Part shown: in pieces, positions 1-64,000 of the stretch
Layout of the letters: every line of letters begins with the position of its first letter
Numbering within the stretch: the stretch's first letter is position 1
NCBI RefSeq assembly: GCF_017161405.1
Contig: NZ_CP071051.1
Location: forward strand, 2,170,001-2,234,000
Origin: Leucobacter sp. CX169
GTDB lineage: Bacteria; Actinomycetota; Actinomycetes; Actinomycetales; Microbacteriaceae
Reading direction: 5' to 3'
DNA length: 64,000 bases
The notes under the pieces: model-generated
The model's input: the letters and a program-made list of their open reading frames with translations, nothing else
What the model was told of the DNA's origin: nothing
Databases searched by the model: none
Program-made: the position numbers and the translations under genes

Positions 1-2
1 TC

Positions 3-602
3 AGCGCGATCAGCCTGCTGCACTTCCTCGACCTCAAGGAGGGCGACTGGGTGCTGCAGAACGCCGCCAACGGGGCGGTGAGCCGCATGATTGCCCAGCT
101 GGGCGCTGCCCGCGGAATCAACGTGGTCGGCCTGGTGCGACGTGACGCCGGCGTCGACGAGCTCCGCGCCGAGGGCATCGAGCGCGTGATCTCCACCGAG
201 TCCGCCGACTGGCGCGAGCAGCTCGCCGCGATCACCGGCGGCGCCGAGATCCGCGTCGGTATCGACTCGGTCGGCGGCAAGGCAGCGGGCGACGTCCTGT
301 CGGCCCTCGCCACGAACGGCACCCTCGTCGTCTTCGGCGCGATGGCCTCGCCGACGCTCGAGCTTTCCTCAAGCGACCTCATCTTCAAGCAGGCCACGGT
401 CAAGGGCTTCTGGGGCAGCGTGGTCAGCCGCGAGATGAGCGCTGAACTGAAGGGCCAGCTCTTCGGTGAGCTGATCGGGCGCGTGCTCGACGGCACGCTC
501 ACCCTCCCGGTCGCGGGCACCTTCGGCTTCGACGAGATCGGCGCCGCGGCTGCGGCGAGCGCCCAGCCCGGCCGCGTCGGCAAGGTGCTGCTGCGCCCGT
601 AA
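3..602 (+). CDS. Zinc-type alcohol dehydrogenase / enoyl reductase family protein (5' end outside window)
   Basis: The open frame runs in from the left edge, so the start codon and the N-terminal GroES-like domain are missing. The visible 199 residues form the Rossmann-type nucleotide-binding domain of the medium-chain dehydrogenase/reductase superfamily: a glycine/alanine-rich turn (NAANGAVSRMIAQLGAARG), then a VVGLVRR strand whose basic residues suggest NADPH, and a GTLVVFGAMAS strand. The QNAANGAV pattern resembles the MECR/2-enoyl thioester reductase and quinone oxidoreductase branch more than classical alcohol dehydrogenases. Likely a soluble NADPH-dependent reductase; its substrate cannot be told. 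The family is fairly sure. Confidence 0.8.
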   Translation, partial: SAISLLHFLDLKEGDWVLQNAANGAVSRMIAQLGAARGINVVGLVRRDAGVDELRAEGIERVISTESADWREQLAAITGGAEIRVGIDSVGGKAAGDVLSALATNGTLVVFGAMASPTLELSSSDLIFKQATVKGFWGSVVSREMSAELKGQLFGELIGRVLDGTLTLPVAGTFGFDEIGAAAAASAQPGRVGKVLLRP

Positions 603-608
603 CTTTCA

Positions 609-626
609 CCCGGCAGGATCCTGCCC
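609..626. repeat. Palindromic element, copy 1 (core GGCAGGATCCTGCC)
   Basis: A perfect 14-bp palindrome (612-625) inside an 18-nt sequence that recurs identically at 61568-61585. Both copies lie just after stop codons. It can fold as a short GC-rich hairpin and may be a terminator or a dispersed palindromic repeat. There is no T-run. Confidence 0.45.
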
Positions 627-711
627 GACCACAGTGCGCCCGTCCGGGCAGCTCACTTCGAGCCACCCGGGCGGGCGCACTTGTATCCTGGCGGAAAGAC
701 GAAGGGGCACC

Positions 712-1842
712 ATGGCAACCGACGGTTGGTCCGATGACGAGTTCCGCCAGAAGTGGCAGGAGCAGGCAGACCAGATTGGCCGCTTCAACCTGGCCATCTT
801 CGGCAAGACCGGGGTGGGCAAGTCGACCCTCATCAACGCGGTCTTTGGTGAGGACGTCGCCCCCACCGGCATCGGCGAGCCGGTCACGATGGACAACCAT
901 CTCTACCTGCACCGCGCCGGCTTTCTCGGCCTGCTCGATACCCGCGGGCTCGAGATTGGCAAGGACACGGATGCGCTGATTCGCGAGCTCGGCGACTACG
1001 TCAAAAGCATGCGCAAGCAACCCCTGCAGGATCAGGTCCACGCGGCCTGGTACTGCGTGCGCGCGACCGACCGCCGCTTTGAAGACACCGAGGCGGACTT
1101 CATCCGCCGGTTGCACGACCTCGGCCTGCCCGTCGTCGTCGTCCTGACACAGGTGCCATCCCGCGGCGCCGAGTACCACCGCGACGCGGTCGCGCTCGCC
1201 GAGCATATCGCCGGCTTGGGCCTGCCGATCTTCGGCGGCGGGCCGATCCTGGTGATGGCCGCCGAAGACCAGTTCACCGGCCAGGTCGAGCACGGGCTGA
1301 AGGATCTCGTTGATGCCACCTTTCGCGTTGCTCCAGCAGGTGTCGAAGCAGCATTCATCGCGGCGCAAAAAGTCGACCTCGACCGCAAACACAAGCAAGC
1401 CAAAGACGTCGTCAAAGTGGCTGCCGGGATGGCGCTAGCCGTCGGCGCGGTGCCGATTCCGATGGCCGACGCCGGCGTGCTCGTCCCCATCCAGCTCGGC
1501 ATGATGGCGAAGATCGCCGCGATCTATGGCGTCAAGATGGAGACCGCGACGATCGCCGCGACTGTCGCGACGACTGCGGCCACGGCCGCGGGCCGCAGCG
1601 CCGCGGTCAGCCTCATCAAGCTCATTCCGGGCGCCGGGTGGGTCGTTGGCGGCACCATTTCGGCGGCCGTCGCCAGCACGTTCACCTTCGCCGTCGGCTA
1701 CGCCTGGGCAACGGTGTGCGGCGAACTCACCCAGGGGCGACTCAAAGGCGCCGACGGGGCGCTCGACACCGAGCTGGTGCGCAAGCTCTTCACCGAGCAG
1801 TTCGCGGCGTGGTTCAAGAAGGATGGGTTGAAGAAGCCGTGA
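712..1842 (+). CDS. GTPase with hydrophobic DUF697-like C-terminal region
   Basis: 376 residues. The Walker A motif GKTGVGKSTLIN lies near residue 30, followed by LLDTRGLEIG as the G3 region; VVVVLTQV may be the G4 strand in atypical form. Residues about 245-345 are rich in alanine and glycine with several hydrophobic stretches (MALAVGAVPIPMADAGVLVP), like the DUF697/YcjF-type C-terminus of membrane-associated GTPases. I chose ATG 712 because the preceding AAGACGAAGGGG acts as a ribosome site and a TATCCT -10 box lies at about 686. A longer frame from 634 would need residues encoded by the promoter. The cellular role is unknown; a stress or membrane GTPase is plausible. Confidence 0.75.
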   Translation: MATDGWSDDEFRQKWQEQADQIGRFNLAIFGKTGVGKSTLINAVFGEDVAPTGIGEPVTMDNHLYLHRAGFLGLLDTRGLEIGKDTDALIRELGDYVKSMRKQPLQDQVHAAWYCVRATDRRFEDTEADFIRRLHDLGLPVVVVLTQVPSRGAEYHRDAVALAEHIAGLGLPIFGGGPILVMAAEDQFTGQVEHGLKDLVDATFRVAPAGVEAAFIAAQKVDLDRKHKQAKDVVKVAAGMALAVGAVPIPMADAGVLVPIQLGMMAKIAAIYGVKMETATIAATVATTAATAAGRSAAVSLIKLIPGAGWVVGGTISAAVASTFTFAVGYAWATVCGELTQGRLKGADGALDTELVRKLFTEQFAAWFKKDGLKKP

Positions 1843-1885
1843 CGAGGGGGCGCTGAGGTCCCTGCCCTCCTGTGCGACACCCTGG

Positions 1886-2401
1886 TCAGTGAGTGACGAT
1901 CGCCTTCGCCAGAATGATGATCAGGCCGAACGAGGCCGTGGCAAGCGCCCCCAATAGCCGCACGTGCAGCGCCGCCCCACGCCGGCGATACGCCAGGTAA
2001 CCGAGGCACGCCAACACTCCGACGCAGATCCAGAGCGCGAGCCAGTTCGCCGATCGATCCGGCATCACCCCGAACGCCCCGAGCAGGAGCGCGCCCGCGG
2101 GAAACACGGCGGCGAACAGCATGCCGCGCGCGTCGCGTACGGACTCACGGATGACCGTTCTCAGCGGCATCGGCTCGCCGTTGGTCCCGGTGCGGCCGTA
2201 GTCGGCGACCACTCCTGAGTACACGTGGGCCAGCCAGAAGACCCCCAAGGTCACCGCGACGAAAAGCAGCACCCGGCCCGAAGGCGCTTGCGCGCTGCTC
2301 GCGGTGGCGATCAGGCCCGAGACCAGGATCAGTCCGTACACGCCCTCCCCCGATGAGAGGTGCTTGGCGAACTTGGCCGCTGCGGGCGAGGGGGCAGACA
2401 T
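1886..2401 (-). CDS. Small integral membrane protein, unknown function
   Basis: 171 residues with about four to five hydrophobic helices (GLILVSGLIATASS, VLLFVAVTLGVFWLAHVYSGVVA, MLFAAVFPAGALLLGAFGV, LALWICVGVLACLGYLAY, ATASFGLIIILAKAIV). I prefer the internal ATG at 2401 (MSAPSPAAAKF) over a start 60 bases upstream because the extra residues lack membrane character. It is transcribed away from the siderophore-interacting gene, leaving a 76-bp divergent promoter gap. I do not recognise a named family. Confidence 0.6.
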   Translation of the reverse strand: MSAPSPAAAKFAKHLSSGEGVYGLILVSGLIATASSAQAPSGRVLLFVAVTLGVFWLAHVYSGVVADYGRTGTNGEPMPLRTVIRESVRDARGMLFAAVFPAGALLLGAFGVMPDRSANWLALWICVGVLACLGYLAYRRRGAALHVRLLGALATASFGLIIILAKAIVTH

Positions 2402-2477
2402 GGGAACAAGTTTAGGACCCGGGAAAGCCACATGCGGGCGCAAAAGATCTGACCAATCCACTGGCGAAACGGATAGC

Positions 2478-3281
2478 GTGGATCACGTGACCACTGCACC
2501 CCAGGCCTCCCCTCGCCCTTCACGCGCTCAGCGCCCCGTCGTCCAGCTCACGGTGATCTCCTCCGAGCGCCTGACACCTTCGCTCGTGCGCGTGCGGTTC
2601 GGCGGCCCGGGCTTCGCCGAGTTTCAGGATCGGCACGAGTCCGACAAGTACGTGAAGTTGCAGTTCACGACCCCGCCGCCCGAGTCGCACCCCGTTACGC
2701 GCACGTACACGGTGCGCCGGGTCGATGCCGCGTCCCAGACGCTTGACATCGACTTCGTCGTGCATGGTGACGAGGGGCTCGCTGCGCCGTGGGCGTCGGG
2801 CGTCGAGCCCGGCGCGGTAATCTCGCTCTCTGGCCCGGGCGGGGGCTACATGCCGAACGAGGACGCCGCCTGGTACCTGTTCGCGGGCGATTTGTCGGCG
2901 GTGCCGGCGATCGCCGCGGGCTTGGAGGCCCTGCCGGCAGACGCAGTCGGCACCGTCTTCATCGAGACCGACGCGGAGGATGCGATTCTCGACCTGGAGG
3001 CCCCCGCGGGCGTCGAGGTCCGCTGGGTCGTGGACTCGGCGCACGGCACGGACTTCCTCGCCGACGCCGTCCGCGCCCTGCCCTGGCGCGACGGCCACGT
3101 GGACGTCTTCGCACACGGCGAGCGCGAGTCGATGAAGGCGCTACGCCGCGTGTTCTTCGACGAGCGCGGCCTCGATCGCGCCCAGGTCTCCCTCTCGGGG
3201 TACTGGGCCAGAGGCCGCACCGAGGACCGCTTCCAGGCAGAGAAGCGCGAGCCGATCGGGCAGGTCATCCCGCAGGCCTAG
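2478..3281 (+). CDS. Siderophore-interacting protein (FAD-binding, SIP family)
   Basis: About 267 residues. The N-terminal FAD-binding barrel contains HPVTRTYTVRRVD, which carries the RxYT(V/I)R flavin-contact pattern, then LDIDFVVHGDEGLAAPWA and GPGGGYMPNEDAAWYLFAGDLSAVPAI; the C-terminal NAD(P)H domain ends with LSGYWARGRTED. These are hallmarks of ViuB/SIP ferric-siderophore reductases, which release iron in the cytoplasm. The start is uncertain: GTG 2478 or GTG 2487 both precede the conserved domain, and the longer frame to 2304 would overlap the divergent gene. No siderophore genes are nearby. Confidence 0.85.
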   Translation: MDHVTTAPQASPRPSRAQRPVVQLTVISSERLTPSLVRVRFGGPGFAEFQDRHESDKYVKLQFTTPPPESHPVTRTYTVRRVDAASQTLDIDFVVHGDEGLAAPWASGVEPGAVISLSGPGGGYMPNEDAAWYLFAGDLSAVPAIAAGLEALPADAVGTVFIETDAEDAILDLEAPAGVEVRWVVDSAHGTDFLADAVRALPWRDGHVDVFAHGERESMKALRRVFFDERGLDRAQVSLSGYWARGRTEDRFQAEKREPIGQVIPQA

Positions 3282-3364
3282 TGCTCGACGCTCGCACCGG
3301 CCAGGCCCGCGGAGCCCGAAGCACGCCAGTTTTCCCGAACAGATATCCGACGAAGGAGCCCGAC

Positions 3365-4471
3365 ATGTCCGAAGGCCTGAGCGACCTCCTGGCCCGCCAC
3401 GTCGAGGCGGGCACCATGCCGGGCGCCGTCGCCACGTTCGGGGCGACGTTTGAACCGGTCGCCGTCGGGCTGACCGCGCCTGGCGGCGAGCCCATGCCGG
3501 CCGACGCGATCTTCCGCATCCAATCGATGACGAAGGCCGTCACCTCCGTGGCGGCACTGCGCCTGATGCAGGACGGCGTAATCGCGCTCGACGACCCCGT
3601 CGCTTCCTGGCTGCCCGAACTGGCCGACCGCCGCGTGCTCGTGCACCCCGACGGCCCACTCAGCAAGACTCGGCCAGCACGAGGCCCGATCACCGTGCGG
3701 CACCTGCTGACCAACCAGTCCGGCTATGGAATCATGACGACCGATTCTCCGCTCAAGCAGGCGATGATCGATGCCGGGGTGGAAGCCGACGCCGGTCCCG
3801 TGGGTCTCGGCGCCCAGGACTGGCTCGACGCCTTGGCAACGCTGCCGCTCACCTTCGAGCCGGGCGAAGCCTGGCGCTACCACCACTCGTTCGGCCTCCT
3901 GGGCATTCTGCTGGGACGCGTGCGCGACCGTAGCGCGCTCGAGATACTCAATGAGACCGTGTTCTCGCCTGCGGGGATGACCGATACCCGGTTCTCGGTG
4001 CCGCTCGACCAGGCGCATCGCCTGCTCCCCGGCTTCCGGCATTGGGCAGACGGCCTCGAACAAACCGAGCCAGCAGGATCGGGTTTCTACGTTGAGCCGG
4101 CGCCGTTCGACGTCAGCCATGCCGAGCTCGTCTCAACCGTTGCCGACTATCACTCGTTCCTGCACGCGCTGCTCGACGGCGAGCTCATCGACGCTGCCCT
4201 GCTGAACGAACTCCGCAGCGACCAAGTCTCGCGCGACGCGAAGGCGGAGGACAGTTTCTTCCCCGGGTTCTGGGAAGAAACCGGCTGGGGGTATGGCGTC
4301 TCCGTCGCGACCACCGGCCCACATCGCGGCCGGTTCGGTTGGTCCGGCGGGCTCGGCACCGACTTCTTCGTCGACCCCGACGGCACCATTTGCATCGTCC
4401 TCACCCAGGTCGAGATGGGCGAGCGGATCATGGGGCTGCTTCGCGAACTCCAGGAGCTACGCGGCGCCTAG
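3365..4471 (+). CDS. Serine hydrolase of the beta-lactamase / class C esterase family
   Basis: 368 residues starting at ATG 3365, with AAGGAG at 3353-3358. The SxxK motif is SMTK in FRIQSMTKAVTSVAAL (about residue 56), followed by PVASWLPEL and the typical ITVRHLLTNQSGYG block. YHHSFG occupies the YxN position and GWSGGLGTDFF the third active-site motif. No signal peptide is visible, so it is probably a cytoplasmic esterase or peptidase-like hydrolase of the EstB/LACTB type rather than a true beta-lactamase. It lies 83 bp after the siderophore-interacting gene and may share its transcript. Family secure, substrate unknown. Confidence 0.85.
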   Translation: MSEGLSDLLARHVEAGTMPGAVATFGATFEPVAVGLTAPGGEPMPADAIFRIQSMTKAVTSVAALRLMQDGVIALDDPVASWLPELADRRVLVHPDGPLSKTRPARGPITVRHLLTNQSGYGIMTTDSPLKQAMIDAGVEADAGPVGLGAQDWLDALATLPLTFEPGEAWRYHHSFGLLGILLGRVRDRSALEILNETVFSPAGMTDTRFSVPLDQAHRLLPGFRHWADGLEQTEPAGSGFYVEPAPFDVSHAELVSTVADYHSFLHALLDGELIDAALLNELRSDQVSRDAKAEDSFFPGFWEETGWGYGVSVATTGPHRGRFGWSGGLGTDFFVDPDGTICIVLTQVEMGERIMGLLRELQELRGA

Positions 4472-4631
4472 TGGTCCGCCGGCCGCCGAGTCTCGATGAG
4501 ATGCCGGTCCGGTCGGCGAGCGCGCCACGGACCAGTAGCAGCGCTACTCCGCGGAGGTCAAGTCCTGCCAGACGTTCCGAACCGCGTGAGGGAGAACGAT
4601 CGCTTGCGCACCAATTCCCGTGGTCCCGCCA

Positions 4632-5228
4632 TCATGCTTCCGCCCAGGTTTCATCGAAGGTAGTGATCTCATCGGTCATGTCCTCAAGAAACCGAATGAT
4701 GATTTCTCGTTCCGATTCAGTCAGGCGGGCCGCAGCATGAAATCGCTTTGCATGTTGTCGGCCCACCGAGTTCATGGCGGCCTCGTGCGTTTCAGGAGTG
4801 ATCGAGATGGCGAGGGCACGGCGGTCTGTCGGGTGCGACGCTCTGGCAATGTGCCCAGCCCGTTCAAGGCGATCGAGCAGCTTGGTGGTTGATGCACTGG
4901 AAATCTTGAGATGCGCGGCGATCCGCCCCGGAGTCGCAATGTCGCCACTATTGTTCGAGACAATGAGGTAGTGCAATGCCCGCATGTCCGTCTGGTTGAG
5001 CTTCATGTACTTCTTGGACAGCACCGAGAGTTCCTGCTCGGCCTCTCGCAACCGGGCGAACGCACCCATCAGGGCACTGATCCCTCGCACCTGAGCGGGG
5101 TCCAACGCCGATCGATCGACCAGCGCGCCTCGCGGGTCACTGGAATCGATATCGAACATCTTCGACGAAACCGAATCGTGGTTTTCATCGACGTGTTCCA
5201 TGAAAAGAATTGTAGCTTCGGATAACAT
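4632..5228 (-). CDS. MarR-family regulator divergent from the carotenoid operon (CrtR-like)
   Basis: About 198 residues. The winged-helix region reads TDMRALHYLIVSNNSGDIATPGRIAAHLKISSASTTKLLDRLERAGHIARASHPTDRRALAISIT, with the DRR signature of the MarR wing in place. It is transcribed away from idi-crtE, the same layout as C. glutamicum crtR, a MarR repressor of the crt operon reported to respond to geranylgeranyl diphosphate. Control of this crt operon is inferred from position. The start is uncertain: ATG 5228 is used, ATG 5201 is equally possible, and neither has a strong ribosome site. Confidence 0.8.
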   Translation of the reverse strand: MLSEATILFMEHVDENHDSVSSKMFDIDSSDPRGALVDRSALDPAQVRGISALMGAFARLREAEQELSVLSKKYMKLNQTDMRALHYLIVSNNSGDIATPGRIAAHLKISSASTTKLLDRLERAGHIARASHPTDRRALAISITPETHEAAMNSVGRQHAKRFHAAARLTESEREIIIRFLEDMTDEITTFDETWAEA

Positions 5229-5290
5229 AAGCACCCAGTACTAAATCTTGAGAAGTTATTTTCATGCCAGGCTAGGCAAATTCTGGAAGC
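5229..5290. promoter_or_regulatory. Divergent promoter/operator region between the MarR gene and idi
   Basis: Only about 60 bp separate the two start regions, so both promoters and any MarR operator must lie here. A TTGAGA -35-like element is at about 5249 and TAGGCA at about 5273. The short palindrome CTTGAGAAG at 5248-5256 is a candidate half of an operator. Assignment is by position. Confidence 0.4.
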
Positions 5291-5854
5291 GTGAAGCGAG
5301 CGATGATGTTCGATGAAGAGCGTGTGGTTCTCTTAGGTGAAACCGGCCTGCCAATAGGCACCGCGTTGAAATCTGGCGTGCACACCGCCGACACTCCCTT
5401 GCATCTGGCATTTTCTTGTTATCTCTTCAACGAGCTCGGCGAAGTTCTCGTGACTCGCAGGGCGCTCACCAAGCGAACCTGGCCGGGGGTCTGGACCAAT
5501 AGTTTCTGTGGCCACCCCAGCCCTGATGAATCGCCAGAGATCGCTATCGTGCGTCGGGCGCAGGAAGAGCTTGGCGCCGAAATCTTTGGGATCGAACTTG
5601 TCCTTCCGAACTTTCGGTACCGCGCGACTGACGCAAGCGGCGTCGTCGAGAACGAGATCTGCCCGGTGTATGTTGCCCGGCTCGGCTCCTCTCTGACCCC
5701 CCACCCGGACGAGATTGCTGAGTGGGCATGGGTGTCTCCACTTCACCTTGCAGAGTCGCTTGAGCGCACACCCTTCACGTTCAGTCCCTGGATGGTGCGG
5801 CAACTCCCCGAACTCTTCCTGCACGAGAACGCCTTCCCCGGGGAACGCCGATGA
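5291..5854 (+). CDS. idi: Isopentenyl-diphosphate delta-isomerase, type I
   Basis: About 187 residues with a Nudix-type fold. It interconverts IPP and DMAPP to prime GGPP synthesis. The catalytic cysteine lies in TNSFCGHPSPDES and the catalytic glutamate in ENEICPVY, both as in E. coli Idi; RRAQEELGAE is the Nudix-like helix. It is the first gene of the crt operon, and its TGA overlaps the crtE ATG (ATGA at 5851-5854). GTG 5291 is used; ATG 5303 or 5306 would remove four or five residues without touching the domain. Function confident. Confidence 0.92.
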   Translation: MKRAMMFDEERVVLLGETGLPIGTALKSGVHTADTPLHLAFSCYLFNELGEVLVTRRALTKRTWPGVWTNSFCGHPSPDESPEIAIVRRAQEELGAEIFGIELVLPNFRYRATDASGVVENEICPVYVARLGSSLTPHPDEIAEWAWVSPLHLAESLERTPFTFSPWMVRQLPELFLHENAFPGERR

Positions 5855-7023
5855 CGGCGTCGACAGTCGTCCTCCACGATCGAAGCGACGTCAGGCGCGC
5901 GATCGAGCGCGAACTGAGTGAGATATTTCAGGCTCGCGCGAGCGCTGCCGCGCCATACGGAAACAGTTTTGTTCGACTCTGGACGCTCGCCGGACACAGC
6001 GTTCTCGGGGGCAAGCTCGTGCGCCCCCTGCTGCTCGTAGAAACGCACGAAGCTCTCCATCACCGAGATCCCGAGCGTCCCGGGCCTGCTGCACTCCCCG
6101 CCCCCACAGCTCAATACCCTCAGGATCGCGCGTGGCCGAACCAGGAGTCCGTCATCAGCATCGCCGCAGCGATCGAGTTGCTGCACTACTCATTCTTGCT
6201 GCACGATGATGTGATCGATGGGGACTTGACTCGACGCGGACGGCCCAACCTCATCGGGGCGCTCCTTGCCGAGTCCGGCACGGGTACGAGCGACCCTGTC
6301 GACGCAGAAAATATGTCTGTCGCGGGGCTGCACTGGGCACGCACCGGTGGCATCCTCATGGGGGATCTGCTTCTGGCAAGCACGCATCAGATCTTCGCCC
6401 GAGCGTGCGTCCCACAGGCGACACGTTTGAGATTGCTTGACCTCCTCGAATACACCATCACCGAGTCGGTGGTGGGCGAACAGCTCGATGTGGGTTTGGG
6501 CGGGGGCATCATTGAACCGGATCTCGGGACAGTGCTCACCATGTCCACGTATAAGACGGCAACGTACACATTCGAATTGCCCCTCCGGGCAGCGGCGATA
6601 CTCGCGGACACCAGCCCTCAAGTCGAGAGCACCCTCTCATCAGCAGGTAGACACTTGGGGCTCGCATTTCAGCTCCAGGATGATCTGTTGTCGACGTTCG
6701 GGGACCCGCTGCGACACGGCAAAGACCCGTTCTCCGATCTGAGGGAGGGTAAGCAAACCGCGTTGATTGCCTACGCGAGAATGACGAGCGAATGGCCGAG
6801 CATCGAACCGATGTTCGGGAGTGCTTCCCTCAGCAAGGAGGACGCGCTGCGTATCAAGGACCTGCTTCGGCAATGCGGCGCGGAACAGTTTGTGCAGGGC
6901 CTCGTCGACGAGCAACTCAGGTCTTTCTATGAGCTGCTGAGCAACCGCGCCTCAGCGATCCCCGCTGAGGTTCGGCGCGTATTGGTCGACCTCGCACGCC
7001 AGTTGGAGGGCAGACAGGCATGA
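5851..7023 (+). CDS. crtE: Geranylgeranyl diphosphate synthase
   Basis: 390 residues, an all-alpha trans-prenyltransferase. The first aspartate-rich motif is in LLHDDVIDGDLTRRGRPN (about residue 118) and the second in FQLQDDLLSTFGD (about residue 274); GGKLVRPLLLV is the conserved N-terminal substrate-binding block. It condenses IPP with allylic diphosphates to C20 GGPP for phytoene synthesis. It overlaps idi upstream and crtB downstream by 4 bp each, so translation is probably coupled. Corynebacterium has an mmpL-type gene between crtE and crtB; none is present here. Confidence 0.93.
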   Translation: MTASTVVLHDRSDVRRAIERELSEIFQARASAAAPYGNSFVRLWTLAGHSVLGGKLVRPLLLVETHEALHHRDPERPGPAALPAPTAQYPQDRAWPNQESVISIAAAIELLHYSFLLHDDVIDGDLTRRGRPNLIGALLAESGTGTSDPVDAENMSVAGLHWARTGGILMGDLLLASTHQIFARACVPQATRLRLLDLLEYTITESVVGEQLDVGLGGGIIEPDLGTVLTMSTYKTATYTFELPLRAAAILADTSPQVESTLSSAGRHLGLAFQLQDDLLSTFGDPLRHGKDPFSDLREGKQTALIAYARMTSEWPSIEPMFGSASLSKEDALRIKDLLRQCGAEQFVQGLVDEQLRSFYELLSNRASAIPAEVRRVLVDLARQLEGRQA

Positions 7024-7919
7024 ATGACAGCGTCTCGTTGGCCCTGTTCACGCGCACCGCTGAGCGTGCAGCAAATCAGGTGATCGAGTCCTATTCCACC
7101 TCGTTCGGGCTCGCGTGCCGCCTCTTGGGAGCACCGCATCGCCAGCACATTCGAAACATTTACGCGCTCGTTCGCGTCGCCGACGAGCTCGTTGACGGGA
7201 TGACGGTCGAGGCTGGACTGACTGCGGCGGAACAGTCTGAGACGCTCGAGAGCTTCATCGAGCGCACCCATCTCGCGTTGCGGCAGGGGTGCAGCAGCGA
7301 CCTCATCATTCATGCGTTCGCGCGAACTGCACGTCAGTGCGGCATCACCACCGAACTCACCACGCCCTTCTTTGACTCGATGCGCACTGACTTGATCAGA
7401 CAAGACAGTTCGTCACCCGGTCTCGCCCGTTTTGACGCATCGGCACACGCCGACTACATATACGGCTCGGCCGAGGTGGTGGGGCTGATGTGCCTCCGCG
7501 TCTTTCTGCGCGACCAGCACGTCAGCGAGCCTGAACGCCGTGCGCTTGAACATGGTGCCCGCCAGCTGGGTGCCGCTTTCCAGAACATCAACTTCCTCCG
7601 CGACCTCTCCGACGACACCGATCGCCTGGGGCGGAGCTACCTGGGTGTCAACGATCGTCTCAGCGACGAAGACCGGAGTTCTTGGGTGCAGACCATCCGA
7701 GAACAGCTGGCAGACGCGCGCGCGAGTATTCCCCTGTTGCCGCCTGACGCCCGAGCGGCAGTGCGCAGCGCACTTGAGCTGTTCACCGCGCTCACCGATC
7801 GAATTGAAGCCGTGCAAATCGAAGACCTGTATCGCCGACGTGTCCGAGTACCCAATCCGGTGAAAGCCGGGCTCGCCGCCCGGGCCCTGTTCACGAGTTG
7901 GCGGGAGCCGCGACGATGA
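7020..7919 (+). CDS. crtB: Phytoene synthase
   Basis: 299 residues, head-to-head squalene/phytoene synthase family. SYSTSFGLACRLL opens the fold; the aspartate-rich substrate-Mg motifs are RVADELVDG (about residue 58) and NFLRDLSDDTDRLGRSYL (about residue 190). It joins two GGPP molecules to 15-cis-phytoene, probably at the membrane surface. The ATG overlaps the crtE stop (ATGA, 7020-7023) and its own stop overlaps the crtI start. Length and motifs are normal for the family. Confidence 0.95.
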   Translation: MNDSVSLALFTRTAERAANQVIESYSTSFGLACRLLGAPHRQHIRNIYALVRVADELVDGMTVEAGLTAAEQSETLESFIERTHLALRQGCSSDLIIHAFARTARQCGITTELTTPFFDSMRTDLIRQDSSSPGLARFDASAHADYIYGSAEVVGLMCLRVFLRDQHVSEPERRALEHGARQLGAAFQNINFLRDLSDDTDRLGRSYLGVNDRLSDEDRSSWVQTIREQLADARASIPLLPPDARAAVRSALELFTALTDRIEAVQIEDLYRRRVRVPNPVKAGLAARALFTSWREPRR

Positions 7920-9517
7920 CCCGCACTGTGGTGATCGGTGGCGGTATCGCCGGCCTCGCGACTGCCGGGCTGCTCGCTCGGGAAGGCCACGAGGTCGTCG
8001 TACTTGAACGACTCGAGCGCTTTGGCGGGCGCGTCGGCACTGTCGAACGAAACGGGTTCCGCTTTGACACGGGGCCGTCGTGGTACCTCATGCCGGGTGT
8101 CTTCGACCGTTTCTTCTCGCTCATGGGAACGAGCACCAGCGAGCAGCTCGATCTTCACGATCTCGACCCTGCCTATCGGGTGTTTCAAGAACCTGGCCCG
8201 GACGGAGGCGCGCCCCTCCCCGTCACTATTCCTCGTGGCCGGGAACGTGTGATTGCCGCCTTCGAGTCGCTCGAAAGCGGAAGTGGGCACACGCTCACTA
8301 CCTATCTCGATTCCGCGCGCACCACCACTGCGATGGCCGAGCGGTTCTTCCTCTACAACCCGTTCACTCGGCTACGTTCCCTGCTGAACCGTCAAGTTCT
8401 CGGCTCGCTCCCCAAGCTTGCACAGTTGCTCCTCACTCCACTTGATACCTATGTGGCGCGACGATTCCAGAACCCGGTGTTGCGCCAGATCCTGGGCTAT
8501 CCTGCAGTCTTTCTGGGGACCGCGCCCTCCGCTGCGCCCGCGATGTATCACCTGATGAGCACCCTCGACCTCGACGAGGGCGTTCAGTACCCGATGGGCG
8601 GATTCTCCGAGCTGGTGGAGCGAATCGAGGCACTCGCGCGCGATGCCGGCGCGACACTGATCAGCAGTGCTGAGGTCACCGCCATCACTACCGATCGGGA
8701 CGGCGAATCCCGCTCCAGTCGCCGTCCGTCAGTGACAGGAGTCCGCTGGCGTGACGCACATGGCGAGGTCCATTTCACCGCAGCCGACCTGGTTGTGTCG
8801 GGGGCTGATTTGCATCACACCGAGACAACTCTGCTGGAAACAGCAAATCAGAGTTACCCCGAACAGTGGTGGACGAAGCGAACGAGCGGGCCGGGGGCAG
8901 TGATCGTCCTCCTCGGCGTCCGCGGCGAGCTTCCTGAGCTCCCGCACCACTCTCTGTTCTTCACCCAGGACTGGCAGCACAACTTCGACGCCATCTTTGG
9001 GGGCCATCCGTCAATTCCGGATCCTGCCTCAATCTATGTGTGCAAGCCCAGTGCCACCGACCCCAGCGTCGCTCCGCCCGGACACGAGAACCTGTTCGTC
9101 CTCGTTCCGATCCCCGCCGATCCGGACATCGGCGCGGGAGGCGCAGACGGTGACGGCGACCCCCGGATCGAGCAGGCAGCAGATGCGGCCATCGACCAGA
9201 TCGCACAGTGGTCAGGTGTCACCGACCTTCAGGATCGAATCGTGTTGCGACACACTCTCGGGCCCGCTGACTTTGCGCGCGACTACCATTCGTGGCAGGG
9301 CGGCATGCTGGGGCCCGCGCATATCTTGCGACAGAGCGCGATGTTCCGCCCGCAGAACGCATCACCGCGGGTGGAGGGCTTGTACTACGCAGGCGGCACC
9401 ACCTCTCCCGGTGTCGGAGTACCGATGTGCCTGATTAGCGCAGAATTGGTGCTGAAGCATGTGCGCGGCGATCACAGCGCCGGGCCGACTCACGCGGGAC
9501 CGGAGGCCAAACGATAA
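7916..9517 (+). CDS. crtI: Phytoene desaturase (lycopene-forming)
   Basis: 533 residues from ATG 7916, chosen because it overlaps the crtB stop in an ATGA. The N-terminal dinucleotide-binding site is VVIGGGIAGLATAGLLA followed by the acidic VVVLERLERFGGRVGT; the C-terminal signature is GLYYAGGTTSPGVGVPMC, typical of bacterial CrtI. It performs the FAD-dependent multi-step desaturation of phytoene; lycopene is the expected product because a lycopene elongase and cyclase genes follow. The next ATG overlaps its stop (TAATG at 9515-9519). Confidence 0.95.
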   Translation: MTRTVVIGGGIAGLATAGLLAREGHEVVVLERLERFGGRVGTVERNGFRFDTGPSWYLMPGVFDRFFSLMGTSTSEQLDLHDLDPAYRVFQEPGPDGGAPLPVTIPRGRERVIAAFESLESGSGHTLTTYLDSARTTTAMAERFFLYNPFTRLRSLLNRQVLGSLPKLAQLLLTPLDTYVARRFQNPVLRQILGYPAVFLGTAPSAAPAMYHLMSTLDLDEGVQYPMGGFSELVERIEALARDAGATLISSAEVTAITTDRDGESRSSRRPSVTGVRWRDAHGEVHFTAADLVVSGADLHHTETTLLETANQSYPEQWWTKRTSGPGAVIVLLGVRGELPELPHHSLFFTQDWQHNFDAIFGGHPSIPDPASIYVCKPSATDPSVAPPGHENLFVLVPIPADPDIGAGGADGDGDPRIEQAADAAIDQIAQWSGVTDLQDRIVLRHTLGPADFARDYHSWQGGMLGPAHILRQSAMFRPQNASPRVEGLYYAGGTTSPGVGVPMCLISAELVLKHVRGDHSAGPTHAGPEAKR

Positions 9518-9849
9518 TGGGATACATCTATCTCCTATCCCTCCTCGGGGGGATCGCCTGCATGCTCCTGCTCGACTTTCGCTACCGCCTGTTCTTCTGG
9601 CACGACGCCCGGTCGGCAACAATTGTGACGCTCGTGGGTCTCGTGGTGATGCTCGCATGGGACCTCGCGGGAATCGGTTTGGGGATCTTTCTTCGCGGCG
9701 AGGGAGAGATCGCGACCGGGCTGCTCATCGCGCCAGAGCTTCCCATTGAAGAACCCTTCTTCCTCCTCTTCCTCGTGCTCTGCACCATGATTATCTACAC
9801 CGGACTTCGACGGATTCATGAGCGCCGAGCAGAGAGGCACGCGTCGTGA
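9517..9849 (+). CDS. crtYe: C50 carotenoid cyclase subunit (lycopene cyclase domain, CrtYe-like)
   Basis: 110 residues with three hydrophobic helices. MGYIYLLSLLGGIACMLLLD and FRYRLFFWHDAR are the conserved start of the heterodimeric lycopene cyclase domain, and LLIAPELPIEEPFFLLFL carries the PxE(E/D)xxF motif. In C. glutamicum and Micrococcus two such small subunits act together to cyclise the elongated C50 chain. The partner is the N-terminal part of the next gene, translated from an overlapping GTG. Whether beta, gamma or epsilon rings form cannot be read from sequence alone. Confidence 0.88.
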   Translation: MGYIYLLSLLGGIACMLLLDFRYRLFFWHDARSATIVTLVGLVVMLAWDLAGIGLGIFLRGEGEIATGLLIAPELPIEEPFFLLFLVLCTMIIYTGLRRIHERRAERHAS

Positions 9850-11060
9850 CCTATCTCTGGCTCGCGCTGCTCTTCGTCGTCGCGGCAGGGATCTCGGGAA
9901 TACTGCTCGTTCGTGTCCGTGGGACGCGGGAGTCAACTCGCACGCACTGGGCCATCGCAGGGGTGACGTTTCTTGTGCTGGCGGTCCTCACCGCGGTGTT
10001 CGACTCGGTAATGATTGGCATGGAGCTGTTCGACTTCGGCTCAGCGCACATCCTGGGAGTGCGCATCGGGCTCGCGCCTATTGAAGATTTTTCTTACCCG
10101 CTGGTCTGTGTGCTCTTGCTTCCCGCCCTGTGGCTCGCGCTCACGCGGGTGCGTGAAGCTCGGGGGCGTGAAGCGCGCGTTCCCACCCAGCGCCAAGGGC
10201 TGATATCCCAGGCCCTGCTGGCCTCGAGACCGGTGAGTTGGATCAACACGGCGTTCCCGTTCGCGGCGGCCTATCTCCTCACCACGCGTGAGATCGACTG
10301 GGTGCTCATCGTCGGCACGGTCTACTTCCTTATCCCATACAACCTCGCGATGTATGGCATCAATGATGTGTTTGACTACGCATCGGATCTGCAGAACCCG
10401 CGCAAGGGAGGTCTCGAAGGCGCGCTCCTCGCACCTCGGCTGCATCGTCCCTTGCTCTGGCTCGTTGCAGCGACGAATCTGCCGTTCCTGATTGTGTTGG
10501 CCGCCGCCGGCGGACCAGTCGTCTGGGTCAGTCTCGCCTTCAGCACCTTCACGGTGATCGCCTATTCTGCGCCAGGGCTCCGCTTCAAGGAACGCCCCAT
10601 CATTGATTCGATCACCTCGAGCACCCACTTCGTCAACCCCGCCATCGTCGGGCTGGCCCTTGCCGGCGTGGAGGTCACGCCGGGGCTCGTGATCGTCCTA
10701 GCGGCGTTCTTCCTGTGGGGTATGGCCGCGCACGCCTTCGGTGCGGTGCAAGATATCGTTCCGGATCGGGACGCCGGCATCGCGTCCATCGCCACGGTCT
10801 TCGGGGCACGGCGCACCGTCCGGCTGTCCGTTGCCCTCTGGTCCGTGGCGGGGCTCGCGATGCTCGCGACTGCCTGGCCGGGCCCCCTCGTATCGCTGGT
10901 GGCCATCCCGTACCTCCTGAACAGCCTGCCGTGGTGGAACGTCACGGAGAGCACCGCTGCGGACACCAATCGTTCCTGGCGGCGCTTCATTTGGTTGAAC
11001 TACGGTTCCGGGTTCTTGGTGACCCTCGCGCTGATCCTGCTGTGGATGCAAGGGCCCTAA
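9846..11060 (+). CDS. crtYf-crtEb: Fusion of C50 cyclase subunit (CrtYf-like) and lycopene elongase (CrtEb-like, UbiA family)
   Basis: 404 residues in one uninterrupted frame. Residues 1-105 are a second cyclase subunit (LTAVFDSVMIGMELFDFG, LGVRIGLAPIEDFSYPLV). Residues about 125-404 are a UbiA-type prenyltransferase with first aspartate motif INDVFDYASD and second motif QDIVPDRDAGIAS, matching lycopene elongases that add two C5 units. In C. glutamicum these are separate genes (crtYf, crtEb); I recall a fused form, LbtBC, from Dietzia. The GTG start overlaps the crtYe stop. It is the last crt operon gene and the following operon converges on it. Confidence 0.88.
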   Translation: MTYLWLALLFVVAAGISGILLVRVRGTRESTRTHWAIAGVTFLVLAVLTAVFDSVMIGMELFDFGSAHILGVRIGLAPIEDFSYPLVCVLLLPALWLALTRVREARGREARVPTQRQGLISQALLASRPVSWINTAFPFAAAYLLTTREIDWVLIVGTVYFLIPYNLAMYGINDVFDYASDLQNPRKGGLEGALLAPRLHRPLLWLVAATNLPFLIVLAAAGGPVVWVSLAFSTFTVIAYSAPGLRFKERPIIDSITSSTHFVNPAIVGLALAGVEVTPGLVIVLAAFFLWGMAAHAFGAVQDIVPDRDAGIASIATVFGARRTVRLSVALWSVAGLAMLATAWPGPLVSLVAIPYLLNSLPWWNVTESTAADTNRSWRRFIWLNYGSGFLVTLALILLWMQGP

Positions 11061-11133
11061 CGACCGGCCGGTCCTGGGGATGAGTCGCAGGATCCGCCGA
11101 GTCTGCCCGCAGCAGGCGCGACGGCGCGAGGCA

Positions 11134-12606
11134 TCAGTCGTGTTGCGGATCAGCCTGCATCGCGGTGGAGGTGATCCGGTTCACCATGCCGCTGAAAATG
11201 ATCCCGTGAAATGGCAGGATCGAAAACCAGTACAGTCGCCCAGCGAGTCCTCGGGGAAAGAAGATCGCGCGTTGTCGGTACAGTGAGCCATTGCCGTCGG
11301 GAAGCACTTCCATCTGGAGCCAGGCGAGACCGGGGAGCCGCATCTCGGCACGGAGCAGCAGTAGGCGTCCGCGTTCCAGACGCTCCACCCTCCAAAAGTC
11401 GAGCACTTCGCCAGTCTGCAATCGTTGCGGGTGGCGGCGGCCACGGCGAAGTCCCACCCCTCCGACCAATTTGTCCGCCCACCCCCGAAGCGCCCATGCC
11501 AACGGGAAGGAATACCAGCCGTTTGCTCCGCCGATCCCTTCGACGACGTTCCAGAGCTTCTCGGGAGTCGCGTCCGTCCTGCGCTCGCGGGAATCGGTGA
11601 AGACCGTGCGTCCGGCCCATTCCGGATCGCTGGGCAGCGGGTCACTGGGCGCATCGCCCACTGATGAGTTCTGCCAAGTGGTCTCGACGGCACCGGCATC
11701 CAGCTTCGCGAGCGCAAGTCGGACCGCTTGGCGGTAGCCGGTCAGGCCACCCTCGGGCGGCGGAATGAACTCGTCAATGTCGTGCTCGGTCATGACGCAG
11801 TCGTGTTGCAACGAGGCGATGATCGGAATGGCCAGTCTGCGCGGAATCGGAGTGACCAGGTTGACCCACTGCGAGGCGAGCCAGGGGGTCAGTACCGGTA
11901 GTGCTGCGATCGGCCGCTGACGCAGTCCCGCTTCAAGCGCGTACCCGTTCATCATCTGGCCGTAGCGCAGCACATCCGGTCCCCCGATATCGAACGCACG
12001 GCTGACTTCAGGAGGAAGCTCTGCGGCCGCAACGAGGTAGTACAAGACGTCGCGTACCGCGATCGGTTGGATGAAGTTGCGCACCCACTTCGGCGCCGGC
12101 ATGTATGGCAACACGTCAGTCAGGTGCCGGATCATCTCGAATGATGTCGACCCGGAGCCGATCACCACACCGGCCTGCAGCGCAACCGTGGGGACGCCAG
12201 AGGCAAGCAGGATCTCTCCCACCTGTTTGCGCGAGGCCAGGTGTTGTGACAGACGATGCCCTCGGGGGTAGAGCCCCCCGAGATAGACAATTCGCCCCAC
12301 CCCAAGCTGTGCCGCAGCCGTCGCGACGTTCCGAGCAGCACGGCCCTCAGCCACTGCAAAGTCGCCCTTGGTGCCCATTGAATGGACGAGATAGTAAACC
12401 ACGTCCTTGCCCGCGCAGGCTTCAGCCACCGTGTCTGGGTCGAGCAGGTCGCCTGCGACGATCGTCACTCGCTCTGCCCACGGCACGTCCAAGAGTTTCT
12501 GAGGCGATCGCACCAGTACCGTGACCTTGTACCCGGCGTCCAGCAGCCGAGGGACGAGTCGTCCACCGATGTACCCGGTTGCCCCAGTGACCAGAACACT
12601 CTTCAC
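11134..12606 (-). CDS. NAD(P)-binding SDR-type protein with C-terminal DUF2867 domain
   Basis: 490 residues. The N-terminus is an atypical short-chain dehydrogenase (VLVTGATGYIGGRLVPRLL, VVYYLVHSMG, GRIVYLGGLYP); from about residue 330 a DUF2867-type domain follows (WNVVEGIGGANGWYSFPLAW, GEVLDFWRVERLERGRLLLL, YRQRAIFFPRGLAGRLYWF). This pairing is common in actinobacteria, with no well-defined substrate. It is the third gene of a minus-strand operon after two glycosyltransferases, its ATG overlapping the upstream stop by 4 bp (12603-12606). A role in finishing or transporting a glycosylated lipid or carotenoid is an inference from context. Confidence 0.8.
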   Translation of the reverse strand: MKSVLVTGATGYIGGRLVPRLLDAGYKVTVLVRSPQKLLDVPWAERVTIVAGDLLDPDTVAEACAGKDVVYYLVHSMGTKGDFAVAEGRAARNVATAAAQLGVGRIVYLGGLYPRGHRLSQHLASRKQVGEILLASGVPTVALQAGVVIGSGSTSFEMIRHLTDVLPYMPAPKWVRNFIQPIAVRDVLYYLVAAAELPPEVSRAFDIGGPDVLRYGQMMNGYALEAGLRQRPIAALPVLTPWLASQWVNLVTPIPRRLAIPIIASLQHDCVMTEHDIDEFIPPPEGGLTGYRQAVRLALAKLDAGAVETTWQNSSVGDAPSDPLPSDPEWAGRTVFTDSRERRTDATPEKLWNVVEGIGGANGWYSFPLAWALRGWADKLVGGVGLRRGRRHPQRLQTGEVLDFWRVERLERGRLLLLRAEMRLPGLAWLQMEVLPDGNGSLYRQRAIFFPRGLAGRLYWFSILPFHGIIFSGMVNRITSTAMQADPQHD

Positions 12607-13937
12607 TGCGTTGTCCCTTCTGCGATGGGGTTCAGAGGCCGAACCCGTCCGGCGAGGGCGTGATGGCCCTCGCGCGCACGCAAGGTCGCTCCCAGGTCAT
12701 GCAGGGCACGGCGGGCGTCTTCGGGAAGGTTCAGCATGGAATCAATGGCGATTTTGATCTCGGCGACTGTGGCTTCATTGGGCGCCAATGCGGCCCCGAA
12801 CCCGATGCGTTCGAGGGCTTCTGCACCGGCAAACTGATCTGTAGAAAAAGGCAAGACGACGAGAGGTACGCCGAAAGTGAGGGCCTCCGTCACGCTGTTA
12901 TTGCCGCCATGCGTCACCCCCAACGCCGCTGCCCCCAGCAGCGTGACTTGCGGGAGGAACTCCCCCACCAACCAATGATCGGGGACATCTCCGAGATCCG
13001 CGATGTCTGCGGATCCATACGCAATAGCGGCACGAACGTTCGCCACCCGCAGCGCCTCGGCGACCTTACCGAGGACATCGCCGCGAACCGACAAAAAGCT
13101 GCCAAAACTGACGTAGACAAAGGGCTCGTCAGTGGCGGACAGCCATTCTTCGATGTGAGGTTCTGGCGTCTCTGCACGCACGGACGCACCAATGAACTGG
13201 TGCGCCGGAAGGTGCGCCAAACGATCTGGCGGCATGAGTTCCGCCGGGTAGTTGAAGACGAGGGGATCTCCGTGCTCGGCAAACGCGTTCGGAGAGGGCG
13301 CGCGGTTCGGCGCCAATTCTGCCAAGGCAGTGTTCCATTCGGAGGTAAACGACTGGCTCACTTGTTCACAGAGTTCACGCAATTCGGTGACTTGCTGCTC
13401 GCTGGGTGAGAACGCGGAGGGCCAAGCAGGGGGCAGCCCGTACACCTCGCCGGCGGCTGTCATCGGCAATGCGGTCGGGTGGCCCAGCACGACATCGACA
13501 TAATCAATCCCTGCGGCTACGAGCGCGAGTCGCGCGCTATAGGCCAGATGATCGACCATAATCGTCGTCGGATTCAGGTCTTCGACGATCGCTTGGACTG
13601 CCCGGGCTGTGGCGACCGGCTCCCACATGAGGTCGTTCAAACGGGCCTCCGCCTGGAACGACAGCGTCTGGATCATGCCCTCGCGGGTTGCAGCGAAGAA
13701 GCCTCGAAGCGCATCATCTTCGCCGTCTGGTTGCTCCTCGGCGCGAATGATCCCCGGGTTTGAGCCCCGGCTCAGCTGGAGACTGACATGTTCGTAACCG
13801 AAGGAGCGGACAATCGAAGCGGTGGCGGGTCCGGTCGCGACAACCACCCGCTCACCAGCCTCCAACCAGCTGCTTCCCAGCGCCGCGAGGGGGTAGAGAT
13901 GTGAGGCATAGTCGGGGCTAATAATCAGTAGCGTCAT
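12603..13937 (-). CDS. UGT/MGT-type glycosyltransferase (possible carotenoid glucosyltransferase)
   Basis: 444 residues of GT-B fold. The C-terminal donor-binding signature is VTHGGNNSVTEALTFGVPLV followed by PFSTDQFAGAEALERIGFG; the N-terminus MTLLIISPDYASHLYPLAALG matches acceptor domains of macrolide and zeaxanthin glucosyltransferases (CrtX family). FVYVSFGSFLSVRG is the strand before the donor site. It overlaps both neighbours by 4 bp. Next to a C50 carotenoid operon, glucosylation of the terminal hydroxyls is the simplest guess but is not proven by sequence. Confidence 0.82.
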   Translation of the reverse strand: MTLLIISPDYASHLYPLAALGSSWLEAGERVVVATGPATASIVRSFGYEHVSLQLSRGSNPGIIRAEEQPDGEDDALRGFFAATREGMIQTLSFQAEARLNDLMWEPVATARAVQAIVEDLNPTTIMVDHLAYSARLALVAAGIDYVDVVLGHPTALPMTAAGEVYGLPPAWPSAFSPSEQQVTELRELCEQVSQSFTSEWNTALAELAPNRAPSPNAFAEHGDPLVFNYPAELMPPDRLAHLPAHQFIGASVRAETPEPHIEEWLSATDEPFVYVSFGSFLSVRGDVLGKVAEALRVANVRAAIAYGSADIADLGDVPDHWLVGEFLPQVTLLGAAALGVTHGGNNSVTEALTFGVPLVVLPFSTDQFAGAEALERIGFGAALAPNEATVAEIKIAIDSMLNLPEDARRALHDLGATLRAREGHHALAGRVRPLNPIAEGTTQ

Positions 13938-16144
13938 GCGGTGCGCACCAGTTCTCTTCGTTGTGCTACGTCATCGCGGTGGACGTCGGAATAGATTCGC
14001 GTCAGGGCCTCGGCCATCGCCTCAACCGTGAAGCGTTCTTGCACGACGCCCCGAGAATAGGCAGCTCGTTCAGCGGTGGTTTCCGCGGCTGCGCAGTCCA
14101 AGGCGTCCTGCATTGCGCCGCGCAGTAACTCCAGATCCCAGGTCGTGGTCAAGAAGCCGGTTCGGCGCTGTTCCACATAGGTCGCTGGGCCACCGCCGTC
14201 AGGGGCCACCAGCAACAGCCCCGAGGCCATGGCTTCGAGAAGCGCCAGACCAAACTCCTCCTTCAGACTTCCGCACACGTAGACGCCACCCGGTGCGATG
14301 AATCCAGGCAATCCGATCCGGGTGGCCGCGATCCAGCGAGAAACGGTGGTGTTCGGGCGATGCCCCGAAAGCACAAGACCCGCTGCCATCCGATTCTCGG
14401 GATCTACCGTTTGGTCGATGCGAGTCAGTTGCTCGCGCTCATCGGCTGAGGGGTTTTCCAGATTTCCTCCGACGAGCAGGAGGTTCGCACGAAGGCTCAG
14501 ATCTGATCCGGCCCAGGCGGCAACGATCGAGGCCATGCCCTTCACCCGGTGGAATCTGCCGACACTGATGAGTACCGGTAGGCTCCGGCGTTCCCTCGGA
14601 AGCTCCTCGAGCAGTGCGCACAGTTCCGCGAGGGGAGCGCTCGGGGGGCCGCCATCGGCACAGGCTTCTGCTTCGCGCACTGCCTGGTCGATCACCGCCA
14701 GATCAATGCCTTCCGGAACCGTCGTGTGCCGTCCTGGTTCACTCCCCATGTCGATGCCCATGAGGTCTTGCATGTCATGTTGCAGGTTTGGTCGCGGGAA
14801 GAAGACATTGTGGGCTGAGTTGGCCGCCAACCGCTGGACCAGTCGGGCCCGGAACCAGAAGTGCTCTGCTTCGTCAATCGTGCCGAAATTTTGGCGGTGC
14901 AGCTTCCCTGACATGTCCAGGGAATTAATGAGACCATGCGGGTCTGGTGCCGCCGTGAAGATTACCGGTATGTCGAGCTCGCGCGCGACATCGAATGCCG
15001 CCAGGCTCCCCACGTCTGCCATCCGAAGATGAATCAGGTCCACGGGTCCTGCCGCCTTCAGGATCCGCGCAATGCCCCTGCGCGCTGCCACTCGCAGCGG
15101 CCAAGCATTCGTCGCCTGCATCGGCTCCTGTAGCAACGGAATGCGGCCGTACTGGTGGCCAGAACGTTCGTCTTCGATCGCGGACAAACTCTGTACGGCA
15201 TCGTCCACTCCACCTCTCGACAGTGTGATGACCCGCTTGATGGGCAGCTGCCGAGACGAGTCAGTACTCGAACTCCCAACACCTCTTTCTGAGCTACTGA
15301 CGAGCGCATCACCCAGTCGGACCAACAACGTGGCGATCCCACCAGTATCTCCGCTGCCCGCATGACGGAGCTCTGGGTCAATATCTGCGTGGAGAAATAG
15401 TTGGGCGACCGTAACTCCCGCCTCAGGAAGCGGCGTCGAACTTCCATTACGTGCTTCGTCGTGATTCGCCAAGTCAGTCAGGGCAAGTCGCGCCACCTCT
15501 CCGAGCGGCGCTTCTGCTTCAGCCAGCTGCGTCAGGCGTCGTTGGACTTCCTCGCTGCCCGCGCGTTCGCCTAACGCAGCGACAGCAGCCATCCTGACGG
15601 CGATCTCTTCACCTGTATCGCTGGCGATACGCAGCAGCGGTGCAGTCGCAATCGAGTGGTGCACCAGACCCAGAGTCTCGGCCAGTCGGTATCGGCTGGG
15701 CGCGTGCGTGAGGCTGAGTAGCGCACTTTCCAGACCGATGGCGACGAGTTCGGGAGAGGACCTCGCCCAGCCCTCGAGGGTGCGCTGGGCCAGCATCCCG
15801 ACAAAACCGCCCGCGATCACCAAACCGATGAGTCGCCCGATCGGCCCTGGGCGGGGGGCACGCGCATGCAGCGCCCAGGCCGCATGCTCTCGCACAAACC
15901 CGCGTTCGCTGGACAACAAGTCAGCGAGCGCTTCGTCGGACTCTTCGTCAGCGATGTTCGCGAGCGCGTGTATCGCCGCGATCGCAGAGATCTGGTCTGA
16001 AGATTCGATCGCACTCAGCAGGATCAGAACATTGCGTATTCCCCCGTCGCGGCTGGCCTCGACGGCGAGCTCGTCTGCCAGGCGGAGGACTTCGACGAGT
16101 CGATCAGCGCTCTGCACCGCTTCGAGACAGTTACGAACTCGCAT
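13934..16144 (-). CDS. HEAT-repeat / GT4-type glycosyltransferase fusion
   Basis: 736 residues. Residues about 20-260 are alpha-helical HEAT-like repeats (IAAIHALANIADEESDEALADLL, FVREHAAWALHARAP, IAVRMAAVAALGERAG). From about 290 a GT-B glycosyltransferase of the RfaB/GT4 type follows: ISVGRFHRVKGMASIVAAWAG, LVLSGHRPNTT, and the EEFGLALLEAMASGLL signature with the E-x7-E pair, then PDGGGPATYVEQRRTGFL. It is first in the minus-strand operon with the UGT and SDR-DUF2867 genes. HEAT repeats suggest a protein partner or scaffolding role. I know no characterised protein with this architecture in a carotenoid locus. Confidence 0.8.
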   Translation of the reverse strand: MRVRNCLEAVQSADRLVEVLRLADELAVEASRDGGIRNVLILLSAIESSDQISAIAAIHALANIADEESDEALADLLSSERGFVREHAAWALHARAPRPGPIGRLIGLVIAGGFVGMLAQRTLEGWARSSPELVAIGLESALLSLTHAPSRYRLAETLGLVHHSIATAPLLRIASDTGEEIAVRMAAVAALGERAGSEEVQRRLTQLAEAEAPLGEVARLALTDLANHDEARNGSSTPLPEAGVTVAQLFLHADIDPELRHAGSGDTGGIATLLVRLGDALVSSSERGVGSSSTDSSRQLPIKRVITLSRGGVDDAVQSLSAIEDERSGHQYGRIPLLQEPMQATNAWPLRVAARRGIARILKAAGPVDLIHLRMADVGSLAAFDVARELDIPVIFTAAPDPHGLINSLDMSGKLHRQNFGTIDEAEHFWFRARLVQRLAANSAHNVFFPRPNLQHDMQDLMGIDMGSEPGRHTTVPEGIDLAVIDQAVREAEACADGGPPSAPLAELCALLEELPRERRSLPVLISVGRFHRVKGMASIVAAWAGSDLSLRANLLLVGGNLENPSADEREQLTRIDQTVDPENRMAAGLVLSGHRPNTTVSRWIAATRIGLPGFIAPGGVYVCGSLKEEFGLALLEAMASGLLLVAPDGGGPATYVEQRRTGFLTTTWDLELLRGAMQDALDCAAAETTAERAAYSRGVVQERFTVEAMAEALTRIYSDVHRDDVAQRRELVRTA

Positions 16145-16353
16145 TCATCTCCCAATTCAAGCGTCATGAATCTTCAGCCTGGCGGCGAAAATCCCCCTCA
16201 AGTCACTGCTGTGTCCGAGTTTCCAGTCGTTCAGAGCAGTCCCTGCCTCTCGAAGACCGTGATTGATTGCCTAGCTATTGTCTCGTTTATCTAGGTACAT
16301 TGGCAACAAGGCCCTCATCTCGTCCGTCACCCGCCACAGCGAGGAACATAGTT

Positions 16354-17787
16354 GTGAATTTCGCTCAACGTAACACCGCAACTCGTCGACCAGAGGACGA
16401 GCGTCTTCCCGCGGGACGCACACTCGCCTACGGAATGCAGCACGTGCTCGCCATGTACGGCGGCATCATCGCACCTCCGTTGATCGTTGGCGGTGCAGCC
16501 GGGCTCAGCGCGCAAGAAATTGGCTTCTTGATCGCGAGCTGCCTGTTTGTCGGCGGACTCGCAACCATTCTGCAGACCGTCGGCATCCCGTTTTTCGGAT
16601 CCCAGTTGCCGTTGGTACAGGGCACGTCTTTCGCAGCAGTAGCCACCATGGTCGCGATCATTGATAGTGGCGGAGGCATCCAAGGCGTGTTTGGCGCCGT
16701 GCTTGCGGCTTCCACTATCGGCTTCCTTGTTGCCCCGTTCTTTGCCCGAATCGTTCGGTTCTTCCCTCCGGTTGTGACCGGAGTGGTGATTACCATGATT
16801 GGCATCTCACTGATTCCTGTCGCCGCAAATTGGGCAATGGGGGGCAACTCAACCGCTGACAGCTACGGAAGCATGGGCAACATTGGGCTTGCCGGTGCGA
16901 CACTCTTGATTGCACTTCTGCTCTCCAAGCTTGGAAATGCTGCGATTGCCCGGTTAGCCATCTTGCTCGCGCTGTTGCTGGGCACCGGCCTGGCGTGGCT
17001 GCTCGGCATGGCTGATTTTTCGACGGTCGGCGAGGGCGCATTTTTTGCCTTCCCGCAGCCGTTCGCCTTTGGCTGGCCAGTCTTTGAGGTGGGAGCTATC
17101 ATCTCGATGACGGTCGTCGTCTTGGTGATTCTGACGGAGACTACCGCCGACATTCTTGCTCTCGGTCAGATCGTGGGAACGAAGGTCGACAAGCGCCGCA
17201 TCGCCGACGGGCTCCGGGCAGATATGGCATCTAGCATCCTGGCCCCAATCTTGAATACCTTCACCCAGAGCGCGTTTGCCCAGAATGTCGGTCTGGTGGC
17301 GATCACCGGCGTCAAGAGCCGTTTCGTCGTTGCCGCCGGCGGCGGGATCCTGGTCGCTCTTGGCCTTTTGCCAGTGCTGGGCCGAGTGGTCGCCACCGTT
17401 CCCACTGCTGTTCTGGGCGGCGCAGGAATCGTCCTCTTCGGCACGGTCGCGGCCTCAGGTATTCGCACCCTCAGCAAGGTCAGTTATGAGGGGAACTTTA
17501 ACCTCATCATCGTCTCGACCTCAATCGCATTTGGCTGCCTGCCCATCGTGAAATCAGATTTTTACGATGCCTTCCCAACTTGGTTCGGAACCATCTTCCA
17601 CTCCGGAATTAGTTCGGCTGCGATCATGGCGGTCTTGCTCAACCTGCTGTTCAACGAGTTGAAAATCGGCAAGAAGAACCACCACACGCCTGCAGCTGTC
17701 GGCGCTGCTCCACGAAGCGGCGCAGACGCTCCCGTTACACATCAGCCCATCACGCCTCCCCCTCCAGGACCTGGCATGCCGGAATAG
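16354..17787 (+). CDS. Nucleobase:cation symporter-2 family permease (uracil/xanthine type)
   Basis: 477 residues with about 12-14 hydrophobic segments. The N-terminus GMQHVLAMYGGIIAPPLIVG and the signature TFTQSAFAQNVGLVAITGVK SR (the Q-N-x-G-x(3)-x-T-x-V-x-SR pattern) are diagnostic of NCS2 transporters, which import uracil, xanthine or uric acid. I prefer GTG 16354 because GAGGAA ends seven bases upstream; a longer frame to 16267 would run through the promoter. CCTAG and CTAGG arms flank an AT-rich stretch at about 16269-16294 upstream and could be an operator. No purine catabolic genes are adjacent. Confidence 0.88.
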   Translation: MNFAQRNTATRRPEDERLPAGRTLAYGMQHVLAMYGGIIAPPLIVGGAAGLSAQEIGFLIASCLFVGGLATILQTVGIPFFGSQLPLVQGTSFAAVATMVAIIDSGGGIQGVFGAVLAASTIGFLVAPFFARIVRFFPPVVTGVVITMIGISLIPVAANWAMGGNSTADSYGSMGNIGLAGATLLIALLLSKLGNAAIARLAILLALLLGTGLAWLLGMADFSTVGEGAFFAFPQPFAFGWPVFEVGAIISMTVVVLVILTETTADILALGQIVGTKVDKRRIADGLRADMASSILAPILNTFTQSAFAQNVGLVAITGVKSRFVVAAGGGILVALGLLPVLGRVVATVPTAVLGGAGIVLFGTVAASGIRTLSKVSYEGNFNLIIVSTSIAFGCLPIVKSDFYDAFPTWFGTIFHSGISSAAIMAVLLNLLFNELKIGKKNHHTPAAVGAAPRSGADAPVTHQPITPPPPGPGMPE

Positions 17788-17996
17788 TCCGCAGAAGCCA
17801 AGCTCGTCGACGTCCGCGTGGCGCTGGCGACTGCTGGGAGCGGTCGCTACCGCTTCGTGCGGCATCGTGATGATTCTCACAACGTTCACCATCACCCATT
17901 GGATTGCTGCGTCTGAGATCTAGCATCGGGTACGCAGATGTTCGGACGAACAATCTGGGCACCGGCGGAAGGTAATCAGCCAGTATCGTCAGCGTT

Positions 17997-18932
17997 ATGT
18001 GCACACGAGTCTTCTGGAACGACAACCCGATCGCGAAGGTTGCTTCGCGCTGCATGGATTGGGAGGTGAGCGACGAGCCAGAGCTCTGGTTCTATCCGCG
18101 CGGCCTCGAGCGATCGGGCGGCACACAACCAGATGCCGCCACCTGGATATCGTTGCATTCGAGCGTCGGGCTCAGCATGTGGAACGTCGGAACCTCCGAT
18201 GGCATGAACGAGAAAGGCCTCGCGGCGCACGCGCTCTTTCTCGATGACATTCACCCGCCCACCGACACGGGTGCGGCCACCATCACTATCGCAATGTGGG
18301 CGCAATACGTTCTTGACCGCTTTGCCAGCGTCGCTGAAGTGCTCGAGCACCTCGGCGAGGTGCAGCTCATTGCCCCGCCAATCAGGGGACAGTACATCGG
18401 CGCACACCTCGCCCTCGAAGACCCTTCGGGAGACTCGGCGATCATAGAGCCGATCAACGGCGAATTGGTCGTGCATCACGGTGCAGAGTTCTCTGTCATG
18501 GCGAACTCCCCCAACTACGACGAGCAACTCGCGAATCTCACTCGCTATGCACCGTTCGGCGGCGATCTAACGCCTCCCGGCGACATCACCTCACTCGATC
18601 GTTTCGTGCGCGCCAGCTACTTTCGGCACTATCTCCCCGAACCCGCAAACCTGACCGAGGTGGTCGCAGGAGTGTTCCGCGTCTCGCAAAACGTGGCAGT
18701 TCCGCCGGGTGCCCCCTACCGCGACGGAGGTGTCTACCCCACGTGGTGGCATTCCGCGAGCGACGTGACCAACCAGATCTACTACTTCTGGTCAACCCTC
18801 AGCCCCTCGGTGATTTGGGTAGATCTCGCCCAGCTCGCTGACGGCGCCGAAGTGCTCGCGCTCAATCCGCGTCAAAACGCCTTGATCGGTGATGTGACCG
18901 CGCAACTCGCGGCTGCTGAACTCGCGTACTAA
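17997..18932 (+). CDS. Choloylglycine hydrolase-family (linear amide C-N) hydrolase
   Basis: 311 residues, Ntn-hydrolase fold. Cys2 in MCTRVFW becomes the N-terminal nucleophile after methionine removal; SRCMDWEVS supplies the R18 and D21 equivalents, MANSPNYDEQL the asparagine, and SLDRFVRASYF the late arginine seen in penicillin V acylase and bile salt hydrolase. No signal peptide precedes the nucleophile, so it is cytoplasmic. Bile salts are an unlikely substrate in an environmental actinobacterium; penicillin V or N-acyl homoserine lactone amides are alternatives. It is monocistronic, 209 bp after the permease. Confidence 0.87.
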   Translation: MCTRVFWNDNPIAKVASRCMDWEVSDEPELWFYPRGLERSGGTQPDAATWISLHSSVGLSMWNVGTSDGMNEKGLAAHALFLDDIHPPTDTGAATITIAMWAQYVLDRFASVAEVLEHLGEVQLIAPPIRGQYIGAHLALEDPSGDSAIIEPINGELVVHHGAEFSVMANSPNYDEQLANLTRYAPFGGDLTPPGDITSLDRFVRASYFRHYLPEPANLTEVVAGVFRVSQNVAVPPGAPYRDGGVYPTWWHSASDVTNQIYYFWSTLSPSVIWVDLAQLADGAEVLALNPRQNALIGDVTAQLAAAELAY

Positions 18933-19028
18933 ACGCTCTCGGTGCGACGAGGTCTGGGGAGTGCGCAGTCCACTCGAAGGCCTTCGCAGCCCTCGTGCAG
19001 GACAGCTCGTGCAGGTATCGTGCCCCAC

Positions 19029-19859
19029 ATGAATAGTCGACCTGAACCTTCTGACCGTGTTCGGCAAATCATCGTCTTCGTGCTCGCTCTTCTGGCGGTC
19101 GCTGCCGCGGGGCTCGGTTCGGGCGCCTTCGGGGGAACGCCTGTGCAAGACGCAGCGGGCGGTGCGCTGGCCGCCGACGCGACCTTGATTGCTCCGGGAA
19201 CTCCCGCGTTCAGCATCTGGTCGGTCATTTATCTGGGATTGCTGGCGTACGCCGTTTGGCAGCTGGCTCCCGCTCAGGCGGCACGGTTGGTCCAGCGTCG
19301 GATTGGCTATCTCATCGCTGCCTCCATGCTGCTCAATGCCGCTTGGCTGGGTGCCATCCAAATCGGACAACTCTGGCTGTCGGTGGCGATCATTGTCGTC
19401 CTCCTGTTGGTGCTCGCCCGCACCCTGAGCCTGCTGCTGCGCACGCCGAGAGGAGTAACCACCCGTACCGGGGCCATTGTCGAGTCCGTGGTGCTTGATG
19501 GAACGGTGGGGCTCTATCTCGGGTGGGCCACGATCGCCTCCGCAGCGAACGTTGCTGCCTGGGCTACAGCGGCCGAATTCAGCGATTTCGGTATTGAGCC
19601 CACCGTCTGGGCCGTGGCCGCTCTGGCGATTGCCGCCTGCATTGGCGTTGCCACGGCGATCTTCAGTCGCGGGCGCCTCACCCCAGCGATCGCGCTGAGC
19701 TGGGGGCTGTGCTGGGTTGCGATCGCCAGGCTCACCGACGAACCCGCGTCACTACCGGTCGGAATCGCGGCGTGTGCCGCGGCAGGAATCGTCATCGTCG
19801 CCGCAATCGCGACACGCCTGATCACTCACCACCGTTCAGGCGACCAGAGCGTTGCGTGA
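19029..19859 (+). CDS. TspO/MBR-like tryptophan-rich membrane protein
   Basis: 276 residues with about eight hydrophobic helices. The PAFSIWSVIYLGLLAYAVWQ stretch and the LLNAAWLGAIQIG helix match the larger actinobacterial proteins related to TspO/MBR. ATG 19029 is chosen; the frame opens earlier at 18942 but that part is basic and unstructured. TspO proteins bind porphyrins and sterol-like lipids; the ligand here is unknown. A simple multi-helix membrane protein of another family cannot be excluded. Confidence 0.65.
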   Translation: MNSRPEPSDRVRQIIVFVLALLAVAAAGLGSGAFGGTPVQDAAGGALAADATLIAPGTPAFSIWSVIYLGLLAYAVWQLAPAQAARLVQRRIGYLIAASMLLNAAWLGAIQIGQLWLSVAIIVVLLLVLARTLSLLLRTPRGVTTRTGAIVESVVLDGTVGLYLGWATIASAANVAAWATAAEFSDFGIEPTVWAVAALAIAACIGVATAIFSRGRLTPAIALSWGLCWVAIARLTDEPASLPVGIAACAAAGIVIVAAIATRLITHHRSGDQSVA

Positions 19860-19983
19860 TCCAGACCAACCCGGCAGACAGGTTCTCGGAAACCGCGAAA
19901 ATTCTCTGCATGAATTTTCCATCCGATACCCCGCTCGCTCCGAACATAGAGAAGACTGCGACGCAACGAAGGAAAGCCCCGGA

Positions 19984-20012
19984 CAATGTCGCTAGTTTGG
20001 CATACTAGTAGC
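19984..20012. promoter_or_regulatory. Possible operator/promoter upstream of the acyl-CoA synthetase gene
   Basis: The 231-bp gap before the synthetase contains GCTAGT (19991-19996) facing ACTAGT (20004-20009) across 7 bp, an imperfect inverted repeat in an otherwise AT-leaning stretch. Its size suits a dimeric TetR-type repressor, as commonly regulates fatty acid genes. No clear -10/-35 pair stands out. Confidence 0.25.
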
Positions 20013-20090
20013 TAACGTCGCCAAATATCCCTGCACCTCCCACCAGACGCCGTTCGTGACCACGGTTCACCAATCATCGGAGCACTCATC

Positions 20091-21992
20091 GTGAGGAACA
20101 TGACCCCGACACACGCCAGCGGAAGCTCAGATCAACGTTCTGCGGCAGAGCCTCTGGTCGACATCAGCGGCGTCCGGAATGTCACTGAGCTTCTCGCGGC
20201 TCGCTTCGCTACCGCACCCGATCACATCGCCTTCGAAACGCGAGTTCCCGGGGCGGCCCTCAACGAACCGTGGCGGCAGATCAGCACGCGGGAGTTCATG
20301 GCGGAGGTTGCTGGGTCAGCAAAGGGACTGATGGCCAGCGGAGTGAACGCTGGCGACACGATCCTCATCATGTCCCCCACGCAATACCGCTGGACCGTCG
20401 CCGACTTCGCGGCCCTGTTCGCCGGAGCGGTCGTCGTTCCCGTATATGACACGGCTTCTGATGCGCAGTTGCAAGCGATCCTGGCCGACGCCCGCCCCAC
20501 CGCCGCATTTGCCGGCGACACGAGTCTCGCGCGCCGCATCTCGCGAGCCGCGGCAGGCGCCGTCGAGGCTCCCCCGAGCGTCTGGGTGCTCGAAGTGAGT
20601 GATCCAGAAGATGACGGGCCCGCCTTCTACTCGCTCGACGACCTGATCCATCTCGGCGAAGCGGTCAGCGATGCCCGTCTCGAGGAACGCCGGCTCACAG
20701 CCCAGCTGGACGACATCGCGACCATCGTTTACACCTCAGGCACCACCGGCTCACCCAAGGGCGCGCTCATCACCCACCGCAACCTCGTCGGGCAGGTGCT
20801 GAACACGGCAGCCGCCTACCGCGAGGTGGTCAAGGAGACCGGCAACACGATCCTGTTTCTTCCACTCACGCACGTGCTGGGTCGCGCATTGCAGCTGATC
20901 TGCGTCGCGAATGGCATGCGCGTCGCGCACCTGTCGAACCCGAAGCAAGTCGTGCAGGCGCTCGCGATCCTGAAACCGACGTTTCTCGTGGTGGTGCCGC
21001 GGGTGCTCGAGAAGATTCAGGCGGCGGCCGCGGCCTCGGCCCGCGAGAAGAAGGTCGAGCCCATCTGGTCGGTCGCGTCGACGGTCGCGCAGAAGTGGGG
21101 TCGGTATCTCGAAACCCGCGACCAGGATCCCTCAGCCCGCGCTCCCCTCGGCCTGCGCTTGCAGCGCGCGTTCTTCGACCGCCTGTTCTATCGTCGCCTG
21201 CGCGCGGTGATGGGCAACCGGATCGAGTACTTGCTCTCTGGGGCGGCGACCCTGCAACCCGATCTTGCACGATTCTTCCGGGGCATTGGCGTGCCTATCA
21301 TCGAGGGCTACGGGCTGACCGAGACCACGGCGCCGCTCACCGGCGGCCGCCCCGGTTCGCTCGTCGCGGGCAGCGTCGGCCGGCCGCTCCCCGGAAACGC
21401 GGTACGAATCGCCGCCAACGGAGAAGTCCTGGCCCAAGGGGTCGGCGTCTTTGCGGGGTACCGCGACGAGGCGCAAAACGCGCAGGTCTTTGTCGACGGG
21501 TACTTTCGGACGGGCGACCTCGGAACGCTGAGCGCCGACGGGTCGCTAACGCTCAACGGACGGCTGAAGCACGTCATCGTGACCTCCACTGGTCGCACCG
21601 TCTCTCCCGAGCCCTGGGAACAGTCAGTCGAGTCGCACCCGCTCGTCGCGCACGCCGCGCTGGTGGGCACCGACCGGCCCTATCTCACTGCGGCGCTCGT
21701 CATCGATCCCGAGGCGGTCACCGAGTGGTTTCGCACGCTTGGTGAATCGCTGCCAGCAGAGGTCGAAGCTCCCGGCGTGACTGTCTGCACCGACGGACGC
21801 CTCGAAGTGGCGCTCTCGGGCGCGGTGGATCGCGCCAATGCCACCGTGTCACCTGCGGAGCGCGTGCAGTATTGGCGCGTCATCGTCGTCGGCAGCGACC
21901 GCTGGGACGACTTCGTCACGCCCACCATGAAGCTCAAGCGCCAGGCGCTCATCGACGAGCTGCAGCCGATCCTCGACGAGCTTTACCGCTAG
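20091..21992 (+). CDS. AMP-dependent long-chain acyl-CoA synthetase (FadD15-like)
   Basis: 633 residues. The ATP/AMP signature is TIVYTSGTTGSPKGALITHRN; VPIIEGYGLTETTAPLTGG is the acyl-adenylate motif; YFRTGDLG precedes the hinge, and TMKLKRQALIDEL holds the C-terminal catalytic lysine region. It activates long-chain fatty acids to acyl-CoA. Like FadD15, it is of the class with a long loop after the P-loop. GTG 20091 is chosen because GGAG at 20079-20082 lies eight bases upstream; ATG 20100 is the alternative. Followed after 57 bp by the DUF1295 gene. Confidence 0.92.
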   Translation: MRNMTPTHASGSSDQRSAAEPLVDISGVRNVTELLAARFATAPDHIAFETRVPGAALNEPWRQISTREFMAEVAGSAKGLMASGVNAGDTILIMSPTQYRWTVADFAALFAGAVVVPVYDTASDAQLQAILADARPTAAFAGDTSLARRISRAAAGAVEAPPSVWVLEVSDPEDDGPAFYSLDDLIHLGEAVSDARLEERRLTAQLDDIATIVYTSGTTGSPKGALITHRNLVGQVLNTAAAYREVVKETGNTILFLPLTHVLGRALQLICVANGMRVAHLSNPKQVVQALAILKPTFLVVVPRVLEKIQAAAAASAREKKVEPIWSVASTVAQKWGRYLETRDQDPSARAPLGLRLQRAFFDRLFYRRLRAVMGNRIEYLLSGAATLQPDLARFFRGIGVPIIEGYGLTETTAPLTGGRPGSLVAGSVGRPLPGNAVRIAANGEVLAQGVGVFAGYRDEAQNAQVFVDGYFRTGDLGTLSADGSLTLNGRLKHVIVTSTGRTVSPEPWEQSVESHPLVAHAALVGTDRPYLTAALVIDPEAVTEWFRTLGESLPAEVEAPGVTVCTDGRLEVALSGAVDRANATVSPAERVQYWRVIVVGSDRWDDFVTPTMKLKRQALIDELQPILDELYR

Positions 21993-22049
21993 GCCTCGCG
22001 CCTCGCCCCTCCCACCTCTACGCCACCCCACACTCGACAAGGAACCGTC

Positions 22050-22931
22050 ATGCAACGTACTCGCCCATCCTCAGTGATCCTGATCGCGGTTGCCGTCGTC
22101 ATCGGGTGCGCCCTGGCGCTCGCGGGAAGCCAGCATGGCTGGACCATCGGCGTCATGCCCGGGTTTGCGATCGCGGTGGCGGTGGCGTTCGTGGTGCAGT
22201 GCGTCGCGTTCATCCCGGCCGCCATCGCACAGACCGATCGCTACTTCGACGCGACCGGCAGCGTGACCTACATCAGCGTCACCGCGATGTTGCTGTTGCT
22301 TGCTCCGGCACTGGACACACGAAGCCTGATCCTCGGCGCCCTCGTCATCATTTGGGCGGTCCGGCTCGGCAGCTTCCTCCTCGCCCGCAACCTGCGCAGC
22401 GGCGGGGACGACCGCTTTGACGAGATCAAGCGTTCGAAGCTCCGCTTCCTGTCGGTCTGGACCGTGCAGGGGCTCTGGGTCAGCCTGACCGCAGCGGCGG
22501 CGTGGATCACGATTGCCTCGGCGAACACCGTGCCCCTGGGCTGGACCACCTGGCTCGGTCTCGCGATCTGGGTGCTCGGGTTCGGCATGGAGGTCATCGC
22601 GGATCTGCAGAAGAGTCAGTTCAAGGCGAACGGAAACAACGCCGGGAAGTTCATTCAGTCGGGCCTGTGGTCGGTCGTGCGCCACCCGAACTACCTCGGC
22701 GAGATCCTGCTCTGGGTGGGTGTCTTCATCATCGCGGCGCCGGCGCTGCAGGGCTGGCAGTGGATCGCGATCTTGTCCCCGGCCTTCGTGGTGCTGCTGC
22801 TGACCCGCGTGTCTGGCATCCCGCTGCTCGAGGCGAAGGCGCAGCGCAAGTGGGGCGACGACCCCGAGTACCTTGCGTACCGCGCCCGCACCCCCGCGTT
22901 GATCCCGGGAATGCGGGGGAAGACAACCTAA
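22050..22931 (+). CDS. DUF1295 membrane protein (steroid 5-alpha-reductase-like C-terminus)
   Basis: 293 residues with about seven hydrophobic helices. The C-terminal block FKANGNNAGKFIQSGLWSVVRHPNYLGEILLWVG is the hallmark of DUF1295 and related steroid-reductase/isoprenylcysteine methyltransferase folds, with the RHPNYLGE motif, and EYLAYRARTPALIPG closes it. AAGGAA precedes ATG 22050. Its reaction is not established; a lipid or isoprenoid reductase is possible. It sits between a fatty-acid activating enzyme and a DUF1206 protein 4 bp downstream, probably one transcript. Confidence 0.85.
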   Translation: MQRTRPSSVILIAVAVVIGCALALAGSQHGWTIGVMPGFAIAVAVAFVVQCVAFIPAAIAQTDRYFDATGSVTYISVTAMLLLLAPALDTRSLILGALVIIWAVRLGSFLLARNLRSGGDDRFDEIKRSKLRFLSVWTVQGLWVSLTAAAAWITIASANTVPLGWTTWLGLAIWVLGFGMEVIADLQKSQFKANGNNAGKFIQSGLWSVVRHPNYLGEILLWVGVFIIAAPALQGWQWIAILSPAFVVLLLTRVSGIPLLEAKAQRKWGDDPEYLAYRARTPALIPGMRGKTT

Positions 22932-22935
22932 GCGA

Positions 22936-23757
22936 ATGGAAGCTACTGCCCCGAAGCGGGCCGCACGCAAGGCGGAATCAAGTTCCGTCTTGCGTGCTTT
23001 GGCGCGTGGCGGCTTTGCCGCAAACGGCGTCCTGCACCTGCTCATTGGTGCCATCGTCATCGTCATCTCATTTGGCGGAAGAGGCGAGAGCGACCAGGCA
23101 GGCGCGTTCATGGCGATCGCCTCAGCAACGCTCGGCTTTGTCGCGCTCTGGGTGCTGGCGGTCGCGCTCTGCGCGCTCGGGATATGGCACGCGCTCGAGG
23201 GTTTGCTCGCGCGGAATACACGTGACGACGCCAAGGGCTTCGCCAAAAAATGGGGTCGCCGCATCGCCGAGTGGGGTCAGGCGTGCATATTCATCGCGCT
23301 GGGCGTCGTCGCAATCGCTGTCGCCCTCGGGGCGCGCGTCGACAGCGAGGAGTCCGCAGAGAACGCCAGCCATGGCATCCTGTTGCTGCCCGGCGGCCCG
23401 GTCATGCTCGGCCTCCTCGGGCTCGGCATCGGCATCGGGGGCGTCTCGTTCGTGGTGATGGGCGTGCTGCGCAGTTTCCAGAAGCAGCTATCAATCCCCT
23501 CGGGCCCGCTCGGTGGCGTAGTGACCGCGCTCGGTGTGATCGGGTTTATCGCCAAGGGCGTGGCCCTGGTAATTGTCGGATTTCTGTTGGTCGTCGCCGC
23601 CGCGAGAGTCGATGCCTCCACTGCGGGCGGGCTCGACGGGGCCGTTCAAGCGCTCTTGAACGTCGCCCTCGGGCCGCTTCTCGTCTGCCTGGTCGGCATC
23701 GGCTTTGTCGCATACGGCGTGTTTTGCATCTTCCGCGCGCGATACGCCCGGTTGTAA
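22936..23757 (+). CDS. DUF1206 integral membrane protein
   Basis: 273 residues with six helices arranged as three two-helix repeats: ARGGFAANGVLHLLIG, EWGQACIFIALGVVAI and VIGFIAKGVALVIVG begin the three repeat units, as in DUF1206 proteins of actinobacteria and cyanobacteria. Function unknown. It follows the DUF1295 gene by only 4 bp, which suggests cotranscription. Confidence 0.85.
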   Translation: MEATAPKRAARKAESSSVLRALARGGFAANGVLHLLIGAIVIVISFGGRGESDQAGAFMAIASATLGFVALWVLAVALCALGIWHALEGLLARNTRDDAKGFAKKWGRRIAEWGQACIFIALGVVAIAVALGARVDSEESAENASHGILLLPGGPVMLGLLGLGIGIGGVSFVVMGVLRSFQKQLSIPSGPLGGVVTALGVIGFIAKGVALVIVGFLLVVAAARVDASTAGGLDGAVQALLNVALGPLLVCLVGIGFVAYGVFCIFRARYARL

Positions 23758-23802
23758 TCGCGGGCGAACCCCTCGACGGTACGTGGTGTCAGATTCCGTG
23801 CC

Positions 23803-24252
23803 CTACAGCGCGGTCTTGCCCGCGGCCCGCGTCATCGGGATGTGTGGAATCCCGTCCTCGACGAAGACCTCGCCCGAGCGCACGAACCCAAAGCCCTGGT
23901 ACCACGCTTCGAGGTGCTGCTGCGCGTCCAGGACGATCATCTCGCCGCCGTAATCGAGAATCGCACGCCGCATGAGCTCGGCGGCGAGGCCTCTCCCCCG
24001 CGCGGTCGACGCGGTGGCGACGCGTCCGATGCGCGCGCCGTCTTCCTCCGTCAGCACCCTGATCGTTGCAAGCACCGCGCCGTCCTCCTCCGCCCAATAC
24101 AGGCGGGCGGTCGGCTCGACATCCCGGCCATCGAGTTCGGCGTACGCGGCCTGCTGCTCGACAACGAACACGTCAACCCGCAGCTGCAGAATCGCGTACA
24201 GCGATACAGCGTCCATCTCGGCGACGCCGGCCTTCTCGAAGCTCACGGTCAC
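23803..24252 (-). CDS. GNAT-family N-acetyltransferase (ElaA-like)
   Basis: 149 residues. LQLRVDVFVVEQQAAYAELDGRDVEP is the ElaA-type N-terminal signature; RIGRVATASTARGRGLAAELM is the acetyl-CoA pyrophosphate loop (RGRGLA), and YQGFGFVRSGEVFVEDGIPH follows, as in ElaA. The GTG start at 24252 is preceded by AGAGGAG at optimal distance. Substrate unknown. It is transcribed toward the DUF1206 gene and downstream of the patatin gene. Confidence 0.88.
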   Translation of the reverse strand: MTVSFEKAGVAEMDAVSLYAILQLRVDVFVVEQQAAYAELDGRDVEPTARLYWAEEDGAVLATIRVLTEEDGARIGRVATASTARGRGLAAELMRRAILDYGGEMIVLDAQQHLEAWYQGFGFVRSGEVFVEDGIPHIPMTRAAGKTAL

Positions 24253-24352
24253 GTGTGTTTCTCCTCTTCTGTGGGCCTCGCTCGGGGTGCGCCGGGAAAG
24301 TGCCTCTTCGCTTCCCAATGTATATGACTTCGCCTGCCCGGCGATGACGGGA

Positions 24353-25264
24353 TCACCGCCAGAGCTCGGCGATCCTCCCGGCCAACGCAACGCCCTGCTC
24401 GCGACCCGCCTCGGCGGCGGGCAGTCGCTTCGACAAGTCCATCGCGTTCGCGCCGAAGAGATGCTCAGCGTTCTCGTTCGGCACCACCGTCTCGACCTCA
24501 CTGCCGCCCGCGCGAAGCTCCCTGACCTGCGTCGCAAGATCCAGGCCCCAGCTGGCTGGCGTGAGCGTCCGCCCGCCGAACGGAGAGAGCGCCAGCACGC
24601 GTTCGTACCCGGCCGCGAGGTCAGCGTTCTCGGCGTTCATCCGGTAGCCCCCATCGATGTATTGCGCATCGCCGATGCGATAGGCGGAGCCGCTCGAGCA
24701 GCTCGCCGCAACGGCGTCCACTAGATCGGCCCCGCTGTCGCGATCGAACACGACCGCTTCGCCCGTCCCCGCGTTCACCGCAGTGATGAGCACCCGCCGC
24801 TCCGGCCATGTACGTGCGGAGAAACGCGTCGCGACCAACCCGCGCCACCGCTCAGTTGGGTCGTGCGCCGATGCGAGGTCGATCGCGGCCGCCCCGAACC
24901 TCCGACGCATGTCGGCCGCGTCCGCAGAGCTGGCGATGAGCCGCCTCGACCGCTCCAGGTGATCTTCGACCGGCCTGGCCGCATCGCCTCCGGTTCGAGC
25001 CCGGGCACGGTCCTGTGACTGTCCCTGCCCCGCCGCACGGATGCTCGCGAGAAGTTCCGCCGGATTCGCCTCGACAAGCTGGGCGGCGGCGGTCGACCCG
25101 GCCGACGTCCCGACGGTCACATCGGCGTCGGTCACGTCGAGTCCGGCCTCGTACAGGCCGGCGACGACGCCGATCAGCCAGGCGTTGCCGGTCGATCCCC
25201 CACCGCCGAGCACCAGCGCGGTCCGGGTGGGGTGCGTAACGTTCTTCTGCGTTGAATGATTCAT
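24353..25264 (-). CDS. Patatin-like phospholipase
   Basis: About 303 residues. The oxyanion loop GGGGSTGNAWLIG, nucleophile elbow GTSAGS and the catalytic aspartate in YIDGGYRMNAEN follow the patatin Ser-Asp dyad order. It should hydrolyse acyl esters of phospholipids or lysophospholipids. No signal peptide or membrane segment is seen. ATG 25264 is chosen over an in-frame GTG 24 bases upstream. The gene lies at the edge of the accessory zone, just before the IS remnant. Confidence 0.88.
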   Translation of the reverse strand: MNHSTQKNVTHPTRTALVLGGGGSTGNAWLIGVVAGLYEAGLDVTDADVTVGTSAGSTAAAQLVEANPAELLASIRAAGQGQSQDRARARTGGDAARPVEDHLERSRRLIASSADAADMRRRFGAAAIDLASAHDPTERWRGLVATRFSARTWPERRVLITAVNAGTGEAVVFDRDSGADLVDAVAASCSSGSAYRIGDAQYIDGGYRMNAENADLAAGYERVLALSPFGGRTLTPASWGLDLATQVRELRAGGSEVETVVPNENAEHLFGANAMDLSKRLPAAEAGREQGVALAGRIAELWR

Positions 25265-25529
25265 ACTCGTAGCTTTCTGAGAGTGCACGCGGCGCTCCCC
25301 GCGGCGTCTACGTCAGCCGCGCGATCGTGAACTCAAGGAAGCGCCCAGAATGGACATTGTGTGCATCAGGCTCACGTCCTCAAGTAGTTTCACGTTCGCC
25401 GGGAACTCTACGCGCTCGAGCCCGCCAACCATAGATGCCCCTTGCGAGAAGATGGGAAGACCCTCGAACAGAGCTACGCAACGTATTTGTGCAGCACAAC
25501 CGAATCAGCTCAATCTTGAACGCCCCTGA

Positions 25530-25688
25530 AGGATCCCGCGGTCACAACGTAATCGATCGTAGCTACGCCCGGCCGAAGCAATGGCGGACGTTGCAACCCG
25601 GTACGACAAATTCGCGATTTCGTACCGGGCTGCAGTGGTCCTGAACGAAGCGATCACCTGGTTGAAGCACTCAACGCTCACGCCCTAG
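25530..25688 (+). pseudogene. IS5-family transposase C-terminal remnant, frameshifted
   Basis: The + strand encodes RNVIDR-type text (HNVIDRSYARPKQWRT) and then, in another frame, VATRYDKFAISYRAAVVLN before a stop. These are consecutive blocks of the C-terminus of IS5-type transposases, where they occur in one frame, so about one base is lost near 25590. The rest of the element is gone. The remaining 25265-25792 spacer holds nothing else I can support. Confidence 0.7.
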
Positions 25689-25792
25689 CCGAGACTTACA
25701 TCACACCACGGGAAGAGTCCCCTTACTTCGTGCGAGTACGCCCCACCATAGGCTTCCCCGCATTCGAACAGTGACTTCGCCTACTTATTTGC

Positions 25793-26671
25793 CTAAGATT
25801 TGCAGACCGACGCAAGCTCTGAAAAAGTGCCGTCATTTGACTCCCACCGAGCAGAAACATCAAACGAGGAGATTGGGCTCTCCAGATAAGCAAGCTCGAA
25901 TGAAGCAGTTTGTCCGGCCCGCCAATTAGTGACGGAGGCGTACTGCGTCCCCTTATTGACACCGTTCTCATCGATCACCGCGACGTCCAACCACATATTC
26001 AAGAAATCGGTATCCGAAGTATTCGTCGCGGTCGCAGCGTAATCGAAGTAGGGATAGTACTCATCGCCGCCGCTGACCAGTTGCCAGTCAAGCGCACAGA
26101 GAGCCTCGGAAAGCGCGGCCTCCGTTTCGGCACGCGAAGCAGCAAGTTCGGAATTCGTCCGCATCTCCGAAACAGTACCTTCGTGCTCCTTAGGAATATT
26201 CAGCTTGTATACATCGACGAACTCAAGAATCGCAATAGTACGTCGATCGTAGATGTCTGTCCACAGAGCTTCGTGTTTGGCGTCATCGACGTTCAAGAAC
26301 TGGATCGAATCAGCACTTTCTTGCAGTAGACCGACGTAATTGATGGCCCGGGTCTCGAGTTCACTGTCGGTAAAAGGCATGTCAATATAGGGTTCGAGCC
26401 TATCCAGCTCAAGATTGACCGCCTGAGTGAGCTGATCCTTGTACTTTTCCGCATACTTAGGGTCATCCAGAGCTAATTCCTGTTCAGGATCTGCAAAGAA
26501 GTCCCACCGTGCGACCCACCCTGACACGAGGCCGCCAAGGAAGGCTTCGTCTGCAGCTTCTGGCGCTTGCTTCGAACCGCTCCCTGTGCAGGCAGCCGTG
26601 AGCAGCACACTCGCAACCATGAGCCCGGCCCCAAACATCTTTACAAAACGTCTCTTCGATACAAGCCTCAT
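25793..26671 (-). CDS. Putative lipoprotein, unknown function
   Basis: 292 residues. A basic N-terminus (MRLVSKRRFVK) and hydrophobic core end in the lipobox LLTAAC, so lipidation at Cys28 and anchoring outside the membrane are expected. The remainder is acidic; the C-terminal 100 residues (YAATATNTSDTDFLNMWLDV, WRAGQTASFELAYL) resemble beta-sandwich FxLYD-type domains of exported proteins. AGGGGG precedes the start. Base composition is clearly lower in GC than its neighbours, and it lies between an IS remnant and an IS3 element, suggesting transfer. The 325 bp between its start and the transposase gene show only AT-rich sequence and the IS left end. Confidence 0.65.
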   Translation of the reverse strand: MRLVSKRRFVKMFGAGLMVASVLLTAACTGSGSKQAPEAADEAFLGGLVSGWVARWDFFADPEQELALDDPKYAEKYKDQLTQAVNLELDRLEPYIDMPFTDSELETRAINYVGLLQESADSIQFLNVDDAKHEALWTDIYDRRTIAILEFVDVYKLNIPKEHEGTVSEMRTNSELAASRAETEAALSEALCALDWQLVSGGDEYYPYFDYAATATNTSDTDFLNMWLDVAVIDENGVNKGTQYASVTNWRAGQTASFELAYLESPISSFDVSARWESNDGTFSELASVCKS

Positions 26672-26996
26672 CGACTACCCCCTAAATTTAACGCACGTAG
26701 CATTCGCTTATCTAGCCAATAACAGAATCATAGGGTGAGTTTTGCCTCCACCCCACCGCCCCATCATTCACTTGCTTCTGTTGACAATGCGACTACATCA
26801 GAGTGGGTGCGTTTTGCACGGTCCACCATCGCGGCGCAAGCCCGGAGAGTTTATTTGGGCTTCCAACTAAGTTGAAAGAATCCCGGCAGCGAAGGAGCCC
26901 TGAACACCCCGCAGCCCAATCCTTACGAAATTGCGAATTCCGGGGTATTTGCATGAAGGAGCTTCGGACTGTTTTCCGTATCGTTTGGAGAACAGC

Positions 26997-27560
26997 ATGA
27001 GAATCATCTACACCCCGGAACAGCGCGAGACCGCGATCGCGACCTATCGTCGTCTCGGGTCGTTCGCTCAAACCATTCGCGTGCTGGGCTACCCGTCCCG
27101 GCATGTGCTGCACGATTGGGTTCGCGAAGGTCCACCGAGTGCGAGCCCTCGTGCGCAGCCGCGTCCACCACTCCACTATCCATGGGAGTTCATATCAGCC
27201 GCGGTGCACCGGGTCGCCGAAGGCGAGTCGGTGAAGAATGTCGGCGCGGATCTTAGCATGACCACGCACGTCGTGTTGTATGGCTGGGTGCAGCAATGGC
27301 GCATGCACGGCGACCGAGGGCTGATGAGTAAACGAGAACAAGCACGGGCGGACGGGCTTCCCACCCGCGCAAGCCTGGAACGCTCCTTACCTGATGATGT
27401 CGCAGAGTTGAAACGGCTGGCCGCGGAGTTGATGGTCGAGAAGGCTGTCCTTGAGCGGAAGCTTGAGCTCGCGGAAAAGACGAGGGCGTTATCCCCACAC
27501 AACTGTCAAACCTGCAGAAGACACAGGTCGTTGAGGCGCTACGCCAGTTGTTCCCGTTGA
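26997..27560 (+). CDS. IS3-family OrfA (helix-turn-helix DNA-binding protein)
   Basis: 187 residues from ATG 26997, with TTTGGAG nine bases upstream. Two HTH-like segments (FAQTIRVLGYPSRHVLHDW and SVKNVGADLSMTTHVVLYGW) are followed by a coiled coil (DDVAELKRLAAELMVEKAVL). OrfA binds the IS ends. After EKT the zero frame runs on for 27 unrelated residues, while a -1 shift at the AAAA of positions 27474-27479 continues smoothly into OrfB. Confidence 0.85.
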   Translation: MRIIYTPEQRETAIATYRRLGSFAQTIRVLGYPSRHVLHDWVREGPPSASPRAQPRPPLHYPWEFISAAVHRVAEGESVKNVGADLSMTTHVVLYGWVQQWRMHGDRGLMSKREQARADGLPTRASLERSLPDDVAELKRLAAELMVEKAVLERKLELAEKTRALSPHNCQTCRRHRSLRRYASCSR

Positions 27561-28423
27561 GACTGCTACTGGAGTTTGCTCGACTTCAACCGAGTAGCTA
27601 TCAATACTGCAGGCAGGTGCTGGACCGGCCGCAGGCTCACGTCAAGCTTCGTGCAATGATCCGCGATATCGCGAGCGCGAGTTCGTATACGTATGGATCT
27701 CCTCGGGTGTGGTTGGCGTTGCGTAAATCCGGGACTCAGGTGTCAGAGAAAGTCGTACGTCGACTCATGAAAGAGGAGCGCATTCCCGTGTTCTATGCCC
27801 GGCGGAAACGGCGGTACTCGAGCTACGAGGGTAAGCTCACCCCGGCTCCGATCGATCAGGTGAACCGGGAGTTTCACGCCAACGAGCCCAACCGGTTATG
27901 GGTCACCGATGTGAGCGAGTTCCCGGCGCCAGACGGGAAGGTGTACCTGAGTCCGATGATTGATTGCTTCGACGGGAAGATCGTGTCCTGGCGGATGCAC
28001 AGGAGCCCGAACATGCAGCTCACGCAAGGAATGCTCGAAGACGCCATCCACACGCTTCCAGAGAGCTACCGGGCAGAGCTCCGAGCACAGGAGAATCCCT
28101 CCCGGCTCACCATCCACACTGACCGGGGCGGGCATTACCGCGGCGGCGAATGGATCGAGGGCATGAAATCTGCCGGACTCACGAGGTCCATGGGCAGGAA
28201 AGGCAATAGCGGCGACAATGCCGCGTGTGAGGGGTTCTTCGGAAGGATGAAGACCGAAATATTATACGGGCGCACCTGGAAAACCGCAAACCAGATCGAA
28301 TCGGCGATCAGCGCCTACATGCACTTCTACAACAACACGAGAATCAGAACCGTGCTCGGAGGAGCCACCATCGCCGAGTATCGTGAGGCGTTAGAGGCAG
28401 AACTGTCCAAGGAACAGTCCTAG
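27548..28423 (+). CDS. IS3-family OrfB transposase (DDE recombinase)
   Basis: 291 residues counted from a TTG. The rve domain shows the DDE triad: RLWVTDVSEFPAPDG, IHTDRGGHYRG and CEGFFGRMKTE. The N-terminal HTH_21 part reads SYTYGSPRVWLAL. In the -1 frame relative to OrfA the reading is open back to the AAAA slip site near 27476, giving a continuous OrfAB fusion that is probably the active transposase. The frame appears intact, so the element could be active. Confidence 0.88.
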   Translation: MFPLRLLLEFARLQPSSYQYCRQVLDRPQAHVKLRAMIRDIASASSYTYGSPRVWLALRKSGTQVSEKVVRRLMKEERIPVFYARRKRRYSSYEGKLTPAPIDQVNREFHANEPNRLWVTDVSEFPAPDGKVYLSPMIDCFDGKIVSWRMHRSPNMQLTQGMLEDAIHTLPESYRAELRAQENPSRLTIHTDRGGHYRGGEWIEGMKSAGLTRSMGRKGNSGDNAACEGFFGRMKTEILYGRTWKTANQIESAISAYMHFYNNTRIRTVLGGATIAEYREALEAELSKEQS

Positions 28424-28514
28424 GCCCTTTATGCCGCTAACCCAGAAACTCAGATCGAGCCAGATATCGCCACGCGGAGGGGTTTTGGAGGGTCGACCCC
28501 TCCCGGAAACGCAA

Positions 28515-28548
28515 AAGACCCGGAGACTCTTGCGAGTTTCCGGGTCTT
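28515..28548 (-). terminator. Terminator-like hairpin beside the left att repeat
   Basis: A stem of about 15 bp (AAGACCCGGAGACTC / GAGTTTCCGGGTCTT) with a TTGC loop, positioned as a tRNA-Pro terminator reading leftward. It is nearly identical to the hairpin beside the 45.6-kb repeat. Confidence 0.7.
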
Positions 28549-28552
28549 GCTG

Positions 28553-28584
28553 GTCGGGCTGACAGGATTTGAACCTGCGACCCC
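28553..28584 (-). repeat. Attachment-site repeat 1 (displaced 3' end of tRNA-Pro)
   Basis: 32 bp identical to the T-arm and acceptor 3' end of the intact tRNA-Pro at 52130-52203; the remainder of the tRNA is absent. After GACCCC the sequence changes to TTGGA, as at repeat 2. Interpreted as the distal att site left by integration. Confidence 0.85.
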
Positions 28585-28793
28585 TTGGAGGTTTTTTGGC
28601 CTCACCGAAAGCTTGCGAAAATCTCTAGTTTTCCCTGGTCGTACGGGGAATCGAGCGATTCTCCTTGGGCTAGTCTACCCGGTCGCTGGCGGTCCGTCAC
28701 GGGTGATTGAGATGGGTAAAAGATGGCCGGATGCGCAACTCGAACCGAGAACTATAAACAAGCATTTTTAGCACTGCCGAAGATTGTTCCGAA

Positions 28794-29573
28794 CTAGAAG
28801 ACGAAATCCTTCGGAAGGTAGCTTTGGATGGAGATCGGCGGAAGTGCGGACTGAAGCACATATCTCGACATGAGAATGTAAAAGAGCAGGAGAGAATTCT
28901 TTGTCTCAAACGCCAACAATTTCGATCCTGGGAATGGGAGCGCCTCGATCCCGGAACTATCAGGCTTCGAGTTCGCCACAATGCCTTGCTTAATTATGCA
29001 GGTCATATCAATTCGCTGATGCAAGGGTGTGTTTTCATTCGCCTTCTCTAACGCCTGGGCGATGCTCTGCGGAGTGGGTCCGTCGAAAGCTACTACAAAG
29101 TAAAGAGGCGGCAAAACTTCCCACTCACGCCCATACCCATTCACGACGTGCTTAATTATCCGATCATCGCTGCGGTAATAAGCTGAGCGGTCAAGCGACT
29201 TTAGCACTCTTGCGCTTTCAGCCAGTGTCGTGATGTCACTGGTCTTGAGACTAGTTTTTGATTCGACTACAGCAATCACGCCTTCTATTGGAATAATACG
29301 GTTCTCGTCGGCTTCGTCCGAAAAGAGAATCGGAGTTCGTCCGGCATCGTAAAGAATTACATCGAGCTGTTTGCTCGTCGAACCGTGGCGGTCGATCACC
29401 TGGCCATGGGCGACACCAATCGAAATCGGTAGGTGGTCTCTGAAAAACTTGCGCACCGCACTCTCTACGGCTTCTCCTTTGGTGAGGTTATGCGCGAAAG
29501 CCACTCGGCTCGCTTCAATCGACGATGTGAGCTGGTCAGAGACGGCTGTCATAATCTCAACGAGAGAGGGCAT
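28794..29573 (-). CDS. DUF6602-type putative nuclease
   Basis: 259 residues. The central block KQLDVILYDAGRTP followed by EGVIAVVESKTSL gives the D...ExK spacing of PD-(D/E)xK nuclease folds, which is how DUF6602 proteins look. I chose ATG 29573 (MPSLVEIMTAV); the frame extends 22 more residues upstream without a clear ribosome site. It is the first gene inside element A and has lower GC than the chromosome. DUF6602 genes are frequent in phage and defence regions; an antiphage role is inferred from position. The 286 bp to hsdR hold nothing I can assign. Confidence 0.65.
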   Translation of the reverse strand: MPSLVEIMTAVSDQLTSSIEASRVAFAHNLTKGEAVESAVRKFFRDHLPISIGVAHGQVIDRHGSTSKQLDVILYDAGRTPILFSDEADENRIIPIEGVIAVVESKTSLKTSDITTLAESARVLKSLDRSAYYRSDDRIIKHVVNGYGREWEVLPPLYFVVAFDGPTPQSIAQALEKANENTPLHQRIDMTCIIKQGIVANSKPDSSGIEALPFPGSKLLAFETKNSLLLFYILMSRYVLQSALPPISIQSYLPKDFVF

Positions 29574-29925
29574 TGACCAAATGTATCGCGACAGGACATT
29601 TTTTCGCGCCGCGCGTCGGCATGATCCATCGACTTGCAATCAGTGACTAATGCCTTTTCTCCTAGCTTCAGCCTCCTCCGCCATTTCCACTACTGTCGTG
29701 GTTGCCTGGACACACACCCTACGCAAGCCTCTGAACACGGTGAACAACGAGTTCCAGATCTCCTGGTGCGGCCGGGCAACGACACCATCTTCAACGCAGC
29801 CACCTACGCACTTCACCGTCGATCTGCAAGACGCGTGGCAGGCTTCGGAGCAGTCAACAGCGAACCAGCAGTCCGGGCGTCGAAGCCGCAGTCAGCGTCT
29901 GAGGCCACCGATAGACTCTCAAGCA

Positions 29926-30102
29926 ATGGATGAGAGTGGGGATGCCCGTCTAGCGGCGGAGCAGAAGGCGCGGGTAGTCATTGACCGCCAGCTCAACGCT
30001 GCCGGTTGGGCTGTACAGGACCGCAAACATCTCAATCTCTTTGCTCCGCAACGCGGCATCGCTGTCCGCGAAGTCATCAGGGTCTGCTGCACGGTTAGGT
30101 GA
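29926..30102 (+). pseudogene. hsdR: hsdR 5' fragment, interrupted by IS insertion at 30080
   Basis: The 51 native residues MDESGDARLA...GIAVREVI are the start of an EcoEI-type HsdR, the type I restriction motor/nuclease. The IS left end begins after the TCA at 30077-30079, and translation would run seven codons into the IS to a stop. Removing 30080-31380 (the IS and one TCA copy) joins GTC ATC A to TG AAA CCC and restores the family text REVI-MKPGHGRVDY in frame, a 926-residue protein. Confidence 0.85.
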
Positions 30103-30148
30103 CATCTGAGTTGGCTTGCCCGGGAGGGCGGCCTGGAAGGATGTCATT

Positions 30149-30457
30149 GTGCCTAAGCCTTATCCCAGTGAGTTCCGTGACGGTGTTGTGAAAGTCGCTC
30201 GAGGTCGCGAACCCGGAGTGACGATTGAGCAGATCGCGAAAGACTTCGGGGTCCATCCGATGACGCTGCAGAAATGGTTGCAACGCGCTGCGGTCGATGA
30301 CGGCTCTAAGCCGGGCCAGGCCCGCGGCGAGGCGGTGGAGCTGCGCGAAGCGCGCAAGAGGATCCGCCTCCTTGAGCAGGAGAACGAGGTCCTCCGGCGG
30401 GCTGCGGCATATCTGTCGCAGGCGAATCTGCCGGGAAAAGGCTCTACCCGCTCGTGA
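30149..30457 (+). CDS. IS3-family OrfA of the hsdR-inserted element
   Basis: 102 residues from GTG 30149, after a GGAAGG ribosome site. The HTH is in FRDGVVKVARGREPGVTIEQ and IAKDFGVHPMTLQKWLQRA; a leucine-rich coiled coil (RIRLLEQENEVLRRAAAYLS) ends it. The homologue in the 50.7-kb element starts at an ATG in the same context. After LPGK the zero frame is short; a -1 slip at GGGAAAA enters the OrfB frame. Confidence 0.9.
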   Translation: MPKPYPSEFRDGVVKVARGREPGVTIEQIAKDFGVHPMTLQKWLQRAAVDDGSKPGQARGEAVELREARKRIRLLEQENEVLRRAAAYLSQANLPGKGSTRS

Positions 30458-31344
30458 AGGAGCTCGCCGAGGACAGGATCCCTGTCGCGGTGACGTGCCG
30501 GGTCCTCAAGCTTGCTCGCCAGCCTTACTACCGGTGGCTGCTCGACCCGATCGCCGGTAGTGAGGTGGTCGAGGCATATCGTGCGAACGCGCTGTTCGAT
30601 GCCCACCACGACGATCCCGAGTTCGGTCACCGGCTGCTCGCGGACGAGGCCCGCGACGTCGGGGAGGCAATGGCTGACCGGACAGCGTGGCGCATCTGCC
30701 GTGACAACGCGTGGTGGAGCGTGTTCGGGAAGAAACGGGGCAGGAACGGCAAGAAGCCCGGCCCGGCCGTCCACGACGATCTCTGCACGGTCACCGACGA
30801 GAATGGTCGTGTCCGGCACGAGTTCACCGCCGAGAAGCCGAACCAACTCTGGCTGACCGATATCACCGAGCACAGGACCACCACGGACGGCAAGCTCTAC
30901 CTCTGCGCGATCAAAGACGTGTTCTCGAACAAGATCGTCGGGTACTCGATCGACTCCAGAATGAAGTCCAGTCTGGCCGTCAACGCTCTGGAGAATGCCA
31001 TCGCGATGCGCGGTGACGTCGCCGGCTGTGTGGTTCACAGCGATCGTGGATCGCAATTTCGCAGCCAGAAGTTCCTGCGGGCTCTGACCCGCAATCGCCT
31101 CGTCGGGTCGATGGGCAGAGTCGCCTCATGCGGTGACAACGCTGCCATGGAATCGTTCTTCAGTCTGCTCCAAAAGAACGTCCTCAACCGCCGTTCCTGG
31201 GCCACCCGCGAGGAGCTGCGCATAGCGATCGTGATCTGGATCGAACGAACCTACCACCGCCGCCGACGCCAACCCCGACTCGGCCGTTTGACCCCGATCG
31301 ATTTCGAGGCCATCATGAACACGCCAGCCGCACTGGCTGCGTGA
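30454..31344 (+). CDS. IS3-family OrfB transposase of the hsdR-inserted element
   Basis: 296 residues. DDE triad in NQLWLTDITEH, CVVHSDRGSQFRS and AAMESFFSLLQKNVL, with the HTH_21 part PEFGHRLLADEARD. It overlaps the OrfA stop by 4 bp (GTGA). Its own stop overlaps a GTG at 31341 that opens the truncated hsdR frame, so read-through of ribosomes into hsdR is possible. Confidence 0.92.
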   Translation: MKELAEDRIPVAVTCRVLKLARQPYYRWLLDPIAGSEVVEAYRANALFDAHHDDPEFGHRLLADEARDVGEAMADRTAWRICRDNAWWSVFGKKRGRNGKKPGPAVHDDLCTVTDENGRVRHEFTAEKPNQLWLTDITEHRTTTDGKLYLCAIKDVFSNKIVGYSIDSRMKSSLAVNALENAIAMRGDVAGCVVHSDRGSQFRSQKFLRALTRNRLVGSMGRVASCGDNAAMESFFSLLQKNVLNRRSWATREELRIAIVIWIERTYHRRRRQPRLGRLTPIDFEAIMNTPAALAA

Positions 31345-34007
31345 CTAGAAACTGTCACCTAACCGTGCAGCAGACCCTCATGAAACCCGGGCACGGGCGC
31401 GTCGATTACCTCCTCTACGTAGACAAAGAGGTCGTAGGCGTGATCGAGGCCAAGCCGATGGGCACACCTCTCTCGGGTGTGGAATGGCAGTCGGCGATGT
31501 ATGCCACTGGCTTACCTGACGACGTGCGCAAGAAGGCGCTCGACCCGGAGGGTCGCCTGCCGTTCGTCTTCGAAGCTTCGGGTTCCGAAACGCACTTCAC
31601 CGATGGCTTCGACCCGGCACCGCGTTCACGACGCATTTTTAATTTTCCGAAGCCAGAGACGCTGGCCGCGACTATCCGTGCGGCTCACGATGAACCAACA
31701 GTGCCGCCGACCTGGCGAGGCAGGGTCCGAGAACTTCCAGCACTCGACGAGTCGGGTCTCCGGCCTGCGCAGATCGACGCTGTGAAGGGCCTCGAGCACA
31801 GCCTCTCCGAACAGCGCTATGGGCGCTCGCTGATCCAAATGGCGACCGGCGCAGGTAAAACGTTCACCGCGGTCACCGAGGCCTATCGGCTATTGAAATG
31901 GGGCGGCTTCAAACGTGTGTTGTTCCTCGTGGACCGTAATAATCTCGCCGACCAGACGATGGGTGAGTTCAGCAATTACCGCACGCCCGACGATAATCGA
32001 CGTTTCACCGAACTGTATAACGTAGCCAAGCTCACAAGCGGCGGGATGCCGGATTCCACGAAGGTCGCCATCTCCACAATCCAGCGCGTTTTCAAGGCCA
32101 TCAAAAACGAAGATGTCCCCGAGGGCGACGACCCCGGGCTCGACGACTTCACCCCAGACGAGCCGGTGACAGTCGCATACAACTCTGACCTACCTCCGGA
32201 ATCTTTCGATCTCGTAATCGTCGATGAGGCGCACCGCTCCATCTACGGTGTCTGGCGGGGTGTGCTCGAATACTTCGACGCACATGTTGTCGGGCTCACC
32301 GCGACGCCTGGCAAGCAGACCTTCGGGTTCTTCCAGCAGAATCTCGTTTCTGAGTACACCTACCAACAGTCGGTGGCCGATGGGGTGAACGTCGACTTCG
32401 ACATCTACAGAATCAAGACGGAGATCTCCGCCAGCGGCTCGACGATTGAGGCTGGCACGTACGTTCCCACCGTGAATCGCGCGACTCGTGAACAAAAGCT
32501 CGTCAAACTCGACGACGACCTTGATTACGCTCCGGGTCAGCTCGACCGCGCAGTGACGTCAAAGAGTCAGATCCGCCTCGTACTTGAGACCTTCCGAGAC
32601 AAGCTCTTTACTGAGATCTTTCCTGGCCGTCACACTGTGCCGAAGACACTCATCTTCGCCAAAGATGACAATCACGCAGAAGAGATCGTACAGACTGTGC
32701 GAGAGGTATTTGGCAAGGGCAATGACTTCGCCGCGAAGATTACCTACTCGGTGAAAGATCCGAAGGGGCATCTCAAGGCGTTCCGCACGAGTCCTAGGAT
32801 GCGCATCGCAGTTACGGTCGACATGATCGCGACCGGTACTGATGTGAAGCCACTTGAGTGTGTGATGTTCATGCGCGACGTGCGAAGCGGCCAATACTTC
32901 GAGCAGATGAAGGGACGCGGTGCGCGCACAATTGCTCCCGCGGACCTCAAAGCCGTCACCGACGATGCCGAGGCCAAGACCCGATTCGTAATTGTCGATG
33001 CCATCGGAGTCACCGAGCATGATTTCGTGGAGCCACCGCTCAACCGTGACAAGTCGATCAGCTTGAAGAAGCTGCTCGATAAGGCCGCGACATTGAATCT
33101 CACCGAAGACGAAACTGCGACCCTCGCGAGCCGCCTAGCGGCTCTCGATCGGCAACTCAAGCCCGAGGAACGGTCTGAGCTTGATGAGGTTGCGCACACG
33201 TCGATGCACGCGATCGTGCGCGCGCTGGTCGATGCCGTTGATCCAAATAAGCAGGCCGAAGTGATCGTTGCGGATCCTGGCCGAGACCCAGAGCTGGTGA
33301 TCGAAGCGATGCTCGAGCGCGCCATCGAACCGCTCGCAGCAAACCCCGAGTTGCGCACTCGCATCATCGAGTTGCGTCGGCTCAAGGATCAGGTCGTCGA
33401 CGAGGTCAGCGTCGATGTACTCAACGAGGCCTACGGTGTGCAGCGACTTGACCGCGCGAAAGAGATCGTCGATTCCTGGCGCGAGTATCTGAACTCGAAC
33501 CGCGCCGAGATCAGCGCAATCGAGCTGATGTTTGAGGCGAGGGGTCGGGGTATCTCATTCGCACAGATCGAAGAGTTGAAGGAACGGATCGCCCGCCCAC
33601 CGCACAACTGGACGGTCGATCTCATTTGGAATGCGTACCTTTCCTTGGAGATTGAGTACCGGGGTCGCCCTGAGAACAGGGATCGGCACACGACCACAGA
33701 CCTCATCTCACTATTGCGTCTCGAGACCGGTGTTGATGATGCTCTCGTGCCGTATGCCGAACAGGTTGAGGCACGCTACGAGAACTGGTTGGCTCGCCAG
33801 GATCAGGCGGGCGTGAACTTCACCGAAGTGCAGCGCTGGTGGCTCGACAAGATGATGCAGATCATCGCTTCCTCGGCGGGTCTAGACGCCGACGATCTCG
33901 AGAACGCGCCCTTCGATGAGCGCGGCGGCATCGACGGCGCTCTCCGAGACCTCGGTGACAACGCGGGCGACCTCATCGAAGAACTGAACCGGGAGTTGGC
34001 CGCGTGA
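31341..34007 (+). CDS. hsdR: Type I restriction enzyme R subunit, 3' part downstream of IS insertion
   Basis: 888-residue frame; native hsdR sequence starts at 31380. The nuclease core GRVDYLLYVDKE...GVIEAK (PD-(D/E)xK) is retained. SLIQMATGAGKT is Walker A, VIVDEAHRSIYGVW the DEAH box, VGLTATPGKQT motif III, and MIATGTDVKPLECVMF with QMKGRGART the later helicase motifs; the C-terminus is EcoEI_R-like. It would translocate DNA and cut non-methylated DNA with HsdM and HsdS. Only 51 N-terminal residues are lost, so a GTG start overlapping the transposase stop might still yield a protein. Activity is uncertain. The stop overlaps the hsdS GTG. Confidence 0.85.
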   Translation: MTRNCHLTVQQTLMKPGHGRVDYLLYVDKEVVGVIEAKPMGTPLSGVEWQSAMYATGLPDDVRKKALDPEGRLPFVFEASGSETHFTDGFDPAPRSRRIFNFPKPETLAATIRAAHDEPTVPPTWRGRVRELPALDESGLRPAQIDAVKGLEHSLSEQRYGRSLIQMATGAGKTFTAVTEAYRLLKWGGFKRVLFLVDRNNLADQTMGEFSNYRTPDDNRRFTELYNVAKLTSGGMPDSTKVAISTIQRVFKAIKNEDVPEGDDPGLDDFTPDEPVTVAYNSDLPPESFDLVIVDEAHRSIYGVWRGVLEYFDAHVVGLTATPGKQTFGFFQQNLVSEYTYQQSVADGVNVDFDIYRIKTEISASGSTIEAGTYVPTVNRATREQKLVKLDDDLDYAPGQLDRAVTSKSQIRLVLETFRDKLFTEIFPGRHTVPKTLIFAKDDNHAEEIVQTVREVFGKGNDFAAKITYSVKDPKGHLKAFRTSPRMRIAVTVDMIATGTDVKPLECVMFMRDVRSGQYFEQMKGRGARTIAPADLKAVTDDAEAKTRFVIVDAIGVTEHDFVEPPLNRDKSISLKKLLDKAATLNLTEDETATLASRLAALDRQLKPEERSELDEVAHTSMHAIVRALVDAVDPNKQAEVIVADPGRDPELVIEAMLERAIEPLAANPELRTRIIELRRLKDQVVDEVSVDVLNEAYGVQRLDRAKEIVDSWREYLNSNRAEISAIELMFEARGRGISFAQIEELKERIARPPHNWTVDLIWNAYLSLEIEYRGRPENRDRHTTTDLISLLRLETGVDDALVPYAEQVEARYENWLARQDQAGVNFTEVQRWWLDKMMQIIASSAGLDADDLENAPFDERGGIDGALRDLGDNAGDLIEELNRELAA

Positions 34008-35290
34008 CCTGGGAACGACAACCGATCGGTGACCTCCTTTTAGACCTACCGAACAAGAAGGTCGTACAACAGGGGTGGAGCCCCAAATGTCATACGCATC
34101 CTGCAACGCAGGATAATTGGGGTGTCCTGAAGACGACGGCTATTCAAGCCGGACGTTTTCTACCGGAACACAATAAGGAGCTTCCTGACACGCTAGAACC
34201 ACGGTCAAATATCGAGGTTGAGGTCGGCGATCTACTTCTTACCTGTGCCGGGCCGCGTGCTCGCTGCGGAATCCCTGCCCTTGTACGTGCGACTCCCACG
34301 CGTTTGATGATGTCCGGCAAGATGTATCGGCTGAGGCCGGATGAACGACTCGACGCGCGTTTCTTGGAACTTTATCTCCTCAGCGATGAGGCGCAGAAGC
34401 GCATCGACGAGATGAAAACAGGCATTTCAGATAGCGGTCTGAACCTAACCCATGGGCGATTCGTTCAGCTACCGGTTCCGGTGCCGCCATTGGAGGAACA
34501 GCTCCGCATCGTCGCAATCCTCGAAGATCACCTCTCCCGTCTAGACGCAGCCGACAAATACATGACCGCCGCCAACAGACGCGCGCGGTCTTGGGCGTCG
34601 GCGTCGATTGAAGCCGTGCTGTGGCGCGACAGCCCTTCGATGAAGAAGGTCGGGGATCTCCTTCGGGAGAAGATGCGAAATGGACGTTCGGATCGAGCGG
34701 TGCAAGGTCGCGAGACCGGCACTCGCACTCTGACCCTGACTGCGGTAACGCGGAACAGCTTCACAGACCGCTTCACGAAGGAGACTTTAACTACATCTGC
34801 CGTTGCTGAGGGGCTTTGGCTCGAGCCCGGCGATATCTTCGTGCAGCGTGCAAATGCACCGGAGTTGGTGGGCACGGCAGCCCGCTACGCAGGTCCAGCT
34901 TATTGGGCGATCTTTCCTGATCTCCTGATCCGACTTCGCCCGGACGAAACTCGGGTCGTCGGTCGCTACCTTGTTGCGGCGTTGCGAACTGAACGAGTGC
35001 ACAGAACGCTTCGCGCCCGGGCCAAAGGGCTTTCCGGATCAATGCCGAAGATTGATCAACGTGCTGTTGCAGACACGCTTGTGCCTTGCCCCGATTTGGC
35101 TGCGCAAATGCGCGCGGTCAATGAAATCGCTGAGATAGAAGCGTCCTTCTCCGGGCTTCAACAACAGCTCCAGCGTCAGCAACGCCGTTCCACTGCCCTC
35201 CGCCGTTCCCTCCTTGCTGCGGCATTCTCGGGTCGACTGACTGGCTCCTCTCCCGTAATGTCAGAGGCTCCGGAGATGATTGGCGCATGA
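34004..35290 (+). CDS. hsdS: Type I restriction-modification specificity subunit S
   Basis: 428 residues with two target-recognition halves, each ending in a conserved spacer helix: LPVPVPPLEEQLRIVAILEDHLSRLDAAD (about residues 155-185) and VPCPDLAAQMRAVNEIAEIEASFSGLQQQ near the end, then RRSLLAAAFSGRLTG, the usual HsdS C-terminus. The two halves recognise the two parts of a bipartite DNA site. The GTG start overlaps the hsdR stop (GTGA, 34004-34007). The next gene begins in an ATGA overlap, so the genes are one operon. Confidence 0.9.
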   Translation: MTWERQPIGDLLLDLPNKKVVQQGWSPKCHTHPATQDNWGVLKTTAIQAGRFLPEHNKELPDTLEPRSNIEVEVGDLLLTCAGPRARCGIPALVRATPTRLMMSGKMYRLRPDERLDARFLELYLLSDEAQKRIDEMKTGISDSGLNLTHGRFVQLPVPVPPLEEQLRIVAILEDHLSRLDAADKYMTAANRRARSWASASIEAVLWRDSPSMKKVGDLLREKMRNGRSDRAVQGRETGTRTLTLTAVTRNSFTDRFTKETLTTSAVAEGLWLEPGDIFVQRANAPELVGTAARYAGPAYWAIFPDLLIRLRPDETRVVGRYLVAALRTERVHRTLRARAKGLSGSMPKIDQRAVADTLVPCPDLAAQMRAVNEIAEIEASFSGLQQQLQRQQRRSTALRRSLLAAAFSGRLTGSSPVMSEAPEMIGA

Positions 35291-36189
35291 CTGGCAAACA
35301 GGTCAAGCTTTTCCTTGTGGATGGGACCCCGGGTGGGCTCATGACGGCTGAGATCACTAACTGGACCGGCAGCATTGTCTCTGCGCGTCGGTCAGCTCTA
35401 GCTGAACTACTTGGTCGCGAAGAAGCAGAGCGCACCGGAGTGTACTTGTTACTAGGCGAAGATGAAGACGCAGTCGGCGACACGCGCTGTTACATCGGGG
35501 AAGCAGACACCGTGGCAACTCGGCTGCGTAGCCACGCTAAAGAGAAGCCGTTCTGGAACCAGGCAGTCGTCGTCACCTCGAAAGACACCAATCTGACGAA
35601 GTCACACGTCAGATATCTCGAGTCTCGCCTCATCGAACTCGCCACGCAAGCAGGTCGCGTCACGCTCGAAAATGGCACTGCCCCGCCACGGCCGCGGCTC
35701 CCCGAGGCCGACCTGTCAGACATGGAATACTTTCTCGGGCAGTTGCAGATCGTGCTCCCCGTGCTCGGCGTGAACGCCATCCGCGTTCGGCCACAGCCGG
35801 GATCACCCGAGGCTGGTAACTCAACGGTCTCTCCAGTTTTCCAACTGAAAAGTGCGCGGCTCGGTGTCAACGCAAGCGCTCAGCAGATCGACGGCGAGTT
35901 CGTCATGCTCAGCGGGTCTCTAGTGGTTCCCCACTGGCATGGTGTCGGCAATGCGATCAGCACGCAACGCGCATACGCGAGCTACCGCGCCCAACACGAA
36001 GAGCTCCTTGCTGAAGGTTCGATTGTGGTCGAGAACGGAACCGGGCGCACGACACGCGACATCGTTTTCTCGTCCCCTTCGACGGCCGGGGCTATCGCCC
36101 TAGGACGCTCCTGCAATGGTCGTGTCGAGTGGGTGAGCGCCGAGGGTGCATTCGGAGCGTGGGAGAGCCGAGGTGTCGAGGATGCTTAG
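35287..36189 (+). CDS. GIY-YIG nuclease family protein with DUF4357
   Basis: 300 residues. TGVYLLLGEDE and RCYIGEADTVATRLRSHAKEK form the GIY and YIG strands plus the arginine helix, and YLESRLIELA contains the metal-binding glutamate. The C-terminal part (VFQLKSARLGVNASAQQIDG, MVLSGS-like EFVMLSGSLVV, followed by EELLAEGSIVV) matches DUF4357. Such genes are common hitchhikers in type I restriction loci, where a DNA nicking role has been suggested but not shown. It overlaps hsdS by 4 bp. A terminator-like hairpin follows 50 bp after the stop. Confidence 0.85.
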   Translation: MTGKQVKLFLVDGTPGGLMTAEITNWTGSIVSARRSALAELLGREEAERTGVYLLLGEDEDAVGDTRCYIGEADTVATRLRSHAKEKPFWNQAVVVTSKDTNLTKSHVRYLESRLIELATQAGRVTLENGTAPPRPRLPEADLSDMEYFLGQLQIVLPVLGVNAIRVRPQPGSPEAGNSTVSPVFQLKSARLGVNASAQQIDGEFVMLSGSLVVPHWHGVGNAISTQRAYASYRAQHEELLAEGSIVVENGTGRTTRDIVFSSPSTAGAIALGRSCNGRVEWVSAEGAFGAWESRGVEDA

Positions 36190-36238
36190 ACGAGACACTC
36201 GCGGTCGCACTGGTGCCGATGTAGATTGGGGGCACAAC

Positions 36239-36280
36239 ATCCCCCGAGCCTCTCCACGATGCGCAACCGGGGGATTTTCT
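36239..36280 (+). terminator. Intrinsic terminator after the hsdR-hsdS-GIY-YIG genes
   Basis: A perfect 8-bp stem ATCCCCCG (36239-36246) / CGGGGGAT (36268-36275) with a 21-nt loop, followed by TTTCT. It separates the upstream genes from the Abi gene's own promoter. Confidence 0.6.
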
Positions 36281-36288
36281 GATCTCGC

Positions 36289-36318
36289 TTGGCCCTGGGA
36301 GGCTACACGGGCTAGACT
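36289..36318 (+). promoter_or_regulatory. Promoter for the Abi-gene leader RNA
   Basis: TTGGCC (36289-36294) and TAGACT (36313-36318) with an 18-bp spacer resemble a sigma-A-type promoter; transcription would begin near 36325, at the foot of the leader hairpin. Confidence 0.5.
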
Positions 36319-36324
36319 TGAGCT

Positions 36325-36374
36325 AATAGTTCAGCCCGCCCAGTCTTCTGGTGTGGGCTGGATCTCTTTTAGGC
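36325..36374 (+). ncRNA. Structured leader RNA upstream of the AbiF-like gene (candidate AbiF-type ncRNA)
   Basis: The 195-bp gap before the Abi gene holds a strong hairpin: CAGCCC (36332-36337) pairs with GGGCTG (36355-36360), and CCAG/CTGG close a TCTT loop inside; CTCTTTT follows, so the RNA could end there. An alternative stem, CGGGCT (36308-36313) with AGCCCG (36333-36338), excludes the first if transcription starts upstream. Structured RNAs upstream of abiF genes are a known bioinformatic class, reported to work with the HEPN protein as an RNA partner. Identity here rests on position and folding, not on a model match. Confidence 0.5.
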
Positions 36375-36384
36375 AGGGGATCGC

Positions 36385-37353
36385 TTGATTCGCCCCATCA
36401 AGCCTTATGAGACGCTCGAGTCGCACCTCTCGAAGATCCAGCAGCGTGGGATGGTGATCGATCTCGACTCACCCGATCAATGGCTCACGAGTGTCGGCTA
36501 CTACCGTCTGAGCGGGTACTGGTATCCGTACCGAGAGCTAGTTGCCGGTCGTCGCGACGACGAGTTCACACCGGGAACAACATTCAGCGATGTCGTCGCG
36601 CTCTACGAGTTCGACCGCAAACTCCGCACGCTGATCCATGACGGTGTCGAACGCATAGAGGTGATGCTTCGCGCGCAGCTCAACGAGGCCATCGGTATTA
36701 TCGGCCCGCTGGCGTATCTCGACTCGAAACACTTCAGACCAAACTTCGACCACCCCGCATGGTTGCAAACAGTTGAACGTCGAACTGATCGCGCTCGCCG
36801 CCGAAATGACGCCGTCAAACACCACGATGAGCACTATGGCGGGAAGCTCCCAATCTGGGCAATGACAGAATTGCTCGACTTCGCGGACGTATCACGACTC
36901 TATGAAGGGTTACCCGCGAGCATGCAGTGGGAGATTGCTGAGCAAGTCGGCGTTCGCATCGATCTGAGCAAGTTGCGAAAGAACCCGGCAGAGAAAGCGC
37001 GCAAGAATCACCCCCTTGTTCGCTGGTACGAGCAACTCGCGATTGTCCGCAACACGAGCGCCCACCACGCGCGCCTCTGGAACCGGTCCTTTGCGCCGGT
37101 CGGCACTGCCGCAATGCGAACGATCCCAGCCCTCATATCACTGCCCGAGGGCCAAAGTGAGCGCCTCTATGGCGCCCTTTGCGTGATGGGCACGCTGTTG
37201 GATGCGGCCTCACCAGGTACAACCTGGGGCGCCAAAGTGCGAGATCTCGTCAGCAGTTCTTTCGCCTCTATTCAAGGTCGCCACGTTGGAGAGATGGGCT
37301 TCCCCGAAACATGGCAAGGCGATCCGTTCTGGTCAGGAGGCCGCAATGTCTGA
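36385..37353 (+). CDS. Abi_2 / AbiD-AbiF family abortive infection protein
   Basis: 322 residues. YETLESHLSKIQQRGM, VGYYRLSGYWYPYR and LYEFDRKLRTLIHDGVERIEVMLRAQL are the conserved N-terminal blocks of the Abi_2 family; WYEQLAIVRNTSAHHARLWNR near residue 215 contains RNxxxH, the catalytic signature of HEPN ribonucleases. Such proteins are thought to cleave RNA and arrest phage-infected cells, controlled by a nearby RNA. The TTG start at 36385 follows AGGCAGGGGA. The gene sits inside a type I restriction locus and its 3' end overlaps hsdM by 8 bp. Confidence 0.87.
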   Translation: MIRPIKPYETLESHLSKIQQRGMVIDLDSPDQWLTSVGYYRLSGYWYPYRELVAGRRDDEFTPGTTFSDVVALYEFDRKLRTLIHDGVERIEVMLRAQLNEAIGIIGPLAYLDSKHFRPNFDHPAWLQTVERRTDRARRRNDAVKHHDEHYGGKLPIWAMTELLDFADVSRLYEGLPASMQWEIAEQVGVRIDLSKLRKNPAEKARKNHPLVRWYEQLAIVRNTSAHHARLWNRSFAPVGTAAMRTIPALISLPEGQSERLYGALCVMGTLLDAASPGTTWGAKVRDLVSSSFASIQGRHVGEMGFPETWQGDPFWSGGRNV

Positions 37354-38845
37354 TTCCCGTCGCTTGGTCGACAAGCTCGACTCGTTCCGAAATCTGCTTC
37401 GTGATGACGGCGTCGGCGTGCTCGACTACATCGAGCAACTCACCTACCTGCTGTTCCTCAAGATGGCGCACGAGCGCGCCACGCGAAAGCTCAGGCCAGA
37501 GCAAATCGTGCCCGAACAGTACTCGTGGCAGCGACTCCTCGATAGTGAGGGTGCGGCGCTAGAACTCGAGTACTCAAATATTCTTTCGGGACTGGCCAAC
37601 CAGCCCGGCACGCTCGGTGTGATCTTCCGCAAGTCCCAGAACCGGATCCAAGACCCGGCCAAACTTAAGCGACTGATCGTCGATCTGATCGACAAGGAGC
37701 AGTGGTCCGCCTCCGGCACTGACCTGAAGGGTGACGCCTACGAGCAGCTTCTCGCCAAGGGCGCTTCAGACAAGGGCTCGGGGGCAGGGCAGTACTTCAC
37801 TCCGCGAGACTTGATCCAGGCCATCGTCGACGTAATGCAGCCCACCGCCGACGACACCGTGATCGACCCTGCATGCGGCACTGGCGGTTTTCTACTTGTT
37901 GCCCACGACTTTGCGTCGCGCGACGCAGAGCACCTCACCCCAATCCAGCGCGACCGGCTGCGAGACGAATTCGCACATGGAACCGAACTCGTGGACGGTA
38001 CCGCGCGCCTGGCCGCAATGAATCTACTGCTCCACGGCATCGGCACTTCAAACGGTGACTCCTTGATCGACGTACGCGACGCGCTGATCGCCGATCCCGG
38101 CGATCGATACTCTGTCGTACTGTCGAACCCGCCATTCGGGCGCAAGTCATCAATGACAATGGTCGGAGCGGATGGCCGGGAGTCGAAGGAAGACACCGAG
38201 ATTGAGCGCGCTGACTTCGTCACCACCACGAGCAATAAGCAGTTGAACTTTGTGCAGCACATCATGACGATTCTCGACATCAATGGCCGTGCCGCCGTGG
38301 TGCTGCCCGATAACGTGCTCTTCGAGGGCGGAGCGGGGGAAGTGCTGCGCCGAAAGCTGCTGAACGATTTCGATCTGCATACGATCCTGCGCTTACCTAC
38401 TGGCATCTTCTACGCCCAAGGTGTGAAAGCAAATGTGCTGTTCTTTGATAGGAAGCCTGCAAGCGAAGTGCCGTGGACACGGAGGCTCTGGGTATACGAC
38501 CTGCGCACCAACCAGCATTTCACCCCCAAACAAAACCCGCTACGTCGGGCGCACCTCGATGAGTTCGTCGACTCGTTCTTGCTCGGGAATTCGCGCGAAG
38601 AACGCGCGGAGTCTGAACGCTGGCAGTCGTTCGCCTACGACGAGCTGATCGCCCGTGACAAAGTGAACCTCGATATCACTTGGCTCAAGGATGATTCTCT
38701 CGACGACCTCGACTCGCTTCCCGCGCCTGACGTCATCGCGCGGGAGATTGTCGAGGACCTCACCGCGGCATTGGCCGAGTTTGAAGCCGTTGCCGCGGCA
38801 CTGGAAGAGGCGGCATTGAGTAGTAGCGACTCGCCGATCAAGTAA
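37346..38845 (+). CDS. hsdM: Type I restriction-modification DNA methyltransferase subunit M
   Basis: 499 residues from ATG 37346, with AGGAGG at 37335-37340. The N-terminal HsdM_N helices (LDSFRNLLRDDGVGVLDYIE) lead to GAGQYFTPRDLI, motif I DPACGTGGFLL and motif IV SNPPFGRKS, as in N6-adenine methyltransferases. It methylates the HsdS-defined site and protects host DNA. The order R-S-(GIY-YIG)-(Abi)-M is unusual; M normally precedes S. The frame runs upstream to 37202 inside the Abi gene, but the ribosome site fixes the start. The 186 bp after the stop hold no gene I can support. Confidence 0.93.
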   Translation: MSDSRRLVDKLDSFRNLLRDDGVGVLDYIEQLTYLLFLKMAHERATRKLRPEQIVPEQYSWQRLLDSEGAALELEYSNILSGLANQPGTLGVIFRKSQNRIQDPAKLKRLIVDLIDKEQWSASGTDLKGDAYEQLLAKGASDKGSGAGQYFTPRDLIQAIVDVMQPTADDTVIDPACGTGGFLLVAHDFASRDAEHLTPIQRDRLRDEFAHGTELVDGTARLAAMNLLLHGIGTSNGDSLIDVRDALIADPGDRYSVVLSNPPFGRKSSMTMVGADGRESKEDTEIERADFVTTTSNKQLNFVQHIMTILDINGRAAVVLPDNVLFEGGAGEVLRRKLLNDFDLHTILRLPTGIFYAQGVKANVLFFDRKPASEVPWTRRLWVYDLRTNQHFTPKQNPLRRAHLDEFVDSFLLGNSREERAESERWQSFAYDELIARDKVNLDITWLKDDSLDDLDSLPAPDVIAREIVEDLTAALAEFEAVAAALEEAALSSSDSPIK

Positions 38846-39031
38846 GACGGGCCTGCGCTTATGTGATGACGGTGCCGCAAAATTTGCGGGACCGTCCTCC
38901 TCGACGCGATTGTTGCATCGCCACTGCGTTGGAGCAGTAGCTCCGGTCAATCCTTTGTTTCCAAGGTACGCTCGCCCTCCCCTTTCGTCCACGCTTTTAC
39001 CGTGAGAACGAAATGCTCTCGTCTCGGTATG

Positions 39032-39613
39032 TCACAGCAGGATCTCCAAAACGTTCTGTAGGGCTGGCTTCGTCTTCGGGAATCTATCGGCCATCGCCAG
39101 AAGCTGAGACGGGCTGCTCTTCCTCACCCGAAGCCATCGTTTGAGCGCGTCAATCGCGAGGTCGCTGCCCCAATCATGGCTGAGGCGGAACAGATCGATG
39201 ATCGTACGTTCTGCGGAGTACAGTCCGATTGCTCTCCCGCCAGGCAGTGCGTGTTCAGTACGGCCAATGTCGAAAGTCGCGGCATCGAAGTGGTGCCAAC
39301 TGATCGGTGCGCTCCAAGCGGTCAATGGCTTCGTGCCTCGCGGGATGGCGATGTTGCTGCGCGTTGGAATCTCGTCTGTGAGGTCATGGATCGATAGCGC
39401 CGTCAGCATGCAGAGTGTTGCTTGCGGCCGCTTTGCAGCGATTGCCATCCACGCGGCTGTGGTGTCGTCCGTTGCGCCAGCGCGTAGGAACTGACCGGGT
39501 GCGATCCGTTCATACTCCTCGGCCTCAATGAGTCGCTCGAACTGCCTGCGTGTGAGTCCTGCGTCTGCGATGTCCTTGTATCCCAGCATGTCTGGCAGCA
39601 GTGCAGCATCCAT
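39032..39613 (-). CDS. AbiEi-type antitoxin / viral defence transcriptional regulator
   Basis: 193 residues from ATG 39613 after a strong GGAGGTGA ribosome site. The N-terminal winged helix (YKDIADAGLTRRQFERLIEAEEYERIAPGQFL) and the following TLCMLTALSIHDLTDEIPT and YSAERTIIDLFRLSHDWGSDLAIDAL match the AbiEi_4-type antitoxin family (COG5340). The AbiEii nucleotidyltransferase toxin normally follows; downstream lies only the end of hsdM on the other strand, so the antitoxin is an orphan. It may act as a regulator. Confidence 0.8.
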   Translation of the reverse strand: MDAALLPDMLGYKDIADAGLTRRQFERLIEAEEYERIAPGQFLRAGATDDTTAAWMAIAAKRPQATLCMLTALSIHDLTDEIPTRSNIAIPRGTKPLTAWSAPISWHHFDAATFDIGRTEHALPGGRAIGLYSAERTIIDLFRLSHDWGSDLAIDALKRWLRVRKSSPSQLLAMADRFPKTKPALQNVLEILL

Positions 39614-39693
39614 GTTCACCTCCACCCGAACCGAACTAGTTACACATACAGCATACCTGTTACTGTTTCTGATCACCAGAGTTCCGAACCTCG

Positions 39694-40860
39694 TCATCCG
39701 AATGCCCTCTCCAGCAGTCCCGCCGTCGTGGGGTTGACGGTTTCGTCGCGGCGGATGTAGTGCTTGATCGTGATGGCAGGGTCGGTGTGGCCAAGAAGTT
39801 GCGATGCCAGTTCGACGCCCGCGCTTTCGTTGATCGTGGTTGCGACCGTGCGGCGAAACTTGTGCGGTGTGACGCCTTCAATCCCGGCCAGGTCCATGAC
39901 GTGGCGGAGCTGACGGCGCACGTTGTTTGTCGTCAACGGAGTGCCCTCGCGGGAACAGAACAGCAGCGCGTCGGGGTCGATCGTGTCGCGTTGCTTCAGT
40001 CGATACTGCACGGCTGTTGCGGCGAACCCCGGGAGCTGAATCGTGCGCAGTGAGCGAGCGGTCTTCGGGTGATCCTGCCGTGTCGTCGGCTCGCCCTTCG
40101 GGCTGACGATCGTTCCGGCGATCCGCACGGATGGCACACTGAGGTCGATGTCACGTCGGCGAATTGCGAGCACTTCACCGATGCGCGCGGATGTTCCCAG
40201 CATGACCTCGATGATTGCACCGAGTTGCCCGTCGGGTTTCGGCCCCGAGACGTCGCGTCCGGCTTCCCAATACGCAATCGCCGCACGGATCGCGGTGATT
40301 TCCTCGGGCGTGAAGGCGTCGGGCATCCGCGCGTCCCGATGAAAACGTGCAACGTGATCGACGGGGTTGCGCAGCAGCACCTCGTGTCGCACCGCCAGCG
40401 CGAGGGCGAGTCGCAGCACGACGCGCGCATGTTTCGCTTTCGAATACGAATCCTTCGCAAGCCGCTTCAGAAACTGGTCGCAGCGGGCCACCCCGATTTC
40501 GCGCAGCGTCAGGTCCTTGAACGCGGGCAGCACAAGGGTGCGCATGTCTCGTTCATACAGTTGCCGGGTGGCCTTCGAGAGCCGATCCTCAAGCCCTATG
40601 TCTTCGAGCCAGTACGCGACCAGATCAGGGAACGAGCTGTCCGCCGTGAGCGATCCCGCGCTCGGTGCAATCAGATTGCGGTCGACGCACTTGGCCTTGA
40701 GCGCGTGCGTTGCAGCGGCTGCAGTGTCGCCGCTCGCCTGCACGAGCCGGGTGGCGCCATCCCAGTCCCGGTAGCGGGCGCGAGCTTCGATGCGCCCGCT
40801 CGGGCGACGGCGGGTGGTGATCTCACCGTAGGTGCCGATCGTCAGGCGCGGGCGGCTCAC
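39694..40860 (-). CDS. Tyrosine-type site-specific integrase
   Basis: 388 residues. An N-terminal AP2-like arm-binding part (RIEARARYRDWDGATRLV) and SAM-like core-binding domain precede the catalytic domain: TSARIGEVLAIRRRDI holds the first arginine, HKFRRT the HxxR box, LGHTDPAITIKHYIR the late histidine and the nucleophile tyrosine. This is the phage/ICE integrase family that uses tRNA genes, consistent with the tRNA-Pro repeats around it. The excisionase-like gene ends 4 bp upstream. It is intact and is the only integrase in either element. Confidence 0.93.
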   Translation of the reverse strand: MSRPRLTIGTYGEITTRRRPSGRIEARARYRDWDGATRLVQASGDTAAAATHALKAKCVDRNLIAPSAGSLTADSSFPDLVAYWLEDIGLEDRLSKATRQLYERDMRTLVLPAFKDLTLREIGVARCDQFLKRLAKDSYSKAKHARVVLRLALALAVRHEVLLRNPVDHVARFHRDARMPDAFTPEEITAIRAAIAYWEAGRDVSGPKPDGQLGAIIEVMLGTSARIGEVLAIRRRDIDLSVPSVRIAGTIVSPKGEPTTRQDHPKTARSLRTIQLPGFAATAVQYRLKQRDTIDPDALLFCSREGTPLTTNNVRRQLRHVMDLAGIEGVTPHKFRRTVATTINESAGVELASQLLGHTDPAITIKHYIRRDETVNPTTAGLLERAFG

Positions 40861-40864
40861 AGCG

Positions 40865-41137
40865 TCACCGTCGAGGCAATTGAGGCGGCAAAGACTGTGA
40901 AGACGGCGCGGGGTCGCGCTGCGCTTCGATCCACTCGGTCACGTCCGTGACGGCGAACTTGAGGTGTTTGCCGAAGCGGTACGCACGCGGACCGATGCCC
41001 CGCGAGCGCCAGTCGTAAATGGTCGAGACAGGCACGCCGAGATAGGCCGACAGCTCGCGGATATCGAGCAGAGGCGGCAAGTCGGGCAGAGGTAGCGGAA
41101 GCGAAGTTGAGCTGGTCATGCAATGCATGGTTTGCAT
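40865..41137 (-). CDS. Excisionase-like helix-turn-helix protein (MerR/AlpA type)
   Basis: 90 residues. LLDIRELSAYLGVPVSTIYDWRSRGIGPRAYRFGKHLKFAVTDVTEWIE is a typical winged HTH_17 domain of excisionases and AlpA-like regulators. It lies immediately upstream of the integrase on the same strand. Several in-frame ATGs (41137, 41128, 41119) are possible. It probably directs excision or regulates the integrase. The 284 bp before it towards the next gene hold only TGCA-rich short palindromes near 41118-41140. Confidence 0.87.
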   Translation of the reverse strand: MQTMHCMTSSTSLPLPLPDLPPLLDIRELSAYLGVPVSTIYDWRSRGIGPRAYRFGKHLKFAVTDVTEWIEAQRDPAPSSQSLPPQLPRR

Positions 41138-41421
41138 GGCTCTGGTCCCCTTTTGGCCCCCCGACTGGAACTATCGAGAGCATGGGGACTACCCATCCCA
41201 GTGACGGGTCCGTGTGAATGGAAGACTGTGCTCACGGTTGATACGTGATATGGGCATCATGCCACCGGATGCTCGGCCGCATACCGCAAATCGGCTGCTC
41301 GAGCCCGACAGCACCCGGACCCGGAGGACCTGCTGGAGCCGCGATTCAACGATGCCCTCGAACCAGGGACGATCTTCGTCGGCGATATCCCTTAAGTGTC
41401 GACCGGCGAGGGGTCGCGCCC

Positions 41422-41556
41422 TCAGGCGTCGAGGTGGTCGCCGTCGATGATGGCATGCGCGGCCTCTTCGGCTTCGGCGCCCTCTTCGGGTGATTCCGAC
41501 CCGGCCTGGGCGGCAGTGTCGTCAGTGTGCTTCTGCGGATCCTTCGGATCACTCAT
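41422..41556 (-). CDS. Small acidic protein (44 residues)
   Basis: ATG 41556 is preceded by GAAGGAG at good spacing. The product begins MSDPKDPQKHTDDTAAQAG and is rich in Glu, Asp and Ala, with no hydrophobic segment; it ends AAHAIIDGDHLDA. Short acidic proteins of this kind are often found in Microbacteriaceae without known function. The overlapping longer frames on both strands are basic and arginine-rich, unlike real proteins. Confidence 0.6.
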   Translation of the reverse strand: MSDPKDPQKHTDDTAAQAGSESPEEGAEAEEAAHAIIDGDHLDA

Positions 41557-41811
41557 GATGTCTCCTTCGTCGAATCCGACGACCGTATGCGCACGTCAAC
41601 TCCTCGAGTGAGGGCCTTGACGGATGCCGTCACACCAGACTCACCGCGGATCCGCGGACGCCTGAGGTCGATCAGGTGCCCGCCCCCACCGAGTATCACT
41701 ATCGCGACGTGGGCAGGGTGGGATCTTCAACCAAGCCATCCCAGATGTAGGCGGTGGCGAACAGCATCATCGCGATCCGAGCGCTTTTGCGTCGACATCG
41801 TCACGGTCGGC

Positions 41812-41994
41812 ATGTACAACCACGTCGTCAACGCGGTGGACGAGTTCTCGAACGCGGTGATCGAAGGAGACCTGGGCGCCGCGAGGCTGGTGTGGAAGCG
41901 TCTGGCGCCCGACATCGAGCCCTCTGCGGCGGTCGTCATCACCCAGGCACTGAGCGAAGACGACGTGGCACTCCTGCGACGGGTGTTCCCGTAG
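41812..41994 (+). CDS. Small hypothetical protein (60 residues)
   Basis: MYNHVVNAVDEFSNAVIEGD starts an amphipathic helical protein (LGAARLVWKRLAPDIEPSAAVV, ALSEDDVALLRRVFP). The composition is protein-like and codon positions are GC-biased as in real genes, but there is no good ribosome site before ATG 41812, and the open frame extends upstream with unconvincing text. It may be a fragment of a larger ancestral gene. Confidence 0.4.
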   Translation: MYNHVVNAVDEFSNAVIEGDLGAARLVWKRLAPDIEPSAAVVITQALSEDDVALLRRVFP

Positions 41995-42038
41995 TCAAGC
42001 CCCGCGGCTGTCGTCGGGCCCGCTTGTACGCTCGACCA

Positions 42039-42782
42039 ATGCCGTACGGCCCCATCTCTTCCCTCGCGACTCCCGCTGACCCCGCGGTCGGGCACCGGCG
42101 TCAGCCCCTGCTCGCGCACGCGGCAGTGAACGCCCGACCCCTGGCGCTGGCCTACCGGATCATCGCGTTCGCGCTCATCCTGGCGGGGGTCGTCTGCAAC
42201 TCCGGGGTGTTGTCGGGGGCCCCGGACTGGTCGACCCTGCTGTTCTACACGATGATCAGCAACCTCCTCTGCCTCGGGTGGATGCTGCTGCTGATCATCC
42301 GCACCGCGCGGGATCTGCGTCGACGGGGCACCTCCGGTACCTCGACTCCGAGTGCGAGAGGAAGCGGGGCGGTGATGATGGCGATCACCGTGACCATGCT
42401 CATCTATCTGATCGTGCTGGTGCCGACTCGGTTCCAGCAGGGCGACGCCGACATCTTCTCCCTCACCGACAATCTCATCCACATCATCACGCCGTGCCTG
42501 GTGATCGGCGACTGGCTGCTCTTCGTCCCGAAGGGCACGTTCCGCTGGATCGATCCTCTGCGCTGGACACTGATCCCCTACGCTTACCTGGTGTTCGGCT
42601 TCATCTACGGTGCGCTGGGCGGAGAGTTCACGCCCGGACAGACCTATCCATATCCGTTCATGAACATCGAGAAGCTGGGTCTGGGTGGCGTCGCCCTGTC
42701 TGCCGCGCTCGTCGTCGTCGGCTTCCTCTTCGTCGCCATCGACCGGATGCTCGGCGCTGCCGGTCGTCGCATCGTTCTCTGA
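42039..42782 (+). CDS. Pr6Pr family membrane protein
   Basis: 247 residues with six hydrophobic helices (YRIIAFALILAGVVC, TLLFYTMISNLLCLGWMLLL, MMAITVTMLIYLIVL, LIHIITPCLVIGDWLL, WTLIPYAYLVFGFIYGALGG, GGVALSAALVVVGFLFVAI). FYTMISNLL, HIITPCLVIGDWLLFVPKG and YPYPFMN match the Pr6Pr family (FAR-17a/AIG1-like), which in eukaryotes includes fatty-acid ester hydrolases. ATG 42039 is used. Function in bacteria unknown. It lies on the strand of the UvrA-like gene. Confidence 0.8.
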   Translation: MPYGPISSLATPADPAVGHRRQPLLAHAAVNARPLALAYRIIAFALILAGVVCNSGVLSGAPDWSTLLFYTMISNLLCLGWMLLLIIRTARDLRRRGTSGTSTPSARGSGAVMMAITVTMLIYLIVLVPTRFQQGDADIFSLTDNLIHIITPCLVIGDWLLFVPKGTFRWIDPLRWTLIPYAYLVFGFIYGALGGEFTPGQTYPYPFMNIEKLGLGGVALSAALVVVGFLFVAIDRMLGAAGRRIVL

Positions 42783-42864
42783 GGCCAGGGGCGAATCCTC
42801 CTGCATCCGGCTGACACCTGACGCATGGCACCGCCCCCTCACCTCGCCCCCAGGGCCCCACGGA

Positions 42865-42870
42865 TACACT
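42865..42870 (+). promoter_or_regulatory. -10 box for a leaderless transcript of the UvrA-like gene
   Basis: TACACT ends six bases before ATG 42877, so transcription would begin at the start codon itself. No ribosome site precedes the ATG, in keeping with leaderless translation, which is common in actinobacteria. Confidence 0.5.
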
Positions 42871-42876
42871 GGACCG

Positions 42877-45438
42877 ATGCCCGAAAACCCGAACGACCCG
42901 ACCGATGCGTTCGTCCGCGTTCGCGGCGCCAACGAGAACAACCTCAGGAACGTCGACGTCGATGTGCCGCGCGACAGGATCGTCGCGTTCACCGGCGTCT
43001 CCGGATCGGGCAAGTCCTCCCTGGCATTCGGCACCATCTTCACCGAGGCCCAGCGCCGCTACCTGGAGTCCGTCGCCCCGTATGCACGGCGCCTCATCCA
43101 GCAGGGTCATGATCCGCACGTCGAGTCGATCTCGGGCCTGCCCCCGGCCGTCGCACTGCAGCAGCGCCGCGGCGCCCCCAGCTCGCGATCGAGCGTCGGT
43201 ACCGTCACCACGCTGTCGAACTCGCTTCGGATGCTGTTCTCCCGCGCCGGCACCTTCCCCGAAGGGTTCACGACGCGCCTCGACTCCGACGCTTTCTCGC
43301 CGAACACCGCAGCCGGCGCCTGCCCCGAGTGCCATGGCATCGGCGTCTCGCACACCGTCAGCGAGAACTCGCTGGTACCCGATCCCTCGCTGAGCATCCG
43401 CGATGGCGCCATCGCCGCCTGGCCGGGTGCGTGGCAGGCGAAGAACCTGCGAGACATCACCATCGCGCTCGGGTACGACGTTGAGCGCCCGTGGCACGAC
43501 CTCGATCAGGCCGACCGCGACTGGATCCTCTTCACCGACGAGCAGCCGGTCGTGCAGATCACCCCGCAGCGCGACCGCGTGGCGAAGCCCTACAACGGCA
43601 TGTTCTGGAGTGCGAAGAAGTACGTCTTCCACACGCTGGCCGACTCGAAGAGCCAGATGATGCGCACGAAGGTGCTGCAGTTCGTGCGGTCGGGCCCGTG
43701 CCCGCTCTGCCACGGCACAGGTCTTCGCCGCGAGGCACTGGCCGTCACGTTCGCCGGGCGCACGATCGCCGAGCTCAACGCCCTCCCGATGACCGAACTC
43801 GCCGAGGTGTTGCGCCCGACCACGCAGCTCACGGACGCTGCGCACGCGCTGCCGACCACGCTCTCCGGCGAGCGCACTGATGTCGCCGTCGCTCTCACCA
43901 CCGATCTCCTGGCGCGCATCACCGTGCTCACCGACCTCGGCCTCGGGTACCTCGGGCTCGGCCGGGTGACGACCACGCTCTCCCCCGGCGAGATGCAGCG
44001 CCTGCGGCTCGCCACCCAGCTGCGGTCAGGGCTCTTCGGTGTCGTCTACGTGCTCGACGAGCCGTCGGCCGGCCTGCACCCCGCCGATGCGGAGCCGTTG
44101 CTCGATGTCTTGGAGCAGCTCAAGCGCTCGGGCAACTCGGTTTTCGTGGTCGAGCACAACATGAATGTCGTCCGCCACGCCGACTGGATCGTCGACGTCG
44201 GCCCCGGCGCGGGCGAGGGCGGTGGTGACGTGCTCTACAGCGGAGCGGTCGACGGACTCGCCGCGGTCGAGGCGTCCGTCACCCGGCCGTTCCTCTTCCC
44301 CGATCAGGGCACCACGGCGGCAGATCGCCGCGACGTGCGCGAGCCCGCGAACTGGCTCACCGTCGAGGGCATCACGCTGCACAACCTCGCCGACGTCGAT
44401 GCGGCCATTCCGCTCGGCACCTTCGTCGCGGTCACCGGTGTCTCAGGGTCGGGCAAGTCGACGCTCGTGAGCCGCGTGCTGCGTGATGTCGTGCGCGAGC
44501 ATCTGCGCTCCGGCCGCGACGACGGCATCGATGATCCGGACGACGCCACGACCACCGACCCCGCAGGCGATGACGCGGGTCTCACCGAAGCGACGGTCCC
44601 GGATGCGCACGCCGACACGCTGACGGTGCGCCGTGCCACGGGGCTCGAGCACATCGACCGGCTCGTGCGCGTGGATCAGAAGCCGATCGGACGCACCCCT
44701 CGGTCGAACCTGGCGACTTACACAGGCCTGTTCGACGCGGTCCGGACGACCTTCGCGAAGACCGACCTCGCTCGGGAGCGCGGGTATACCGCCGGACGCT
44801 TCTCGTTCAACGTCGCCGGTGGACGCTGCGAGACCTGCCTCGGCGAGGGGTTCGTGTCGGTGGAGCTCCTCTTCCTGCCCGGCAGCTATGGACGCTGCCC
44901 GACCTGTCACGGCGCCCGGTACAACGCCGACACTCTCGAGGTCACCTACGACGGCAAGACGATCGCCGATGTGCTCGCGCTGACGGTCGAGCAGGCATCC
45001 GGCTTCCTCGCGCCGGTGCTGGCGGCTGCGCGCAGCCTGCAGGCCCTCCTCGACGTCGGGCTCGGCTATCTGCGACTCGGTCAGCCCGCGACCGAGCTGT
45101 CGGGCGGCGAGGCGCAACGCATCAAGCTGGCGACCGAGCTGCAGCGTGTGCGCCGAGGCCACACCCTCTACCTGCTCGACGAGCCGACGACGGGCCTGCA
45201 TCCCGCCGATGTGCGGCGGTTGCTCGCGCAGCTGCACGCGCTGGTCGACTCCGGAGACACGGTCGTGGTCGTCGAACACGAAATGGATGTCGTCGCCGCC
45301 GCGGACTGGGTCATCGACCTCGGCCCGTCGGGTGGGGATGCCGGCGGGCGCATCGTCGCGACGGGAACACCGGATGCCGTGGCGAAAGACCCCGCGAGCC
45401 GTACGGCCCCGTATCTCGCCGAGCGCCTCAGCCGTTGA
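42877..45438 (+). CDS. UvrA-like ATPase (UvrA2/DrrC-type excinuclease A paralogue)
   Basis: 853 residues with two ABC ATPase halves: GVSGSGKSSLAFGTIFTEAQ and TTTLSPGEMQRLRLA in the first, GVSGSGKSTLVSRVL and ELSGGEAQRIKLA in the second. Four-cysteine zinc elements lie at CPECHGIG...CPLCHGTG and CETCLGEG...CPTCHGARYN. It is about 100 residues shorter than canonical UvrA, and the first signature has SPGE in place of SGGE. Both fit UvrA paralogues tied to resistance to DNA-binding drugs more than the housekeeping repair protein. Repair or drug protection is likely; partners UvrB and UvrC are not nearby. Confidence 0.88.
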   Translation: MPENPNDPTDAFVRVRGANENNLRNVDVDVPRDRIVAFTGVSGSGKSSLAFGTIFTEAQRRYLESVAPYARRLIQQGHDPHVESISGLPPAVALQQRRGAPSSRSSVGTVTTLSNSLRMLFSRAGTFPEGFTTRLDSDAFSPNTAAGACPECHGIGVSHTVSENSLVPDPSLSIRDGAIAAWPGAWQAKNLRDITIALGYDVERPWHDLDQADRDWILFTDEQPVVQITPQRDRVAKPYNGMFWSAKKYVFHTLADSKSQMMRTKVLQFVRSGPCPLCHGTGLRREALAVTFAGRTIAELNALPMTELAEVLRPTTQLTDAAHALPTTLSGERTDVAVALTTDLLARITVLTDLGLGYLGLGRVTTTLSPGEMQRLRLATQLRSGLFGVVYVLDEPSAGLHPADAEPLLDVLEQLKRSGNSVFVVEHNMNVVRHADWIVDVGPGAGEGGGDVLYSGAVDGLAAVEASVTRPFLFPDQGTTAADRRDVREPANWLTVEGITLHNLADVDAAIPLGTFVAVTGVSGSGKSTLVSRVLRDVVREHLRSGRDDGIDDPDDATTTDPAGDDAGLTEATVPDAHADTLTVRRATGLEHIDRLVRVDQKPIGRTPRSNLATYTGLFDAVRTTFAKTDLARERGYTAGRFSFNVAGGRCETCLGEGFVSVELLFLPGSYGRCPTCHGARYNADTLEVTYDGKTIADVLALTVEQASGFLAPVLAAARSLQALLDVGLGYLRLGQPATELSGGEAQRIKLATELQRVRRGHTLYLLDEPTTGLHPADVRRLLAQLHALVDSGDTVVVVEHEMDVVAAADWVIDLGPSGGDAGGRIVATGTPDAVAKDPASRTAPYLAERLSR

Positions 45439-45554
45439 CCCGTCCCGAGTGACTCAGCCCACCCGCACGTCGGACGCCCCCGGCACAACGAGGATCAGCG
45501 AGCACTGGAAGCGGTACGCGCCGCTGCCGCGAAGGGCGTCTACTTTCCGCAACA

Positions 45555-45590
45555 AAAGGCCCGGAGACTCTTGCGAGTTTCCGGGCCTTT
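45555..45590 (-). terminator. Terminator-like hairpin beside the middle att repeat
   Basis: AAAGGCCCGGAGACTC / GAGTTTCCGGGCCTTT around a TTGC loop. The inner 26 bases are identical to the hairpin at 28515-28548; the outer pair differs in a compensatory way (GA/TC versus GG/CC). Confidence 0.75.
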
Positions 45591-45600
45591 CTCGGTTTAC

Positions 45601-45632
45601 GTCGGGCTGACAGGATTTGAACCTGCGACCCC
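45601..45632 (-). repeat. Attachment-site repeat 2 (tRNA-Pro 3' end copy)
   Basis: Identical 32-bp core to repeats 1 and 3, followed by TTGGA as in repeat 1. CGAAAATCT at 45664-45672 starts exactly 32 bp after the core, as it does after repeat 1 (28616-28624). The 432 bp from the UvrA-like stop to the DUF262 stop hold only this site, its hairpin and the element arm. Confidence 0.85.
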
Positions 45633-45870
45633 TTGGAAAATCCCTGGTCAGAGCGGGTTTTTTCGAAAATCTTGGATTGTCTCGGGTTCCCTAGTGTGGG
45701 CTGGGAAGTAGGCGTTTCGCCTCCTCCGAGTGTATCCGGTTGGAGGTGGTCCATCAGGATCGATTGAGGCGAGTTTACGGTGGTCATACGCGAGGCTTGG
45801 CCGATCCTGCTTGTTGGCGCGACTTGTGGGCACAAGACCTCGGCAACAAAAATGAGGTCGTCGACAATCG

Positions 45871-48189
45871 TCAGTCGGCAACAAGCATTCTCACCAGCCT
45901 TACACAAAGTTGGATCCGGTCCTCGGAGTCGACTTGCCGGATGCCGTTGAACGATTGCTGGACGGGCACCAGTCCGTCGCCTGTCGCAGCGAATTGATCA
46001 AGCACCGAGCGAACCGTTGCCGAGACATCCGGGCGCTCGTGGGGGACATCGACGCGGAAGCCATCTTCCATGCAGTGGATCTCAACCGCAGAGCCCTTGA
46101 GTCTGAGCCCGGGGTCATCTTCCCGAAACCAATTGGGCTCCTCGACGACGTCTCGGAACCCGCCCTCGACCCACGCTGCACGCAGCAGTGCGTCGCTGAA
46201 GCGGGAGACGTAGGAGCCGCCATAGAGGATGCGCAAGTGACGGTAACTGAAGCCACCGAGCGTCTGGTCGTAGGTCTTGTTGTGGAAGTACCCGTCTCCG
46301 ACCGAGCTGCGTGCGCCTTCGTACCGCGAGAGGTAGTAGCGCCAATCGAAGTACGACCGACTTTCCCGCTCCGCAAGCCACTCCGAACGGATCGCATCAA
46401 GGGTCTCTTTCCCTTCTGCACTGCCGCTGGAACGACGAGCCGAGTAATCATCGAGCAGTGCCATCAAAGGGTCACGGATGAAGGCCAGGTCCTCACGCTT
46501 ACCCGTCGTAAGCAAGTCCATCCACGAGTCGTCCTTCTGAGAGCTTCCGAGCTGCCGCACCTCGCCGCCCCACTTCACATCACGCGAGTAGTCCCCTTTC
46601 GTGAGGAGCGTCGCGCCAAAGAGGTCACGGAGAGTCCTCTCACTGACTTCGTCGAACGCACGGGCGCGCGTTGAGAGCATCTCCGGCTGCAGGTCAATAG
46701 CCTGGATACGGCCCCGCATGAGCAAATTGTCCTCTAACTCGTGGATCGCCGGAATGACCTCCGGATGCTGATCCATCCAACGCCACTTGAGCGACTCGTC
46801 CGTCACCCAGTAGTCACGGAATCCTGCCATGCCGTCGAATACGCCCTGGAGTATCAGCCTTTCGGTAGACGCTACGTAGTCAGACATGTACCGGTCGCGG
46901 TCGAGGAATGCTGCTGTGATGTTTCGCAATGATCGGAGGCGTCGTTGCACGTCGCCGGTCGTGAGCGTCTCACCCGCTTGTCGGGCCAGAAGCACAGCGA
47001 ACAGCAACAGCGTTTCCTGCGCAGAAAACTCGCTGCCGTACCGCGTCAGGCAGGCACCAAGGAGGTCCGACGTGGACGAAAACAGCGGCAACGAATCATT
47101 CCGCGTCTTACCCACCGCAAACAGTCCATTGAATACCTCGGCAGGATCGGTTCCTACCCAGGTGTCGAACGCATGGAAGAAAAAGTCCCGGTTGCGTTCG
47201 GCGTAGCCGTTCCCTGGATCAGCGAGGGCAAGACGTGCTCGCTCTTCCAGCGGAAGGAGTTGCCGGGAGTCCTTGTCGCGCCATCTGCGTTCAGGTGCAC
47301 CATCACGCCACTCACAGATCTCGACGATGAACGTGAGATACCGCATGAACTCATCATCAACGGTCTTGTCTCCGCCGTACAGTTTCTCGTAGCTCCAGAG
47401 GACATCGGTCCATGCTCCGTCGATGCTCTCAGCAAGGTGCCTGTACCGAGCGGGGTCCGCTTCTTTGATGATCGTTTCCACGTCGGCTTTGAAAACCTCG
47501 AAGGGCGTCAACGGCTTTCCCCGCGAGTTCATCTTGATGTAGAGGTCCTCACCGTATTCCATGTCTTCAACGGGGAGGAAGAGGAACCAAATCGCTCCGG
47601 GCGAAGACTCGGTCGGCCGACGTTCGAGGCGTTGCCAGATGGCCGTGAACTCATCGTCGCGGCCCGCGAACCGTATATGGATGGCATCCAGGATCACGAG
47701 CATCGAAGCGATCGTGGGATCCTGGCGCCATGGGTACAGGTACCACGGCTGGTCTGTGATCCACTCAGACGGCGTCTGAGATTCGCCCGGGTACGGGTGC
47801 GTCGCGAGCGCGGCCGTGAAGTTCCGCGCTGTCGGTCTAGTTGCGTACGAGAAACAGAGCCACGCCGCATTGGAGTCGAGCGTCTGCGCCCGCGACGCGA
47901 TGTACCAGTGCATCAAGAAGAGTGTCGTCAGGCGTTGCTGTCCATCGAGAGGGCGGAGCACACCGGACCGAAGCTCACCATAAATGAAGTCGAGCCCCAT
48001 ACCTTCGTCGGACCTCGCCGCGGCAATTAGGGCATCGAGAAAGCGGTCACGGATAAGGGTCGCCTCATCGTCCTTGCGGCCCTGTGCATAGTCGCGCTGG
48101 ATGATGGGAATCTCGATCTGCGTGATAGCCGGTCGGTCACTCGTTGGCGGATCGAAGAGGCCAAGGAAAGTCGTGGGATAACCCTTCAT
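45871..48189 (-). CDS. DUF262 domain protein (GmrS-like), second gene of a pair
   Basis: 772 residues. The N-terminal DUF262 domain shows IEIPIIQRDYAQGR and the signature RPLDGQQRLTTLFLMHWYIA; YIKMNSRGKPLTPFEVFKADVE is the following conserved block. No HNH motif is visible in the long C-terminal part. DUF262 proteins include GmrS, which uses nucleotide hydrolysis in restricting modified phage DNA, and related defence enzymes. The ATG overlaps the stop of the first DUF262 gene (TAATG at 48189), so the products are probably made in equal amounts and may form a complex. Confidence 0.85.
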   Translation of the reverse strand: MKGYPTTFLGLFDPPTSDRPAITQIEIPIIQRDYAQGRKDDEATLIRDRFLDALIAAARSDEGMGLDFIYGELRSGVLRPLDGQQRLTTLFLMHWYIASRAQTLDSNAAWLCFSYATRPTARNFTAALATHPYPGESQTPSEWITDQPWYLYPWRQDPTIASMLVILDAIHIRFAGRDDEFTAIWQRLERRPTESSPGAIWFLFLPVEDMEYGEDLYIKMNSRGKPLTPFEVFKADVETIIKEADPARYRHLAESIDGAWTDVLWSYEKLYGGDKTVDDEFMRYLTFIVEICEWRDGAPERRWRDKDSRQLLPLEERARLALADPGNGYAERNRDFFFHAFDTWVGTDPAEVFNGLFAVGKTRNDSLPLFSSTSDLLGACLTRYGSEFSAQETLLLFAVLLARQAGETLTTGDVQRRLRSLRNITAAFLDRDRYMSDYVASTERLILQGVFDGMAGFRDYWVTDESLKWRWMDQHPEVIPAIHELEDNLLMRGRIQAIDLQPEMLSTRARAFDEVSERTLRDLFGATLLTKGDYSRDVKWGGEVRQLGSSQKDDSWMDLLTTGKREDLAFIRDPLMALLDDYSARRSSGSAEGKETLDAIRSEWLAERESRSYFDWRYYLSRYEGARSSVGDGYFHNKTYDQTLGGFSYRHLRILYGGSYVSRFSDALLRAAWVEGGFRDVVEEPNWFREDDPGLRLKGSAVEIHCMEDGFRVDVPHERPDVSATVRSVLDQFAATGDGLVPVQQSFNGIRQVDSEDRIQLCVRLVRMLVAD

Positions 48190-50015
48190 TAGTCGCTCTC
48201 TCCGCTGGTTATCACGTCAGGTTTGAGGAAGTCGCTAACGACAGCGATGAGCGTGTCGTAGTACGCCGCCCGATCTTGCGAACTCCAGAACGAGAGTTGC
48301 TGGTCCTCACTGCCGGTGTAGTACTTCAGGAAGACGTTGCGTGTGCACGGCAGGAGGTACGCGCCCTGAGCGTCCAATTCCAGGATGCGTTCACGTTTGA
48401 GCGCGAAGACCGCATTGTTGAGCTTACTGTTGAACTCGCGCTGAAGGAGCGCGAGATTGCCCAGCCCGTGGAGGTCGTCCTCGTCCGAGGTATCCCCATC
48501 AGTGCTGAAGAGCGTGAAGACCCGACCCTGGATGTCTTGAAAGCCATCGATGTCGGTTCGTGTAGGCGGCAGAGCGAGGTGTTTGTCGATGCCTCTGATG
48601 AGCGCGTCAACCTCACCCTGCGCATCTGCATTCCAGGTGGTTTTGTTGATCTTTGCCCGGTGGGACACGAGCCAGTCTCTGCGCTGCTCCTCCTTTTTGA
48701 ACTCCTGTGAGTTCTGGGCGTGGATATGCTCCAGCGACCAGCCTCGTAAGGCGTATTCAAAGAACGAGAATCGTGCGCCTTGGTCGGAGCTTGCCAGCAC
48801 CGTCTCAACGTTCATCAGCAGCAGGATCTCTACACATTTCTCTGCGTGCCTCGAGTCGTCGTAGCGGAGGAGCGATACGTCCGCTGCGGTCAGATCAAGT
48901 CGATTTCGTATGAGTTGTCGCAGGTAGGTGGCGAAGGCGCTGTGTGTCTGTGACTTCGACGCCTCGATGAGGTCGGTTACATGGGTACCGGTCGCGATGA
49001 GGTAGCCGATCCGGTGGTAGAGCTCGCGGTCGTTATACCAGCCCACTAGCAGACCGTGCCGGGCGACGACCTCATCCCAGAATGCGTCGATGTTTGTCGC
49101 GGCGACTTGCTCAAGCACCTGACTGAAGGTCCAGAAGCGAGGTCGCGCCTTCAGGCCTGCGTCCGGAGTCAGGCTCTCGAACAAGAAATCGATATGGGTC
49201 GATCGCGTCGTCGACGAGCCGGTGAGGAATGCCCAGAATTGCGCGTCCCGGAGATCGCGTTCAAAGCCATCCCATTGAGCAGCGATCTCCTGTTGCCTGC
49301 TGAACTGTGCGCCCTCCCGTGCCGAGTTTGACAGCACTAGCGCCTTTATCAGTTCAGAGTCCGTGAGCGGGATACGGTCTCGGTTCAGTCGAATGAACAA
49401 TTCAGTCGGATCAGTACCAGGGGGAGCTTCGTACCAGATGACATAGACCCACTTGGAGAGTGCGGAATGGATGTCGATGGCTGCCTGTGTCGCGTTGCTC
49501 TGTTCACTGAACCATTCCGCGATGGCGTCGTAAGCGGCTGCGATGTGATGAAAATCGATGTTCTCGTCGCGACGAGAACGGTCAAGGTTTTCGAGGTACT
49601 GTTTACTCCCCTCCCGCGTCTCGTATGAGAGCGAGTACGCGACAGCAGACCCCGGAAGCGTCGTTGCAATGTATTTCGTAATGAGGAGAAGCGTGGTGAG
49701 CCGCTGCTGACCGTCGACAAGCTCCCAGCCATCGTCCCGGCGAAGAACCACAATAGGCTGCAGTATGTAGTCGCCCGGGAACTCTCGGCGCTTCTGTGCA
49801 TCTGTCAAGTTCCCCTTGATGTCATCAAGGAGCTGGCGCACCTCGTCTCGACCCCAGCGGTACCCCCGTTGGTAGGCCGCGACGAAGAAAGCACCTTTGA
49901 GATAAGGCGTGTCTGGATCACCCTGCATGACGAGCCGCCGCTCGAGCGTCGCTTCCATCCCGCTCCCCCCTTGCATCGAGACCGTCATCCCCTCCAATTT
50001 ACCGACGAGCGTCAT
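48189..50015 (-). CDS. DUF262-DUF1524 protein (GmrSD-like nuclease), first gene of the pair
   Basis: 608 residues. DUF262 motifs FFVAAYQRGYRWG and WELVDGQQRLTTLLLITKYI are followed by FIRLNRDRIPLTDSELIKALVL. The C-terminal DUF1524-like HNH region shows WSLEHIHAQNS and LHGLGNLALLQREFNSKLNN, the usual H...N..N nuclease pattern. I keep ATG 50015 because it overlaps the methyltransferase stop in an ATGA; internal ATGs at 49988, 49976 and 49958 are possible. It resembles type IV restriction or phage-sensing nucleases. The operon with a methyltransferase and a second DUF262 protein is unusual. Confidence 0.87.
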   Translation of the reverse strand: MTLVGKLEGMTVSMQGGSGMEATLERRLVMQGDPDTPYLKGAFFVAAYQRGYRWGRDEVRQLLDDIKGNLTDAQKRREFPGDYILQPIVVLRRDDGWELVDGQQRLTTLLLITKYIATTLPGSAVAYSLSYETREGSKQYLENLDRSRRDENIDFHHIAAAYDAIAEWFSEQSNATQAAIDIHSALSKWVYVIWYEAPPGTDPTELFIRLNRDRIPLTDSELIKALVLSNSAREGAQFSRQQEIAAQWDGFERDLRDAQFWAFLTGSSTTRSTHIDFLFESLTPDAGLKARPRFWTFSQVLEQVAATNIDAFWDEVVARHGLLVGWYNDRELYHRIGYLIATGTHVTDLIEASKSQTHSAFATYLRQLIRNRLDLTAADVSLLRYDDSRHAEKCVEILLLMNVETVLASSDQGARFSFFEYALRGWSLEHIHAQNSQEFKKEEQRRDWLVSHRAKINKTTWNADAQGEVDALIRGIDKHLALPPTRTDIDGFQDIQGRVFTLFSTDGDTSDEDDLHGLGNLALLQREFNSKLNNAVFALKRERILELDAQGAYLLPCTRNVFLKYYTGSEDQQLSFWSSQDRAAYYDTLIAVVSDFLKPDVITSGESD

Positions 50016-50698
50016 AGTACCCGAAACTCGCCCGTGCGGACCCCGGGGAGCACGGAAGCAATGAAGCGACCGATCTGAAACTGTTCCCTCGCTTCTGCGG
50101 TCGCGATCCGAAGCGACTCCTCCGCGACGTCGGCGTCAAGGTCACCGGTCGGCGGTGCCTCACCTGCAGCGAAGTGCATGAGCAGTACATCGCGCTTTGC
50201 GCGAGCACGCAGCTGATCGATGTCAGCCGCGCTGAGATAGGAGGCGGAACCACCGAGCGTCAGCACGGTATCGAAGGTCGTGCCACAGAGCACCCGGCGT
50301 CTCTCTGCTTCCGCGTAGGTCGCTGGGTGCAGGCCCGCAATCACGGGATGCTTCATCACCAGCGCATTGAGCATCGCTGTCGACGGGTCGATGCCGACAT
50401 AGTGCACGGGTTCCACAACACCGAGGTCCAGGGGAAGTCCGGTCCCGCACCCCACATCGAGGGTTCGGCCCAGACGTCCGCCGAATGTCGCACGGATGAG
50501 ATCCGCGCTCGCGGATTTCTCCGTTGCTGTCATCCCAAAGTTTCGATCCCACACCGTTGCGAGCCCGTCGAAGGCTGAGTCGATGCCCGACACCGTTCGG
50601 GGCATGTTCTGGATGCCGTACACGTGGTCGGCCCTGCCCCGGTTGATGATGGTGACACTGTCGTCGACGATGGGGTCTGATGCAGGAACTGGTGACAT
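50012..50698 (-). CDS. Class I SAM-dependent methyltransferase, 5' end replaced by IS sequence
   Basis: About 228 residues in a chimeric frame whose first nine or so codons come from the IS end (MSPVPASDP); native text begins near IVDDSVTIINRGRADHVYG. The SAM site is RTLDVGCGTGLPLDLG with HYVGIDPSTAMLNALV as the acidic strand and FDTVLTLGGSASYLSAADI after it. Substrate unknown; it looks like a small-molecule rather than a DNA methyltransferase. The native start is lost, so the gene is probably truncated. The 3' end overlaps the DUF262 gene by 4 bp, tying the three genes together. Confidence 0.7.
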   Translation of the reverse strand: MSPVPASDPIVDDSVTIINRGRADHVYGIQNMPRTVSGIDSAFDGLATVWDRNFGMTATEKSASADLIRATFGGRLGRTLDVGCGTGLPLDLGVVEPVHYVGIDPSTAMLNALVMKHPVIAGLHPATYAEAERRRVLCGTTFDTVLTLGGSASYLSAADIDQLRARAKRDVLLMHFAAGEAPPTGDLDADVAEESLRIATAEAREQFQIGRFIASVLPGVRTGEFRVL

Positions 50699-50741
50699 CA
50701 AACATGGCTAGCCGAGAGGGCTGGCCTGGAAGGATGTCATC

Positions 50742-51035
50742 ATGCCCAAGCCGTTCCCCAAGGAGTTCCGCGACGACGTCGTCCGGGTCGCGCAGAACCG
50801 CGACCCAGACGTCTCCCTCGCGCAGATCGCGAAGGACTTCGGCGTCCATGTCGGAACTCTCGACAAGTGGATGCGTCAAGCCCGCATCGAAGCCGGCGAA
50901 CAGCCGGGTGAGACGAAGCAGGATTCCGCCGAGCTGCGCGAGCTCCGTAAGCGCAATCGCCTCCTCGAGCAGGAGGTCGAGGTGCTGCGTCGCGCGACCG
51001 CGTATCTGTCCCAGGCTCATCTGCCGGGAAAATGA
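50742..51035 (+). CDS. IS3-family OrfA of the 50.7-kb element
   Basis: 97 residues. FRDDVVRVAQNRDPDVSLAQ and IAKDFGVHVGTLDKWMRQA form the HTH, RNRLLEQEVEVLRRATAYLS the coiled coil. GGAAGG precedes the ATG. The stop overlaps the OrfB ATG in an ATGA at 51032-51035, with the GGGAAAA slip site just before it. Confidence 0.9.
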   Translation: MPKPFPKEFRDDVVRVAQNRDPDVSLAQIAKDFGVHVGTLDKWMRQARIEAGEQPGETKQDSAELRELRKRNRLLEQEVEVLRRATAYLSQAHLPGK

Positions 51036-51934
51036 TGTACCCGCTCGTGAGCGAGCTCGCCGCCGACGGAATCCCTGTCGTGGTGTCGTGCCGGGTCTTG
51101 AAGCTCGCTCGCCAGCCCTACTACCGCTGGCTACGTGATCCTGTGACAAGCCGGGAGCTCGAGGAGGCGTATCGGGCGAACGCGCTGTTCGACGCGCACC
51201 GCGACGACCCGGAGTTCGGGTATCGGCTCCTCGCCGACGAGGCCCGCGAGGAGGGCCAGGCGATGTCGGATCGGACCGCGTGGCGGATCGCATCATCGAA
51301 TGGCTGGTGGAGTGTGTTCGGGAAGAAGCGGAGCAAGAACGGCAAGAAGTCTGGCCCCGCCGTTCACGACGATCTCTGCGTCGTCATCGACGAGCACGGG
51401 CGTGAGCGTCACCGGTTCGTGGCGTCCCGGCCGAACCAGCTCTGGCTGACCGACATTACGGAACACAAAACGAGCGAAGGTCGGCTCTATCTTTGCGCGG
51501 TCAAAGACGCCTTCAGCGGTCGGATCGTGGGTTACTCGATCGACTCGAGAATGAAGGCATCACTCGCGGTCCGAGCTGTCCGCAACGCCGTCCGGATGCG
51601 CGGAAACGTGAACGGCTGTATCGTCCATTCAGACAGAGGATCGCAATTCCGAAGCAGGAAACTGCGCCGCGAACTTGCCGTCCATAATCTCGTCGGATCG
51701 ATGGGCAGAGTCGCTTCCTGCGGCGACAACGCGGCAATGGAATCGTTCTTCAGCCTGCTGCAGAAAAACGTCCTGAACCGACGTTCCTGGGCCACGCGCG
51801 AACAGCTACGCATCGCGATCGTGACCTGGATCGAGCGGACCTATCACCGCAGGCGTCGCCAGGTCCGTCTGGGCCGTTTGACGCCGATCGAGTTCGAGAC
51901 CATCATGAACAACGACCTGGCCCTCGCGGCCTAA
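51032..51934 (+). CDS. IS3-family OrfB transposase of the 50.7-kb element
   Basis: 300 residues with intact DDE residues in NQLWLTDITEH, CIVHSDRGSQFRS and AAMESFFSLLQKNVL. It is homologous along its whole length to the OrfB in hsdR, but diverged at many positions, so the two elements are not copies from one recent burst. Confidence 0.92.
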   Translation: MMYPLVSELAADGIPVVVSCRVLKLARQPYYRWLRDPVTSRELEEAYRANALFDAHRDDPEFGYRLLADEAREEGQAMSDRTAWRIASSNGWWSVFGKKRSKNGKKSGPAVHDDLCVVIDEHGRERHRFVASRPNQLWLTDITEHKTSEGRLYLCAVKDAFSGRIVGYSIDSRMKASLAVRAVRNAVRMRGNVNGCIVHSDRGSQFRSRKLRRELAVHNLVGSMGRVASCGDNAAMESFFSLLQKNVLNRRSWATREQLRIAIVTWIERTYHRRRRQVRLGRLTPIEFETIMNNDLALAA

Positions 51935-52038
51935 CTAGAACTGTCACCAGTTCCTGCATCAGACCCGTCTTCGCCTCACCTGCCTTGCGAGCGCGCCATG
52001 TACAGGCTTGGAGTGTCGGGATAGTTCGCAAAAACCTT

Positions 52039-52061
52039 GCGGGTACATTTGCGGGTACATT
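52039..52061. repeat. Tandem direct repeat GCGGGTACATT (two copies)
   Basis: Copies at 52039-52049 and 52051-52061, about 70 bp inside element B from the tRNA. The position fits arm-type integrase-binding sites of an attP. The rest of 51967-52089 contains no gene. Confidence 0.5.
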
Positions 52062-52089
52062 GGCCATTTTGACCCACTGTTCACACGAC

Positions 52090-52125
52090 AAAGCCCTGAT
52101 GAAAATTGCTTCTCATCAGGGCTTT
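52090..52125 (-). terminator. Intrinsic terminator of tRNA-Pro
   Basis: AAAGCCCTGATGA / TCATCAGGGCTTT hairpin followed on the minus strand by T-rich sequence, directly after the tRNA 3' end. Its sequence differs from the hairpins at the other two att repeats, so it was probably brought by element B. Confidence 0.75.
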
Positions 52126-52128
52126 TCG

Positions 52129-52160
52129 GTCGGGCTGACAGGATTTGAACCTGCGACCCC
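52129..52160 (-). repeat. Attachment-site repeat 3 (within the intact tRNA-Pro)
   Basis: The 32-bp core shared with repeats 1 and 2, here continuing into the tRNA anticodon stem (CCTGACCCCCAGTCAGG on the + strand). It spans the acceptor 3' strand and T-arm. Confidence 0.88.
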
Positions 52161-52203
52161 CTGACCCCCAGTCAGGTGCGCTACCAAGCTGCGCCACAGC
52201 CCG
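52130..52203 (-). tRNA. tRNA-Pro (anticodon GGG)
   Basis: 74 nt. The acceptor arms CGGGCTG and CAGCCCG pair with discriminator A; the D-arm has GGCGCAGCTTGGTAGCGCAC, the anticodon arm CCTGA-CTGGGGG-TCAGG with GGG in the loop, and the T-loop GGTTCAAATCC. CCA is not encoded. It is the only complete tRNA in the window and the integration target of elements A and B. Confidence 0.95.
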
Positions 52204-52287
52204 TTGCTGATTCGACCAAGGCCGAGGCAACCCCTCTATATTACCCACACTTTGGACGGCCGGGTGACCACGCACACCCCGCGCGCG

Positions 52288-52797
52288 TCACGCACCGAGC
52301 AACGGCGCGAGAGACCGGCTCATCGCGAAGTTCTGCAGCTCCACTCCGCTGCGCCACACTGTGCGCTCCGCCTCGACGACAAAGCCTCGCGCTTCGAAGA
52401 ACGGCACGGCCGTCCGGCTCGCAAACGTCGACATCCGCGCGGCGCCACAGGCCAGCGCCTCCCCCATCGCCCACTCGAGCAGCGCGCTCGCGATGCCCTG
52501 GCGCGACGCCTCGGGCACGACGAACATGAGGTCCAGGTGGGCGTCGACCCCGGCGGCGGGATCCTGCACGTCCAGCGCCACCAGCCCGACCAACGGGCCG
52601 TGCGGGCCGGCAGATGCCACCGAAATGCGCTGCCCGACGCGGGCGGCCACCCACACGGCCACCGTCCGCGACCCGACCCAGGCCTCGACCTGCTCGTCCG
52701 AATACGCGTCCCCTGCAAGCCCGCGCACCGACCGCTCGAACACCTCGAGCGTCTCGGCGGCATCAGTGGCAGCGTACGGCCGCACACAGTAGGTCAC
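52288..52797 (-). CDS. GNAT-family N-acetyltransferase
   Basis: 169 residues from a GTG overlapping the permease stop (GTGA at 52794-52797). HLDLMFVVPEASRQGIASALLEWAMGEAL is the acetyl-CoA-binding motif A and FFEARGFVVEAERTV the C-terminal strand pair. Translational coupling to the sugar permease suggests a role with the same operon, though such GNAT enzymes vary widely. Substrate unknown. Confidence 0.85.
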   Translation of the reverse strand: MTYCVRPYAATDAAETLEVFERSVRGLAGDAYSDEQVEAWVGSRTVAVWVAARVGQRISVASAGPHGPLVGLVALDVQDPAAGVDAHLDLMFVVPEASRQGIASALLEWAMGEALACGAARMSTFASRTAVPFFEARGFVVEAERTVWRSGVELQNFAMSRSLAPLLGA

Positions 52798-53609
52798 TCG
52801 CGCACCGCCCCGTCGAGCATGCCACGAATGAAGTGCCGCTGCAGCACGAGATACACGAGCACCACCGGCAGCGCCACGAGCACGGCGGCAGCGGCCAGCA
52901 GTGCGGTCCCCTGGGTGTACTGCCCCTGGAAGATCGACAGCGCGAGCGGCGCCGTGCGGAACCCTCCGGTGGGCGACAGCACGAGGGGAATGAGGAACTC
53001 GTTCCACGTCCACATGAAGAACAGCACGACCATCGTCGTGATCGCGGGCCGACCCATCGGCACGAGGATCGACCAGAGAATGCGCCGCGGGCTCGCGCCG
53101 TCCATGCGCGCCGAGTCGAGCATCGAGGGGTGTACGCCGCGGAAGTAGGCGCGCATCCAATACGTTCCAAACGCGATCGACTGGGCGACCTGCGGCAGCG
53201 CGACGCCCCACAGCGTGTCGGTCAGGCCGAGGCTGCGGAGGTCGAAGAACAGCGGAATGATGATCGCCTCGGTCGGCACCATGATGCCCGCGAGGAATAG
53301 GTAGAACAGCACCGTACTGCCCCGGAACCGCATGGTGCCGAAGGCGTACCCGGCCAAGATGGACAGCACCGTCGCGCTCACGACCACAACCAGAGCGACG
53401 AGCACCGACGTCAGCATGTACTGACTGAACCGACCATCGACCCATGCCGCCTGGAAGTTCTCGGGGTGAAACGCCCCGTCCTTCGCCGCCGAAACCGTCG
53501 CCGGCGAGAACGCCTCGCGCACGATGAGCGCGATCGGCCCCAGCACGACGAGCGCGAACAGCAGCAGGATCGCGTAGTTCGCGGCCCGCTCGAATGCAGA
53601 CACCCTCAT
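52794..53609 (-). CDS. Carbohydrate ABC transporter permease (MalG/CUT1 type)
   Basis: 271 residues with six helices. The EAA loop ARMDGASPRRILWSILVPMG, contacting the ATPase, lies in the second half, and FLIPLVLSPTGGFRTAPLALSIFQGQYTQ is typical of CUT1 MalG proteins. It starts in an ATGA overlap with the MalF-type gene. The operon encodes no ATPase; CUT1 systems in Gram-positives commonly share an MsmK-type ATPase encoded elsewhere. Confidence 0.92.
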   Translation of the reverse strand: MRVSAFERAANYAILLLFALVVLGPIALIVREAFSPATVSAAKDGAFHPENFQAAWVDGRFSQYMLTSVLVALVVVVSATVLSILAGYAFGTMRFRGSTVLFYLFLAGIMVPTEAIIIPLFFDLRSLGLTDTLWGVALPQVAQSIAFGTYWMRAYFRGVHPSMLDSARMDGASPRRILWSILVPMGRPAITTMVVLFFMWTWNEFLIPLVLSPTGGFRTAPLALSIFQGQYTQGTALLAAAAVLVALPVVLVYLVLQRHFIRGMLDGAVRE

Positions 53610-54553
53610 CGCGCACCCGCCCCGGCTCGGCGGCGCTCGCGGGCAGGATCCTCGCTGCGCTCGCCCACACGGTTCACCGCGAGATTGATGAGGAAGATGA
53701 GCAGCGTCAGCGTGATGCCGACGGCGGCGGCCGAGCCGACCTCGCCGCGCTCGAACGCCCGCACGTACACCTCGTAGCTCGGCACGGTCGTGCTCGATCC
53801 GGGCCCGCCGCGCGTGGTGACGTAGACGAGATCGAACGTCTTGAGCGACGCGACGATCGTGAGCGTCAGCGCGACGGTGATCTCAGCGCGGACGGCGGGC
53901 AAGATCACGGCGAAGAACTCGCGCACGGGGCCGGCGCCGTCGAGGCGAGCCGCCTCGAACTGCTCGCGCGGGATGCGCGCCATGCCGGCGAGCAGCAGCA
54001 CCGTGACGAGCCCGGTCGAGACCCAGCTGCCGATCAGGCCCACGGCGGGCAGCGCGAAGTCGTAGTCGCCGAGCCAGGCCCGGGCGAAATCGCCAAGCCC
54101 GACCGCGCGCAGCATGACGTTCAGCGCCCCGTCCGGCGCGTAAATCTGGCGCCACGCGATGGCGACGACGACCATCGCGATGACCTGCGGCAAGAAAACA
54201 ATCGTGCGAAACAGGCCGATGCCGCGCACCTTCGCGCGGGTGAGCACGGTCGCGGCGACAAGCCCCAAGACGAGCGGCAGGATCGCGTAGAAGAACACAA
54301 ACACGAGGGAGTGCAGAAATGCGGCCCGCAGCCGCTCGTCGGTGAAGACGTCGACGTAGTTCTCGAACCCGACGAAGGTCGCGAGCGACAGCCCGTCCCA
54401 GTCAAACAGCGACAGGTGCGCGGCGCGGCCGAGCGGGTATAACACCAGGGCGCCGTACACGATGAGTGCCGGCGCCAGGTACAAGTAGGGCCGGAGGGAG
54501 CGCGATGCTCCCCCCGGTGACCGGGTTCGCCTATTCGGCGACGAACTCGGCAT
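53606..54553 (-). CDS. Carbohydrate ABC transporter permease (MalF/CUT1 type)
   Basis: 315 residues with six helices (YLYLAPALIVYGALVLYPLG at the start). The EAA loop is EQFEAARLDGAGPVREFFAV; TFDLVYVTTRGGPGSSTTVPSYEVY is the characteristic block after it. The start overlaps the 3' end of the binding-protein gene by 23 bp. It forms the channel with the MalG-type partner for import of an oligosaccharide or glycoside. Confidence 0.92.
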   Translation of the reverse strand: MPSSSPNRRTRSPGGASRSLRPYLYLAPALIVYGALVLYPLGRAAHLSLFDWDGLSLATFVGFENYVDVFTDERLRAAFLHSLVFVFFYAILPLVLGLVAATVLTRAKVRGIGLFRTIVFLPQVIAMVVVAIAWRQIYAPDGALNVMLRAVGLGDFARAWLGDYDFALPAVGLIGSWVSTGLVTVLLLAGMARIPREQFEAARLDGAGPVREFFAVILPAVRAEITVALTLTIVASLKTFDLVYVTTRGGPGSSTTVPSYEVYVRAFERGEVGSAAAVGITLTLLIFLINLAVNRVGERSEDPARERRRAGAGAR

Positions 54554-55889
54554 AGTCGGCCTCGAGCGCTTCGGTGAACGCCTCCGGCGTGATCCTGCCG
54601 TCGATCAGCTGCTGCAGCGCCTCGCCGAGGGTGGTGCCAAACGTGGGCGTCGCGTAGTCGAGGTAGGGCAGCAGCACGCCCTCGCTCGTGACGGCGCCGA
54701 ACGCGGCGTAGACGTCGCGCTGCACTCCGCTGTCGGGCGCGTAGTCCTGCGTGTTCACCACGGGCAGGTTGCCCGTGTCGGCGAGGATCTGCATGGCCTC
54801 GTCGCTCGTAATGAAGTCGATGTACGCGGCCGCGGCGTCGGGGTGCTTGGATCCGGTGGTGATGGTGAACGGAATGCCGGTGCCGCCGGTGGTGTGCGCG
54901 CCCTCGCCCGCCTTGTTTGCCGGGGTGAAGAAGCCGACGTCGTCGCCCATCGCGTCCTCAAGATCGGCTGCCAACCAGGATCCGCCGATCAGGAAGACGC
55001 CGTCGCCCTTGGCCAGGTTCTGCCAGGCCGCGTCGTAGTCGGTGCCGTTGGCGCCCGAATTGAAGTAGCCGGCGGTGCTCCAGCCGGCGAGCTGCGATGC
55101 CGCGGCCACGTTCTGCTCGGTCGTCCACGAGGCGCCGGGGTTGCCGAACCCGAGCTTCTGGATCTCCTCCGCGTCGACGTTCGCGCCCTGCACGGGGCCA
55201 AACACGTGCACGGCGGGCCACTGCTCGATGTTGCCGAGCTGAATGGGCGTCTCGCCCGCGGCCTTCGCTGCGGCGAGCGCCGTGTCGAACTCTTCCCACG
55301 TCTCGGGCACCTCAAGGCCGAGGGCCGCGAGCTTGGGCTTGCTGTAGAACACGCCGACGACCTCGCCGACCTGCGGCAGGCCGTAGATCGAGCCCGAGCC
55401 GAACGTCTTCGCGTCCTCGCTGTACCGTGTGTACTGCAGCACGCTCGGCGCGAAGCGGTCTTCCCAGCCGTACGCCTTGGCCCACGGGTCGAGCGAGACC
55501 AGTTGGCCGGCGGCCACGAACTGCCCCATCGAGCTGCGCGCGTTGTTCGCCTGCACCACGTCCGGGGCGTCGTCGCCCGAGAGCGCGAGGCGCAGGGTCT
55601 TGCCGAGGTCTTCGAACGACTGCGAGTTGCGCTTGATCGTCACGTTCGGGTACTTCACCTGGAACGCGTCGTTCAGCGCCGTCATCTGCTCGTCCTGGCC
55701 ACCACGCACCTCCTGGTCCCAGATCGAGAGGGTGAGGTCGCCCATTTTCGAAACGTCGGTCTCGACCGTGCGGTTCGGGTCGTCCGTCGCGACCGGGGCG
55801 CCCGAACCCGGCGTGCAGCCGGTCAGGATCAGCCCGGCGACGGCGACCGCAGCGAGGGAGGCGAGGAGGGTCCGGGGAGAGCGTGTCAT
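54531..55889 (-). CDS. Sugar ABC transporter substrate-binding lipoprotein
   Basis: 452 residues, family 1 extracellular solute-binding protein. The signal peptide ends in the lipobox LILTGC (Cys25). Conserved blocks include LTLSIWDQEVRGGQDEQM, YGLPQVGEVVGVFYSKPKLA and FLIGGSWLAADL. AAGGAA precedes the ATG. Together with the kinase upstream and the divergent GH4 glycosidase, the cargo is probably a beta-glucoside or similar disaccharide, an inference from context. Confidence 0.92.
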   Translation of the reverse strand: MTRSPRTLLASLAAVAVAGLILTGCTPGSGAPVATDDPNRTVETDVSKMGDLTLSIWDQEVRGGQDEQMTALNDAFQVKYPNVTIKRNSQSFEDLGKTLRLALSGDDAPDVVQANNARSSMGQFVAAGQLVSLDPWAKAYGWEDRFAPSVLQYTRYSEDAKTFGSGSIYGLPQVGEVVGVFYSKPKLAALGLEVPETWEEFDTALAAAKAAGETPIQLGNIEQWPAVHVFGPVQGANVDAEEIQKLGFGNPGASWTTEQNVAAASQLAGWSTAGYFNSGANGTDYDAAWQNLAKGDGVFLIGGSWLAADLEDAMGDDVGFFTPANKAGEGAHTTGGTGIPFTITTGSKHPDAAAAYIDFITSDEAMQILADTGNLPVVNTQDYAPDSGVQRDVYAAFGAVTSEGVLLPYLDYATPTFGTTLGEALQQLIDGRITPEAFTEALEADYAEFVAE

Positions 55890-55970
55890 CGCGTTCCGAT
55901 TCCTTTGTGTCGTGGTGCGTGAGTGGTGAAAGTGTCTGGGGTGCGCGCCCGGTGGGGCGCCGGCCGGGAG

Positions 55971-57110
55971 TTACTGCCGCGAATCGGGGTGTGGCCGCGG
56001 CACATGCGGCAGTTTGAACGTAGCACTTGCGCGGCGGGGCGGCGGCGGGGTGCCGGTGCTCAGCGGCCCATCGAGGAAGGCGAAGCGCTCGGCGATCGCG
56101 GCGCGCGCCTCGTCGTGCTGCGCCTCTCGCAAGATCTTCGCGCGCCAAGCGGCGATGTCCGCCCATCCCGGCGAGGCGAGGGATCCGCCAAACTCCTCCA
56201 CCGCGAGCGCCGCGCACAGCGTGGCGAAGCCCAGCCGGTCGGCCAGCGGCCACTCGCGCAGCGTGCCGGTGATCATGGCCGCGGCGAACACGTCGCCCGC
56301 CCCCGTCGAGTCGAAGGGGTTCACGGGAACGGAGGGCACCCGGGCCGTCTCCCCCGTGCTGCCGTCGATCGCGAGAGCCCCACCCGAGCCGCAGGTCACG
56401 ACCGAGAGCGGCACGCGCTCGGCGAGCGCCTTGACGGCGTCTTCCGCGGAGTCGGTGCGCGTGTACGCCATCGCCTCGACGTGGTTCGGCAGGAAGGCGT
56501 GGCAGCCGTCGAGCTGCGCGAGGGTGGCCGCGGACCAGTCCCCCGACGCATCCCAGCCGAGGTCGGCGAAGACGAGCGAACCGCGGCGGGCGGCGGTGCG
56601 CCACCAGGGCTCGCCCGGTGCGCCGCCCCGTTCGAGCTCGAGCCCGAGGTCCAACCCCAGGTCAGCGAAGACCGCGCGCGAAGCTGGCGGGTCGCCGACG
56701 AGCTCGCTCGTGCGCATCGGTAGCCGGTCGCCGTGCGTGATCATGCTGCGGTCGCCGTGCGTAGACAGCGACACCGTGACGGGCGTGTGCCAACCGGGCA
56801 CGACGCGCGAGTGCGACAGGTCAATGCCCTCCTGCTCGCCGAGCACCTGCGCGTTCCAGGATCCATACGCGTCATCCCCGATCGCCGCTGCGAGGCCCGT
56901 GCAGAGCCCCAGGCGCGCGGCGGCCACCGCGAGGTTTGCGACGCCGCCCGGCAGCGAGCCCATTCCCGCGGCCCACACCTCGGTGCCCGGCTGCGGGTCG
57001 GCCGGCAGCCCGGTGAACACGAGGTCGAAGAAGAGGGTGCCCGCGAGGAAGAGGTCGAGGGGTTCGTCGGACGGTTCGGAGTGCTGGCGCGTTCCGGTGG
57101 GCTCTGCCAC
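55971..57110 (-). CDS. PfkB-family carbohydrate kinase
   Basis: 379 residues, ribokinase-like. The N-terminal GSLPGGVANLAVAAARLG is the PfkB signature 1 and NPFDSTGAGDVFAAAMI is signature 2 with the catalytic aspartate. The C-terminus has a proline-rich tail. It is the first gene of the sugar operon, 81 bp before the binding protein, and likely phosphorylates the sugar released by the divergent GH4 enzyme. The exact substrate cannot be read. Confidence 0.9.
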   Translation of the reverse strand: MAEPTGTRQHSEPSDEPLDLFLAGTLFFDLVFTGLPADPQPGTEVWAAGMGSLPGGVANLAVAAARLGLCTGLAAAIGDDAYGSWNAQVLGEQEGIDLSHSRVVPGWHTPVTVSLSTHGDRSMITHGDRLPMRTSELVGDPPASRAVFADLGLDLGLELERGGAPGEPWWRTAARRGSLVFADLGWDASGDWSAATLAQLDGCHAFLPNHVEAMAYTRTDSAEDAVKALAERVPLSVVTCGSGGALAIDGSTGETARVPSVPVNPFDSTGAGDVFAAAMITGTLREWPLADRLGFATLCAALAVEEFGGSLASPGWADIAAWRAKILREAQHDEARAAIAERFAFLDGPLSTGTPPPPRRASATFKLPHVPRPHPDSRQ

Positions 57111-57225
57111 GACGTCCCCCGTCCAGCGATTGGCGGCTTTCGCCGTGTCGACTCGTCGGGCGAAAGCGTCGCCCGGTTTCTCGCCAGAATATCACTCGGT
57201 CCTCCCCCGCGAAGTACGGCCTCGG

Positions 57226-57231
57226 TAGAGT
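57226..57231 (+). promoter_or_regulatory. -10 box of the GH4 glycosidase transcript
   Basis: TAGAGT six bases before an ATG at 57238, so the transcript is expected to start at or near that ATG. The 162-bp gap to the kinase start must hold both divergent promoters. Confidence 0.45.
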
Positions 57232-57237
57232 GAACCC

Positions 57238-57276
57238 ATGCTGCAATCGAGCGGATTCGAGGTGTTTCCGGCATGA
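57238..57276 (+). CDS. Possible leaderless 12-residue leader peptide overlapping the GH4 start
   Basis: ATG 57238 opens a short frame, MLQSSGFEVFPA, ending in a TGA that overlaps the glycosidase ATG (ATGA at 57273-57276). The frame also contains GAGGTG (57259-57264), a good ribosome site for the glycosidase. It could couple translation, or arise by chance. Confidence 0.25.
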   Translation: MLQSSGFEVFPA

Positions 57277-58793
57277 AACTTACCCTGATTGGCGGCGGCG
57301 GGTTCCGCGTGCCCCAGCTGTTCAGCGCGATCGGCGGGGGCGGGCTGGGCCGGGGGCCGGTGGGCGGGGATCCTGCGGGAGCTGGCGCTTCTGGTACTGC
57401 CGGTGCCTCTGGTGCCGCTGGTGCCGCGCCGCGGGCCGGTCTCAGCGCCGACTCAGCCGGGCCCACCGTCACCGAGCTCTGCCTGCACGACGTCGACGCC
57501 TCGCGCCTCGACACGATGCGCGCGATCCTCAGCCACCTCGCGCCCACCCTGCCGCACCCGCCGCGCGTCACCGTGACGACCGACCTCGACGAGGCGATCA
57601 CGGGCGCCGGCTTCATCTTCTCGGCTATGCGCGTCGGCGGCATCGACGGCCGCATCGCCGACGAGCGCGTCGCCCTCGACCTCGGCGTGCTCGGCCAAGA
57701 GACGGTTGGCCCGGGTGGCCTCGCCTACGCGATGCGCACGCTGCCAGTCGCGTCGCGGTTGGCCAGCCGTGTCCGGGAGCTCGCCCCCGACGCCTGGATC
57801 ATCAACTTCACCAACCCCGCCGGGCTCGTCACGGAGGCGATGCGCGAGTTCCTCGGCGACCGCGTCATCGGCATCTGCGATACCCCGATCGGGCTCATGC
57901 GCCGGGCGACCCGGGTCGCGGGCCGCGGGGTCGGCCTGACGTCGCTCGACCAGGCCTCGCTCGAGCGCGTGTCGTTCGACTACGTGGGGCTCAACCACCT
58001 CGGCTGGCTGCGCCGCCTGTCGATCGACGGGGTCGACCAGCTGCCCGCGCTGCTCGCCTCGGACAGCGCGCTCGAGTCGATCGAGGAGGCGCGGCTGATG
58101 GGCTTCGACTGGATCCGCGCGATCGGCGCCCTCCCCAACGAGTACCTCTTCTACTACTACTTCGAGCGCGAGGCGACGGCGCGCATCAGCACGAGCGAGA
58201 CACGCGGCGAGTTTTTGAAGGGGCAGCAGGAGCTGTTCTACGCGCGAGCTCTGGGCGCGAGCCCGGCCGACGCGCACGCGGCGTGGCAAGAGACGCTGCG
58301 CGAGCGCGAGTTCACCTACATGGCCGAGAGCCGTTCGGAGGAGGAGCGCGAGGGCCGCGAGGAGGCCGACGTCGAGGACGGCGGGTACCAGCAGGTCGCG
58401 CTCGACCTCATGAGCGCGCTGACGGGCGGGCCCGCGGCGACCATGATCCTGAACGTGGCGAACCGGAGTGGTACTGCCGGTCCCGGCCAGCCCGCGCCCC
58501 GCGCCGCGGTGCCCGAACTGCCCGACCACGCCGTCATCGAGATCGCGTGCCGCGTCTCGGCGGACGGGGTGCGGCCGCTGCCGATCGCCCCGGTCGCGGG
58601 CGACATGCTCGGCCTGATGCAGCGGGTCAAAGCCGCCGAGCAGCTCACGCTGTCTGCTGTGCGACACCGCGATCCTGCCCTTGCCTGGCGCGCGTTCGCC
58701 ACGCACCCCCTGGTGGACTCGGTGACGGTCGCGAAGTCGCTGCTCGAGGGCTACCGGGCGCGCATCCCCGGTGTCGCGGCGGCGTTCGAGTAG
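57273..58793 (+). CDS. Family 4 glycoside hydrolase (6-phospho-beta-glucosidase type)
   Basis: 506 residues. MKLTLIGGGGFRVPQLF is the NAD-binding start of GH4; VGGIDGRIADERVALDLGVLGQETVG, WIINFTNPAGLVTEAM, GICDTPIGLMRR (metal-ligand cysteine) and VGLNHLGWLRRL follow in the normal order. The enzyme uses NAD+ and a divalent metal in an elimination-type cleavage of phosphorylated or free glycosides. Residues about 26-62 are a Gly/Ala/Ser-rich insertion absent from usual GH4 proteins, and a second short one follows NVANRSG. It is divergent from the pfkB-ABC operon. Confidence 0.9.
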   Translation: MKLTLIGGGGFRVPQLFSAIGGGGLGRGPVGGDPAGAGASGTAGASGAAGAAPRAGLSADSAGPTVTELCLHDVDASRLDTMRAILSHLAPTLPHPPRVTVTTDLDEAITGAGFIFSAMRVGGIDGRIADERVALDLGVLGQETVGPGGLAYAMRTLPVASRLASRVRELAPDAWIINFTNPAGLVTEAMREFLGDRVIGICDTPIGLMRRATRVAGRGVGLTSLDQASLERVSFDYVGLNHLGWLRRLSIDGVDQLPALLASDSALESIEEARLMGFDWIRAIGALPNEYLFYYYFEREATARISTSETRGEFLKGQQELFYARALGASPADAHAAWQETLREREFTYMAESRSEEEREGREEADVEDGGYQQVALDLMSALTGGPAATMILNVANRSGTAGPGQPAPRAAVPELPDHAVIEIACRVSADGVRPLPIAPVAGDMLGLMQRVKAAEQLTLSAVRHRDPALAWRAFATHPLVDSVTVAKSLLEGYRARIPGVAAAFE

Positions 58794-59017
58794 CTGGGGT
58801 ACCGGCGGCGGTCGCATGGCTGAGGTTCGCATAGCTGGCGGTTGACTGGCCGGACTTCGCATAGCTGACCCGCGTCTTGTTGCCGTTCGGCCTATCCCGC
58901 GCCTTCGCATGATTCCGGCCCCACTCAGCGTCAGCCGCTCCACCTCAATCGAGCGCGACACGCCCGGGAATCGAAAGACCCTCGTTCAGTGTCGGTGGTG
59001 CAGTGTGCACTCGATAC

Positions 59018-60508
59018 ATGGAAGAAATCCAGCCCCGAGACCCGCACCCAGGTGCGAGTTTCGACGTCGCGCGGACATTGATCAGCAGCTACATCCGCGC
59101 GGTCGATCTCGACGAGCGAATCGCTCGCGCGGCAGTGGCCTCGCAGTACGAAGCGATTGAGCAGGCTCGAGCATTCGCCGTGAACGAGGGTCGGTTTTCG
59201 CAGGAATTTGCGATCCGCAGCCTCACCGCGGAAATTGCCACGACGCTGGGTCTGCACGAAGCGACCGCGGTCACCCTCATCCACGAGGCAGAGGCACTCG
59301 TACAACACTTCCCCACCACGCTGCAGTCGCTGTCCGAAGGCTCCATTTCTCGGCAGCACGTGCGCGTGCTGTTGCACGAGGCCTGGTCGCTCCCCCTCGA
59401 GAGGCGCGGCGAGTTCGAGCGGCTCGCACTGCCCCTCGCCCAAGACCTCGTACCTACCCGGTTCCGTCGAGAGGCTCGGAAGCTGCGTGAGCGCATGCAT
59501 ACCGAGTCCATGGCCGAGCGACTCAGGCTCGAGCGGGCCGAGCGGAAGGTGACGGTCGAGCCCGGACGCGATGGAATGTCGTGGCTCACCCTCTACCTCC
59601 CAACTGACCAGGTCGCGGCGATCTCAGCCCGGCTCGATTTCATGGGGCGGCGTACCGCTTCCGATGACGACCCGCGCACCCGGGCACAGCGCGAGGCTGA
59701 TATCGCATCGGATCTGCTGCAACACGGCACGGTCGATCGCGATGTCGCCGCGAGCTCGGCCGCCGCCGGGTCTGTGGGCTCGGTCCGACCGACAATCTTC
59801 GTGACGGTTCCCGTTTTGACCTTGCTGGGTCGCTCGGACGAGCCGGCCTCCCTCGAAGGCTTCGGCCCGATCGACCCCGACACTGCTCGGGAGCTCGCGG
59901 GCGATGCAGCGTCGTTCTTCCGCATCCTCACCCACCCAGAGACTGGCACGTGGATGTCGTACGGCCGCGACGCCTATAAGGTTCCCGCCGACCTGCAACG
60001 GTTCATCCGGCTTCGCGACGGCGTGTGCCGCTTCCCGGGCTGCACCCATCGCGCGATCACGGGCGAGAACGACCACACGGTGGACTGGCAGGACGGCGGC
60101 CACACGAGCGTGGAGAACCTGGCGTCCCTCTGCAAGAAGCATCACCGGTTGAAGCACAACTCGGACTGGCGGGTCGCCCAGCTCGCCGACGGCATCATCG
60201 AATGGACCTCGCCCGCTGGCCGCACGCATCGCACGAGCCCGGACAGCGATTTCGGTGGCATTCACGAGGCAACGCCCGCCCGGCCGACACCCACTCCGCC
60301 AGAACGCGGCCTGCTTCCCACTCGACCGCCGAGACGAGAGGGTCTCCCGCCCAGCGTCCCCGGACGGCGCTCGAGTTCCGCTCGCCCACCGGCCGAGGCG
60401 GTCATTCGCGCAACGCCCGGACTGCCGCACCGATCGCCGCCGAGACGCGAGAAGTCGAAGGCGCGAGTGAGAACGCCCATCCCGAACGACGAAGACCCAC
60501 CCTGTTGA
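59018..60508 (+). CDS. DUF222 / HNH endonuclease domain protein
   Basis: About 496 residues. The N-terminal DUF222 region (YEAIEQARAFAVNEGRF, EIATTLGLHEATAV) is followed by an HNH site, CRFPGCTHRAITGENDHTVD...NLASLCKKHHRLKH, with Cys pairs for zinc. The last 90 residues are Pro/Arg-rich and disordered. Such proteins exist in many copies in actinobacteria and resemble the 13E12 repeat family; their role is unknown. ATG 59018 is chosen; GTG 59003 adds five residues. The 224-bp gap before it carries TTCGCATAGCTG twice and no gene. Confidence 0.85.
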   Translation: MEEIQPRDPHPGASFDVARTLISSYIRAVDLDERIARAAVASQYEAIEQARAFAVNEGRFSQEFAIRSLTAEIATTLGLHEATAVTLIHEAEALVQHFPTTLQSLSEGSISRQHVRVLLHEAWSLPLERRGEFERLALPLAQDLVPTRFRREARKLRERMHTESMAERLRLERAERKVTVEPGRDGMSWLTLYLPTDQVAAISARLDFMGRRTASDDDPRTRAQREADIASDLLQHGTVDRDVAASSAAAGSVGSVRPTIFVTVPVLTLLGRSDEPASLEGFGPIDPDTARELAGDAASFFRILTHPETGTWMSYGRDAYKVPADLQRFIRLRDGVCRFPGCTHRAITGENDHTVDWQDGGHTSVENLASLCKKHHRLKHNSDWRVAQLADGIIEWTSPAGRTHRTSPDSDFGGIHEATPARPTPTPPERGLLPTRPPRREGLPPSVPGRRSSSARPPAEAVIRATPGLPHRSPPRREKSKARVRTPIPNDEDPPC

Positions 60509-60607
60509 CCTGGCAGGTCGGGTCATCTCTACCCTGAGTTCACCACCCCGCGTCCCGACGCGACCCGGTCAAGGCGCGCTCGCATCCGCCTGTGAAAGAC
60601 TCGAACC

Positions 60608-61561
60608 ATGAGCGGTCCGACCTCGCAGCCCCGTGACCCCGGCGACGCCTGGGTCACCCTCCCCGACGGCAGCGAGGTGTGGGGGCTGTTTGGCGCGGCC
60701 GGCCTGCTCGCGATCGATGCCGAGCGCGGCGTGCTGCTGCAGCACCGCGTCGCTTGGAGCCACCATGGCGGCACCTGGGGAATCCCCGGCGGCGCCCGCA
60801 ACCAGGGCGAGAGCGCCGAGGCTGGCGCGATCCGTGAGTCTCAGGAAGAGGCGGGGGTGCCCGACGGCGCCGTCCTGCCCCGCTTCACCCACGTCTACGA
60901 CCGCGACGTCTGGACCTACACGACCGTCGTCGCCGACGTCGTCCGCCCCTTCGAGCCGGTCATCACCGACCCCGAGAGCCTTGAGCTGCGCTGGGTCCCC
61001 ATCGATGAGGTCGACTCGTACCCACTGCACCCCGGATTCGCCGCGTCCTGGCCGATGCTGCGCGAGCAACTGGACACGCGCCCCGCGCTCGTCGTGGACG
61101 CCGCGAACGTCGTCGGCTCGGTGCCCGACGGCTGGTGGCGCGACCGCCGCGGGGCCGGTGAGCGCCTGCGCGACCGCCTCGCCATCGTCGCCCGCGAGGG
61201 CATCCCGGCGGCCGAGCTCGAGCTGCCCGGCGATCGCTGGCACCCCGAGATCGTCATGGTGGCCGAGGGCACCGGCCGCGGCATCGTGAGCGTCTCGCCG
61301 CACGAAAACGTGCCCGGCGTCATCGAGTTCGACGAGTCCCGCAACTTCCCGAGCTACTTCGGCCACGACGGGCTCGGCGGGGTCACCCTGGTCGAGGCCC
61401 CCGGCCACGGCGACGACACGATCGCGGCGGTGACCGCGCGCCTCGTGCGCGACGGCCGACAGGTCTTCACCGTCACGAGCGACCGCGAGCTCGCCCAGCG
61501 CGCCAAGACGGCGGGCGCACAGGTACGCGGCACCGGCTGGCTGCGGGCATTCACCGACTAG
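60608..61561 (+). CDS. NUDIX hydrolase with C-terminal NYN/PIN-like domain
   Basis: 317 residues. The Nudix box is GGARNQGESAEAGAIRESQEEAGV (G-x5-E-x7-RExQEExG-like) at about residues 61-84. From about residue 160 a second domain begins with ALVVDAANVVGSVPDGWWRDRRG; the DAN triplet, the later HGDDTIAAVTARL and TVTSDRELAQRAKTAG match NYN-type nuclease folds. A nucleotide-clearing hydrolase joined to a putative RNase is a recurrent actinobacterial architecture, without known substrate. Confidence 0.82.
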   Translation: MSGPTSQPRDPGDAWVTLPDGSEVWGLFGAAGLLAIDAERGVLLQHRVAWSHHGGTWGIPGGARNQGESAEAGAIRESQEEAGVPDGAVLPRFTHVYDRDVWTYTTVVADVVRPFEPVITDPESLELRWVPIDEVDSYPLHPGFAASWPMLREQLDTRPALVVDAANVVGSVPDGWWRDRRGAGERLRDRLAIVAREGIPAAELELPGDRWHPEIVMVAEGTGRGIVSVSPHENVPGVIEFDESRNFPSYFGHDGLGGVTLVEAPGHGDDTIAAVTARLVRDGRQVFTVTSDRELAQRAKTAGAQVRGTGWLRAFTD

Positions 61562-61567
61562 CTCGTC

Positions 61568-61585
61568 CGGCAGGATCCTGCCCGG
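61568..61585. repeat. Palindromic element, copy 2 (core GGCAGGATCCTGCC)
   Basis: Identical over 18 nt to the element at 609-626, here in the 24-bp gap between two converging genes, a place where a bidirectional terminator would be expected. Confidence 0.45.
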
Positions 61586-62299
61586 TCAGCCGCGCTTTCT
61601 GAGCGCCGCGAGCACACCCGCGACGATGAGCCCCTGGCCGAGCGTGTAGGTCACCATGACGGCGGGGCTCGTCCAGTCGGGCATCGCGTCGGGCAGGAAG
61701 AGCCGGAACGCGAGGATCGAGTCGGAGGCCAGGAACCACACGCCGCCCCAGGCCACGATCGGGCCGCAGCGCGAGGCCGATACCGCGGTCGCGCCGAGCA
61801 CGAGTCCGTACGCGGCGATGCCCCAGAACAGGGCGCCGGTGTGCGGGCCGAGGACGGCGAGCAGCACGACGTACCAGGCGACGTAGGCGAGCGCCCAGAG
61901 CGGCGGGCGGCCCCGCCCGAGGCCGCGCGTGCGCCAGAACAGCGCGATGTAGACGATGTGGGCGACGCCGAACCACAGCAGCATCATGGGAAGTTCGGGC
62001 AGCCCCGGGAAGAAGGTGCCGGCGCCGTCGCCGAGCCACGAGGCCGCGATCGCCGCGAGCAGGGCGATGACTGCAGCACGCGGCCACGGGCGAAGGCCCG
62101 CAGTACCCCACACGGCGGCGAGCGCGAGCGTCGGCATCAGCAGCAGCTTCGTGGGCCCGGCGATCGGGTGCTCGAGCGCGAGGAGCACGACATGGATGAT
62201 CGACACCACGATGTACGGCACAAACGAGAGCCAGGCTCGGGCGGCGCGGGGTGCGGTTTCCGGAAACACGGCTGGGGCTGGGGTTGCTGGGTTACTCAC
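61586..62299 (-). CDS. Lysoplasmalogenase / YhhN-type membrane protein
   Basis: 237 residues with about eight hydrophobic helices. HPIAGPTKLLLMPTLALA, ASWLGDGAGTFFPGL and WFLASDSILAFRLF are the conserved YhhN/TMEM86 blocks; the SDS aspartate and the GD pair are the likely catalytic residues. The family hydrolyses the vinyl-ether bond of lysoplasmalogens in animals; bacterial substrates are less clear. Converges with the NUDIX gene. Confidence 0.85.
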   Translation of the reverse strand: MSNPATPAPAVFPETAPRAARAWLSFVPYIVVSIIHVVLLALEHPIAGPTKLLLMPTLALAAVWGTAGLRPWPRAAVIALLAAIAASWLGDGAGTFFPGLPELPMMLLWFGVAHIVYIALFWRTRGLGRGRPPLWALAYVAWYVVLLAVLGPHTGALFWGIAAYGLVLGATAVSASRCGPIVAWGGVWFLASDSILAFRLFLPDAMPDWTSPAVMVTYTLGQGLIVAGVLAALRKRG

Positions 62300-62326
62300 G
62301 TGTCTCCTTTGACAACGTTCTGGCGG

Positions 62327-62809
62327 CTACAGCCGCTTGCTCATCTTGATGCTGACGGCATCGCTACCGGTGATCTCGTACCCGAGCGCTTCGTAGAGGC
62401 CGCGGGCCGCAACATTGAAGCGGAAGACGCTGAGGCCGAGCATCGTCGCGCCCTCGGAACGAGCGTAGGCCTCGGCGAGCCGCATGGCCGCGCGGCCGTG
62501 CCCCTGCCCGCGCTGACCCGCGTCGACGACGACGTCCCACACCCACCAGGAGGTCGGGTCGTCCGAGTGGTCCTCGCCGACCCACAGGTACCCGACGATC
62601 GCGCCATCGCCCGCGACCAGGTCGAACACGGCGTTCTCGGCGCTCGGGGCTCCCCCGGGGAACTCCTCGGCCATACTCTCGGCCGCTCTGCGCCGAGCCT
62701 CCCCCGGGGCGACTCCGGTCGTGACGAGGTCGGCCGCGTACTCCGCGATGCTGCGCTCCACCCACGCAGGGAACTGGTCACTGCTGATCGGCGCCAAGCG
62801 GAGGGTCAT
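62327..62809 (-). CDS. GNAT-family N-acetyltransferase
   Basis: 160 residues. VWDVVVDAGQRGQGHGRAAM is motif A with the RGQGHG acetyl-CoA loop; LGLSVFRFNVAARGLYEALG is the C-terminal hallmark with the conserved N and Y. This subclass resembles RimI-like and small-molecule acetyltransferases. Substrate unknown. It is transcribed toward the lysoplasmalogenase gene, 27 bp away. Confidence 0.88.
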   Translation of the reverse strand: MTLRLAPISSDQFPAWVERSIAEYAADLVTTGVAPGEARRRAAESMAEEFPGGAPSAENAVFDLVAGDGAIVGYLWVGEDHSDDPTSWWVWDVVVDAGQRGQGHGRAAMRLAEAYARSEGATMLGLSVFRFNVAARGLYEALGYEITGSDAVSIKMSKRL

Positions 62810-62853
62810 GCGTCAAGAATGGCACAGGCCCCGCGGGTGCCAGGGTCGGTGCG

Positions 62854-63276
62854 CTACGCCCCGGCCTGCAGCTGTGCCATGAGCCCCGCGGCGTCTTGCT
62901 GGATCCAGTACTCCGCAATCAGTCCCCGCTCGACCCGGTACACGGCACTTCCGATTGTGGTGATGGGGCGCCCGGTCGGCGAGAACCCCTCGATCTCCCC
63001 GGAGTGAGTGCCGTGCTGGGTCCATCGCGCATACACCTTCACCCCGTCGACGATGAGCTCGTCCACCACCAGCTCGAATGCCCCGAATTGCTCGGTCATC
63101 TCGCGCACGTGCTCCGCATAGTCCTGCGGGTCGCGCTGAATGACAGATCCCTCGGGCGCCCGCACCTGGTGCGCGAACACGGTCGGGGCGAGAAACTCGC
63201 CTGCCCGTTCGGGTGCGGCGCCGCTGCGAACGACGTCGAGGAACTGGCGAACGGTGTCATGGGTGCTGCGATTCAC
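62854..63276 (-). CDS. NTF2-like / SnoaL-type ester cyclase family protein
   Basis: 140 residues of cone-shaped alpha+beta barrel type. VRQFLDVVRSGAAPERAGEFLAPTVFAHQV, HVREMTEQFGAFELVVDELI, ARWTQHGTHSGEIEGFSPTGRPITT and GLIAEYWIQQDAAGLMAQL are the usual SnoaL-like polyketide cyclase/ester cyclase blocks. Most family members outside polyketide clusters have no known substrate. Confidence 0.8.
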   Translation of the reverse strand: MNRSTHDTVRQFLDVVRSGAAPERAGEFLAPTVFAHQVRAPEGSVIQRDPQDYAEHVREMTEQFGAFELVVDELIVDGVKVYARWTQHGTHSGEIEGFSPTGRPITTIGSAVYRVERGLIAEYWIQQDAAGLMAQLQAGA

Positions 63277-63285
63277 CGGGCCAGC

Positions 63286-64000
63286 CTAGCGCTCACCGGT
63301 CGCGTTCTCGGTCTCAGCCGGGGCGCTCGGCGCTGCGGGTGCGACCCCGCGCCGCGGCCCCGCCAGCGCCGGCTCCTGCCGGAACTGCCCCGTGAGCACG
63401 AGCACGACGACGGCCACCGCCACCACGCCCCACGCCACGACGCCGATGGGGCCGACGATCGCGAGATCCAGCGGCGCCCCCGCCATCGCGAAGAGCAGGA
63501 TCGCCCCGCCGCCCGCGTTCAGCGCGCCGTGGGCGAAGACCGCGGGCCAGACCGATCCGGTGCGCAGCCGCGTCCATCCCAGCAGCACGCCCCAGGCGAC
63601 GCAGCCGCCGACCATGAAGGCCACACCGGTCCAGTCGGTGCGCGCGAAGTTGTAGCCGAGCAGGATCATCGGCGAGTGCCAGAGCCCCCAGATCACGCCG
63701 GAGATGATGAGTGCGGGCCAGACCCCGAGCGGGCGGAGCGCCGGCAGCAGCCACCCGCGCCACCCGATTTCTTCTCCGAACGTCGCGAAGATGTTGAACA
63801 CCGCGCCGACCGGAATCATGATCAGCTGCGTCACGACGAGCACGCCCATCGGCGGCAGGCTCGACATCAACTCGGGCGGCACACTCTCGCTGAGCAACGC
63901 CGCAAACCCCGAGAACCCCGAGAACCCCACGAGATCAAGCTTCGCGAGCCCGAAGGCCGCCGAAAGCAGGATCCCGACCGCGATCAGCACCAGCGGACCG
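63286..64000 (-). CDS. CPBP-family intramembrane metalloprotease (5' end outside window)
   Basis: At least 237 residues; the frame stays open to the right edge, so the true start is not seen. The glutamate motif is FGEEIGWRGWLLPAL (EExxxR), then WGLWHSPMILLG with the second-motif histidine, and VFAHGALNAGGG with the third motif. Several hydrophobic helices surround them, as in CAAX protease/bacteriocin-processing (CPBP) proteins. The last 25 residues are Pro/Ala-rich. Its substrate is unknown. Confidence 0.85.
   Translation of the reverse strand, partial: GPLVLIAVGILLSAAFGLAKLDLVGFSGFSGFAALLSESVPPELMSSLPPMGVLVVTQLIMIPVGAVFNIFATFGEEIGWRGWLLPALRPLGVWPALIISGVIWGLWHSPMILLGYNFARTDWTGVAFMVGGCVAWGVLLGWTRLRTGSVWPAVFAHGALNAGGGAILLFAMAGAPLDLAIVGPIGVVAWGVVAVAVVVLVLTGQFRQEPALAGPRRGVAPAAPSAPAETENATGER

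Follow-up and report, generated by a model that had tools for sequence, protein, structure and literature searches.

Organization of the locus

Three complete open reading frames lie on the minus strand of the window, our term for the whole 64,000-nucleotide stretch that was analysed: gene A (13934..16144; 736 residues, ATG start), which encodes a HEAT-repeat protein fused to a GT4 glycosyltransferase, gene B (12603..13937; 444 residues), which encodes a GT1/UGT-type glycosyltransferase, and gene C (11134..12606; 490 residues, GTG start), which encodes an SDR protein with a DUF2867 domain. A and B overlap by 4 bp, as do B and C, and orthologue counts in other genomes of the family rule out chance reading frames, confirming the first-pass annotation of three overlapping genes. 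Converging on C from the plus strand is a crtYf-crtEb fusion (9846..11060) encoding a C50 cyclase subunit and lycopene elongase (Pfam UbiA; NCBIfam PRK13105, 448 bits; CarR_dom, 40.8 bits). The rest of the C50 carotenoid cluster (5291..9849, plus strand) comprises crtE, crtB, crtI and crtYe, each with a Pfam or NCBIfam match, and an open reading frame that we take from its sequence to be idi. A xanthine permease gene (16267..17787, plus strand; NCBIfam pbuX, 491 bits), divergent and upstream of A, is given as context only.

The HEAT-GT4 protein and its GT1 partner

The fusion noted in A is real: its product exceeds the cut-offs of both Pfam HEAT_2 (42.2 bits, cut-off 27.7) and Pfam Glycos_transf_1 (52.8 bits, cut-off 26.4). 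The HEAT domain (15449..16144, minus strand) spans residues 1-232, and the GT4 catalytic domain (13940..15424, minus strand; residues 241-735) has a GT-B fold and the E-x7-E motif, a mark of GT4 enzymes. An AlphaFold model of A (mean pLDDT 89.7) is helical from residue 2 to 232, with 14 helices in this region, and adopts the GT-B fold from about residue 242. Across 31 A sequences, residues R85, H87 and W126 of the HEAT domain and R530, K535, E629 and E637 of the GT4 domain are invariant, and shortened A N-termini at three loci (L155, L161 and L162) retain the stretches REHA.W.L and GGF.G.LAE.TLEAW. In the open-licence literature we found neither a HEAT repeat with a glycosyltransferase in Microbacteriaceae nor a HEAT-glycosyltransferase more generally.

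The structure matches to A, which cover mainly residues 240-736 and leave the HEAT part outside, were best to the sucrose-phosphate synthases 2r60 (Z 25.0, rmsd 8.4, 425 aligned residues) and 6kih (Z 23.7, rmsd 3.2, 397 aligned residues). With the GT4 group of sucrose-phosphate synthase, sucrose synthase and MshA (2r60, 6kih, 3s28 and 3c4q) A has the GT-B fold in common over about residues 243-727, but identity is 19-21%, and A adds the N-terminal HEAT domain and a constant GT1 partner. A soluble sugar or compatible solute as the product of A and B, by analogy with sucrose-phosphate synthase, would agree with the fold of the GT4 domain, whose nearest relatives are sucrose-phosphate synthase, sucrose synthase, MshA and TreT, and with the names of several A-B hosts, which suggest cold-associated organisms. 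We consider such a product unlikely, as A scores 61.3 bits against the sucrose-phosphate synthase model NCBIfam TIGR02472 (curated cut-off 576), and as both the GT1 partner and the pyruvyl transferase described below would be left unexplained.

The product of B belongs to the GT1/UGT enzymes by its matches to Pfam UDPGT (52.6 bits, cut-off 19.5) and EryCIII-like_C. Residues H13, H343, G345-E351, D367 and Q368 are invariant among 30 sequences; we take HGG...DQ to be the donor motif and the N-terminal histidine to be catalytic. PDB sequence matches of B include CalG1, oleandomycin glycosyltransferase and YjiC, and B shares its UDPGT and EryCIII-like_C domains and HGG...DQ motif with macrolide/CalG/YjiC-type GT1 enzymes. 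Its score against the MGT model (92 bits) is nevertheless under the cut-off of 260, and unlike those enzymes B at ≥57% identity always adjoins a HEAT-GT4 gene in the 199 family genomes searched.

A and B form a two-gene cassette

Orthologues of A (about 42-72% identity) were found in 41 of the 199 family genomes, and B at ≥57% identity was found in exactly those 41, next to A and mostly with the 4-bp overlap, which bears out the expectation that two overlapping glycosyltransferase genes travel together. The 42nd genome with a B match (G141) has one of only 27% identity. B was also detected in the A locus at all 80 named loci by tblastn and at 79 by open reading frame, the one locus without the frame (L139) lying on a contig that ends soon after A. 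Where both frames were clustered in fetched loci, 28 of 29 had the 4-bp overlap (with B starts set by alignment) and the other, L032, had a 30-bp gap. The pair occurs across several actinobacterial families, and from the observed pairing and co-occurrence A and B are one cassette.

More distantly, plasmid pA53P4 of a Psychrobacter sp., a gammaproteobacterium, carries a homologous GT4-GT1 pair whose A-like (26% identity over 489 columns) and B-like (28% over 423 columns) genes overlap in the same order as A and B, with a GT25 gene nearby. The HEAT domain may be dispensable, because the Psychrobacter A-like protein has no Pfam HEAT match and because in three genomes that we count below as free of carotenoid genes (L154-L156) A aligns over the HEAT domain only partly or not at all. 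A scan of viral_contigs found no relative. The sole match in a phage collection, MT835579, carries A-B but is marked UNVERIFIED; we rejected phage carriage, a bacterial contig seeming likelier.

We sought partners up to 8 kb from A-B, and farther only for C, the crt genes and two genes, D and E, considered below. Transporter genes have no fixed position next to A-B: an ABC ATPase family was near 8 of 30 loci, in varied positions. Xanthine dehydrogenase genes are found near A-B at L155-L157, L161 and L162, and adenylosuccinate lyase at L051, L054-L056 and L059. A link to purine metabolism was rejected as clade-specific synteny, with the window's permease at 0 of 122 other A-B loci and the other two genes at 5 of 122 each.

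Gene C is a separate gene associated with carotenoid genes

The product of C has the expected SDR-DUF2867 composition (Pfam NAD_binding_10, 79.4 bits; DUF2867, 144.4 bits); its predicted structure (pLDDT 63.9) was too poor for use. The first-pass annotation treated A, B and C as one functional unit. One pathway in which C supplies an NDP-sugar to A and B would account for the 4-bp B/C overlap in the window, for the SDR-like sequence of C and for the presence of C in 39 of the 41 genomes with A (p 9e-7, uncorrected for phylogeny). However, C was absent from the up to 8 kb flanking A-B at all 80 named loci and does not adjoin the pair in any of the 40 further family genomes with A; among the genomes searched, the trio stands beside crt genes in the window only. 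At E 1e-20, C is present (in a few cases partially) in 129 of the 199 family genomes, including 90 of the 158 without A, whereas G065 and G131 have A-B and lack C. Against curated epimerase models C scored 22.6 bits (galE, cut-off 262) and 50.7 bits (HpnA, cut-off 368), although other epimerases may exist. This separate distribution largely refutes a three-gene pathway, which we regard as highly improbable.

C has its own tie to the carotenoid genes, lying ≤10 kb from crtEb in 14 genomes, which span 8 genera and include the window's; the arrangement was checked in five of the 14. A search of the open-licence literature found no link between DUF2867 and carotenoids. C is therefore a separate gene, associated with C50 carotenoid genes and not part of the A-B unit, and its overlap with the end of B would have arisen in the window's lineage.

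Relationship of A-B to carotenoids

With a complete C50 cluster adjoining A-B in the window, one candidate acceptor is the neighbouring operon's C50 carotenoid, to which B would add glucose and A a second sugar. Consistent with this, crtEb is present in all 41 A-positive family genomes (Fisher p 8e-5, uncorrected for phylogeny), crtI was found in all 15 of the A-positive genomes searched from Micrococcaceae and Cellulomonas, and the glycosyltransferase of a Pantoea plasmid crt cluster, which we take to be CrtX, is likewise a GT1 enzyme. Yet the same family sample has 119 of 160 crtEb genomes without A-B, and only in the window is A-B next to crtEb (199 genomes). The flanks of A-B, examined up to 8 kb out, contained no crt gene at any of the 80 named loci. 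Across the order, crtI at 1e-60 showed no association with A (9 of 17 A-positive genomes versus 134 of 280 others, p 0.80).

The threshold of 1e-60 missed crtI in 8 of the 17 A-positive order genomes. A re-check at a loose threshold, which took in 11 of these 17 and left out the 146 A-negative genomes without crtI, found a divergent crtI (33-34%) together with a crtB-like gene in three of the eight (G275, G316 and G441), and the other five therefore count as free of carotenoid genes. These five near-complete genomes (G230, G317, G331, G357 and G452) yielded nothing for crtB at E 0.001 and at best E 8e-12 for crtI, and thus no phytoene synthase or true crtI, while B stands beside A in every one. 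Two of them (G331 and G357) belong to the same genus as G431 and G500, in which crtB and crtI are both present.

Comparison of B itself points the same way: it is nearer to the Psychrobacter GT1 (184 bits, 28% identity) than to the Pantoea enzyme (61.6 bits, 24% identity). Neither linkage to carotenoid genes nor occurrence only with them, by which a CrtX would be recognized, was found for A-B, the sequence compared being that of the Pantoea enzyme. An actinobacterial crtX is named in PMC5401885 and PMC6669644.

Since A-B lie away from crt genes and occur in five carotenoid-free genomes, glycosylating carotenoids is not what the cassette does in general, and the carotenoid product suggested in the first-pass annotation is unsupported (0 of 80 loci with crt genes nearby; 5 of 11 re-checked A-positive genomes without phytoene synthase). 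Glycosylation of the neighbouring C50 carotenoid by A-B thus seems improbable to us. That annotation had itself named occurrence mostly away from crt loci or in non-pigmented species as grounds for abandoning the idea, and this largely describes A-B, whereas C is crt-linked elsewhere. Its other suggestion, a different glycolipid, may still hold. In Microbacteriaceae there may be a looser tie of A-B to carotenoids, because crtEb accompanies A in all 41 genomes and because A-B lie about 30-65 kb from crtEb in G042, G071, G077, G134, G140 and G192; they lie at a like distance from crtI in G242 and G354.

Two further partners in a subset of genomes

D is a small GT-A-like enzyme with invariant DxD and GWGxED motifs, and E is a pyruvyl-transferase homologue belonging to the polysaccharide pyruvyl transferase family PF04230 (92.6 bits for E of L034, cut-off 25.3). 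Both genes (best match ≥47%) are found in the same 18 of 199 family genomes, all of them A-B positive (D with A, Fisher p 1e-14), and the co-occurrence persists in genomes where D or E lies apart from A-B (G037, G051, G121, G167 and G175). Among the 80 named loci, 44 have D, 44 have E and 41 have both. Apart from D and E, no neighbour family occurs in >14 of the 80 loci, bar open reading frames on the strand opposite D and E, which we took as shadows. The window's genome has no match to D or E at E 1e-10, and searches with the D and E profiles at E 0.01 gave no sequence relative in the PDB.

Proposed function

We put a probability of roughly one half on A-B being a carotenoid-independent two-gene cassette for building a short oligosaccharide on a different acceptor. 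From the observed gene pairing, co-occurrence, domains and motifs we infer an order of sugars, their donors, an acceptor and a role for the HEAT domain, as follows. B would start the chain by placing a sugar, donated by an NDP-sugar, on a lipid or lipophilic aglycone, and A, with its sucrose-phosphate synthase-like GT4 domain, would extend the sugar placed by B, while its HEAT domain may serve as a dock for the acceptor, for B or for a membrane complex. In some species, though not the window's, D would add a further sugar, probably galactose, on which E would place a pyruvyl ketal. Judged from sequence, the best reading of the product is a short oligosaccharide, pyruvylated in some species, on a lipid or protein.

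A narrower alternative is a cytosolic protein glycosylation pair, in which the HEAT domain of A recognises a protein, with B either priming the glycan or extending it. Protein recognition in O-GlcNAc transferase is by TPR repeats, and the fusion of helical repeats with a glycosyltransferase may likewise serve for docking; the invariance of R85, H87 and W126 and the HEAT stretches kept in the shortened N-termini are in keeping with this. GT1 enzymes, however, mostly use small, lipophilic acceptors, the loci offer no widespread neighbour beyond D and E, and the Psychrobacter homologue lacks the HEAT match, so that we think a dedicated protein-modifying pair rather unlikely.

Returning to the two-gene cassette, we suggest tentatively that A-B, with or without D and E, could represent an undescribed glycoconjugate assembly in which a HEAT scaffold offers an acceptor, protein or lipid, to the GT4 domain, with a paired GT1 and a pyruvylated finish in some species. 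If so, bacteria would have their own counterpart of repeat-guided protein glycosylation, present in several actinobacterial families and distantly related to a pair on a gammaproteobacterial plasmid.

The apparent operon thus splits in two, into a crt-associated SDR-DUF2867 gene and a portable two-enzyme glycosylation cassette, which cautions that glycosyltransferase genes adjoining crt genes need not be carotenoid glycosyltransferases. For the family, the co-occurrence of D and E predicts that about half of the A-B carriers (18 of 41 genomes) make a pyruvylated glycoconjugate.

A two-gene glycosyltransferase cassette

Three minus-strand ORFs in the window are joined by 4-bp overlaps: gene A (13934-16144), with HEAT_2 and GT4 domains, gene B (12603-13937), with a UDPGT domain, and gene C (11134-12606), with an NAD-binding SDR part and DUF2867. 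The coordinates and domains assigned by the first-pass annotation were correct. The three genes converge on the fused crtYf-crtEb, the last gene of the C50 carotenoid (crt) cluster, and a xanthine permease gene is divergent from A. Divergent from the crt cluster, at 4632-5234, is a gene whose product we take, by sequence and place, to be a MarR-like regulator, the layout being as described for CrtR. The annotation had read A, B and C as one operon; this single unit did not hold up, since C, found in 129 of the 199 Microbacteriaceae genomes we searched, occurs in 90 of these without A and lies beside A-B in none of the 40 other A-positive genomes. The unit in the window is a conserved two-glycosyltransferase cassette (A-B) plus a separate crt-associated SDR gene (C).

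The family genomes were drawn evenly and searched with A, B, C and CrtYf-Eb. A was present at high identity in 41 (including G014 and G089, each with a match split in two pieces; the remaining listed matches, short GT4 similarities with E-values of 5e-8 or weaker, were not counted), and B, at 57% identity or more, adjoined A in exactly the same 41. Among the 29 fetched loci in which the A and B ORFs both clustered (starts trimmed by alignment), 28 had a 4-bp A/B overlap and L032 had a 30-bp gap between the genes; L050, whose B was not clustered, falls outside this count. A wider search, in which the A alignment was run against a genome collection, identified 353 relatives, and B was within the locus in all of the best 80, which were retained (L071-L150; tblastn). 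Named hosts among these 80 included Homoserinimonas, Arthrobacter, Paeniglutamicibacter, Cellulomonas, Microbacterium, Agromyces, Cryobacterium, Frigoribacterium, and Herbiconiux.

A quick tree of 95 A proteins paired the window's A, as sister, with the A of Homoserinimonas sp. OAct 916. Both belong to a supported group of 11, and the nine others in it are from Micrococcaceae. The A proteins of L127 (labelled Planococcus sp.) and L093 (labelled Acidobacteria bacterium) grouped with Microbacteriaceae, and the labels or bins of these two loci may be wrong. In G063, whose A is the nearest within the family, C stands at the 5' end of the crt operon (L068) and A-B is on a different contig; the simplest history would be that A-B came to adjoin C in the window's lineage, after the split from G063.

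In a structure model of A built with 31 sequences (pLDDT 89.7), the N-terminal domain is helical and is followed by a GT-B domain whose nearest folds are sucrose-phosphate synthase, sucrose synthase, and MshA. Several receptor entries among the structure matches aligned to the GT domain alone and are presumably crystallisation fusions. R530, K535, E629, and E637 are invariant in A, and B retains the GT1 donor motif and H13; both look catalytically competent. The glycosyltransferase encoded inside a crt cluster of a Pantoea plasmid had 24% identity to B, and the GT1 of Psychrobacter plasmid pA53P4, which comes after an A-like GT4 protein with no Pfam HEAT match, had 28%. This homologous Psychrobacter pair (L163, NZ_MN657118.1, 7960-11290), which has a GT25 gene close by, suggests that the two-glycosyltransferase module extends to Gammaproteobacteria. 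An A-B pair was also seen in L165 (MT835579.1, 19692-23281), a GenBank record named "UNVERIFIED Bacteriophage" from human faeces that also encodes a Z1-domain protein and a C5 DNA methylase, and which may be a bacterial contig.

Association with carotenoid genes

The annotation had proposed that the genes could make or place glycosylated C50 carotenoids or another glycolipid. In favour of a carotenoid link, crtEb was present in 41/41 A-positive vs 119/158 A-negative genomes of the family (p 8e-5, uncorrected for phylogeny), and crtI in 15/15 A-positive Micrococcaceae and Cellulomonas genomes (of 16 such loci, metagenome bin L075 being omitted). A-B lies ~30-65 kb from crtEb in six family genomes besides the window, and from crtI in two order genomes. 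Against it, across an order sample of 297 genomes, A was found in 17 and crtI (1e-60) in 143, the latter in 9/17 A-positive vs 134/280 other genomes (p 0.80). Searching 11 of the 17 again in full for crtB and crtI, we found close genes for both in G354, G431, and G500, divergent crtI and crtB-like genes in G275, G316, and G441, and, in G230, G317, G331, G357, and G452 (99-100% complete), no match to crtB at E 0.001 and none to crtI with an E-value under 8e-12. B is beside A in all five of these carotenoid-gene-free genomes (57-60% identity); the A alignment starts at residue 3 or 39 in L151 and L158 and only at residue 106, 225 or 243 in L154-L156, where the HEAT region is shorter or divergent. 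B was absent from one of 12 loci examined (L159). A-B is not crt-linked: crtE, crtB, crtI, crtEb, and C were near it in none of the 80 best loci (up to 8 kb searched, some contigs shorter). Since A-B is present in five genomes without a crtB match and shows no order-wide association with crtI, carotenoid glycosylation fails as its general function.

Among the three genes, the carotenoid-associated one is C. Both C and crtEb were present in 121 of the 199 genomes, C only in 8, crtEb only in 39, and neither in 31 (Fisher p 3e-10, uncorrected for phylogeny). Among the matches listed, C was within 10 kb of crtEb in at least 14 genomes of eight genera (G000, the window's genome, and G001, G006, G048, G054, G063, G085, G088, G099, G118, G147, G151, G173, and G177); the two were distant or on separate contigs in most of the 121. 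Ten C loci were fetched, and crt proximity was borne out in all five picked as crt-near: in L061 and L062, C follows crtEb immediately and in the same orientation, and in L063, L068, and L070 it lies 5' of crtE; no crt genes were nearby at L064-L067 and L069. This SDR-DUF2867 gene is repeatedly near C50 carotenoid genes. The genes that a 2017 paper on crtR draws alongside crt clusters include "epi, putative NDP sugar epimerase" (PMC5401885), and our guess is that this "epi" is C. C scored under every NCBIfam epimerase cut-off.

Cassette partners and proposed function

ORF clustering of the 80 A-B loci identified two widely common neighbours. D (~230 residues), downstream of A-B and convergent, is GT-A-like, with weak Glyco_tranf_2_2 and Glyco_transf_7C matches under cut-off and invariant D67, D69, and GWG.ED; E, upstream and divergent, is a PF04230 polysaccharide pyruvyl transferase. 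By tblastn, D was in 44/80 loci, E in 44/80, and both in 41/80. D and E (the latter with a best match of ≥47%) occurred in one identical set of 18 of the 199 family genomes, every one of which carries A-B; E also matched at 29-34% in G040, G084, and G147, all without A-B. Neither was found in the window's genome. In several genomes (e.g., G051, G121, and G175) D or E is distant from A-B yet present, and this retention argues for a shared pathway. The D/E label, scored inside the fetched locus, required 6 changes on the A tree vs 32 with shuffled labels. In L155, L156, L157, L161, and L162, which represent five genomes from a single family, xanthine dehydrogenase genes were near A-B; those of L156 lie immediately upstream of A and share its strand. 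This proximity is clade-specific.

The A-B cassette combines known enzyme folds in an uncharacterised way, and our literature search of open-licence papers found no publication on it. Most likely, A-B would assemble a lipid- or protein-linked oligosaccharide, which D and E would complete in some species.
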